Positions 1 to 31,220 of a DNA stretch of 31,220 nucleotides are shown here, one piece after another (position 1 is the first letter of the stretch; each line of letters begins with the position of its first letter). The notes beneath the pieces were generated by a model. That model was not told the origin of the DNA and ran no database searches. It worked only from the letters and a program-made list of their open reading frames with translations. Position numbers and translations under genes: made by a program. The stretch lies in the IMG/VR virus record IMGVR_UViG_3300003324_000946, positions 1 through 31,220 of that record. The stretch is one strand, 5' to 3'. Source of the DNA: a virus.

Positions 1-82
1 GAAACAAAACCGGGTGAACGCCGTTGTACCGCCCCCTGAGCTTGGCCACCACTTCTTGCTGCTTATCTGACAGATGCTCCAT
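1..82 (-). CDS. Partial CDS, start of a phage protein of unknown function
   Basis: An ATG at 82-80 follows AAAGG with a six-base spacer and opens a frame that runs off the left edge. Only 27 residues are visible, beginning MEHLSDKQQEVVAKLRGRY and continuing NGVHPVLF. The pattern of a short charged helix followed by RYxxxHPxxF resembles a small phage protein family I recall without a known function. It lies 32 bases downstream of the secreted peptidase-like gene on the same strand and is probably in the same transcript. Too little is present to name it. Confidence 0.6.
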   Translation of the reverse strand, partial: MEHLSDKQQEVVAKLRGRYNGVHPVLF

Positions 83-114
83 CTATAGCCTTTACCACTA
101 CTCGGCGTCAACGC

Positions 115-975
115 CTACCAGGAATCCCAAGTGAAGTAAGAATTGGGCGTCCGGCCATTGCTTATGTCAGCCGATACGTTGTACATATACCTGTTGAACG
201 CTTTATCAAAATCTTGATAGCTCGCGTAGCCCAACAAAGAGATGTTAGGCTGCCTGTTGTTCGTGGAAGAATCAAGGAAGAGCAAGAACTTTTTCTGACC
301 GTGCGTTTTCATCAGGTATAAACAAAAAGCCGCACACTCCCTGTCAAACCAAAGCTGATTTTGCGGCTGGTATTTTGCCAACTTATCCGGCGTCATCCTG
401 AGAATGTCCTCAGTCCAAAAACAAGGCAGATTTTGATCATAAATCTGCTTGAGGACGCCTATCCGCTCACGCATGTCCGGGACGCTACTGTTAAGAGTCG
501 CCATCCCACGGTGCAACCACAAAGGGAAACGCACGCCGTAGGTGGCCTCGAACTCGCAAAGCACGACCTCTGTAAGGAGAGAAGGCACGGTAGAAGTGTA
601 CCACCGGTCGCCGGCGTAGCACCAGATCGCCAACGACTTAGTACGCCCTCCCGCATCTCGCTCCACCTGCACCGCCTGCTTATCTCGCTTGAAAAGGGTC
701 GCGTAGACAGCCTGGTCTGGGCAAAGCAGTACCTTGCACTTGACAGAAAACGGTCCTTCCTTGAAGGCCCAGCGGCCATAAAGCCACCGCCGCATTTGCT
801 CAAGGTTGCGATACAACTTTTCGCCCTGCTCTTTGTTGATCGAAAGAACCTCAAAATTGGGCGTCTCAAACCGGTTCCAAACGACCTCGGCCGGCTGCCC
901 TGGGGGTTGGGACAAGCCAACCCCCAGACTTCCGCACCACAACAAGACGGCAGCAAGTGCAGCAATCCACTTCAT
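115..975 (-). CDS. Secreted peptidase-MA-like (gluzincin fold) protein with a degenerate active site
   Basis: 286 residues. The ATG at 975 has GGAAGAG upstream and overlaps the sigma-factor stop as ATGA, so a longer in-frame start inside the sigma gene is rejected. The N-terminus (MKWIAALAAVLLWC) is a signal peptide or N-terminal anchor, so the protein probably leaves the cytoplasm. Residues 36-95 (ETPNFEVLS followed by a helix and a strand) and 130-165 (LLTEVVLCEFE, then PLWLHRGMA) resemble the gluzincin-like peptidase_MA/DUF1570 layout, in which HExxH is followed by PxWLxEGxA. Here the HExxH position reads TEVVLC: the Glu is kept and both His are lost, and the downstream Glu reads as HR. 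If the alignment is right, it is a binding or scaffold protein rather than an active protease. The family call is from pattern memory. Translational coupling to a sigma gene is unusual. Confidence 0.6.
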   Translation of the reverse strand: MKWIAALAAVLLWCGSLGVGLSQPPGQPAEVVWNRFETPNFEVLSINKEQGEKLYRNLEQMRRWLYGRWAFKEGPFSVKCKVLLCPDQAVYATLFKRDKQAVQVERDAGGRTKSLAIWCYAGDRWYTSTVPSLLTEVVLCEFEATYGVRFPLWLHRGMATLNSSVPDMRERIGVLKQIYDQNLPCFWTEDILRMTPDKLAKYQPQNQLWFDRECAAFCLYLMKTHGQKKFLLFLDSSTNNRQPNISLLGYASYQDFDKAFNRYMYNVSADISNGRTPNSYFTWDSW

Positions 976-1703
976 GTACTCTTCCCGTCGTCGCCTTTTG
1001 CCACAGGGGAAACCGTTGCGTTGAGGCGAAATTTCTCCCTCGCACGGCCGGACTGGACGGCGTCCCAGAGTTCGCCCTCCCGGCCTGCCCAAATCTTCTG
1101 AAGCACCTTCTTGTAATGGCTCATTAGCTGGGAAACACGGGACTCGCATAGTCCCTCGACCAGGGAGATTTCTTTCATCGTTAGCCCATCGAGATAGTAG
1201 TATCGGAGAATATTCCTGACTTTTTGGGGCAGGGACTTCGTCAGATCAGCGAATAACTCCTCGCTCTCCAGTGCCGACATATCCGGCACGTCTGTGAGGC
1301 TCTCCTCCAGCGGAACCGGTCGCCGGCTCCTGCTGCCGTAAACCGGCACGTCAAGACTCCAGCCATAAAATTGCCGATTCCTGCCACCCCAGGTACAGCG
1401 GCGGAGGTAGTCGTTGATCTCTCCGAGGATACGGATTCGAGCGTAGACGGGGAATTGCTCGTGTTTTGCCTCGTCGTATTTTGTGGCCGCATCGAGCAAG
1501 CCAAAATACGCCGCCGATTTCAGGTCGTCGAGGTTCACACACTTAGGCATGCCCCTCTGTTTCCGACAAGCAATTTTGTTGGCCAAAGGGAGGTATTGGT
1601 GAAATAGCTTGTCTCGAAGCTCAATGCCATTTACCTTCTCCTCAGTAACCGGTTCGTCAGCGGCCTCCGCAATGGGAGGGGTAGATTCGGTAGCGGTCGT
1701 CAT
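972..1703 (-). CDS. Sigma-70 family RNA polymerase sigma factor, FliA/WhiG-like, regions 2 and 4
   Basis: 243 residues. ATG at 1703, preceded by AGGAA. Region 2 (about residues 33-105) shows LPLANKIA, then VNLDDLKSAAYFGLLDAA, then RIRILGEINDYLR, which is the core-binding and -10-recognition pattern of FliA/SigF-type factors. Region 4 (about 150-205) shows LPQKVRNILRYYYLDGLTM followed by a helix-turn-helix SLVEGLCESRVSQLMSHYKK. Region 3 is short or missing; a basic linker (GSRSRRP) lies between. It should redirect host RNA polymerase to phage promoters, perhaps late ones such as the CNTAAATA sites noted in this window (inference). Its 3' end overlaps the secreted peptidase-like gene by four bases. 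The acidic first 25 residues are probably disordered. Confidence 0.9.
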   Translation of the reverse strand: MTTATESTPPIAEAADEPVTEEKVNGIELRDKLFHQYLPLANKIACRKQRGMPKCVNLDDLKSAAYFGLLDAATKYDEAKHEQFPVYARIRILGEINDYLRRCTWGGRNRQFYGWSLDVPVYGSRSRRPVPLEESLTDVPDMSALESEELFADLTKSLPQKVRNILRYYYLDGLTMKEISLVEGLCESRVSQLMSHYKKVLQKIWAGREGELWDAVQSGRAREKFRLNATVSPVAKGDDGKST

Positions 1704-1759
1704 AGCAGTTCCTATCGTAAAACATGGTTGAAAACGGTCGTTGTAACGTAGTAAAGTAT

Positions 1760-1779
1760 GGCCGAGAAACCTCTCGGCC
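1760..1779 (-). terminator. Hairpin just after the amidoligase gene
   Basis: A perfect 8-bp stem (GGCCGAGA/TCTCGGCC) with a four-base loop begins four bases after the amidoligase stop. Read on the minus strand it is followed by ATACTTTAC, a weak T-rich run, so it is either an imperfect intrinsic terminator or an mRNA 3'-end stabiliser upstream of the sigma gene. Confidence 0.5.
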
Positions 1780-1782
1780 GTC

Positions 1783-2859
1783 CTACATTGGCACTAGCCA
1801 GTCTTGGACTCCATATTTACGACTTTGCTCCGCTTTCTTGGGAGTCTTTTTTCCATTGCCATTGTTTGACTCCTTTTCCGCGTAAACACGATAGGGTGCA
1901 GACATATAATTCAGCAGGGCGAGTGCTTCATCCACCAGGTCCCCGTCATCAGAGTGCTCCAGGAGACGTTCCAGGAGCCACGCCTTCAGGCCCCACAGCC
2001 CCTTGCTCAAAATCACCGGGGAATCGTCCGTACCGTGCAGGCCAAGAAACCGAAGAGTATCCTTGAGCCCCATCACGGAAAGATCACTCGGGGATGTCTT
2101 GTTCTTCCCGAGGTTGACGAACCGAACGAAAAATTTGATCCAGTTCATCACGTCATGTGGATCGACTGAGCCCTCTGGCAGCCGTAATTCCACTGTTTTT
2201 CGTTGCTTGACCTCCCCCGGCGGATAGTACTCATCATAATCATAATTCGGCCTCCAGGCCGAGCAGACGTTGCAGATATTGAAGGTCACACGCCGGTGCT
2301 TGTCATCATGGTAAGGCGGACAGACCTTACGCCAGAACTCAACAGCATGATACGAAAGGTTGTCGAGTTTCATGGCCTTGAAGAACTGTCGCAGGGGTAC
2401 GCAGTATTCACTGGTACGCCGCCGCTTCGGCACGGCCTGGAGCAGCACCGGCTCGATTTTCATCCAGTAGGCAACCACCTTGGCAAGTTGCTGCTTGTTA
2501 AAATCGGCAACCTCGGCGTGAACGTGAACGGCACACTTGTCGTTCACCTTGACGCCCTCGTCTCGAAACTTGCCAACCACCTTTCCTATCAGAGCGATGT
2601 CGTTAACGCCAGAAGCGACAAACGAAGACAACTCCGACCCAGCGTTAAATTCGTTGTCCTTGATGGAACCGTCATGCTTGATCTTCCAGTAATTGTTGCC
2701 GTAATCCTTGTCGTTGGCATTGCTCACCTTGCACTCGCGGCCAGGGTCAACGGCCTTCACAAATTCAGCTAGTTTAGCCTTGGCCAGGTGATTGGTGACT
2801 TCAATTTCAACGCCGAACTTCCTCTTTGTTGCAAACAGCAAATACCGTACATCGCCCAT
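1783..2859 (-). CDS. Amidoligase-family (COOH-NH2 ligase) enzyme
   Basis: 358 residues. The start is set at the ATG at 2859, which has AAGGAG seven bases upstream; the frame stays open to a GTG at 3015, but that start has no ribosome site. Family landmarks in order are FGVEIEV (residues 15-21), WKIKHDGSI, GSELSSFV, CAVHVHAEV and the late TVELRLPEGSVDP followed by an aromatic helix. These match the phage/bacterial amidoligase family (PF12224), related to glutamine-synthetase-fold and gamma-glutamyl ligases, thought to form amide bonds on peptides or proteins using ATP. The acidic pairs in VEIEV and ELRL are the expected metal/ATP ligands and are intact. It lies just downstream of the tail-protein genes. 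The substrate is unknown; modification of virion or host cell-wall peptides is possible. Confidence 0.85.
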   Translation of the reverse strand: MGDVRYLLFATKRKFGVEIEVTNHLAKAKLAEFVKAVDPGRECKVSNANDKDYGNNYWKIKHDGSIKDNEFNAGSELSSFVASGVNDIALIGKVVGKFRDEGVKVNDKCAVHVHAEVADFNKQQLAKVVAYWMKIEPVLLQAVPKRRRTSEYCVPLRQFFKAMKLDNLSYHAVEFWRKVCPPYHDDKHRRVTFNICNVCSAWRPNYDYDEYYPPGEVKQRKTVELRLPEGSVDPHDVMNWIKFFVRFVNLGKNKTSPSDLSVMGLKDTLRFLGLHGTDDSPVILSKGLWGLKAWLLERLLEHSDDGDLVDEALALLNYMSAPYRVYAEKESNNGNGKKTPKKAEQSRKYGVQDWLVPM

Positions 2860-2926
2860 GTTCCACTCCTTCGGACCTGTTCGCGACGGGGTGACAATGG
2901 TAAGACCACACTGATATGGGGTCAAG

Positions 2927-3070
2927 TTATTCCACAACCGGGGGTCGTGGTACACTTCTGTGTTCGCGGCGAATTGCCTGCACGACCTCGTAGGTCCGAG
3001 CGAGTACGACGCCACTTAACACTGTGATCACGACGTTTATTACGGAAATAAAAAGTACGGCCCAGAGCAT
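2927..3070 (-). CDS. Small single-helix membrane protein (holin-like size)
   Basis: 47 residues. ATG at 3070, stop TAA at 2929-2927, starting eight bases after the stop of the upstream virion protein, with a modest GTGAGAG ribosome site. Residues 2-24 (LWAVLFISVINVVITVLSGV and on) form one clear membrane helix, followed by a basic-amphipathic tail (ARTYEVVQAIRREHR) and a Pro-rich end. The topology (very short outer end, positive cytoplasmic tail) resembles small phage membrane proteins such as one-helix holins or regulators of lysis, but there is no specific family match. It fills an otherwise empty gap between the virion protein and the amidoligase. Confidence 0.6.
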   Translation of the reverse strand: MLWAVLFISVINVVITVLSGVVLARTYEVVQAIRREHRSVPRPPVVE

Positions 3071-3078
3071 GAACACTC

Positions 3079-4887
3079 TCACCCAACCGGAATCGTTGGC
3101 GGCTTGTTACCAGTCACACCGGAACCAATCTGGGCGGCTGACGCAACGGCCGGTCCAATATCAATCACTACTGGTGGTATATCGACCGCAAGTTCAGAAA
3201 TCTTGAACGTGATAGTCGGATTGACCAGAAAGGACGGCGATTTGAACAGGCCAATGTCGTCCACGTACACAAGGGTTTGCACGGCTGACGGGACGGTCCC
3301 CCCTGTTTGGGTATTTATGTCGAAACTGAACGAGAGTGGCGTGGCGTTGAAACAGACATTGTTGGCGTCAAAACCAGCAATTAGCCTTGTGACCCGCTGC
3401 GGGATGTTAGAATTGTTGAAACTCCTCAAAGTAGCAAGAAAAGTAAATTTCCAATAGACCCCGGATACAGGCAGCACATTAAGCTCATCGTTGTTCACAC
3501 ACTGAAAACCAAACGTGAGCGTCCACTGCTCAATAGTCGGAAAGTCCGGAGCAAACCCCTGAAAATGCAAAGTGTTGTACCACGCAACCTCGCTAAAGTT
3601 GTAATATAGATCCTGCGAAGATGCAAACGTCAGATTGTTCCTCTGGAGGAACCTGCTGAAGTAGTTTGACGTGCCCAACTGTTGGGTAATCCTTAGCCTT
3701 TGCGGCAAAGAGAGGGGACAGCATTTTGTCTGGATGATGGTCACCGTAGGAGTCAAAGTGGTAGCATTTCCGTCAAAAGCAAACTCAACGCCCTGGGCCT
3801 GGACCGTGAAGCCACCTCCCAGATTGAAGACCTTGACTCCCTGCTCGCTGGAAGTAACGCCGGCCGAGCCGCTCAGTGCCGTTCCTCCCGCTCCTACGTA
3901 CAAGGAGGAAGTAACGTCTGCCGAGCCACTGAAAGCCAGACCGCCGCTTGGCTGGTAGTTCGCCGACCAGACTACACCGGCCGAACCACCAAAACTGGCA
4001 TGACCGCCGCCGCCGTTCTCCAGCAGAAGCCCGCAGGTGCCGTGGAACTGGAGCACGCCACCGCCTTCAAAATGGATCGCAGACGCCGCCCACCTGGCCA
4101 ATCCAGTGAGGAAAAGGCTTCCGCTGCCGGTGTAGTCCCAAAAAGACTTGGTCAAACTTACCTCGCCAGACAGCCCAAGGGCACCGCTGGCTTCGTAGAG
4201 GTAGTTGTAATTGGCCTGGGCGACGGTGGCTTGGCCGGTCAAGACAGCACCCCCGCGACCAGGATAAGGCGGGAAACCGGTAAAAATACCCGTGCCTGAA
4301 AGGCCGAGACTCCCCCCGCCCTCGTATTCCAAAATAGTTGGAAAAACCCGCATACCCAACCCGAAAGTGAAAAGCGGGGCCACATCAGTCAACAAGTCAG
4401 AACAGAATTGGTCGTTTGGACCGGGAGTCACGTCCTCAAGGACGTTGCAAGTCGTATCCGTTGTCGAGGTAAAATCGGAAATTGCTGCCGGCCTGGTGAA
4501 TCGCTGAATACTCTGGATTGGGAAAGTGATGAAGCGTTCCTGTAACTTCTGGCAAACCTCGGCCAAGTTTCGAGCATAAATATTGACGGTGATGTTAAAC
4601 TTGGAGTTCGAGCCACAGTCTGGGGCAGATACCGGCGGGCACCCGGCCGGTTTGCATGTTCCGACGACGCGATAAAACGAGAACGGCCGCTCACCAACAG
4701 CCCAGGTAAAATCTTGTGTGAAGAAGTCAGTTTCATACACCTTCCAACGGAAGGGCATAGTCACTTCGTCGGCGACACTTTCGACGGAAGTGCCGGATAC
4801 AGAAAGAGAGCCGCCGGCCTCGTAGGAATATGCTACCGTATTGAACGGCGGAGCAAGGTCGAGTAAATGAAGAATGTTAAGGGGCAT
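3079..4887 (-). CDS. Virion structural protein with beta-rich GG-x-LxLSG repeats (tail/fibre)
   Basis: 602 residues. ATG at 4887 behind AAGGAGGAG. A short motif of the form YxxGGxLxLSGxAxV recurs about ten times: once near residue 22 (YEAGGSLSVSGTS) and then in a block at about 185-365 (YEGGGSLGLSGTG, YEASGALGLSGEV, YTGSGSLFLTGLA, FEGGGVLQFHGTC, and more). Such spaced beta-strand repeats are typical of phage fibre, needle or decoration proteins. The flanking domains are beta-rich with scattered Cys residues and have no family I can name. It follows the other fibre-like gene by nine bases, so the two are probably co-transcribed and co-assembled. Surface location and receptor or matrix binding are inferred. 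Confidence 0.75.
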   Translation of the reverse strand: MPLNILHLLDLAPPFNTVAYSYEAGGSLSVSGTSVESVADEVTMPFRWKVYETDFFTQDFTWAVGERPFSFYRVVGTCKPAGCPPVSAPDCGSNSKFNITVNIYARNLAEVCQKLQERFITFPIQSIQRFTRPAAISDFTSTTDTTCNVLEDVTPGPNDQFCSDLLTDVAPLFTFGLGMRVFPTILEYEGGGSLGLSGTGIFTGFPPYPGRGGAVLTGQATVAQANYNYLYEASGALGLSGEVSLTKSFWDYTGSGSLFLTGLARWAASAIHFEGGGVLQFHGTCGLLLENGGGGHASFGGSAGVVWSANYQPSGGLAFSGSADVTSSLYVGAGGTALSGSAGVTSSEQGVKVFNLGGGFTVQAQGVEFAFDGNATTLTPTVTIIQTKCCPLSLPQRLRITQQLGTSNYFSRFLQRNNLTFASSQDLYYNFSEVAWYNTLHFQGFAPDFPTIEQWTLTFGFQCVNNDELNVLPVSGVYWKFTFLATLRSFNNSNIPQRVTRLIAGFDANNVCFNATPLSFSFDINTQTGGTVPSAVQTLVYVDDIGLFKSPSFLVNPTITFKISELAVDIPPVVIDIGPAVASAAQIGSGVTGNKPPTIPVG

Positions 4888-4896
4888 GGCTCCTCC

Positions 4897-6519
4897 TTAA
4901 CTAGCCGGTCCCTGAGTTTGCACCCCGCTGGTGTCAGTGAGGGTCTGAGTGGTAACAACAGTCGTGTTGTTATCGGCAAAAGTCTTAAGTGTCGTTGTCC
5001 CTGTATCGTAGACCGCCTTTTTGTAGAAACGTCTCCACAACTGAACAATCATTTCCCTAAAGGAAGACGCTACCGTGGAAGGAGCAGTAACCGGGATGCT
5101 GTCCAGGCCAGTGCTCGACAGAGCGTAGCCGGTCTTGTCGTTTACCGTCCCGGCCGTCACTTGACCGCTGGAAAGGCTCACCTGATTAGCTCCCGTTCCA
5201 CTACTCACCTTCATGATGTCACCAGGAACCGCCCGAGTTGATACTTGGGCATCCAGATTAGTTCCGACGATATATCCGGCCTGACCACTACTGTAGCTAC
5301 CTGGCAATGTCGTTGTCCACGGATCGGAGCCTCCGCTGCTAGAATCAACCGCAGCAATGCGGTAGAAATTACCATTCGATGGGTTGCCTTGACCAAAGGC
5401 ACTATCAATAGTTGCAATTTTTGTAGTACCATTGTAAGCAGTAATTGTTCTGTATTCCGTGTCATTCGATCCGGTTGGCGTCCAGGCTATAATATAACCA
5501 TCATACACATTGTTAACGCTGCTTGCCGCATTAGCCAGTTTTACCGATGTCCCAGACGAGCCAGCTTGGAATTGACCACTTGTAACGAAATTGGCAACTC
5601 CTACCACGTTGCCGAAAACATTTCCAGAAACATTGCCGTTCAGATTACCAGCGACATTTCCCGCAACGCTTCCAACACTTCCAGTAACGCTTCCAACAGA
5701 GCCAGAAATACTCGTTACAGGCAAGCTATTGCCAACAATGTAACCAGCTTGACCGGAGCTATAGCTGCCAGGCAGAGAAGTAGCCCATGGATCACCACCA
5801 TCGCCAAGGGCCGTTACCTCAAGGCTGGAATCAAGTTTCGGCAAGGTGGTCCCGTAAATGTACCAGGCGTCACCGCCGGACGGAGTTATCGTGAAATCCC
5901 TGTCAACAGTTAGATCCCAGGTTGCTCCGCCAAACGAGGCAGCTGTGATTGTCCGGACCTGTTTTCCGCTCGCGTCAACAATTTCAAGGGCCATGCCGAC
6001 CATGTCCGTATTGCCAACACCGCTGCTGCTGATGGTTACGGTGTTGGTTGTTCCACTTCCGGAAAGGCTTCCCGATAAGATCAAAGTGCCATACAACTTT
6101 TGTACGGTGCCTTGAACGTCTCCCGTGACACCGCCAACGGTGCCGACAACATTACCGCCGACGTTACCCGTCACGCTCGCAACGCTGCCGACAACATTAC
6201 CGCCGACGTTACCCGTCACGCTACCAACAGTTCCGCAGGATGTCACAGAGCCACCAGGTAGATCGGGGACGACTTGATCTAACCATGTGTCTGGAATGCC
6301 ACTCCCAGCATTCAAGTAGTAAGCCAGACTGCCCAGAGTGCTTGTATCGGTTGAGTTTAAGGCCATCAAATACCAGCCGTTGCTGATCTCACTGAAACTG
6401 CCAGAGAGCAAGTTGAAGCTGCCGCCATTCTGGCTGATCAGAACGGTCGGAGACAACCCGGTGGCTCCCAGGTAGATCGGCCGATTGAAGCTGGTGCTTT
6501 GCGGAATTAAGAGTGCCAT
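4897..6519 (-). CDS. Tail fibre-like virion protein with glycine/asparagine/valine repeats
   Basis: 540 residues. ATG at 6519 with AGGGG close upstream. The N-terminal domain (about 1-90) is followed by tandem repeats of the type GNVGGNVVGSV (about 95-140 and again about 280-310). A roughly 150-residue module occurs twice: a beta domain ending in a tyrosine-rich strand, then DPWxTxLPGSYSSGQAGYIVG. The C-terminus (LWRRFYKKAVYDTGTT, then DTSG) resembles the tail ends of many phage fibre-like proteins. Low-complexity GNV repeats of this kind form extended beta-helical shafts in fibres. It heads the structural-gene transcript, behind a late-promoter candidate. Exact position in the virion is not determinable from sequence alone. 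Confidence 0.75.
   Translation of the reverse strand: MALLIPQSTSFNRPIYLGATGLSPTVLISQNGGSFNLLSGSFSEISNGWYLMALNSTDTSTLGSLAYYLNAGSGIPDTWLDQVVPDLPGGSVTSCGTVGSVTGNVGGNVVGSVASVTGNVGGNVVGTVGGVTGDVQGTVQKLYGTLILSGSLSGSGTTNTVTISSSGVGNTDMVGMALEIVDASGKQVRTITAASFGGATWDLTVDRDFTITPSGGDAWYIYGTTLPKLDSSLEVTALGDGGDPWATSLPGSYSSGQAGYIVGNSLPVTSISGSVGSVTGSVGSVAGNVAGNLNGNVSGNVFGNVVGVANFVTSGQFQAGSSGTSVKLANAASSVNNVYDGYIIAWTPTGSNDTEYRTITAYNGTTKIATIDSAFGQGNPSNGNFYRIAAVDSSSGGSDPWTTTLPGSYSSGQAGYIVGTNLDAQVSTRAVPGDIMKVSSGTGANQVSLSSGQVTAGTVNDKTGYALSSTGLDSIPVTAPSTVASSFREMIVQLWRRFYKKAVYDTGTTTLKTFADNNTTVVTTQTLTDTSGVQTQGPAS
6141..6222. repeat. 45-bp tandem repeat inside the fibre gene
   Basis: A 37-base segment beginning TGCCGACAACATTACC occurs identically at 6141-6177 and 6186-6222, a period of 45 bases (15 codons). 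It encodes the GSVTGNVGGNVV repeat. Nucleotide identity, not only protein similarity, implies recent slippage or recombination, and such repeats let fibre length vary. Confidence 0.85.
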
Positions 6520-6580
6520 GATCCCCTAACTGTTAGCTGTTTCGGAAGAATGCTTTCTCAAACGGACTCCTCCGCAAGAG

Positions 6581-6588
6581 TATTTATG
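6581..6588 (-). promoter_or_regulatory. T4-late-like promoter element CATAAATA upstream of the fibre operon
   Basis: Read on the minus strand, CATAAATA lies 62 bases before the fibre-gene ATG and just after the terminator of the upstream transcript. T4 late promoters consist of a TATAAATA box without a -35 element. Related octamers precede phoH (CGTAAATA) and the gene ending at 28471 (CTTAAATA). This is pattern matching only; the same octamer class also occurs by chance in coding DNA (1814-1821, 3312-3319). Confidence 0.4.
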
Positions 6589-6598
6589 AGTGCTACGG

Positions 6599-6636
6599 GG
6601 AAAAAGAAAAAGCCACGGAGGTTTTCTCCGTGGCTT
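6599..6636 (-). terminator. Intrinsic terminator
   Basis: On the minus strand a perfect 11-bp stem (AAGCCACGGAG/CTCCGTGGCTT) with a five-base loop is followed directly by TTTCTTTTTCC. It lies 28 bases after the stop of the gene ending at 6664 and separates the upstream operon from the fibre operon. Confidence 0.9.
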
Positions 6637-6663
6637 AAGATGCCCAAGTGTTAATTTGATGAA

Positions 6664-7221
6664 TTAGGCGTAAAGCAGGTATTTGCGTCCGAGCATGAAA
6701 GTGTAGTAGAGGCCCTTGTAGAACCCCTCAAACAGGCGTGGGTGACTGGTGTGCTGGCTGGTGTTGTTCACCGCCCAGGCCATCTGCTCCAGGGAGCGGA
6801 GCGGCTCTTCCTTGTTCGCCCACCTCCTGGCGAACATCGGATTGTGCCTGATGAAAAAACGCCACAGCCAACACTCCAGGTCGCGGTCGTTGTCGGCGGC
6901 AAAAGGCTGATAGCTGTCCTTGGCTTTGATCGTCTCATTGACCCACGTTCGCAAGTCGATGTCAGGATCGACGTGCTCGTGCCTGAAAAGCCTGTACGTC
7001 GCCTCTGGATAGGCCCGCCCGGTCTGCACAAACAACTCTGCAACGAGGCCACCGTGAGGTTTCAGACACCCGCGACAGGTTGTTATGTTCCGGGAATGAG
7101 AACTGGTCAGCACGATGGCTCCAGGCTTTTTCCCCGAATCAAAAAAACAGACGCCCTCGTCGGCAGCGAGAACAAAGTTCATGCCGTGGCGTTCTCGGTA
7201 TTCTTGGATCAGGCTTGCCAT
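6664..7221 (-). CDS. Conserved-looking phage protein of unknown function
   Basis: 185 residues. Start chosen at the ATG at 7221, with AAGGGGG five bases upstream, rather than the TTG five codons earlier. The protein is mixed alpha/beta, with a CRGC motif near residue 50, several His (HEHVDPDID) and an aromatic C-terminal third (FEGFYKGLYYTFMLGRKYLL). I recognise no family. The gene begins 15 bases after the stop of the zinc-ribbon protein gene and ends the transcript, directly before an intrinsic terminator. It is probably cytoplasmic: no signal peptide or long membrane helix. Confidence 0.75.
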   Translation of the reverse strand: MASLIQEYRERHGMNFVLAADEGVCFFDSGKKPGAIVLTSSHSRNITTCRGCLKPHGGLVAELFVQTGRAYPEATYRLFRHEHVDPDIDLRTWVNETIKAKDSYQPFAADNDRDLECWLWRFFIRHNPMFARRWANKEEPLRSLEQMAWAVNNTSQHTSHPRLFEGFYKGLYYTFMLGRKYLLYA

Positions 7222-7236
7222 TGTGGCCCCCTTCAA

Positions 7237-7845
7237 TTAACCGCGATGCACCCACTCGAACAGGGTGGGGATGATCGGCAGTTGTCGCCCTTTTGCCATG
7301 AACTTTCGGGTTTTCCAGTCAAAGTTGCAATCCCAGATGTAAGGCACCAGGAGTGCGGCCTTGCACAAAGCCTTGGCGGTGGATTTCTCCACTGCCGGTT
7401 CGCCACTCACGTAGTTAGCCATGAAGCCGTTGTCGCACCAACGAAAAACCACAACGTCCTCGGGAGGGAAGTCGTCAAGGTCGCGATTGAAATAAATCGC
7501 GTAATTCTCCCTCATCTTGGACATGACTTCCTTGGCGAAGGTGTCGGCGTTGGAACACCCAGCCTGGTGCTGTCGGTTCCAAGCTCGCAAGTACTGAGTG
7601 GCACGGACTGCCGCAGACTTGCACTTATCGCAAGCGGCGTAGTCCTCGGTGGATTTCTCGGCCTTGTGGACGTGTCCACAGACCCCGCAAACGTAGACAT
7701 ATTGCAGCCGCCGCATGTTGTGGAAAACCTTCTCACAAACCAGCTGCTCCAGCACGTAGTCCGACCGAAGGTTGCTCAGGGCTTGCACGAACTGCGGCGG
7801 AGTGCCAACGTCGTGCCAGGTCGGGAAATGAATGTCATCAGCCAT
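7237..7845 (-). CDS. Zinc-ribbon protein of unknown function
   Basis: 202 residues. Start at the ATG at 7845 with GAGG seven bases upstream; an earlier TTG (7857) lacks its own site. Residues about 50-77 carry two CxxC pairs (VCGVCGHVH, then CDKCK), a classical zinc ribbon that usually binds nucleic acid or stabilises a small fold. The C-terminal half is rich in aromatic and acidic residues (FNRDLDDFPPEDVVVFRW). No family recognised. It follows the 62-residue gene and is co-transcribed with phoH upstream. Confidence 0.75.
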   Translation of the reverse strand: MADDIHFPTWHDVGTPPQFVQALSNLRSDYVLEQLVCEKVFHNMRRLQYVYVCGVCGHVHKAEKSTEDYAACDKCKSAAVRATQYLRAWNRQHQAGCSNADTFAKEVMSKMRENYAIYFNRDLDDFPPEDVVVFRWCDNGFMANYVSGEPAVEKSTAKALCKAALLVPYIWDCNFDWKTRKFMAKGRQLPIIPTLFEWVHRG

Positions 7846-7853
7846 GTTTGGCC

Positions 7854-8042
7854 TCAAGAAAACGGGTTAACTACCAAGTCGCCCCCGCACGGGATGGGCA
7901 GCCCATCGAAAAGATCCCTTAGACGTATCGGGTCACTCAAAAGTCCATCACCATTATGATCGGCATTGCTCGCCTCCGAGTTCAGATTTGTAGCCAGGAT
8001 TTTTTCCAAAAACTCGCGGCGGCGGCGTTCGAGGTCACTCAC
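7854..8042 (-). CDS. Small protein with a Ca-loop-like DHNGDG segment
   Basis: 62 residues from a GTG at 8042 with AGGTGA five bases upstream; the stop (TGA, 7856-7854) lies nine bases before the ATG of the zinc-ribbon gene. The N-terminus is a charged helix (DLERRRREFLEKIL). Residues about 27-35 read ADHNGDGLL, resembling an EF-hand or dockerin calcium loop (DxNxDG), although a single loop in so small a protein may be coincidence. It sits between phoH and the zinc-ribbon gene with tight spacing, which supports it being real. Function unknown. Confidence 0.6.
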   Translation of the reverse strand: MSDLERRRREFLEKILATNLNSEASNADHNGDGLLSDPIRLRDLFDGLPIPCGGDLVVNPFS

Positions 8043-8061
8043 AACTCACCTGCTTTCCGGG

Positions 8062-8784
8062 TCATGAAAGATGGGGTAAGACTTCCGACTTCTTTTTTGC
8101 TTCTTTAAGCCTTTTCAAAATCTTCCCGACAAGCGGGTGTCTGACAATATACTTCTCGGGAAATTCGACCACGCCAACCCCATCAACAGACGAGAGAATG
8201 TCCATCATTTCCGCCAGGGGAGTCTTACTGTGCTGAAACAGGTCGGACTGCTCCGGATCGCCCGTAATGATCATTTTGCTTCCTTCGCCAAGTCTGGTCA
8301 AGAACAAGGTCAACTGGGCAAAAGAGCAGTTTTGTGCCTCATCGAGGATGCAGACTGAGTTATTGAAGGTACGTCCGCGTAGGTAGGCGATTGGGGCAAC
8401 CTCCAGATGTTCTTCGACGAACATCCTGCTTTGCCCGTGTTGGCCCACCATCTTCCCCAGGCAGTCATACAAGGGAGTCATATATGGCTGAACCTTCTCG
8501 TCCAACGTGCCAGGGAGGAAACCAAGGTTTTCGCCGGCCTCCACGATAGGGCGAGTAAGGACTATTTTCTTTTTGCTTCCCCCGAACAAGTCCTGGAGAG
8601 CAAAGGCCATAGCTAAAAAGCTCTTGCCTGTCCCGGCGGCTCCAAGGAGAAAGACAATATCGTGCTGCTGGTAAACATTCCAGGCGAGCTTCTGTGCTGG
8701 CGTCAAGAACTCCAAGTAGAAGACTTTGTCCTGCGACTTCTTCTCGGGTGTATTGTTCTGACGGTCGGTTTTGCGTCTTGGCAT
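8062..8784 (-). CDS. phoH: PhoH-like P-loop ATPase
   Basis: 240 residues from the ATG at 8784. The frame is open to 9153, but the extra 123 residues are not protein-like and would run through a terminator, so they are excluded. Walker A GAAGTGKS is at residues 48-55, Walker B CILDEAQN at 145-152, and a sensor-type GDPEQ at about 175-179. These and the intervening RPIVEAGENLGFLPG segment are diagnostic for the PhoH family. PhoH proteins are common in phages; the role is thought to be RNA-linked ATPase/helicase activity but is unsettled. The ribosome site is weak, yet the leader carries a CGTAAATA promoter candidate 30 bases upstream, so the gene may be regulated separately from the genes after it. 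Confidence 0.93.
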   Translation of the reverse strand: MPRRKTDRQNNTPEKKSQDKVFYLEFLTPAQKLAWNVYQQHDIVFLLGAAGTGKSFLAMAFALQDLFGGSKKKIVLTRPIVEAGENLGFLPGTLDEKVQPYMTPLYDCLGKMVGQHGQSRMFVEEHLEVAPIAYLRGRTFNNSVCILDEAQNCSFAQLTLFLTRLGEGSKMIITGDPEQSDLFQHSKTPLAEMMDILSSVDGVGVVEFPEKYIVRHPLVGKILKRLKEAKKKSEVLPHLS

Positions 8785-8813
8785 AAGTTTTTTCGTAAAC
8801 ACGAGGGCTGACG

Positions 8814-8821
8814 TATTTACG
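8814..8821 (-). promoter_or_regulatory. Promoter-like CGTAAATA element before phoH
   Basis: On the minus strand CGTAAATA lies 30 bases before the phoH ATG. A CGTAAA on the plus strand at about 8794 makes an inverted repeat with TTTACG at 8816-8821. This could be a late-type promoter box with an operator. It is one of three CNTAAATA sites at heads of minus-strand transcripts. Confidence 0.35.
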
Positions 8822-8859
8822 AAAGTAATCCAGAAATTAGTTCCATCACTGTTGTTTGC

Positions 8860-8924
8860 AAAAAAGTGTCCCCGCCATACGAGGATTAAGAGATATGACT
8901 GGATAAACAACGTATGGCGGGGAC
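8860..8924 (-). terminator. Strong intrinsic terminator with a 14-bp stem
   Basis: The stem is GTCCCCGCCATACG at 8868-8881 and its perfect complement at 8911-8924, with a 29-base loop. On the minus strand the hairpin is followed by AC and then six T (8865-8860). In the plus direction no T run follows, so it terminates minus-strand transcription entering from the gene-free stretch upstream, before the phoH promoter region. Confidence 0.75.
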
Positions 8925-9346
8925 TTGCCAACATGCGTCCGGAAAAAGAAGAAGGACGCCCTCCACCACACATCTGCTCGTACCATTTTACAACGGCCAG
9001 AGCGTGCGTGGGCCACACATTAAGGAGTGCGACTTGCCTTCGAGTCATCGCCAATACCTGTGCGGCCTTCGGCTTCACGGCAGCCCGATTTTGCTGCCCC
9101 TCCTCCCGTGTGCTAAGAGGTACTCTTGACCCCCTGCGGGCGGCGTGCCACATCTTACACCACTTGTGTGAAGATCGAGCGGGCCACGGCGGCGTTCTGG
9201 ACTAAACGTCAGGAGTCTTGGTACTCCCCGGCATAAAGGCACAGCAGTTTGATGCTGCGGGGCTTCCTATTACAAAGGGAAGGTTTGCGACCTCGACACC
9301 CTCGGAATGATGACACACTCAGCAATGGCGTTGGCAACTTTTTTGC
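8925..9346 (-). ncRNA. Gene-free, hairpin-rich stretch; candidate structured RNA
   Basis: No credible protein gene lies between the end of the gene at 9347 and phoH. Reading frames here lack ribosome sites and have improbable composition. Local inverted repeats are dense: 8935-8940/8954-8959, 9079-9084/9093-9098, 9152-9160/9166-9175 (nine pairs with one bulge), 9212-9216/9223-9227, and a nested 9226-9230/9258-9262 around 9242-9246/9253-9257. The stretch ends in a strong minus-strand terminator. Together these suggest a stable untranslated RNA of about 400 bases or a long structured 3' UTR. It does not match tmRNA, RNase P, 6S or tRNA features that I could look for by eye. Confidence 0.35.
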
Positions 9347-9694
9347 TTACTGCAACATTGGATGCCCCCTAAAACTGTCTGGGTCGGCGAGGACTTCCTT
9401 CTCGCACCCGAGCTTGAACTCGTCGTCATAGGCAAAGGACTTCAGTAGACGAACGTCCTCGTCACTGTCGCCCAGAATAATGCGAGCACAGCACACTATG
9501 CACAGTAGTACCTTGGAAAAAAAGCCCACCGGGTTGTGCTTTGACTCGTATTCCATCTTCTCTTCTACTTTGTCAGCAATCCTTTGAACGACCCGGCCGA
9601 TCTTGTCAAGGAAGGGCGTTGGAAGAGGGGCGTTTTTGTCCGAAACCGTGAGGCTATTAGTGTTGCAGTCCATGTAAGAATCACCTTTGTACAT
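9347..9694 (-). CDS. Small Cys-rich protein, possible membrane segment, unknown function
   Basis: 115 residues. ATG at 9694 with a strong AAGGAG six to seven bases upstream. Residues about 57-76 (VGFFSKVLLCIVCCARIILG) are hydrophobic enough for a short membrane helix; the rest is charged, with an acidic helix before it (KVEEKMEYESKH). It is the first gene of a minus-strand transcript, diverging from the plus-strand zincin gene. A plausible promoter (TTGAAA, 18 bases, GATATT) lies in the 87-base divergent gap. No family recognised. Confidence 0.75.
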   Translation of the reverse strand: MYKGDSYMDCNTNSLTVSDKNAPLPTPFLDKIGRVVQRIADKVEEKMEYESKHNPVGFFSKVLLCIVCCARIILGDSDEDVRLLKSFAYDDEFKLGCEKEVLADPDSFRGHPMLQ

Positions 9695-9770
9695 CCGAAA
9701 CTCCTTGGCCTTAATTTGGCTACCTCTAATATCGACAGTACAGGCCGATTATTTCAATCTAATTAGCTCA

Positions 9771-9776
9771 TATATA
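9771..9776 (+). promoter_or_regulatory. -10-like TATATA placed for a leaderless transcript of the zincin gene
   Basis: TATATA ends five bases before the ATG at 9782, so a start point 6-7 bases downstream would fall on the A of the start codon. No ribosome site precedes the ATG, which fits a leaderless mRNA. A good -35 box is not visible. The plus-strand gene at 28900 has a similar TATATAC (28863-28868), and the plus-strand gene at 13936 has TATAAT. Confidence 0.4.
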
Positions 9777-9781
9777 CCCGC

Positions 9782-10222
9782 ATGGGTGGTTTCAAGAAAT
9801 TCATCGAGTCAAACGAGTCGGACGCAAGAAGCTCTATTCGCAAGCTGCCGAAATCTCACCGTGCCCTAGTGCGTGGCTTCAGACTCAAGTTCGTCGGCAC
9901 GGGAACCATCCCGGGCGACGACCAGCACATCGGCAAAGTTCAGGACAAGCCCCACAGGAGCATCACAGTCGCAGCACCCTGGTACTATCCGCGTGAATTT
10001 AGCTTGCTTCATGAAATAGGCCATTTAACGTGGGCCAAATGGGTAAAAGGAACAGACTTGGAGAAAAAATGGCTAACCATCTACAAAAACACCAAGGGAC
10101 GTGTCCGGCAGAATGCTGAAGAGTGCTTTTGTCACGCCTATGCATCGTACTACAGTCACAACAAGATCACAAAACACGATCACGCGGCGTGGGATAACTT
10201 TATCAGAAACTTGCCCAAATAG
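9782..10222 (+). CDS. Zinc metallopeptidase-like protein (HExxH, zincin)
   Basis: 146 residues. A conventional zincin site is visible: FSLLHEIGHLTW (HExxH at about residues 77-81) and, about 35 residues on, NAEECFCHAYASYY, where the Glu is the likely third zinc ligand as in ImmA/IrrE-type and related peptidases. All catalytic residues are present, so it should be active. The N-terminus MGGFKKFIESNE resembles the T4-type capsid-targeting leader (FxxFI). It is alone on the plus strand between minus-strand operons, lacks a ribosome site and has a TATATA box five bases before its ATG. It ends in a 19-bp hairpin. Possible roles are cleavage of a host regulator or a virion-packaged protease; both are inferences. 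Confidence 0.8.
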   Translation: MGGFKKFIESNESDARSSIRKLPKSHRALVRGFRLKFVGTGTIPGDDQHIGKVQDKPHRSITVAAPWYYPREFSLLHEIGHLTWAKWVKGTDLEKKWLTIYKNTKGRVRQNAEECFCHAYASYYSHNKITKHDHAAWDNFIRNLPK

Positions 10223-10263
10223 CTAAGGCCAGGAAGGCATGAGTCCTTCCTGGCCTTAGCTAT
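10219..10263. terminator. Bidirectional hairpin between convergent genes
   Basis: A perfect 19-bp stem (ATAGCTAAGGCCAGGAAGG and its complement) with a seven-base loop overlaps the stop codon of the plus-strand zincin gene and lies 72 bases after the glycosyltransferase stop. Neither side has a long T run, but the length and position between convergent genes make a two-way transcription stop the best reading. Confidence 0.75.
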
Positions 10264-10334
10264 ATCTGCGTCGGCGGGATCGTGTAATCCGGCCACATAG
10301 CACATCACCACCTTTCAGCCGCAAAAAGTGCGTT

Positions 10335-11078
10335 CTAATTTCCAGACTGAATTCTTCTCATAATGGCGGGAATAGATGACATGGCTGATTCTGTGGCCTT
10401 CTCCCACTGGTTGAAGTCCATGCTGAAAATACGGTAGTGGTAGACGATCTGGTTGCGAATGACCTGGGGCTTGAACCCCTTCTGTTGAGCGGCCATTGTG
10501 AAGATAAAAGCCCCGCCCAGGATCGGCAACTCCTCCGGAAACGGCCCTGCGGCCTTGTAGCAGTCGCGGGTCACTAGCCAGCACCAGTCCTGGATGAAGT
10601 CCACCTTTTGATTCTGCATGTAGTAACTGCCCATGTCCACGCCGACAACACCCGCGTCCTGCGACTCCGAGACATTTACGAGGAGGTCGATCCAGGCAGG
10701 GTTAAGGACCACGACATCGCAGTGCATGAAGATGAAGTACTTCGAGTTCTTATCTGCGGCCTTGGCACCCTGATTACAAGCCTTGGACCACCACTCGTTT
10801 TTGTCGTTGCGAATGACTTTTACTTCACCCTCGATCTCACTCAAGAAATCCTGGCTATCCTGCCCAGAAGCATTGTCCACGACGATGATTTCGTAATTGT
10901 TGTTTAGGCTGGTGACGGCTATGGACTGGAGGCAAATGTTGAGATATTCGGGCCGGTCCTTGTGAACAACGATGATCGAGACCTGCTCTTCTGACCCGTC
11001 CTGAAGGTTAAAACTGATTTCCGGGGCCGGGCCTTCAAGGGGATTATATGTCGGCTTGGTGGGGAGGTTTCTAGGCAT
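10335..11078 (-). CDS. Family 2 (GT-A) glycosyltransferase
   Basis: 247 residues from the ATG at 11078 with AGGAG four bases upstream; the in-frame TTG at 11114 is rejected. The N-terminal nucleotide-sugar domain starts at about residue 33 (VSIIVVHKDRPEYLNICLQS), then EIIVVDNASG, the NDKNEWWSKACNQGA helix, and the metal-binding DxD position as FMHCDVVVLNP. The acceptor side (GPFPEELPILGGAFIFTM) follows and the C-terminus is HYRIFSMDFNQW. This is the standard GT2 order at near-minimal length. In phages such enzymes glucosylate modified DNA bases or decorate virion proteins or the host surface; neighbouring virion genes favour protein or surface decoration. A 19-bp hairpin covers its start codon, so translation is probably controlled. 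Confidence 0.9.
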   Translation of the reverse strand: MPRNLPTKPTYNPLEGPAPEISFNLQDGSEEQVSIIVVHKDRPEYLNICLQSIAVTSLNNNYEIIVVDNASGQDSQDFLSEIEGEVKVIRNDKNEWWSKACNQGAKAADKNSKYFIFMHCDVVVLNPAWIDLLVNVSESQDAGVVGVDMGSYYMQNQKVDFIQDWCWLVTRDCYKAAGPFPEELPILGGAFIFTMAAQQKGFKPQVIRNQIVYHYRIFSMDFNQWEKATESAMSSIPAIMRRIQSGN

Positions 11079-11128
11079 ACTACTCCTGGGAAATGTCAAA
11101 ATGAGACTTTCCAATAAAGTAGTATGCC
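11074..11128 (-). promoter_or_regulatory. Hairpin in the glycosyltransferase leader that buries the start codon
   Basis: An 11-bp perfect inverted repeat (GGCATACTACT at 11074-11084, AGTAGTATGCC at 11118-11128) encloses a second stem (GGAAA 11089-11093 with TTTCC 11108-11112, plus GTC/GAC) and a seven-base loop. In the minus-strand mRNA the 3' arm includes the ATG of the glycosyltransferase and the end of its AGGAG. It begins 15 bases after the stop of the upstream virion gene. There is no T run, so translational control or RNA processing is likelier than termination. Confidence 0.65.
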
Positions 11129-11142
11129 CGAAGGAGAAAACC

Positions 11143-12300
11143 TTAGTCTATCTGGACATCGTTCTTGAAAGCACGCCGCAAATCATCCTCGTCTGACGAG
11201 TAAACATACTCATAGTTGACGACCAGTTTGACCTGGTTGTATGCTATCGGTCCATTCATGATGATCTCCATGATGCCCGTGGAATGAGAAAGTCTCAACC
11301 CCGTCGCATACCACTGGAGATAACTGCGTGAATCGACATTCGCAAACTCGAAGGTGCCGTCTTTGTTTTCCATAAAAGTCTGTATTGCAAATCCATTGAA
11401 ATACAGAGTGCCAGTCATTGTGTGCGGCACGATCGGAGCGTGGTTCAATTCAAGTGGAACTACGTTGCCTGCCGCGTTGCCCTGGCCCACTACAGTTTCA
11501 TTCTGGACATACTGATAAGGATAGGGCGGAAGAATAGACGCCTCGCCCTCAGCGAGCTTTTGTAGATTACGTGCCTCCGAGCCGTACTCATAACTAACTT
11601 TGAGTTTGACATGAGAATAGGCAACGTCGGTGTTCCACTTTACCTTGACTTCCCCGGTAACGTGACTGACCTTCAACTCCTTGGGTCGCTCCTTCGGGTA
11701 GCCAACGGGGACAAGTGTCATAATTCCACTCAAAGACTCGCTAAAAGTCGCCACAGGCTTGCCAGCGTAAAGAACTGTGCCGTAGACGGTCCCTCTGACC
11801 ACCGGTGTGTATTCCAACATCAGATCGAGCGTATCTCCTACGCCACTTTTGTTGGACTCAACAGTTTCATTCTGGACAAACCAATTGCTGTAGGAAATGT
11901 CAAGGTTACCGTTGCCCGATGACCGTTGCTGAAGGGCACAGGCGTCGTCGTCCGGAAATCCCGCCTTCGAGGGAAGCGGTTTCTTTTTTTCTTTCTTCTT
12001 AAGTGGTGCCAAATAGTTGATGTGGTCACGGTAGTCGTGCTGCCATTCCTCGTTCTCTGGGCACCACGCCTTGTAAGGGTTGCCGTCCCGCATTTCCACC
12101 TTACAACTCGCAATTTCGTCGGCAGTGAAAGTAGTTAGTTCAACATAATGGTTGACATCTTTGAACCGCATAAACGCCTGAGAGCGGTCCTGAACTGGCA
12201 ACTTTTGAATAGCCTCCAACTTGGAAAACTCGTAGTAAGTGTAAGGCGAAAGGACGTGCCTGGTTCCGTCCTTGAGGACAAGGTACTTCACCGTTTGCAT
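11143..12300 (-). CDS. Virion-type protein with a duplicated beta domain
   Basis: 385 residues. The ATG at 12300 overlaps the stop of the previous gene as TGATG and has AAAGGGAG upstream. After an N-terminal region (1-100) and a basic/Pro linker (KKKEKKKPLP) come two copies of a domain of about 100 residues, at about 142-240 and 265-366. Both begin VQNETV, contain a GTxxYxG..xxTF strand pair and an LxxSxxTG turn, and end VKLxVxYEY. Internal duplication of a beta sandwich is common in phage tail and decoration proteins. No signal peptide. I do not recognise the specific family. It lies next to a glycosyltransferase, which might act on it (inference). Confidence 0.7.
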   Translation of the reverse strand: MQTVKYLVLKDGTRHVLSPYTYYEFSKLEAIQKLPVQDRSQAFMRFKDVNHYVELTTFTADEIASCKVEMRDGNPYKAWCPENEEWQHDYRDHINYLAPLKKKEKKKPLPSKAGFPDDDACALQQRSSGNGNLDISYSNWFVQNETVESNKSGVGDTLDLMLEYTPVVRGTVYGTVLYAGKPVATFSESLSGIMTLVPVGYPKERPKELKVSHVTGEVKVKWNTDVAYSHVKLKVSYEYGSEARNLQKLAEGEASILPPYPYQYVQNETVVGQGNAAGNVVPLELNHAPIVPHTMTGTLYFNGFAIQTFMENKDGTFEFANVDSRSYLQWYATGLRLSHSTGIMEIIMNGPIAYNQVKLVVNYEYVYSSDEDDLRRAFKNDVQID

Positions 12301-12530
12301 CAGTAAACTCCCTTTAATTCAGTTGAGTGGACACTCCGCAGACCAAGAAATTCAACGGTAGCCGTGCCGCCGGTGTTAAGCGGGACTTCCTTGGTTTCCC
12401 ACCAGTGCGTCGGCTTATTTTTCACAAACTCCTGGGCATCCTCTTTCTTCGAGAAAGCTGCCTCAGTCTCTATCGCCACGTATTCTCCATCTTTTTGGCG
12501 ATAAGCCTTAAACACAACAAATATTTCCAC
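12300..12530 (-). CDS. Small protein of unknown function
   Basis: 76 residues from a GTG at 12530 with AAGGAG close upstream; the in-frame TTG at 12551 lacks a site. It is a mixed alpha/beta protein (EIFVVFKAYRQKDGEYVAIE, then a helix KKEDAQEFVKNK and WWETKEVPL), probably a small compact domain. Its stop overlaps the next start by one base (TGATG), giving translational coupling to the duplicated-domain virion protein. No family recognised. Confidence 0.7.
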   Translation of the reverse strand: MEIFVVFKAYRQKDGEYVAIETEAAFSKKEDAQEFVKNKPTHWWETKEVPLNTGGTATVEFLGLRSVHSTELKGVY

Positions 12531-12538
12531 TGGGCTCC

Positions 12539-12919
12539 TTACTTCAGCCAAACAAATTGTACGGTCACTGTTTCTTTCGAGGCCGACGCTGACTGACCAC
12601 CAACGATTTCCTGAAGCCTCCTTTGAGCATCCAAGTCGTTGCGGTATGCCGTCATCTCCTTGACCTCGCCGTTTACCCGGTGGGTGAGCAAGAAAACGTG
12701 TTCTTGCCTGAGATTGCTGACTTCCGTCTCCAGTTCAGCAATCTTCGCATTCTTCTCCCGGACCATCTGGTAGGCGTCTTCGTAGCCGTCCTCCATCATG
12801 CTCTCGAAGTCGTCCAGCAGGCACTTTTTTACCTTTTGTCCGAACTCGTTATTGTCGAGAAAAGCCTGAATGTCTTCGGGCCAGGGGTGGTCGTCCACGA
12901 ACTTCATTGCTCTGGGCAT
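12539..12919 (-). CDS. Small coiled-coil protein
   Basis: 126 residues from the ATG at 12919; GGAGG lies just upstream and overlaps the dUTPase stop codon (GGAGGTAACATG). The longer frame to 13051 runs inside dUTPase and is rejected. Residues about 50-75 (MVREKNAKIAELETEVSNLR and on) have leucine/valine heptads of a short coiled coil, followed by a charged helix (NDLDAQRRLQEIVGG). The N-terminus has a Trp/Asp segment (DDHPWPEDIQAFLDN). It is probably an oligomeric accessory protein; no family recognised. Confidence 0.75.
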   Translation of the reverse strand: MPRAMKFVDDHPWPEDIQAFLDNNEFGQKVKKCLLDDFESMMEDGYEDAYQMVREKNAKIAELETEVSNLRQEHVFLLTHRVNGEVKEMTAYRNDLDAQRRLQEIVGGQSASASKETVTVQFVWLK

Positions 12920-12920
12920 G

Positions 12921-13487
12921 TTACCTCCGGCCGGTGCTTCCGAAGCCGCCAGCACCTCGTTGCGTCTCCGGCAACTCTTCAGTGGGGACCCACCCAAAAC
13001 GGTACACGGGCTCCAGCCACATTTGGGCAAAACGCTCGCCGTGCTCAACAATCATCAACTGGCGGCTTACATTCGTTAAAAGAACAACCACGCGGCTACG
13101 AAAATCAGAATCAATCTGCCCCGGTGCATTTGGGATCACCAGACCCGCCTTCGCATGGCCACTCCTGGCCGAGATGCACGCCTTGAACCCCGGTGGAATC
13201 GCCATTGAGAATCCGCAGTCGATCATCACTGTCGCCCTCGGCGGCAGGACTGCCCTCTTCTGGCCGTTCACATCCGGCGGGCAGTTGGCAACTAGGTCGC
13301 AACACGCCGCCTGTTCCGTCTGGTACTGAGGCTCGAAGATTATCGGCTGTCCGTTTGAGCCAGTCTGTGGCGGGTCCGCCTTGATCGGCGTCGGAATCAC
13401 TGTCGGCGTCGTTTTCTGGCGTTGGCTCGTTTTCTTTGCCGGCTTTCGTCCAGGGGTCTTCTTCTTGGGTGCTACTCTGGCTGCCAT
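12921..13487 (-). CDS. dut: Deoxyuridine 5'-triphosphate nucleotidohydrolase (dUTPase)
   Basis: 188 residues from the ATG at 13487 with AAGGAG five bases upstream. It hydrolyses dUTP to dUMP and pyrophosphate, keeping uracil out of DNA and feeding dTMP synthesis. All five trimeric-dUTPase motifs are present: ACCDLVA (60-66), ARSGHA (107-112), NAPGQIDSDFR (120-130, with the catalytic Asp), GERFAQ (150-155) and the C-terminal P-loop-like RGAGGFGSTG (177-186). A basic low-complexity N-terminal extension of about 45 residues (KKKTPGRKPAKK and on) is unusual and may bind nucleic acid. The first two-thirds overlap, in another frame, the end of the acidic protein encoded upstream. A dCMP deaminase at 26957 supplies the same product. 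Confidence 0.93.
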   Translation of the reverse strand: MAARVAPKKKTPGRKPAKKTSQRQKTTPTVIPTPIKADPPQTGSNGQPIIFEPQYQTEQAACCDLVANCPPDVNGQKRAVLPPRATVMIDCGFSMAIPPGFKACISARSGHAKAGLVIPNAPGQIDSDFRSRVVVLLTNVSRQLMIVEHGERFAQMWLEPVYRFGWVPTEELPETQRGAGGFGSTGRR

Positions 13488-13884
13488 CTTGCTCCTTTTT
13501 CTCATTTGATAAAACACTGTCTTCGTCGTCCCAAGAGACGACAATACGCCGCTGCGGCTCGTCCTCGCCGCTTGGCTCTGGCTGCTTTACTTCTTCTGTT
13601 CCCATCGGAGGCACGATCGTCGTTTGTGGTGGTTGGCCACCGAGGAGTTCGCGTCTGATCTCCTCGTGGAATCTTTTGATGTATTCGTGCCGCTTAGCAA
13701 TGATGTTCGGATAAGTTGTGGATGGCACTTTCCTGACGAGTGCCCGAAAACGATCCTTGATATCGTCGCTAACATGGAGTTTGTCAACCCAATCCAGATA
13801 CATCTTCTGGGTCAGCGGGCGTTTGACTCGCGGGCGTGGCCTTTTGTCATCACCGGGCATTTGGATATTCAAATTCACTCTCAT
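13111..13884 (-). CDS. Acidic low-complexity protein overlapping dUTPase out of frame
   Basis: 257 residues if read to its stop at 13111. ATG at 13884 without a clear ribosome site. The first 90 residues look like a real helical domain (RPRVKRPLTQKMYLDWVDKL, later KRFHEEIRRELLGG). Then comes an acidic disordered tail (DDEDSVLSNEKKEQD, TPENDADSDSDADQGG). From 13487 on, the same bases also encode dUTPase in another frame, and the last 75 residues here look less natural. Either both frames are used (an overprinted gene), or the true protein was shortened by a sequence error, or a frameshift joins this domain to dUTPase. Function unknown. Confidence 0.55.
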   Translation of the reverse strand: MRVNLNIQMPGDDKRPRPRVKRPLTQKMYLDWVDKLHVSDDIKDRFRALVRKVPSTTYPNIIAKRHEYIKRFHEEIRRELLGGQPPQTTIVPPMGTEEVKQPEPSGEDEPQRRIVVSWDDEDSVLSNEKKEQDGSQSSTQEEDPWTKAGKENEPTPENDADSDSDADQGGPATDWLKRTADNLRASVPDGTGGVLRPSCQLPAGCERPEEGSPAAEGDSDDRLRILNGDSTGVQGVHLGQEWPCEGGSGDPKCTGAD

Positions 13885-13914
13885 AAGGCACTACATACAT
13901 CAAAACAACGGTGT

Positions 13915-13920
13915 TATAAT
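13915..13920 (+). promoter_or_regulatory. -10 box TATAAT for the plus-strand gene at 13936
   Basis: A perfect TATAAT lies 15 bases before the ATG, leaving room for a short leader with AAGGA. No convincing -35 hexamer is present at 16-18 bases upstream. The 51-base gap here separates divergent genes, so it should also hold the minus-strand promoter. Confidence 0.5.
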
Positions 13921-13935
13921 CATTTAGTAAGGACC

Positions 13936-14283
13936 ATGCTCAATTTCAAGCAATTCATTACCAACGCAGCAGCCTTCCTTAACGGATCAAACGAAACAGA
14001 TCCGATGGGGCAACTAAAGCTCCCGATCACCGATGTGGAGATGCCGACCACGATGACCAAGGAGCCGGTGACGATTTTCCGCATTCAGAAGCGTGGCAAG
14101 TCTTACGAAATCTGTGCAGAAAATAACATCTCCTGGTACTGTCCTGCCATGCATTACATCCACCTTCTCAACGTCGGAAAGGCCCCGCAAGTTGGCGACA
14201 AAGTGATGCTGGAGTTTTACAAAGACGGCAGCGTGAAATCATTCAAGATCCTGAGACGGCGGGAACGAGGACTCGCCGGATGA
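13936..14283 (+). CDS. Small plus-strand protein with a CTS-like N-terminus, unknown function
   Basis: 115 residues from the ATG at 13936 (AAGGA five bases upstream); the frame is open upstream to 13624, but that part is antisense to the acidic-protein gene. The N-terminus MLNFKQFITNAAAFLNG has the FxxFI pattern of T4-type capsid-targeting leaders. The rest looks like a small beta barrel (VTIFRIQKRGKSYEIC, ISWYCPAMHYIHLL, GDKVMLEFYKDGSVKSF), perhaps OB- or SH3-like. It stands alone on the plus strand and ends four bases before the convergent minus-strand gene, with no hairpin between. Function unknown. Confidence 0.75.
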   Translation: MLNFKQFITNAAAFLNGSNETDPMGQLKLPITDVEMPTTMTKEPVTIFRIQKRGKSYEICAENNISWYCPAMHYIHLLNVGKAPQVGDKVMLEFYKDGSVKSFKILRRRERGLAG

Positions 14284-14287
14284 AAAA

Positions 14288-15914
<1,627 letters not shown>

Positions 15915-15915
15915 G

Positions 15916-16404
15916 TTATTTCTCCAATTTCATGTATTCCTGGTGGGATTCCGGAAGCAGGTTAACGCACCGCTCGGCCAACACACCACCCTTGGCTACA
16001 ATGCCACTCACTTCCAGCAACTTGTTGCTCGTCAAGAAACCATTCTTCTGGTCAAAAGCCCCAAAAACAATCTCCTTGATGCCATTCAAGTACGCTGCGT
16101 GGCTGCACATGGGGCAGGGCTCCACGCAAGAATAAAGTACGCAATCGTTCATGCGTCGTAATTTAGTCTGGGCTGCTTTTCGCAGGACGTTCATTTCCGC
16201 ATGACAGGTGCAATCACGCTCAGAAAATGCTGTATCGTGATCCACGACATACGTGCCGTCCGGCCAAACCAAGACCGCACCAACGGGATTGTCGCCATTC
16301 GCCCTAGCATGCTCGGCCGCTTTGAGGGCAATCTCCATATACTTGGAATCGTTATCGGGGTCCTTGTACCGCTTTGCCACAAATTCTTGGAAATTCATTG
16401 TCAT
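15916..16404 (-). CDS. Cytidine/deoxycytidylate deaminase-fold nucleoside deaminase
   Basis: 162 residues. The zinc-deaminase core is complete: NPVGAVLVWPDG, CHAEMN (zinc His and catalytic Glu) and EPCPMCSHA (PCxxC zinc Cys pair), then GIKEIVFGAFDQKNGF. The EPCPMC form and the aromatic-turn context are closer to guanine/tRNA-adenosine/nucleoside deaminases than to the T4-type dCMP deaminase at 26957, so the two enzymes probably have different substrates; the substrate here is uncertain. ATG at 16404, or a second ATG two codons on. The N-terminus MTMNFQEFVAKRY is capsid-leader-like. It heads its transcript, just after a terminator, and a GTCATAGA inverted repeat (16400-16407/16431-16438) spans the start. 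Confidence 0.85.
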   Translation of the reverse strand: MTMNFQEFVAKRYKDPDNDSKYMEIALKAAEHARANGDNPVGAVLVWPDGTYVVDHDTAFSERDCTCHAEMNVLRKAAQTKLRRMNDCVLYSCVEPCPMCSHAAYLNGIKEIVFGAFDQKNGFLTSNKLLEVSGIVAKGGVLAERCVNLLPESHQEYMKLEK

Positions 16405-16438
16405 AGACTCATCTAGTAAGCGATGACGTATCTATGAC
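16400..16438. repeat. Inverted repeat spanning the deaminase start
   Basis: GTCATAGA at 16400-16407 and its complement TCTATGAC at 16431-16438, 23 bases apart, lie across the start codon and leader of the deaminase gene. It may be an operator or an mRNA stem. An 8-bp repeat is short enough for chance. Confidence 0.4.
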
Positions 16439-16445
16439 AGGCCCC

Positions 16446-16475
16446 TAACTAAAATCGACCGGCTGCCCGGTCGAT
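16446..16475 (-). terminator. Intrinsic terminator
   Basis: On the minus strand a perfect 9-bp GC-rich stem (ATCGACCGG/CCGGTCGAT) with a four-base loop is followed by TTTAGTTAG. It lies 28 bases after the stop of the gene ending at 16504 and isolates the deaminase-dnaJ operon. Confidence 0.8.
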
Positions 16476-16503
16476 CTTGAACGTATTCCGACTTTTCTTG
16501 GAC

Positions 16504-17130
16504 TCAGATGCCGAGTTCATCGGCACGCCTGAGCCAGTAGTCGTCAGAGGTGAACTGGTCTTGCATGTTTTCCATCTCTTGTCGCAGAGACAGGTATTGC
16601 TCGTGAGTGCAGCCCTTACCAGCGGCAAAACTTCCTCCTGCCTCTTGGGCTGCCTGATAGGCGGATGATAACTCGTTCGGGGCCTTCAGCACCTTCTCGT
16701 CCAGATCGATCTTCTCGGTGTGATGTCCGCCGCAATGGGACATATCGAAATAGACGCCCTTCTTCGTCTTCTCATCAACGACCAGGGGATCGTCCACGCC
16801 AATGTGCATCTCGCCGTGGTCGTAGTTCTCAAATAACCAGAACCGGTCGCCCTCTTCCAGTTCCCCGGCTGGAACAAGCAGGTCATGCTTCTTAGCCTCT
16901 CTGATTCGCTGAAGTTTGGGCTTAACCTTCTTGCCGTTGATTTTGTGACCCACAATCGAATAACCGCCACCCTCCATCTTATCGTTGAGCATCAGGAGCC
17001 TCTCCACAAGTGGCCTGGCTTCCTCCGCAATGCTCTGCCAGTGTTCGCCAACTTCATCATTTGCTGTCATTGCCTCGAACACCAGGCGTCCGAAGGTGCC
17101 AATAGTCACTTCCGTCTTGTCATTTTTCAC
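16504..17130 (-). CDS. Protein of unknown function
   Basis: 208 residues from a GTG at 17130 with AAAGGAG seven bases upstream. Alpha/beta protein with a helical N-terminus (GRLVFEAMTANDEVGEHW, EEARPLVERLLMLND), a central beta region (GDRFWLFENYDHGEMHIG) and a His/Cys cluster (DMSHCGGHHTEKID) that could bind a metal. The C-terminus is helical and acidic (LRQEMENMQDQF). It overlaps the upstream 97-residue gene by 11 bases and ends its transcript at a terminator. No family recognised. Confidence 0.75.
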   Translation of the reverse strand: MKNDKTEVTIGTFGRLVFEAMTANDEVGEHWQSIAEEARPLVERLLMLNDKMEGGGYSIVGHKINGKKVKPKLQRIREAKKHDLLVPAGELEEGDRFWLFENYDHGEMHIGVDDPLVVDEKTKKGVYFDMSHCGGHHTEKIDLDEKVLKAPNELSSAYQAAQEAGGSFAAGKGCTHEQYLSLRQEMENMQDQFTSDDYWLRRADELGI

Positions 17131-17413
17131 GTTTGGACTCCTTTAAGAGGTTAATGAGGTCAAACCAGTAGCCGCCCCTCGCCTTCTGAACGGCTTCATC
17201 CACTTCTTTGCGGTAACTGGGCGGCAATGTCATCAGGGCCAAATGGTAGCCGCACCTGCCAGTCTTGGCAATGTTCAGAATATCTTTAGGTATTTCCGGC
17301 GGGCGGACACACTGAGCACACAGCGGCCGTGGAATCATCGACCAACCAGGCCGTTTTGTCCGAAAGGCCCTAATCCACCTCTTGGCCCTGAGTTTGGCGT
17401 TTTTCAGTGTCAT
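17120..17413 (-). CDS. Small basic protein of unknown function
   Basis: 97 residues. ATG at 17413 with AGGT six to seven bases upstream. Strongly basic N-terminus (KNAKLRAKRWIRAFRTKR), a CAQC pair near residue 32 and another Cys at about 54 (GRCGYH), so a small zinc site is possible. The C-terminus is helical (EVDEAVQKARGG, LINLLKESKREK). It overlaps the following gene by 11 bases and starts 19 bases after the membrane-protein stop. No family recognised. Confidence 0.65.
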   Translation of the reverse strand: MTLKNAKLRAKRWIRAFRTKRPGWSMIPRPLCAQCVRPPEIPKDILNIAKTGRCGYHLALMTLPPSYRKEVDEAVQKARGGYWFDLINLLKESKREK

Positions 17414-17432
17414 TGGATTACCTGGGACGTGG

Positions 17433-18233
17433 TTAAATCACGGTCTTGGAAAGGAAATTCTTGGTTGCGGTCCAGGCTTGCTCGGACTGGTAGTGACTGA
17501 TCGGCTTGGTGCTGCTGGCGATCTCGGCCGACCCGAGAACGGTCTCCAAGTCCTGCCAGGTGTTTTGTGCGATCAGCCCAGCCTTGAGAGCCGCCGGCAG
17601 AGGGTTACTGGCCTTATACCAAATACCAGCCTTGAGGCAGAGCATCTTGATCCGCGTCATGATCGCCTTGTGAAGTTGAATAACCGCAAGATCGTCGTGA
17701 TGGCCCTCCATCATCTCCTTCGCACGCTGGAGGGCCATCATCTCGCGGTCAACCAGGCCGTCGATCTTATACGTCCAGTCGTGCCTGGCCAGGTATCGGT
17801 GGACGAGAAAGCTCAGAACAAGCCACATGGTTGTCCAGAACAACAGAATGACTGCCGTGATAATCGGAGCATGGAGACTCCTGTCGGAAATCCAATTGTG
17901 TAGAACAACGTATTTTTCGACAAGCGTGGTCACCCACATGCCCGCATAAAACGGGACGGTCATCACAGCGAGGGCATAGAAAGTGTTGCCGAGGCGTTGA
18001 CCCAGGTTGGACGGGTGTTCCTCCGTCATCCCAGCAGAAAAAAAGTACGTCGCCAGGGCCAGGAAGATGCCGATACTCATAAAAGCGTAAGTGAGCGGGA
18101 TCGTCGCCCCCATGTAGACGAAACTGATGGCGTCAAACTTGGGGTAGAAGGGATGGAGTGCGAACAACGCCCCCAGCAAGCCGAGGGTGAAGTGCATCTT
18201 CTTCTTCATGAAATCATTGTCACCACTGACCAT
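17433..18233 (-). CDS. Four-helix membrane protein with a cytoplasmic C-terminal domain
   Basis: 266 residues from the ATG at 18233 with GGAGG eight to nine bases upstream; the open frame to 18296 overlaps the previous gene and is not used. Membrane helices are at about residues 14-29, 43-66, 83-105 and 122-146; the positive residues after the last helix (HRYLARHDWTYK) place the C-terminal 110 residues in the cytoplasm. That domain is helical (LVDREMMALQRAKEMMEGHH and on). No transporter or enzyme motif is visible. Phage inner-membrane proteins of this sort may remodel host metabolism or membranes; no family recognised. Confidence 0.75.
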   Translation of the reverse strand: MVSGDNDFMKKKMHFTLGLLGALFALHPFYPKFDAISFVYMGATIPLTYAFMSIGIFLALATYFFSAGMTEEHPSNLGQRLGNTFYALAVMTVPFYAGMWVTTLVEKYVVLHNWISDRSLHAPIITAVILLFWTTMWLVLSFLVHRYLARHDWTYKIDGLVDREMMALQRAKEMMEGHHDDLAVIQLHKAIMTRIKMLCLKAGIWYKASNPLPAALKAGLIAQNTWQDLETVLGSAEIASSTKPISHYQSEQAWTATKNFLSKTVI

Positions 18234-18255
18234 AAGTGAGTCCTCCCAACAAGGC

Positions 18256-18816
18256 TTAAGCTGCGTATACGCGGCCCTCGGCATCCTTGACAACAATATG
18301 ACACTTCTTGGGCATTCCTTGGAGAACGACCTTGACCTCGCCGCCAGGGAATCTGGCGTCCATTTCCTCGTTGCACACGGCCATAAGGCGTTCGAGAATG
18401 GCTTTGGCGGATAGCTTCTCGGCGTCGTTGAATTGGGCCGAGTTCTCGCTCCAGCCGGACTTGAGCATCTGCCGACATGGGTAGCAGGCGACCTGTTCCC
18501 AGCCCTTCACGGTAATGAATTTGACGCCGCTGCGGGAACCACACTCTTCGCAGACGTAGTGACTGCTCCGCTCAAGCTCGTAGTACATATCGTCAATAAA
18601 GTCGCTGTAGGGACGGCCCCACACATTGAGGCCACCGTACTTCTGCTTGACGGTGAGGATTTTGAAGCCATCTGGCTTTTCCATACTCCTCAGCTTGTCG
18701 AAAAATTCAACGAGCAGATCGTACCAGCCGTTCCCGCAATCAAAAAGCGGTGGAGATTCAGAGTTGAACAAGTCTGAGTAATTCGCCAGCAGCTGCTTCT
18801 TTAGCTCTTTCTTCAT
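18256..18816 (-). CDS. Zinc-finger protein of a widespread phage type, unknown function
   Basis: 186 residues from the ATG at 18816 with GGAG five bases upstream. The layout matches a protein I recall from many phages: CGNGWYDLL near residue 27, a helix, VKQKYGGLNVW at about 56-66, an acidic helix, then a four-Cys ribbon (CEEC at 89-92, CYPC at 111-114) separated by SGVKFITVKGW. The C-terminal part (EEMDARFPGG, CHIVVKDAEG) is extra. The zinc ribbon suggests nucleic-acid or protein binding. It overlaps the upstream gene by 59 bases out of frame. No assigned function for this family is known to me. Confidence 0.75.
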   Translation of the reverse strand: MKKELKKQLLANYSDLFNSESPPLFDCGNGWYDLLVEFFDKLRSMEKPDGFKILTVKQKYGGLNVWGRPYSDFIDDMYYELERSSHYVCEECGSRSGVKFITVKGWEQVACYPCRQMLKSGWSENSAQFNDAEKLSAKAILERLMAVCNEEMDARFPGGEVKVVLQGMPKKCHIVVKDAEGRVYAA

Positions 18817-19339
18817 CTTGACTCCATCCTGCCCAAGGAGTTGCCGCCCGAACGCGGTCGAAATCACACTTGGGCATTTCAATTTTCTTGATAACAATAG
18901 GGTAAGGCTGTCCCACCTTCATAGCAGGCAGTGCCTTGGCGAGACCAACAATGGCCTCTTCAATGGTGGCGGCGAGCAGAGGTGTCCGGCCAAGAGTAAT
19001 CTCGAAGACCTGGATGGCCTCCTCCGCCATTTTCACGTTGAAATCCTGCATGATCCTGTCCCTGACTGCATCGGCCTTGCACCAATATAAAACCTCGATG
19101 CGGTCATCTGGGTAGGTAGATGTCTTCATGGCAGACTCGTAGCCCCGAAATACGCCGTCCACAAACGCACAAGGGGCGTGCGACAAATAAGGCCCCCCAT
19201 TTGGCCTCGTGACATGCCTGTAGACAAACCAACAATAGTCGGGGTCGTCCTCCACTTTGCTGTCCGTGCGGTAGTCGTAGGGCTGTTCCTCGGAAAATCG
19301 CTTCCAGGGGAACTCGGCCTTCGGCATTTTTGCATCCAT
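18758..19339 (-). CDS. Protein of unknown function
   Basis: 193 residues from the ATG at 19339, with GGGGAGAG about nine bases upstream; the frame is open to 19432, but that would bypass this site. N-terminal part is rich in Trp, Asp and Tyr (FPWKRFSEEQPYDYR, DDPDYCWFVYRHVT), followed by a helical segment and a repeated Ala/Glu tail (EERAKEAAAGELLRL). It overlaps the zinc-finger gene by 59 bases. Its ribosome-site region is a diverged copy of the one before the 71-residue membrane protein. No family recognised. Confidence 0.7.
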   Translation of the reverse strand: MDAKMPKAEFPWKRFSEEQPYDYRTDSKVEDDPDYCWFVYRHVTRPNGGPYLSHAPCAFVDGVFRGYESAMKTSTYPDDRIEVLYWCKADAVRDRIMQDFNVKMAEEAIQVFEITLGRTPLLAATIEEAIVGLAKALPAMKVGQPYPIVIKKIEMPKCDFDRVRAATPWAGWSQDEERAKEAAAGELLRLVQL

Positions 19340-19374
19340 CTCAATAACTCTCCCCGAAGTCGCCGGAATACCCA
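19336..19374 (-). repeat. Diverged copy of a gene tail plus ribosome site
   Basis: Matches 19601-19639 at about 31 of 39 bases, mostly transitions. In the 19601 copy the bases encode the end of the 80-residue protein (YSSDFGEGY) plus the next ribosome site; here an in-frame remnant reads YSGDFGESY and stops one base before the ATG of the next gene. It looks like the relic of a duplicated gene. Confidence 0.7.
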
Positions 19375-19388
19375 ACTGCCACAGCTGC

Positions 19389-19604
19389 TCAAAGTATGGT
19401 GAACGGGCCACCACGGATAACGTAGATGACAAATAACGGCAGGAGGATTGGGGCCAACAGCCAGATCAAAAGCCTGGGCAGCAACTCCCCTGTAATCCAG
19501 TTAGGATTCTTGGTTGTCATCAACCCGCCGAACATGGGTATCGCAGCCAATCCATAACAGATCACCAGGTAGACAGCAGCAAGAATGTAGGCAAGAATCA
19601 CCAT
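19389..19604 (-). CDS. Small two-helix membrane protein
   Basis: 71 residues from the ATG at 19604, GGGGAGGG nine bases upstream; the longer frame to 19733 lies in the overlapping gene. Two membrane helices at about residues 3-27 (ILAYILAAVYLVICYG type) and 44-65 (RLLIWLLAPILLPLFVIY), joined by a short loop with Trp and Asn. Both ends are probably on the same side. Size and topology fit class II holins or small phage membrane proteins, but no specific match. It starts one base after the stop of the upstream gene. Confidence 0.7.
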   Translation of the reverse strand: MVILAYILAAVYLVICYGLAAIPMFGGLMTTKNPNWITGELLPRLLIWLLAPILLPLFVIYVIRGGPFTIL

Positions 19605-19605
19605 C

Positions 19606-19848
19606 TCAGTAGCCCTCCCCGAAATCGCTGGAGTAAACCTGATGTGAGCGTCGGCAGACGGCCGCATGCCAGGCCCGTTCCTCCGTGGAGCACCAGTTGG
19701 ACAGGAATCCGCCGGGAGGGACTTGGCCATCACGAGTAATGGCGTGCGGCGAGACCCTATATTGCGTGCGGCCGTCAGGCAGCGTTCTTGTAAGGACGAC
19801 CGCTGTCCGTAACTTCCAATCCTGCAATAATTCCGGCTTGATGGTCAT
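19606..19848 (-). CDS. Small protein of unknown function
   Basis: 80 residues from the ATG at 19848, which overlaps the stop of the 544-residue gene as ATGA and has GAGGAAGA directly upstream. Mixed beta/alpha (LRTAVVLTRTLPDGRTQYRV, WCSTEERAWHAAVCRR) ending SHQVYSSDFGEGY. A diverged copy of its last nine codons and downstream ribosome site precedes the gene starting at 19339. No family recognised. Confidence 0.7.
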   Translation of the reverse strand: MTIKPELLQDWKLRTAVVLTRTLPDGRTQYRVSPHAITRDGQVPPGGFLSNWCSTEERAWHAAVCRRSHQVYSSDFGEGY

Positions 19849-21479
19849 TCTTCCTCGTCTTGCGGGACAGAGAAATAGGTAAGGAAGAAGCACTTCCCGT
19901 CCTTCTCGCCCAACACTGCTGGGTGGAGGCTGCCAGACTTCACCAAATGAACATCGAGTGACTTCTCAGCCGACTCAGCCGATGGATGAAGTTCGCAGAT
20001 GTCCCCGACTCGAATTACCCACTTCCCCGAGTAGTTGTGCATCTCAGGGGCCAAGCCGACGCCGGGCACAATTACCCAGAATTGGTCAAACAGGGCCTTC
20101 GACAGCATGTCGGGGTGGTCCTCGACTGCCGCAATGATGCCCTTAACATGGTCAGGCATCTCTACCTTGAACTCATGGAGCGGATAAGCCCTCGGCCTGA
20201 AAAGAAAAATATCCGGAATCATGCACGCCTGAACAGTGACCTTGTGGTCACGATTTGGGTCGGCGTCTGGCGACTTGTTGATAGCCTTGTAGGTGCTCTC
20301 CGGCTCCAACCAGAAGGGCGTCTTGGCGAACACTTTTCTCGGGTAAGAAACGCTCCGGTAGTCCTCCTTGAAGTTCGCACCGTGGACCTTGGCCAAGACG
20401 ATGGCAGCATCGAGCATCTTGAGCTTGGTGAAGCCGCAGTATTGCTCGCCCAGGAAGTTTTTGATGATCTCATTTCGCTTGCGAAAGGCACCGGCGAGGC
20501 CAGTCATCATGAGCTCTTCCATCCGTGCCGCCTTCTTTTCGTTCTGGGCAAACGTCTCGTTGTAGGAGTCATTAAGCCTGGAGAACTGGAGAAAACTGCC
20601 CGGATGGTCGTTCCAGTGTTTGGCCTTTTCGAGCCATTCCTTGAGGCCAACGTCTTTGGGCAGCTTCTTGGAACGGACCAGGTCCCGTGCTGCCTGTGTG
20701 CGAAGCGACCTGGTGGGAGGCTTGTAGATCGCTAATCGCACTTCCTTCATGCTTTTCGCCTTGGTGAAAGACTCCTTGAGCAGGGCAAGAACCTTCGTCA
20801 TCGAAGACCCCTGCTCCAGCGAAAGAAGCGTCATAATTTCACGAAGGGTGCTGTTGAACTCGCTGTCGGCCTGAAAACCCAGCCGCAGCAAGTTTTGCAT
20901 GATGGGGTGCCCAAGGTCCACCTCGTCGCAGAAATACTTGAGCTTTGTGGCCATGAACTCGCCGAATGCCGGAATCAGGTCAGCGAGTGGCCTCTCCCTG
21001 ACTTGCTTGATCACGGAATCGTCATAGACGGCCATTTCGTGGGCACTGTCCTTGCACTGACGGTCTACGCCGTCCTGCACGGCCAATTGCACGGCCGCAA
21101 CCTCCCTGGTGATTTCGTTGGCCGCGTTGTCAACAGGTGGCTGCTTCTTGTTAGCCTTAACGATGACCTTGTTGGCCTCGTCCACGACCTGGTTGTTCTC
21201 TGGCATGGGATTCTCTTGTACTGGTTTTGGTTCCGGTGCCTGATTCTTAACGGGGAATTCGTTCAACTCCGGCCACGGCAGGCCGTCGTTCTCATCATTG
21301 GCCAAGGGCTCAATGACTTCCAGCGGTTGCGGGGGAGGGGCTTCAACCGCTGGAAGCAGTTGTGGCTTCCATAACCCCGAACAAGTGGCCTTATTTTCAG
21401 CACGCCTTCCCCGACGCACCTTCTTCATAGCACGGCGGTCGCGTGCCTTCTTTTTCCGCTCCTTGCGGTTGTGGTGCAT
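19845..21479 (-). CDS. Large phage protein of unknown function with a very basic N-terminus
   Basis: 544 residues. ATG at 21479 with GGAAGGG seven bases upstream. Residues 1-30 are extremely basic (RKERKKKARDRRAMKKVRRG), then a Pro/Glu/Asn-rich linker to about residue 110, then a mainly helical middle (about 150-370) and a beta-rich C-terminal region (HKVTVQACMIPDIFLFRPRA, DQFWVIVPGVGL, KWVIRVGDICEL). The basic start suggests DNA or RNA binding, or a cleavable leader of a virion-internal protein. It begins the block that follows IF-3, 33 bases downstream of the infC stop. No family recognised. Confidence 0.75.
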   Translation of the reverse strand: MHHNRKERKKKARDRRAMKKVRRGRRAENKATCSGLWKPQLLPAVEAPPPQPLEVIEPLANDENDGLPWPELNEFPVKNQAPEPKPVQENPMPENNQVVDEANKVIVKANKKQPPVDNAANEITREVAAVQLAVQDGVDRQCKDSAHEMAVYDDSVIKQVRERPLADLIPAFGEFMATKLKYFCDEVDLGHPIMQNLLRLGFQADSEFNSTLREIMTLLSLEQGSSMTKVLALLKESFTKAKSMKEVRLAIYKPPTRSLRTQAARDLVRSKKLPKDVGLKEWLEKAKHWNDHPGSFLQFSRLNDSYNETFAQNEKKAARMEELMMTGLAGAFRKRNEIIKNFLGEQYCGFTKLKMLDAAIVLAKVHGANFKEDYRSVSYPRKVFAKTPFWLEPESTYKAINKSPDADPNRDHKVTVQACMIPDIFLFRPRAYPLHEFKVEMPDHVKGIIAAVEDHPDMLSKALFDQFWVIVPGVGLAPEMHNYSGKWVIRVGDICELHPSAESAEKSLDVHLVKSGSLHPAVLGEKDGKCFFLTYFSVPQDEEE

Positions 21480-21512
21480 GATTACCCTTCCTGACGGAAA
21501 ATAACCGCACTG

Positions 21513-22052
21513 TTACTTCGCACCGTCCCCGCCCTTGACCGGGCGGAATCGGACCTGGAGCCTCTTCTCGTTAAACTTGGGCGGCGACTCAGGGGTGGCA
21601 ACATCCTTGACTGCCTCTGTAATATTGGCAATCACCTGGAAGCCCTGGTCCTTGAACATGATTTCTCGCTTGGAAAAAACACACGTCACCTGCACGCTTC
21701 GCCCTTCGGCGATGAATTTCTTCAGCGAGGCGATCTTGGTGCCTAGGTCGTGCTGGCCGATGACCGGGCGGACCTGGATTTCCTTCATCTTGACGTGCGT
21801 CTGGTTCTTGATCTGCTGCTTCTTGGCCTTGCTTTGCTCAAACCTCCACCTGCCGTAGTCACGGATGTCGCAAACCGGCGGGGCGGCATGTGGGGCGATC
21901 TCGACCAAGTCGAGGCCGGCGTCCATTGCCTTTTGCTGAGCCTCCCGCAGGGGCATGATTCCCAGGGCCTGACCGTCCATAGTGACCCGAACCACCGGGG
22001 CAGTGATCGCACGGTTCACGCGAATACGCTGCTCGCGAGATTGAGCTTTAAT
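21513..22052 (-). CDS. infC: Translation initiation factor IF-3, with an apparent AUU start codon
   Basis: 179 residues if begun at ATT (22052-22050). IF-3 binds the 30S subunit, blocks 50S joining and rejects non-canonical start codons. Both domains are present: N-domain (RVNRAITAPVVRV, GIMPLREAQQKAMDAGLDLV, DYGRWRFEQSKAKKQQ) and C-domain (KEIQVRPVIGQHDLGTKI, FIAEGRSVQVTCVFSKREI). The usual annotation would start at GTG 22019, but that removes the conserved SREQRIRVN lead-in and has no ribosome site. The ATT is in frame, has AAAGGAG with a seven-base spacer, and an in-frame stop (TAG) lies just upstream with no ATG, GTG or TTG between. AUU is the start codon of Escherichia coli infC and is the basis of its autoregulation. 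The upstream stop codon TAA overlaps the ATT. Confidence 0.9.
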   Translation of the reverse strand: MKAQSREQRIRVNRAITAPVVRVTMDGQALGIMPLREAQQKAMDAGLDLVEIAPHAAPPVCDIRDYGRWRFEQSKAKKQQIKNQTHVKMKEIQVRPVIGQHDLGTKIASLKKFIAEGRSVQVTCVFSKREIMFKDQGFQVIANITEAVKDVATPESPPKFNEKRLQVRFRPVKGGDGAK

Positions 22053-22356
22053 TGAAGTTCTCCTTTTCTACTATGTCTGGTTCGACGTATCGGAACATCG
22101 GACTTGTACCCAAAGACCAGGCAACACGCAAGGTATCCTCCGGCGGCACAACGGCTTCAAAGACCCCGTAGTGGAAAGTTTCGTACTCGATCTTGCACCC
22201 GGCTTTCACGAGGGCGTTGTACGCCGTCTTGTGTGCCACCCCACGCCTCAAAGCGACGTGAAGTCTACCGGGGCGGTAAGTGATGTGTTTTCCTTTCCAC
22301 AAAGCCTCACGAAGAGGCTGTTCCGTTGTTTCGCTTGCGGCAATTGGAATCGCCAT
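22048..22356 (-). CDS. Stand-alone protein resembling a subtilase propeptide (I9/fervidolysin-prodomain type)
   Basis: 102 residues, ATG at 22356; the nearest AGGA is far (about 14 bases). After a variable start (MAIPIAASETTEQPLREALW), residues about 28-95 follow the pattern of S8-peptidase prodomains: LHVALRRGV, a helix (AYNALVKAGCKIEY), FHYGVFEAVVPPED, a second helix (LRVAWSLGTSP), then FRYVEPDIV, where the VEPD ending is typical of the prodomain just before the mature protease. No protease domain follows: the gene stops and infC begins at the overlapping ATT. A free prodomain could fold a phage protease in trans or inhibit a host subtilase. The call rests on pattern recognition. Confidence 0.55.
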   Translation of the reverse strand: MAIPIAASETTEQPLREALWKGKHITYRPGRLHVALRRGVAHKTAYNALVKAGCKIEYETFHYGVFEAVVPPEDTLRVAWSLGTSPMFRYVEPDIVEKENFN

Positions 22357-22520
22357 TCAGTCAAACCGTTCCTGAAAACTTACGTAAACCTAGAAGGTAC
22401 AAAACCACCCAGATTTCCCGTTCCATTCCTGCTGCACACGAGACAGTTTCACCCAAGGTACGCCCTCAAGCCAGAGCCATCTCTTCTTCGCAGGCATTTA
22501 TCGTTTCCGTCGAACTGACG
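22357..22520 (-). ncRNA. Possible omega RNA/right end of the TnpB element
   Basis: TnpB proteins use a guide RNA made from the 3' end of their gene and the transposon right end. Here 109 bases lie between the tnpB stop and the next gene, with a segment AGCAGGAATGGGAACGGG on the minus strand resembling the GAAGCAGGAA stretch often seen after tnpB, and the palindrome TTACGTAA at about 22381-22388. The exact scaffold/guide boundary cannot be drawn by eye. Confidence 0.3.
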
Positions 22521-23665
22521 GCAACGTGTTCTAAATTACAACTTGCGTTAAAATCCCTGTCGTGGTGCGTCCCACAACCTTCACAGACCCATTCTCGGTC
22601 AGCCAATCTCAGGTTCTGATTGATTTCCCCACATACGCTACACGTCTTGCTGGAAGCAAAAAACCTGTCTGCCACGGCGATCCGGCAGTTGTACCAGACG
22701 CCCTTGTAGGTCATCTGACGCCGCCACTCGCCTAGACCAAGATCGGCAATGGCCCGTGCCAAACACCTGTTCTTGAGCATACCCGCCACATTTAAGTCCT
22801 CGATGCCGATAGCTGACTTGGTTTTCGTCAAGCAGGTCGTCATCTTGTGAATAACGTCTTGTCGGATATTGCTCACTTTCAGGTACAAACGAGCCACACG
22901 GTCTGCTGCCTTCCTTCTGTTCCTACTGCCTTTGACCTTACGGGCGACCGCTCGTTGTAGCCGCCGTAGTTTCCTAAGTCGTGAGGAGAGTGCCTTCGGG
23001 TTCTGGTACACCGTGCCGTCCGAGACGGTCGCCAGTGTCTTGATGCCCAAGTCCACGCCCACGACTTCCTTCTTGTCCTTGACGCCGGTGTAGGTCGGCA
23101 TGTCCATCTCCACCAGCACGCTCACGAACCACCGACCAGCCCTCTCGCTAACCGTGGCATTAAGTATCTTGGCGTCGGTCGGCAAGTAGTCCTTCTCCTT
23201 GAGTCTGATCGTACCGAGCCGTGGCAACTGGATGCTGTTGTTGAAAACAACAATTGTACCATACAGACGGAAACTGCCAATCCCACTTTTCTTGCTCTTG
23301 AACTTCGGGAAGCCCATGCGTCTCTTCGTTTTGCGGCTATTCCAGAAGTTGCTGAACGCATTGTCTAAGTTTCGCAGGGCTTCTTGTGAACTGCACTTAC
23401 TGACCTCATACATCCACGGCACTTCAGTCTTTTTCAAGACAGTCAAACGACGATGCAGTTCAATGGCATTGGGAATTTTGGTCTTTACCTCCATCGCCAT
23501 CTTCTTCTGGCTCAAGCCCCAATTATATGCCCAGCGTGCTGCTCCCGCATTTTTCAGCAAGAGAGTGCGTTGTTTGTTGTTGGGCCTGATCTCAGTTTTG
23601 TAGCCTCGTTGTATCGGCAATTGTTCTTTTGCCTCCAACTCCGACAACTTACAATCATTCTGCAT
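22466..23665 (-). CDS. tnpB: TnpB (IS200/IS605-type RNA-guided nuclease)
   Basis: 399 residues from the ATG at 23665 (a TTG at 23674, nearer the AGAGGAG site, would add three residues). N-terminal OrfB helix-turn-helix region (YKTEIRPNNKQRTLLLKNAG, ARWAYNWGL) is intact. The RuvC parts are complete: VGVDLGIKT (Asp at about 205), IGIEDLNV (Glu at about 289) and HDRDFNASCN (Asp at about 371), with the CSVC/CEGC zinc ribbon between. It should be an active omega-RNA-guided DNA nuclease. No tnpA is present in this window. The ATG lies five bases after the decarboxylase stop, in the same strand, so it is either a tight insertion or an operonic, perhaps domesticated, gene. Confidence 0.95.
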   Translation of the reverse strand: MQNDCKLSELEAKEQLPIQRGYKTEIRPNNKQRTLLLKNAGAARWAYNWGLSQKKMAMEVKTKIPNAIELHRRLTVLKKTEVPWMYEVSKCSSQEALRNLDNAFSNFWNSRKTKRRMGFPKFKSKKSGIGSFRLYGTIVVFNNSIQLPRLGTIRLKEKDYLPTDAKILNATVSERAGRWFVSVLVEMDMPTYTGVKDKKEVVGVDLGIKTLATVSDGTVYQNPKALSSRLRKLRRLQRAVARKVKGSRNRRKAADRVARLYLKVSNIRQDVIHKMTTCLTKTKSAIGIEDLNVAGMLKNRCLARAIADLGLGEWRRQMTYKGVWYNCRIAVADRFFASSKTCSVCGEINQNLRLADREWVCEGCGTHHDRDFNASCNLEHVAVSSTETINACEEEMALA

Positions 23666-23670
23666 CTTGG

Positions 23671-25311
23671 TCAAACTCTCCTCTTGAGATTATGCCCAAA
23701 ACGCTTCAGGGCAGGGCTCGTGTCGTTTTTCGACAGCTTCACGTTGACGATGGCGAGGCTGTCGGTGGCCATGACCTCCGCGATGACTTTCTCCATGTCA
23801 CCCTCCGTCTCGATGACGTAGCCCTTCCCGCCGCCGATGACGCCAGGAATGCTCTCGAAAGCCCACTCCTGTATATCGTTCCAGGGTCCTTCGAGGATTA
23901 ACCGCTCCGTCGTGTACCCCTGGTTGTTTAGGACAAAAATCTTGGGGGCCTTTGCCTTGCCGGACTTCCAGCGACGGACCAGTGTGGAGCACTCCATGCC
24001 GGTCATCTGAAACGCTCCGTCTCCCACAAACACCAGAGGAGTCAGATCCGGCCTGGCCGTGGTGACACCGAGGCTTCCTGGAACGGCAAACCCCATTGAC
24101 GTGTAAAACGCCGGCGACAGGAAATTCATCGAAGAATGCATCGTCAAGTCCGCCGCACCGAAGAGGCTTTCCCCCACGTCCGCAACGATGGCGGTCTTGT
24201 CGGTGATGATCGAGTCGATCTTCTCGAAGAAGCGAGCCACCGTGATGCGAGCATTCTGGTGGGCCTCAAACTGCGGCCGGTCGCGATCCTCGATGGCAAG
24301 AACCGTGCCGCGTGGCCGAATGTCCGTCACCAAGAGGCCGTTAACAAGCTCGCTGAAAACGACGTTCTGGTAGAAGCTGTTCCTGATTTGACAGGATTCG
24401 CTCGTGGCCAGTACAACCTTCCTCTTGCCGATCTTCAGGGGCATGAAACCGAGGTTCACGTCGGTCTGCATTACCCCCAGCATGATGAGGCAGTCGCTCT
24501 CGTCCACGCGAGCCGCAACCTCGCCCTTGGACATGGAGCCGCAGTAGACGCCGAGGCTGAGCGGGTGTCGCTCGTTGAAAACACTTTTGCCCAGCAGGCT
24601 TGTGGCCACCGGAATGCCAGTCTTTTCGGCCAACTTCTTGAGCTTGTCCTGGAGGCCGAACCGAGCGATTTCCTCTCCGGCCAAGATCACCGGTAAGCGG
24701 CTGGAGTTAATGTACTCGGCCACTTCGCCAAGAACTTCTTCCAGAACCTCCTCATCAGAGGTCGGCGGTTTCGGGGTGCCTTGATCGAGTGCGTAGCTGA
24801 TAGGCTTGTCGATCAAGTCGCGGGGGACCTCAATGTAGATAGGCCGCTTGTAGGTCTTCAGTGCTTCCAGTACGCGGTCGATCTCGTAAGCGGCCCGGTT
24901 GGTGTCGCGGAGGACCGTATTGGCACAGGTGACGTTGGAAAAAACCCTGTGCTGGCACTCGAAACTGCGGACCATGTGGTGCAGCAACAGGCCCTCTTGT
25001 CGCTCCTTGATGCCGGGACTGCCGGAGAGGAATACGACGGGGGACTTCTCGGCCTCAGCCTGGGCTACCGCATTAAAGATGGAAAATCCACCGACACAGT
25101 AGGTAAAGACGGCCAAGCCGATCCCGTTAACACGAGCATAGGCATCGGCGGCGTAGCCGGCACAGAGCTCGCTTGTCGTCCCGATCAACTCGATCTGAGA
25201 ATTCTGGAAGTGCTTATGCAGCGGCAGGGAGTAATCCCCGGGGACGGCAAAGCCATGCTTGATGCCAGCCCTGTAAAGACGATCAGTAATGTGCTGTCCT
25301 AGTGTTGGCAT
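23671..25311 (-). CDS. Thiamine-diphosphate 2-keto-acid decarboxylase (pyruvate/indolepyruvate decarboxylase family)
   Basis: 546 residues, full length for the family; ATG at 25311. It should convert a 2-keto acid to an aldehyde and CO2. All residues known to be catalytic in yeast and Zymomonas pyruvate decarboxylase are present: Asp26 in VPGDYSLPL, Glu48 in TTSELCAGYAADAYAR, the His111-His112 pair in LLHHMVRSF and Glu469 in NNQGYTTER. The ThDP/Mg motif runs from GDGAFQMTG (430) to NN (462-463). The Asn-Glu-Leu-Asn of the family is changed to SELC. The gene ends cleanly (LKRRV) next to tnpB. Substrate (pyruvate, phenylpyruvate, indolepyruvate or branched) cannot be told from sequence alone. 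Such an enzyme in a phage is very unusual. Confidence 0.93.
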   Translation of the reverse strand: MPTLGQHITDRLYRAGIKHGFAVPGDYSLPLHKHFQNSQIELIGTTSELCAGYAADAYARVNGIGLAVFTYCVGGFSIFNAVAQAEAEKSPVVFLSGSPGIKERQEGLLLHHMVRSFECQHRVFSNVTCANTVLRDTNRAAYEIDRVLEALKTYKRPIYIEVPRDLIDKPISYALDQGTPKPPTSDEEVLEEVLGEVAEYINSSRLPVILAGEEIARFGLQDKLKKLAEKTGIPVATSLLGKSVFNERHPLSLGVYCGSMSKGEVAARVDESDCLIMLGVMQTDVNLGFMPLKIGKRKVVLATSESCQIRNSFYQNVVFSELVNGLLVTDIRPRGTVLAIEDRDRPQFEAHQNARITVARFFEKIDSIITDKTAIVADVGESLFGAADLTMHSSMNFLSPAFYTSMGFAVPGSLGVTTARPDLTPLVFVGDGAFQMTGMECSTLVRRWKSGKAKAPKIFVLNNQGYTTERLILEGPWNDIQEWAFESIPGVIGGGKGYVIETEGDMEKVIAEVMATDSLAIVNVKLSKNDTSPALKRFGHNLKRRV

Positions 25312-25349
25312 GGGTCAAGTACCTTTCAATAGGTGGACCATGAGTGCAA

Positions 25350-26168
25350 TCATGCAACCACATCTTCTGCGGTTGGGCTGTCCATGACTCGTATCAAAAA
25401 GCCGTCCTCAAGCGTTGGAAACCTCTGAACCCACTCTACTCCCTCCCCAATCCCGCAGCCTGTCTGGCTCGGCGTATAGCTAATGAAGCTAATCGATGGA
25501 GTTGAGACGCCTACGCCCAAGAAGGGGCCGCTTTGCATAAGGGTGCCGGAATCCGACATCTTAAGGAGCTTGAATTCTAGGTAATAACATCCCGGCAAAC
25601 AAGTATCGCCAGCGGCCCACTCATAAATCAGACTGCTTCTCGTCAGGACGTTAGTCTTGGTCGTACCGTCAACTTGGGGGATATCTTCCTTGACCATCTC
25701 GGTAGTCGCCACCGCGTTGAGAACGCGGAATATTTTCAAGCCACTGCCCTTGGGGTAATCCGAGACGACACTTCCGTTGTAGCCGCGTTGGACCAGAATA
25801 AGTTTGTTTGTCTCATCAAAACCGATCACAAGCATCTGCTCAGGTGCCCGTGCCCGATCCATTACGATGATGTCACCAACTTGGGCCTGCTGAAAACCGT
25901 GATTATCGGCCAGCCCAAAATAAGTATCGTCAACTGTAATTGCTTTCTTTAGCCTTGCTTTCGCCCACATCGATACTTCACACACCAGGTCGGTCAGGTC
26001 GATGGGGCCATCACAATCTTCCACATCAAAGCGGAAAGACGGCTTGGTATCATGACGCCGGATCGTGAAATCAGGACAACGAGGGGGGCATTGATGGCAG
26101 TGACTGCCGTCGCCCCTCCAGAACGGATAATTCCGGTCGTTAAAGCTGTGACTTGGGACGCATGTCAT
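25350..26168 (-). CDS. Phage structural protein with a BppU-like N-terminal domain
   Basis: 272 residues from the ATG at 26168; the open frame to 26369 is antisense-like and overlaps the upstream gene. After a His/Cys cluster (GSHCHQCPPRCPD, residues about 24-36) comes TKPSFRFDVEDCDGPIDLTD then VCEVSMWAK, the pattern seen at the start of phage baseplate/upper-fibre proteins (D..P.x.x.x.D..G.xxDLT). A beta-rich middle (GDIIVMDRARAPEQMLVIGF, LILVQRGYNGSVV) and a fibre-like C-terminus follow. The Cys/His cluster may bind zinc. The ribosome site is poor. It is the only evident structural gene in this part. Confidence 0.65.
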   Translation of the reverse strand: MTCVPSHSFNDRNYPFWRGDGSHCHQCPPRCPDFTIRRHDTKPSFRFDVEDCDGPIDLTDLVCEVSMWAKARLKKAITVDDTYFGLADNHGFQQAQVGDIIVMDRARAPEQMLVIGFDETNKLILVQRGYNGSVVSDYPKGSGLKIFRVLNAVATTEMVKEDIPQVDGTTKTNVLTRSSLIYEWAAGDTCLPGCYYLEFKLLKMSDSGTLMQSGPFLGVGVSTPSISFISYTPSQTGCGIGEGVEWVQRFPTLEDGFLIRVMDSPTAEDVVA

Positions 26169-26196
26169 ACCCCTATGTATTCGTTTCCTTCCGAAA

Positions 26197-26445
26197 CTAC
26201 TCCCACTTGGAATGGGCGACCGGTGGATTTGGATCGAGTTCCAAAGTGGGCGTGTCGTCGCTGACGATACTGCGGGCGTAGAGGGCGTCGTGGCAGTAAT
26301 CCTTGCCGCGAACGTAGTGGAACAGACAGTATTGCGTGGACTTGCCGAACTTGCTGCGGTCAATGGCACAGTGGATGATCGCCTGAATCCACATATTCGG
26401 ATGATTCGTGTACCTTACCTTGTCTCCGACCTTGAACTTGGACAT
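26197..26445 (-). CDS. Small protein with an SH3-like start
   Basis: 82 residues. ATG at 26445 with GAGGG seven bases upstream. The start MSKFKVGDKVRYTNHPNMWI is typical of small SH3/KOW-like barrels (VGDKVRY). Several Cys/His (IHCAID, YCLFHYVRGKDYCHD) may coordinate metal. Overlaps the upstream small gene by 31 bases. No family recognised. Confidence 0.7.
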   Translation of the reverse strand: MSKFKVGDKVRYTNHPNMWIQAIIHCAIDRSKFGKSTQYCLFHYVRGKDYCHDALYARSIVSDDTPTLELDPNPPVAHSKWE

Positions 26446-26627
26446 GACAATCCCTCGATCTCGCGTTGTAGTTGGCGGTCCAGGGCACGGCGGATGATTC
26501 TGTTTTTGTAGCTCTTGCTGGGCGGTTCACGATCGCCACACCCACACAAGCATCCCCCGTTGCCGTAATTGATGAGGCAATGAATGCCTCTCTTTCTTCT
26601 CCGCATCTCGTACTTGTAGATGTCCAT
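26415..26627 (-). CDS. Small basic Cys-rich protein
   Basis: 70 residues from the ATG at 26627; GAGG lies 12 bases upstream, overlapping the stop of the 100-residue gene, so initiation may depend on coupling. Basic throughout (EMRRRKRG, KNRIIRRALDRQLQRE), with a compact Cys group (GGCLCGCGDREPP) that suggests a small metal-binding knot. Its last 31 bases overlap the next gene. It could be shorter or spurious, but the Arg-rich composition and spacing fit a real small gene. Confidence 0.5.
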   Translation of the reverse strand: MDIYKYEMRRRKRGIHCLINYGNGGCLCGCGDREPPSKSYKNRIIRRALDRQLQREIEGLSCPSSRSETR

Positions 26628-26643
26628 TTTATTGTCGGTCGCC

Positions 26644-26946
26644 TCAAGCGAGATCACGGAGTCCGAAAACCCACTCATAGTCCGCCGTATCAATAATCCA
26701 ACTGCCATTATGCCAGATGATGGTCGATAGATAGCGAACCCGGAGCGGGCGGATGTTCGCCCTGTCGATGTGTTTCGCCTTCTTGACAGCGGCTATCAGC
26801 CAGTCCTGGTGACTGACGTAGTCACGACCCATCCAAGTCCACCACAGAAACCGCCTGGTTACTTCGGTGTAGGGACGCGGGAACTCGCAAATTTGGACCC
26901 ATGTGCCTCGCTCCTCGTCGAACGTCTCGAAAACGATGGTCCGCAT
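26644..26946 (-). CDS. Small Trp-rich protein of unknown function
   Basis: 100 residues. ATG at 26946 with AAGGAG seven bases upstream. A compact mixed fold with many Trp (RRFLWWTWMG, HQDWLIAAVKKAKH, IIWHNGSWIIDTADYEWVFG). The DTADYEWVF segment and regular strand-helix alternation suggest a small beta-alpha domain. It starts 10 bases after the dCMP deaminase stop, so the two are probably co-transcribed. No family recognised. Confidence 0.75.
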   Translation of the reverse strand: MRTIVFETFDEERGTWVQICEFPRPYTEVTRRFLWWTWMGRDYVSHQDWLIAAVKKAKHIDRANIRPLRVRYLSTIIWHNGSWIIDTADYEWVFGLRDLA

Positions 26947-26956
26947 AACATGCTCC

Positions 26957-27496
26957 TTACAAGGGCATGGGCAAATTGGGCTGAAAAACTTCGTTCATAT
27001 TGCCCTCCATCCAGGCCAAGCGGTCTCGTAGCCAGTTCAGGTTCCCGACGTACCGCTCCAGCGTGACGTGGGCCAGTTTGCAGAGATCCTTGGTGACCTG
27101 CCAGTCGTCCTCATTGACAATGTTGGAGCTCTGAGGGCCGTAGACGACCTTGCGGATCTTCTTGCTAATGATCCGCTTGGTACATTCCGAGCAGGGCGGT
27201 CCGGTCACATAGATCGTAGATTCGTGGAGAATGTCCGGATGGCCGTGGCAATGGTCGAGGGCATTTTGTTCGGCGTGGACGATAAATGGGTACTTGGCCG
27301 GGCGACTCCAGTCAATGTCACTGTCGGCGATGGCTGCGGGGGCACCGTTGTAGCCAGTACTCTGAACACGGTGCTTGTTGTCCACGATAACCGCACCATG
27401 CTGCGTCGAGGGGTCTTTCGACCTTGACGCCACGATGAAGCAAAGGGCGATGAAATAATCATCCCAAGGTGGGACGGAGCGTGGTCGTTTCTTCAT
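26957..27496 (-). CDS. dCMP deaminase
   Basis: 179 residues. ATG at 27496 with AAGGA nine bases upstream. It converts dCMP to dUMP, the precursor for dTMP. Motifs in order: SKDPSTQHGAVIVDNKHRV, GYNGAP, VHAEQNAL (zinc His plus catalytic Glu) and GPPCSECTKRII (zinc Cys pair), then KVVYG. This is the T4-type dCMP deaminase arrangement and length. With dUTPase (12921) it gives two routes to dUMP; no thymidylate synthase is seen in this window. The C-terminal extension (NLNWLRDRLAWMEGNMN) is longer than usual. Confidence 0.92.
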   Translation of the reverse strand: MKKRPRSVPPWDDYFIALCFIVASRSKDPSTQHGAVIVDNKHRVQSTGYNGAPAAIADSDIDWSRPAKYPFIVHAEQNALDHCHGHPDILHESTIYVTGPPCSECTKRIISKKIRKVVYGPQSSNIVNEDDWQVTKDLCKLAHVTLERYVGNLNWLRDRLAWMEGNMNEVFQPNLPMPL

Positions 27497-27509
27497 GGCA
27501 CAATCCTTG

Positions 27510-28157
27510 TTATTCGCAACCCAGCATCTGCATGTAGTGCAGGACGAAGCGTGGTTTTGGATACCTCTCGCGAACGCCCTTGAGAACTCGTTTGTAATAT
27601 GGTGCGAGCAGTTTCTCCACTACTTTTTCGGACATGGGCACCGCTACCCGCCAGCCGCCCGACTTTGGCACACTGACACTGAAGGACACGGGAATCGTAC
27701 CCAGCGAAACGTAATCCAAACAGTCAACCAGGTAAGCGTCCTTGGGTATGTCCTTGACGTATCCGCCAAAGCCGACGCCGTCCGGACAGTGAATGTGATG
27801 CGGCGTATTGTTTTTCGGAACTTCTTGGTCCATGATCACCAGGACCACCACCGTTTTATTCTCACGATCCAACTCGATGTGAAAAGAGTCACGGATATCT
27901 GAGACGGCCTCATCATACTGGTTTTCTGCAACCGAACTCACTTTTTCCTTTGCATTAAGAGACTCTTCTTCCAGAAGGCCCTCCAAGCCGTCGAGAAGAT
28001 TGGCCTGCTGTGCCCACTCGGGGGCGTTGGGTAGTTCCAGTCCGTCGTTCGGCTCGTACCAGCCTTCATTTGGCATGACTATCGCCTTCTTCTGGTTCTT
28101 GGCCCTGATTAGCTTGTTCAAAGATTCCCAATCGACGTAGACTTGCTTCCTCGACAT
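27510..28157 (-). CDS. Protein of unknown function
   Basis: 215 residues from the ATG at 28157 with GAAGG six bases upstream; the open frame upstream overlaps the membrane-protein gene and is excluded. N-terminal basic helix (ESLNKLIRAKNQKKAIVMPN), an acidic linker (LLDGLEGLLEEESLNAKEK), then a beta-rich domain (FHIELDRENKTVVVLVIMDQ, HHIHCPDGVGFGGYV, RVAVPMSEKVVEKLL). The C-terminus (YPKPRFVLHYMQML) is aromatic. A HHIHC cluster could bind a metal. Lies between a membrane protein and the dCMP deaminase. No family recognised. Confidence 0.75.
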   Translation of the reverse strand: MSRKQVYVDWESLNKLIRAKNQKKAIVMPNEGWYEPNDGLELPNAPEWAQQANLLDGLEGLLEEESLNAKEKVSSVAENQYDEAVSDIRDSFHIELDRENKTVVVLVIMDQEVPKNNTPHHIHCPDGVGFGGYVKDIPKDAYLVDCLDYVSLGTIPVSFSVSVPKSGGWRVAVPMSEKVVEKLLAPYYKRVLKGVRERYPKPRFVLHYMQMLGCE

Positions 28158-28165
28158 AGCCGCCT

Positions 28166-28579
28166 TCAATGAAATAGATAACACATAAGGAGCAGCTGCA
28201 ATAGAGCGAGCACTCCCACAGCTAATTGAGCGGCCGAACGCCATTTTTTGTACATAAACATGAGTATTACCGCAACGGCTGCTGTGCCAAGCATTTTTCC
28301 CACGAACAACCCGTATTGGCCGTACTGAGTGATAATGGCACGTCCGAGCGGATTGTACTCCTCACTCGGCAGTGTGCCACAGGCAACAACTAGCCACCCA
28401 TCAATCAAGGAAGTGCTGACCACGAAGGCGAGGAGCCACCCAAACGGGATACGCCCCTCCAGCCAACGCTCTACTTTGCCTTCTTGGGCTTGCTGGCCTT
28501 TGGCTTGTGCGAGTCCTTCTTGCCGCAAATTTCCGTAGTATCCATGTTGACGGTCTTGTACTGCCCGATTGCTCCACAT
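28166..28579 (-). CDS. Three-helix membrane protein, DUF5658-like
   Basis: 137 residues. The ATG at 28579 has a strong AAGGAG, although it lies inside the preceding gene (109-base overlap in another frame). The first 44 residues are polar; membrane helices follow at about 45-67, 89-110 and 115-135. Between them, TLPSEEYNPLGRAI and GLFVGKM match the E-x-NP and FxxxK pattern of DUF5658-type small membrane proteins. Their function is not known to me. The unusually long overlap means the true start could be further downstream. Confidence 0.7.
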   Translation of the reverse strand: MWSNRAVQDRQHGYYGNLRQEGLAQAKGQQAQEGKVERWLEGRIPFGWLLAFVVSTSLIDGWLVVACGTLPSEEYNPLGRAIITQYGQYGLFVGKMLGTAAVAVILMFMYKKWRSAAQLAVGVLALLQLLLMCYLFH

Positions 28580-28764
28580 GCCTTCTCCTTGCCGTATGGG
28601 GGCCTGGTAATGAAGTCTTCGGGGGACGGCGGATACTGCGTGCCGGCACCAAGGGCGTGCCTTGTGGCCGGGCTAGACTCTTGTGCCAGCAGCCAATTTT
28701 TGAAACTAATGTGCTTTGACTTGCTTCTATCGAAACTCGTCGGCACTTGCGTTGCTATTTCCAT
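28471..28764 (-). CDS. Small phage protein with a CTS-like segment, unknown function
   Basis: 97 residues from the ATG at 28764 (a TTG at 28791 is also in frame); ribosome site weak. Residues about 19-30 read ISFKNWLLAQES, followed by SPATRHALGAGTQYPPSPED, a segment order I associate with small phage proteins. The tail is basic (KDSHKPKASKPKKAK). The 3' 109 bases overlap the DUF5658-like gene. It is first in its transcript, diverging from the plus-strand operon; CTTAAATA (28811-28818) is a promoter candidate. Function unknown. Confidence 0.65.
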   Translation of the reverse strand: MEIATQVPTSFDRSKSKHISFKNWLLAQESSPATRHALGAGTQYPPSPEDFITRPPYGKEKACGAIGQYKTVNMDTTEICGKKDSHKPKASKPKKAK

Positions 28765-28810
28765 GCCGGTATCTAGCAGACCACCGTGCAACTCTAATAC
28801 TAGAAGTCGT

Positions 28811-28818
28811 TATTTAAG
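28811..28818 (-). promoter_or_regulatory. Promoter-like CTTAAATA element in the divergent gap
   Basis: On the minus strand CTTAAATA lies 46 bases before the ATG at 28764, at the head of a minus-strand transcript. It is the third CNTAAATA site at such a place in this window, two mismatches from the T4 late box TATAAATA. Confidence 0.3.
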
Positions 28819-28853
28819 GCAATATTCTTTAGCCCAAGACTATTTTCAGGGAA

Positions 28854-28874
28854 CGGGCACTCTATATACGCCCG
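28854..28874 (+). promoter_or_regulatory. -10-like TATATA inside a CGGGC inverted repeat, before the plus-strand operon
   Basis: TATATA (28863-28868) sits centrally between CGGGC (28854-28858) and GCCCG (28870-28874). A transcript starting near 28875 would carry the GGAGG at 28882-28886. The flanking repeat could be a repressor operator. No clear -35 box. Confidence 0.4.
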
Positions 28875-28899
28875 GTCTATTGGAGGATCAACACACCAC

Positions 28900-29424
28900 A
28901 TGCTTGAAGAATTGAAGGAACTCGTTCCGGGCGAGATGCTTACCATTGATGATCCCGACGTGCGTGAATTCACCGAGAACGAGGACTTCAATGTGCTCGG
29001 GGTGAAGATTTACAGCCAGGACGAGGGGGAAATACTCTTCCTTGACCTGGACGGGTACTACCTCGTCTGTCACACGTTCGACGGTGATCCGAGATACTAC
29101 ATTTACGAACTAAATGCAGACGGGGACGAGGACGACCTGAGTGACGATGGCTTCCGGCTCGTACTGAAAGACGACCCATTGCCACACAAGATGTATGCTG
29201 GACGCAACGACAGAGAAGTGCTCTACAAAGCCACCATCGGGCCTGTCTACGAGCTCAACGTAGACAGGGAAGACGGCCCAGAAGAAAGCGAGGGTGGGGA
29301 AATAGCCGTATGCGAGTACCGCAGTAAGTCCAAGCACCACAGCCACGCACTGATCGAATTGCTTGATACCACTTTTAGGGTCTATCAAGGCTTTCAAATC
29401 AGTAAAAACAGCATTGTCCTATGA
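28900..29424 (+). CDS. Acidic protein of unknown function
   Basis: 174 residues from the ATG at 28900; GGAGG lies 13 bases upstream, a long spacer. Very acidic (EGEILFLDLDGYYLVCH, NADGDEDDLSDDGFRLV, EDGPEESEGGEIAV), with beta strands between acidic loops, so possibly a DNA-mimic-like or calcium-binding protein, but this is only composition. First gene of a two-gene plus-strand operon; its stop overlaps the next start (ATGA). No family recognised. Confidence 0.75.
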   Translation: MLEELKELVPGEMLTIDDPDVREFTENEDFNVLGVKIYSQDEGEILFLDLDGYYLVCHTFDGDPRYYIYELNADGDEDDLSDDGFRLVLKDDPLPHKMYAGRNDREVLYKATIGPVYELNVDREDGPEESEGGEIAVCEYRSKSKHHSHALIELLDTTFRVYQGFQISKNSIVL

Positions 29425-29777
29425 AAGACTTGGAGCTACTGTCTGCTCGTTTTCTTACCCTGGAGATACCGCCGCACAAGGAATACCTGCACAAGTATTT
29501 CAAGGGCAAAATCCAGGAGCGAGCGGTAGTTTACTTCCTTGTCTTTCCCTACGACGGCAATCTCAAGAGGTATGCACAAAACCTCATCGACCACACCGGC
29601 ATACCACTTTGCACCGTATGGGTTTCCGACCTCCTGAAGAAATTCAGAACCATTGAAGAGCGATTGGCCAAAGCAGAAGCGGACAAAGACCACGTAACGG
29701 TGGCCCTCATCCGCTCTGGAAAATGGGTGCGTCGGCCGGGTAAGTTTGCTACTCGACCTTCACCTGATTCACGATGA
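29421..29777 (+). CDS. Small protein of unknown function, second gene of the plus-strand operon
   Basis: 118 residues. ATG at 29421 overlaps the previous stop by four bases. Alpha/beta: helix LSARFLTLEIPPHKEYLHKY, strand AVVYFLVFPYDG, helix NLKRYAQNLIDHTG, strand LCTVWVSDLL, then a charged helix (EERLAKAEADKDH) and a basic tail. The strand-helix order hints at a small nucleotide-binding-like fold but no motif confirms it. Its last 29 bases overlap the end of the convergent HNH gene. No family recognised. Confidence 0.75.
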   Translation: MKDLELLSARFLTLEIPPHKEYLHKYFKGKIQERAVVYFLVFPYDGNLKRYAQNLIDHTGIPLCTVWVSDLLKKFRTIEERLAKAEADKDHVTVALIRSGKWVRRPGKFATRPSPDSR

Positions 29778-31220
29778 TGGGGATGTCGCACTCGTCGTCG
29801 CTGAACAATTCCGCCGCCATGATCCTCGGATCACTTTCAGGCCCGTAATGACTGAGACAAGTGATGTTAACGTCACCGGTCAACTCCCGGAAGCACTCTT
29901 CCTCCAGCGACAGCACCTTCATGCCAGCCTCTTCCGGCGTCCTGTCTGCCCCTTTCTTGTGAGCACACGGCAGACAGGCCACGACGCAGTTCTCGAAGCT
30001 GCTCTCGCCGCCCCTGCTCCTGGGGAGCAAGTGAACCACCACGCCCTCTGGCCCGCCTTGATAATACTTGCCGTCCTTGACCTGGACACCGCAGAAGCGG
30101 CAGTGGTTGTTATCGCGATTGGCGATGGCCCGCCTTGAGAAAGCTGGTGGCTTGATGTACTTCTGCTTGGTCGGCCCGGCAAGGAGCTTGCCCTTGCGGG
30201 TCCTGACGATCTTCCTGAAGTCGGCATGGCTCGGGCTTATCTTCCACCGCTCTGCATGCCCATCGACCATCTCCTCCATCTCCACAACATAGTGCTTGTC
30301 GAGAACGGTGAGAATCGTCATCTTCAGCCGGAGGCCCTGAATGCATACTGAATCAACCTCCAGTACGTCGCCCACCTGAAAGAAGGGCTTGTCGTCTGGC
30401 GGCTGCTCAATGATGACCTGAGTAAACTCCATTTTCCCTTTTTCCTCCTCCAGTTTCTCGTCGAAGGTGTGACACTTCTGCTCGCCGCCAAAGGGGCGGA
30501 AATACGGCTTGTATTGAGGTAGTTGCTCGATCTTCTCTTGGATCAGAGAAGCGTTGAGCTCACTTGGGCCTGGCTGCGACTCTAACGCCTCCTCGGCAGC
30601 ATCATACTCCTTTGGGTCGCCGCCGCCGATGTACTTCCAGTTGTCCTTCTGGGCCTCGGCCATCTTGTTCTGAACCTGGCGGGCTGCCAGGCCCTTGCTG
30701 TGCAAAGGCGTGCAGTAAGGCACGGAGTCTTCCTTGATCACAGCAAGGGCCTCCTCTAAGTTGAGCGGCACAACCTCCATCACCGGGGGCGGCTCCTGAT
30801 CGCTCACGACCTTTCCCTGCCACTCCTTGACGAAGAGTTGGTCGAAGTCGGCACAGATCGCGGCATGAAGCATGTCTGGAGCGTCGTCGTACTCCAATTT
30901 GTACCTGCCATCCTGTACTTCCAGGACGCGACCAAAACGGAACTTGTGGCCGTCTGTGGACTTCTCAGTGACAGTGAAGCGTGTGCCTGCACGCAAGAGC
31001 GGTTGACCGTCGAGAAATGCCGACGCACGCTCCTTGCCGCCAACACGGGCAACAAAATCATCGAAGTCTGAAAGGCGGTAGACGATGACGGGATTGCTGA
31101 TGATAGGCCCCTTGTCAATGATCCGTGATACCTGGTCGCCTTTGTTGACTGTCAACTCCTCGTACTCCGTGCCCCACCGCCAGTGCGGGTAGCGGACCGG
31201 GAAGCCGCCGTAGGCCGCGA
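29749..31220 (-). CDS. HNH-domain protein whose frame runs off the right edge with a SpoVR-like segment
   Basis: At least 489 codons are open; a TTG at 31155 is the only start-like codon near the beginning of the unique part, but it has no usable ribosome site, so the gene probably starts beyond the window. The edge segment reads YPHWRWGTEYE in frame, preceded by AAYGGFPVR, which resembles the SpoVR signature. Then come unknown regions (FDDFVARVGGKERASAF, VGDVLEVDSVCIQG). At about residues 352-400 from the TTG lies an HNH/zinc domain: CRFCGVQ, VVVHLLPRSRGG, FENCVVACLPCAHKKG, then TPEEAGM. The usual Asp before the first catalytic His is Val. The domain is common in homing and restriction-type nucleases. 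Confidence 0.8.
   Translation of the reverse strand, partial: AAYGGFPVRYPHWRWGTEYEELTVNKGDQVSRIIDKGPIISNPVIVYRLSDFDDFVARVGGKERASAFLDGQPLLRAGTRFTVTEKSTDGHKFRFGRVLEVQDGRYKLEYDDAPDMLHAAICADFDQLFVKEWQGKVVSDQEPPPVMEVVPLNLEEALAVIKEDSVPYCTPLHSKGLAARQVQNKMAEAQKDNWKYIGGGDPKEYDAAEEALESQPGPSELNASLIQEKIEQLPQYKPYFRPFGGEQKCHTFDEKLEEEKGKMEFTQVIIEQPPDDKPFFQVGDVLEVDSVCIQGLRLKMTILTVLDKHYVVEMEEMVDGHAERWKISPSHADFRKIVRTRKGKLLAGPTKQKYIKPPAFSRRAIANRDNNHCRFCGVQVKDGKYYQGGPEGVVVHLLPRSRGGESSFENCVVACLPCAHKKGADRTPEEAGMKVLSLEEECFRELTGDVNITCLSHYGPESDPRIMAAELFSDDECDIPIIVNQVKVE

Follow-up and report, generated by a model that had tools for sequence, protein, structure and literature searches.

In E. coli, the infC gene, which encodes translation initiation factor IF-3, has AUU as its start codon, and its autoregulation operates through this codon (Butler 1986, 1987; Sacerdot 1996, cited in PMC5472188; PMC4611024). 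AUU, AUC, and AUA starts are repressed by IF-3, while AUG, GUG, and UUG starts are not (PMC4611024, PMC5472188). IF-3 has also been named as a translation-takeover gene of huge phages (PMC7162821, PMC7824862). Both the occurrence of IF-3 in huge phages and the AUU autoregulation of infC are already known, and our search, which covered the open-access literature, found no report on the start codons of phage infC genes.

The infC gene described here lies in a 31-kb virus record of 31,220 nucleotides, referred to as the window, with the genome size of the phage taken from its relatives. The following features, all on the minus strand, are used throughout:

21513-22052, minus strand: phage infC, predicted to encode an IF-3 of 179 amino acids, from ATT 22052 to TAA 21515-21513 (Pfam, NCBIfam, PHROG)
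22050-22052, minus strand: proposed AUU start codon, 7 nt after GGAG, with ATT in the same slot in the relatives L181, L185, and LR756511
22060-22067, minus strand: Shine-Dalgarno AAAAGGAG, anti-Shine-Dalgarno duplex of -8.7 kcal/mol
22068-22073, minus strand: paired in-frame stops TAG TAG, the upstream bound of the IF-3 frame
22023-22025, minus strand: second in-frame ATT, a rival start without a Shine-Dalgarno (duplex -2.2 kcal/mol)
22017-22019, minus strand: GTG picked by gene callers, codon 12 of the AUU frame, without a Shine-Dalgarno (-2.2 kcal/mol at a spacing of 11)
22048-22356, minus strand: upstream ORF of 102 amino acids, belonging to no known family, whose TAA (22050-22048) has one base in common with the ATT
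22466-23674, minus strand: TnpB (IS605 OrfB), inserted between the TPP-dependent enzyme gene and the IF-3 gene
23671-25311, minus strand: TPP-dependent enzyme gene, the partner of IF-3 in related huge phages (synteny)

The predicted product of 22052-21513 is a two-domain IF-3 that scores above curated cut-offs, with Pfam IF3_N (4.5e-23; 81.6 bits against a cut-off of 26.9) and IF3_C (2.5e-21; 75.8 bits against 34.8) present in order, a score of 151 bits for the NCBIfam infC equivalog TIGR00168, whose cut-off is 60, and a match to PHROG 9787, 'translation initiation factor'. An exact-peptide search with the whole protein recovered no close relatives in viral or genome contigs. The bacterial gene order thrS-infC-rpmI-rplT, on which the AUU mechanism does not depend, is not found in the window, where no L20 or L35 gene lies nearby and the neighbors of IF-3 are the 102-amino acid ORF, TnpB, and the TPP enzyme. 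A scan of the window for RNA families and tRNAs found none, and there is therefore no known riboregulator in it; the predicted fold of the start region was no more stable than that of shuffled sequences (z 0.21). Elsewhere in the window, a 540-amino acid protein at 4897-6519 (minus strand) with GNVGGNVVGSV-type repeats and no family match has the appearance of a virion or fiber protein.

The initial annotation had placed the start of this gene at an ATT with AAAGGAG seven bases before it and an in-frame stop further up, and all of its coordinates were borne out, the stop lying 18 nt upstream of ATT 22052. It had also called this ATT the sole possible start, overlooking the second in-frame ATT at 22025. 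Three near-cognate codons, ATT 22052, ATT 22025, and GTG 22019, lie between the upstream stop and the IF-3 domain, and of these ATT 22052 alone has a Shine-Dalgarno. The extended motif AAAGGAG-N4-10-ATTAA occurs once in the window with 0.01 occurrences expected, while AAGGAG-N5-8-ATT by itself is not rare (two occurrences, 0.9 expected), and for this reason the case for AUU is built on the reading frame, the relatives, and the lack of any other start that could be used. Judged from these features, the start codon of the window infC is most likely AUU, behind a Shine-Dalgarno at the usual spacing, which places the gene with those that start at AUU, AUC, or AUA. Of the conserved SREQRIRVN lead-in that had been proposed for the protein, the R-[IV]-N portion is broadly conserved and the SREQ portion is not.

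Among annotated phages, the PhoH, TPP enzyme, and IF-3 proteins of the window are each closest to those of the 595-kb phage LR756511 (43-46% identity), in which the TPP gene immediately precedes IF-3 (LR756511.1 325975-328208), whereas in the window TnpB and the 102-amino acid ORF separate the two. A search with the TPP protein retrieved 16 more loci from IMG/VR (L181-L196), each with IF-3 downstream of the TPP gene; their contigs measure up to 511 kb. Taken together, the matches of the window and the TPP-IF-3 order in these loci indicate that the window is part of a genome from an established lineage of huge phages. The TPP tree joins the window with L181 as sisters (support 90/85); the L181 contig is 430 kb long. 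Among the 137 sequences of the IF-3 tree, the window groups with L181, L185, LR756511, and others in a phage clade (SH-aLRT 93, single-gene support being moderate at such depth), apart from all 52 bacterial sequences. Given this placement inside the phage clade, the window gene is not a fresh copy from a host, and the idea that AUU marks a recent host infC copy was rejected; it is also contradicted by the bacterial IF-3 sequences of the set, none of which exceeds 43-46% identity. The TPP-dependent enzyme gene is found upstream of IF-3 throughout the lineage (window 21513-25311, L181-L196, LR756511), and LR756511 has no TnpB where the window carries TnpB at 22466-23674.

In the window, L181, L185, and LR756511, ATT is the in-frame codon at a distance of 7 nt from GGAG. 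A clear case among the relatives is L185, whose TPP gene is 48% identical with the same synteny and whose infC leader reads AAAAGGAG-AATCATT-ATT, with no ATG, GTG, or TTG from the upstream stop to the conserved Asn. L181 reads GGAG-AATGACG-ATT, with further ATGs 1 nt and 22 nt after GGAG, the first of which is too close for normal initiation. LR756511 reads GGAG-ACTAGTT-ATT-TTC-ATG, and its ATG at 13 nt is possible as a start, since other surveyed phage infC genes use such spacing. In L038, L041, L046, L061, L063, L066, and L071, the infC ATG lies 12-13 nt past a strong Shine-Dalgarno and not about 7. With codon order shuffled within each leader, ATT at +7 in all four leaders has P = 3.7e-5, and the two clear cases, the window and L185, alone give P = 0.012 for the slot; these values are descriptive only, as the four leaders were picked after inspection. 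The infC genes of the remaining lineage members start with ATG, GTG, or TTG, and ATG is the start of the adjoining TPP gene in every lineage member in which this start can be aligned.

For a wider comparison of bacterial and phage infC genes, a single start caller, scoring anti-Shine-Dalgarno duplex and spacing and neutral as to codon, was applied to all. A Shine-Dalgarno-supported start was found in 62 of 68 dereplicated bacterial genes, and 56 of these 62 starts are ATT, ATC, or ATA. In phages, 31 of 77 dereplicated genes have a supported start, canonical in 21 of the 31. In five phage genes, no canonical start precedes the domain (L054 ATT, L075 ATT, L087 ATA, L064 CTG, and L074 CTG), and L079 (ATA) is similar to them; the viral status of L054, L064, and L074 is that given by IMG/VR. 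L075, L079, and L087 group in a single clade, in which the same infC start position is occupied by ATT, ATA, and ATA, respectively, and their phage neighbors include ribonucleotide reductase, clamp loader, and sigma factor genes. In the viral contigs L064 and L074, CTG is the sole near-canonical codon behind the Shine-Dalgarno and is expected to be another codon that IF-3 would reject. Phage infC genes have thus mostly turned canonical, while several separate lineages have kept or regained a non-canonical start. Since most phage infC genes, several lineage members included, start canonically, a phage IF-3 can be of use without the feedback, and the difference between bacterial infC, almost never canonical, and phage infC, mostly canonical, raises the testable question of when IF-3 feedback pays during infection. 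These phage counts leave out L007, L008, L012, L013, and L227, whose infC is bacterial by neighbors or tree. These five are deposited as phage or viral, have thrS, L35, and L20 as neighbors of infC, and would mislead surveys of phage IF-3.

We propose, with a probability of about 0.6, that the window gene, an infC of this huge-phage lineage, is translated from AUU 22052 and senses IF-3 activity. Since IF-3 rejects starts other than AUG, GUG, and UUG, a phage infC led by AUU would be repressed by any discriminating IF-3 in the cell. By the established biochemistry, rejection of the AUU start would scale with the amount of discriminating IF-3. Output of the phage gene would accordingly be high while there is little free IF-3 per 30S subunit, and would drop as IF-3 accumulates. 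In infection, the gene would act as a thermostat on host plus phage IF-3 activity, delivering IF-3 only when ribosomal initiation is short of it, and ribosomes finishing the upstream ORF at AUUAA may contribute coupled initiation. If AUU is used, the textbook translational feedback of infC is present in this phage, whose IF-3 supply would answer to the host factor. Three claims of the initial annotation bear on this model. Its premise that E. coli IF-3 represses AUU starts is established in the literature cited above. The retention of AUU is supported by the prevalence of AUU, AUC, and AUA in bacterial infC, the ATT in the slot of the nearest relatives, and the position in the phage clade. The further suggestion of a titration switch that reads total (host plus phage) IF-3 for translation takeover is a reasonable inference. 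A comparison of N-termini and start codons among related phage infC genes, also suggested there, came out divided, with the ATT slot in three relatives and canonical starts in the rest of the lineage.

One feature of the start was absent from the initial annotation: the last T of ATT 22052 is also the first base of the upstream TAA, forming the junction AUUAA, and the Shine-Dalgarno falls within the final codons of ORF 22356-22048. Because the AUU overlaps the upstream stop codon, translational coupling could dominate, and AUU might be used merely as a low-efficiency start, with termination-reinitiation at AUUAA keeping IF-3 at a fixed low level relative to the upstream gene and no feedback selected. 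Start-stop overlaps in E. coli couple genes, and reinitiation without a Shine-Dalgarno is also inhibited by IF3 (PMC2268962). Any canonical NTG at the ATT site would turn TAA into GAA and abolish the stop, and the T could thus be kept by the overlap alone. We regard this explanation as possible but doubtful, since the ATT of L181, L185, and LR756511 overlaps no stop codon, and the shared ATT is therefore not explicable by overlap alone. An AUU start would in any case still be sensitive to IF-3 unless the IF-3 is non-discriminating. Searches of Pfam, PHROGs, phages, and viral contigs gave no match to the upstream ORF, and with no detectable homologue this ORF may not be a real gene.

Initiation at or near GTG 22019, producing an IF-3 of 168 amino acids with the ATT incidental, would have the advantage of a canonical codon and would leave the IF-3 domain complete from Asn-13; in some bacterial IF-3s, only about five residues precede Ile-Asn. 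This start is nevertheless improbable, as it has no Shine-Dalgarno (-2.2 kcal/mol at a spacing of 11 vs -8.7 for ATT), L185 has no canonical start to use, and the protein would lose Arg-11, a conserved residue ahead of Asn; 77% of bacteria and 76-79% of phages have Arg at this place. Gene callers limited to ATG, GTG, and TTG truncate phage genes of this kind.

The sequence of the phage IF-3 bears on how it would read such a start. In E. coli IF-3, R25, R66, Y75, K110, R131, R133, R147, and R168 are implicated in binding to tRNA and the 30S subunit, with R66 presumably contacting the elbow of the initiator tRNA and mattering for fidelity. The window protein keeps R25, K110, and R133, has Y75 changed to F and R168 to K, and differs at R66 (D), R131 (S), and R147 (N). 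The site of R66 is K or R in 51 of 52 bacterial IF-3s and Asp in the window (codon 62, 21867-21869), and it is non-basic (D, E, Q, I, T, S, or H) in ten lineage members (the window, L181, L182, L185, L186, L187, L190, L192, L193, and L196), with E in L181 and Q in L185; that K/R seems to dominate here in other phages is in part an artefact of the search motif used for them, which required R, K, or D at this position. A non-basic residue may alter start-codon or tRNA discrimination, and because its R66-equivalent is Asp, the phage IF-3 may discriminate differently or less well. It is conceivable, though we think it very improbable, that the lineage keeps an IF-3-rejected infC start while its IF-3 has lost the R66-equivalent, in which case host and phage IF-3 would be opposed on AUU, the gene would be a switch and not a thermostat, and other non-canonical starts would possibly be opened. 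Also very improbable is an inverted control, in which host IF-3 first holds the AUU-led gene low and a weakly discriminating phage IF-3 then displaces it, so that AUU initiation rises in a self-reinforcing switch: the lost basic residue and the contact of the IF3 N-domain with the tRNA elbow during initiation (PMC5037330) are consistent with it, but LR756511 retains Arg, and a link between loss of R66 and the AUU start was rejected because L182, L186, L190, L192, L193, and L196 have lost the basic residue and start canonically.

With translation from an IF-3-responsive AUU as the preferred reading, the locus can be set beside three known systems. The Streptomyces sigR gene, whose GTC start is repressed by IF3 (PMC5472188), makes the same use of IF-3 discrimination as regulation; unlike the window gene, it is not an IF-3 gene, is bacterial, and has been shown experimentally. 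The IF-3 genes of huge and jumbo phages (Al-Shayeb 2020, PMC7162821; PMC7824862) belong to the same family and the same kind of phage as the window, and LR756511, from the Al-Shayeb 2020 set (PMC7162821), shares its TPP-IF3 synteny; the infC genes of the cultured relatives 121Q, Phosso, Atu_ph07, and CBB start with ATG or GTG. Compared with E. coli infC, the window gene is carried by a phage, lies beside a TPP-enzyme gene and not in thrS-rpmI-rplT, has an AUU that overlaps an upstream stop, encodes Asp at the R66-equivalent, and would operate in a cell that also contains the host IF-3. As in E. coli infC, it is an IF-3 gene with a probable AUU start about 7 nt behind a good Shine-Dalgarno, a codon that the E. 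coli product rejects.

Follow-up and report, generated by a model that had tools for sequence, protein, structure and literature searches.

An apparent in-frame join of a SpoVR motif to an HNH-family protein carrying a PrkA-like motif at the end of a viral contig

The window analysed is a complete IMG/VR record of 31,220 bases. Between 972 and 29777 its gene order follows that of the 299.7-330.7 kb region of LR756511.1, a 595-kb phage. At its right end lies the open reading frame P0001 (Table 1), which stops at 29749 and is left 5′-open by the contig end at 31220. After a SpoVR piece the frame runs unbroken into 467 further residues that include an HNH core. The only early in-frame start is a TTG at 31155; an independent start there is unconvincing because the GAGGAG in front of it abuts it with zero spacer. 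Structure prediction of P0001 without an alignment gave a pLDDT of 34, and the β strands of the two possible repeat units were read off this low-confidence model.

Table 1. Positions of P0001, its parts and the synteny marker gene in the window
Feature	Position	Strand	Basis or remark
P0001, whole ORF	29749..31218	-	489 codons/aa; 5′ end cut by contig end
SpoVR motif, P0001 residues 1-22 (AAYGGFPVRYPHWRWGTEYEEL)	31153..31218	-	profile matches; sharp end after YEEL
P0001 middle part, residues 23-358	30145..31152	-	no relatives found except for HNH N-terminal edge
Possible repeat unit A, P0001 residues 74-135, beta-rich	30814..30999	-	suggested by alignment with unit B by eye
M2, weakly PrkA-like, P0001 residues 174-197 (SKGLAARQVQNKMAEAQKDNWKYI)	30628..30699	-	near-noise profile scores; tblastn
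Possible repeat unit B, P0001 residues 283-345, beta-rich	30184..30372	-	suggested by eye
HNH core, P0001 residues about 357-437	29908..30150	-	89 bits, profile of 141 relatives
PrkA motif M1, P0001 residues 445-467 (ELTGDVNITCLSHYGPESDPRIM)	29818..29886	-	PrkA profile, shuffles, DNA patterns
Synteny marker gene (function not assigned)	25353..26369	-	homologues in related records

At 28900-29777 lie two plus-strand genes, with the genes around them on the minus strand. The second of the pair has its match in LR756511.1 in the opposite relative orientation, thus a local inversion beside P0001 is possible. A full-length thiamine-diphosphate-enzyme-like gene (23671-25311; 44% to LR756511.1) also makes weaker matches to genes annotated elsewhere as indolepyruvate decarboxylase and acetolactate synthase. 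The gene at 22466-23674, which we take to resemble an IS605-type TnpB, is 52% identical to an ORF near the prkA-yeaH-spoVR operon in one related region (L162:16837-18102). None of the other window ORFs stood out clearly as a mosaic of genes from LR756511.1, and scanning with PhoH revealed no close relative of the window.

The sequence-only reading had recognised a SpoVR signature in the terminal bases of the contig, and this was borne out. The last 66 coding bases encode 22 residues which as a motif alone score 50.2 bits, the best shuffle reaching 4.0 (774 of 2,000 shuffles gave any hit). The conserved motif YGGFP.RYPHW.WG.EYE is present and is broken only at position 17, where P0001 has T in place of M/E. 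Against a profile of 64 giant-phage SpoVRs P0001 scores 41 bits (E 1.5e-12, 580 window ORFs). The Pfam SpoVR family (PF04293) matches at E 1.9e-5 with 24-25.8 bits over profile positions 43-91 of 407, which stays below the curated cut-off of 27 bits. P0001 is the single PF04293 match in the 31,220-base record, and the same reading was right, for the record as a whole, that the remainder of SpoVR is missing downstream. The next SpoVR stretch (profile 85-125) scores -0.7 bits in P0001, thus the likeness stops sharply after YEEL; a possible echo of the SpoVR N-terminus (E 5, residues 56-75) was disregarded. The SpoVR of giant phages is carried by LR756511.1 (343532-345142) and about 100 IMG/VR contigs. 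It shares the 22-residue motif with P0001 at 77-95% identity, but P0001 holds only these 22 of about 540 residues and the SpoVR residues that should follow are missing. With the signal confined to 22 residues a true SpoVR fusion, one of three options in the sequence-only reading, is unlikely. Motif-bearing ORFs in the spoVR locus sets are SpoVR in 74 of 74 cases. We note that in two entries of one contig (L074 and L089, contig 3300045125_000119) spoVR is seemingly frameshifted, with a 44-aa motif-bearing ORF.

At the DNA level, the 66 bp of the SpoVR piece are 92.4% identical to the spoVR of one locus (L106) and 87.9% to the second best. The median over 69 variants is 70%, and set against it the best match suggests that the piece is young. 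Its GC3 is 1.0, compared with 0.91-0.95 in the spoVR motifs of phages of similar GC; a high GC3 is normal for this motif, and composition was not accepted as evidence of a foreign source.

A second option in the sequence-only reading was an intron-like insertion, that is an intron or intein in spoVR with the HNH ORF in frame with the first exon. Exon-like sequence is indeed joined in frame to an HNH ORF, and inteins do occur in the spoVR and prkA genes of the clade. In-frame inserts are found in spoVR at 20 of 79 loci, and the junctions read in four clade proteins show classical intein ends after VIN, EGWA and, in prkA, SDAR. None of these four proteins has an intein after YEEL, and P0001 itself does not resemble the clade inteins. 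The junction in P0001 reads YEEL-TVNK, with neither a junction Cys nor a terminal HN before a SpoVR residue; P0001 does not show the N-terminal Cys/Ser, C-terminal His-Asn and flanking exteins that mark an intein. No second SpoVR exon was found in the whole record and an Rfam search of 28500-31220 gave no match at E <= 1, thus P0001 shows neither the intron RNA nor the second exon of a group I or II intron. The HNH metal ligands are also lost (see below). On these grounds the spliced-element explanation was rejected; we regard it as highly improbable. Among the clade genes themselves, two inteins per spoVR (about 1374 codons) are seen at L168:10803-14921, L171:3182-7303 and L200:10800-14921, and single-intein forms also occur. 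The prkA at L184:6160-9600 has an intein directly after its ELTGDIN...SDAR motif. A literature search on inteins in SpoVR found no paper.

That the SpoVR frame runs straight into an HNH protein was confirmed, the 489 codons being unbroken and the core matching its relatives with the score given in Table 1. PHROG 16726 matches this region at E 3.6e-14, and Pfam HNH and HNH_5 fall slightly under their cut-offs; overall the similarity to HNH proteins is clear. Position 395 is D in 139 and E in 2 of the 141 relatives and V in P0001 (30034-30036); position 419 is N in 141 of 141 and A in P0001 (29962-29964). P0001 thus lacks both the Asp of the DH pair and the Asn of the C..CN element. As in HNH enzymes generally, these two would be metal-binding positions. 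The four cysteines, H396, N410 and K422 are retained and so the fold is likely intact. Judged from the two substitutions the nuclease is probably dead, and inactivity is predicted. The closest known proteins, from phages and Planctomycetota, are about 220 aa long and have an 80-residue core that is up to 56% identical to that of P0001, with the four Cys, the His and the Lys in common. P0001 differs from them in its length (489+), in the replacement of both the N- and C-terminal parts, in a 7-residue insert in the core, and in the D->V and N->A changes at the predicted metal-binding positions.

Alignment-guided HNH scans, covering the best 80 of 415 viral and the best 80 of 275 cellular contig relatives, yielded HNH relatives only, with no significant match N-terminal of P0001 residue 294. 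Planctomycete titles are attached to 77 of the best 80 HNH loci in genome_contigs, the other three being titled ‘bacterium’. As the core is closest to planctomycete proteins, we infer that the phages are planctomycete-associated. No close relative of P0001 was found in viral_contigs. In annotated phages the matches were confined to the HNH core, one 24% match beginning at residue 230, and, for the N-terminus, to LR756511.1; residues 47-357 had no match in phages at E<=1. Residues 1-60 had no match in plasmids. The middle part (residues 23-358) gave no match at E<=10 in 50 related records, although the initial filter of that search had failed to pick up the weak PrkA piece too.

The sequence-only reading had mentioned neither the lost catalytic HNH residues nor two further results, a PrkA motif at the C-terminus and a conflict of synteny. 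The motif, M1, was first found via 4 of 50 records (E <= 0.001), each time in an ORF of ~700 aa identified as PrkA. The C-terminus of P0001 alone scores 18.2 bits against PrkA, a value reached by none of 3,000 shuffles, and M1 reaches 12.9 bits when the whole PrkA profile is used. On this profile P0001 ranks highest of the non-PrkA ORFs in a set of 9,550 (80 aa or longer, from all collected loci); the runners-up have 12.0 bits (an 80-aa ORF, PrkA C-terminus) and then 5.5. The C-terminal profile of P0001's own HNH family gave no hit to the P0001 C-terminus, and an ordinary HNH-family C-terminus was rejected as the source of M1. A strict DNA pattern for M1, designed after the match had been seen and thus indicating specificity rather than an independent P-value, found 44 stretches in IMG/VR, all 44 inside PrkA ORFs. 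M1 retains 9 of 11 invariant PrkA motif positions. Its DNA identity to any phage prkA compared is at most 65%, thus M1 would be either old or convergent, and convergence on a motif retains some probability.

On the PrkA profile (697 positions) P0001 matches only at positions 271-293 and, weakly, 462-485. The second stretch, M2, has a local profile score of 5.3 bits where the best shuffle has 5.0 (645 of 2,000 shuffles with a hit); it scores -2.2 bits on the full profile, which is within noise, and E 0.02-0.03 by tblastn. PrkA belongs to the AAA+ serine kinase family and has a solved structure (9xip). It has the motif ELTGD.N...L.H[YF]G..SDPR in common with P0001, with identity reaching 71% across 21 residues, but of its about 700 residues P0001 holds only 23 and a doubtful second stretch. 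The AAA+ domain with Walker motifs over the full length of PrkA, which PMC13001217 describes as an AAA+ protein, is absent from P0001. The endpoint of M1 coincides with the prkA intein site (SDPR in P0001, SDAR in the clade). M1 does not look like an intein remnant because it lies downstream of the HNH core, not upstream. Pieces of YeaH were also sought in P0001 and none rose above noise.

SpoVR and PrkA are products of one operon. All of prkA, yeaH (DUF444) and spoVR are present in 40 of 40 fetched regions (L161-L200), which had been picked for holding SpoVR; in one of them (L176) prkA is split over two frames. Clustering of YcgB (SpoVR), YeaH and YeaG (PrkA) across bacteria is described in PMC2375023. 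A SpoVR protein and a PrkA kinase are listed for the Ralstonia jumbo phage RsoM2USA in PMC8504454, the only paper returned by a literature search on SpoVR in huge phages. Of the 32 records searched, 20 have a homologue of the marker gene. Each of these also has spoVR, which lies 5′ of the marker, on the same strand and 15-42 kb away. Among the genes of this interval in LR756511.1 is one that looks, by eye, like a DNA polymerase III gene. In the window only 4.8 kb separate the SpoVR piece from the marker, the wrong distance for a giant-phage spoVR. It therefore appears that the piece is not a resident spoVR at its usual place, and that a large deletion, a copy or a misjoin placed it here.

The motifs with their sharp edges, the residue losses and the synteny conflict are observed; the recency of the join, the inactivity of the HNH domain and the way of joining are inferred. 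P0001 most likely arose by recombination or a faulty join and is unlikely to be a functional SpoVR fusion or a spliced element (intron or intein); of the three options first put forward, recombination debris fits best. The body of P0001 belongs to the HNH family, in a giant phage probably associated with planctomycetes, and has probably lost its nuclease activity. The HNH gene may have acquired the C-terminal PrkA-like motif at an older date. A segment of spoVR would then have been joined recently and in frame on the 5′ side, with a clean break after the codons for YEEL. This join could be a rearrangement in the phage population, such as a copy or deletion junction near prkA-yeaH-spoVR, or an assembly-end misjoin. 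If the join is real, P0001 would make a protein that does not cut and has a foreign tag at its N-terminus; it would be recombination debris and no spliced element. A composite gene to which spoVR sequence was recently joined, whether by a real rearrangement or in a way indistinguishable from one, has in our view about an even chance. The following points tell against this reading. M1 and the SpoVR piece share one operon, which a random misjoin does not predict; the stop-free frame of 489 codons argues against decay; and M1 is short while M2 is at noise on the full profile.

A plain misjoin at the contig end is possible, though on balance unlikely. In that case a chimeric read, or a branch of the assembly graph leading into the resident spoVR of this phage or a different one, would have supplied the last ~68 bases, and the true 5′ end of P0001 would differ. 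The foreign piece coincides exactly with the final ~66-68 bases of the contig, it resembles an undegraded ortholog, and its position conflicts with synteny in 20 of 20 records; a contig end so near a true junction would otherwise be a rare accident. Both the place of the piece at the very end and its clash with synteny thus point to a misjoin there or to a contig end caused by a repeat. A misjoin would, however, need the right frame and strand, with odds of about 1 in 6, and would have had to land by accident on a partner of PrkA, whose motif shares the ORF. Since a random misjoin would not pick a partner of PrkA, the presence of M1 in the same frame favours real biology. The composition of the piece also gives no sign of a foreign source.

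In place of debris, P0001 might be a maintained gene in which a dead HNH scaffold bears short, conserved SpoVR and PrkA motifs and serves the phage's PrkA-YeaH-SpoVR system as a decoy, adaptor or regulator. Two motifs of the same operon with sharp edges in one ORF would fit this, as would the 489 open codons, the nine invariant PrkA positions kept despite low DNA identity, and the loss of catalytic positions while fold positions are retained. Motif patterns in IMG/VR and the 50 related records gave no second example, and motifs removed from their folds seldom stay functional; we consider such a gene improbable. Still less probable, by a little, is its more specific form, a nuclease-dead HNH scaffold onto which motifs of two PrkA-YeaH-SpoVR partners were grafted at different times. 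If true, this scaffold would be a decoy or adaptor controlling PrkA-YeaH-SpoVR in its own or in competing phages.

Should the composite prove real, an unrelated phage gene would have captured parts of a single conserved operon, and P0001 would offer a rare handle on the roles of PrkA, YeaH and SpoVR in giant phages. If it is a misjoin, P0001 would be a useful warning about contig ends. Under either reading the clade-wide operon and the inteins in spoVR and prkA are informative.
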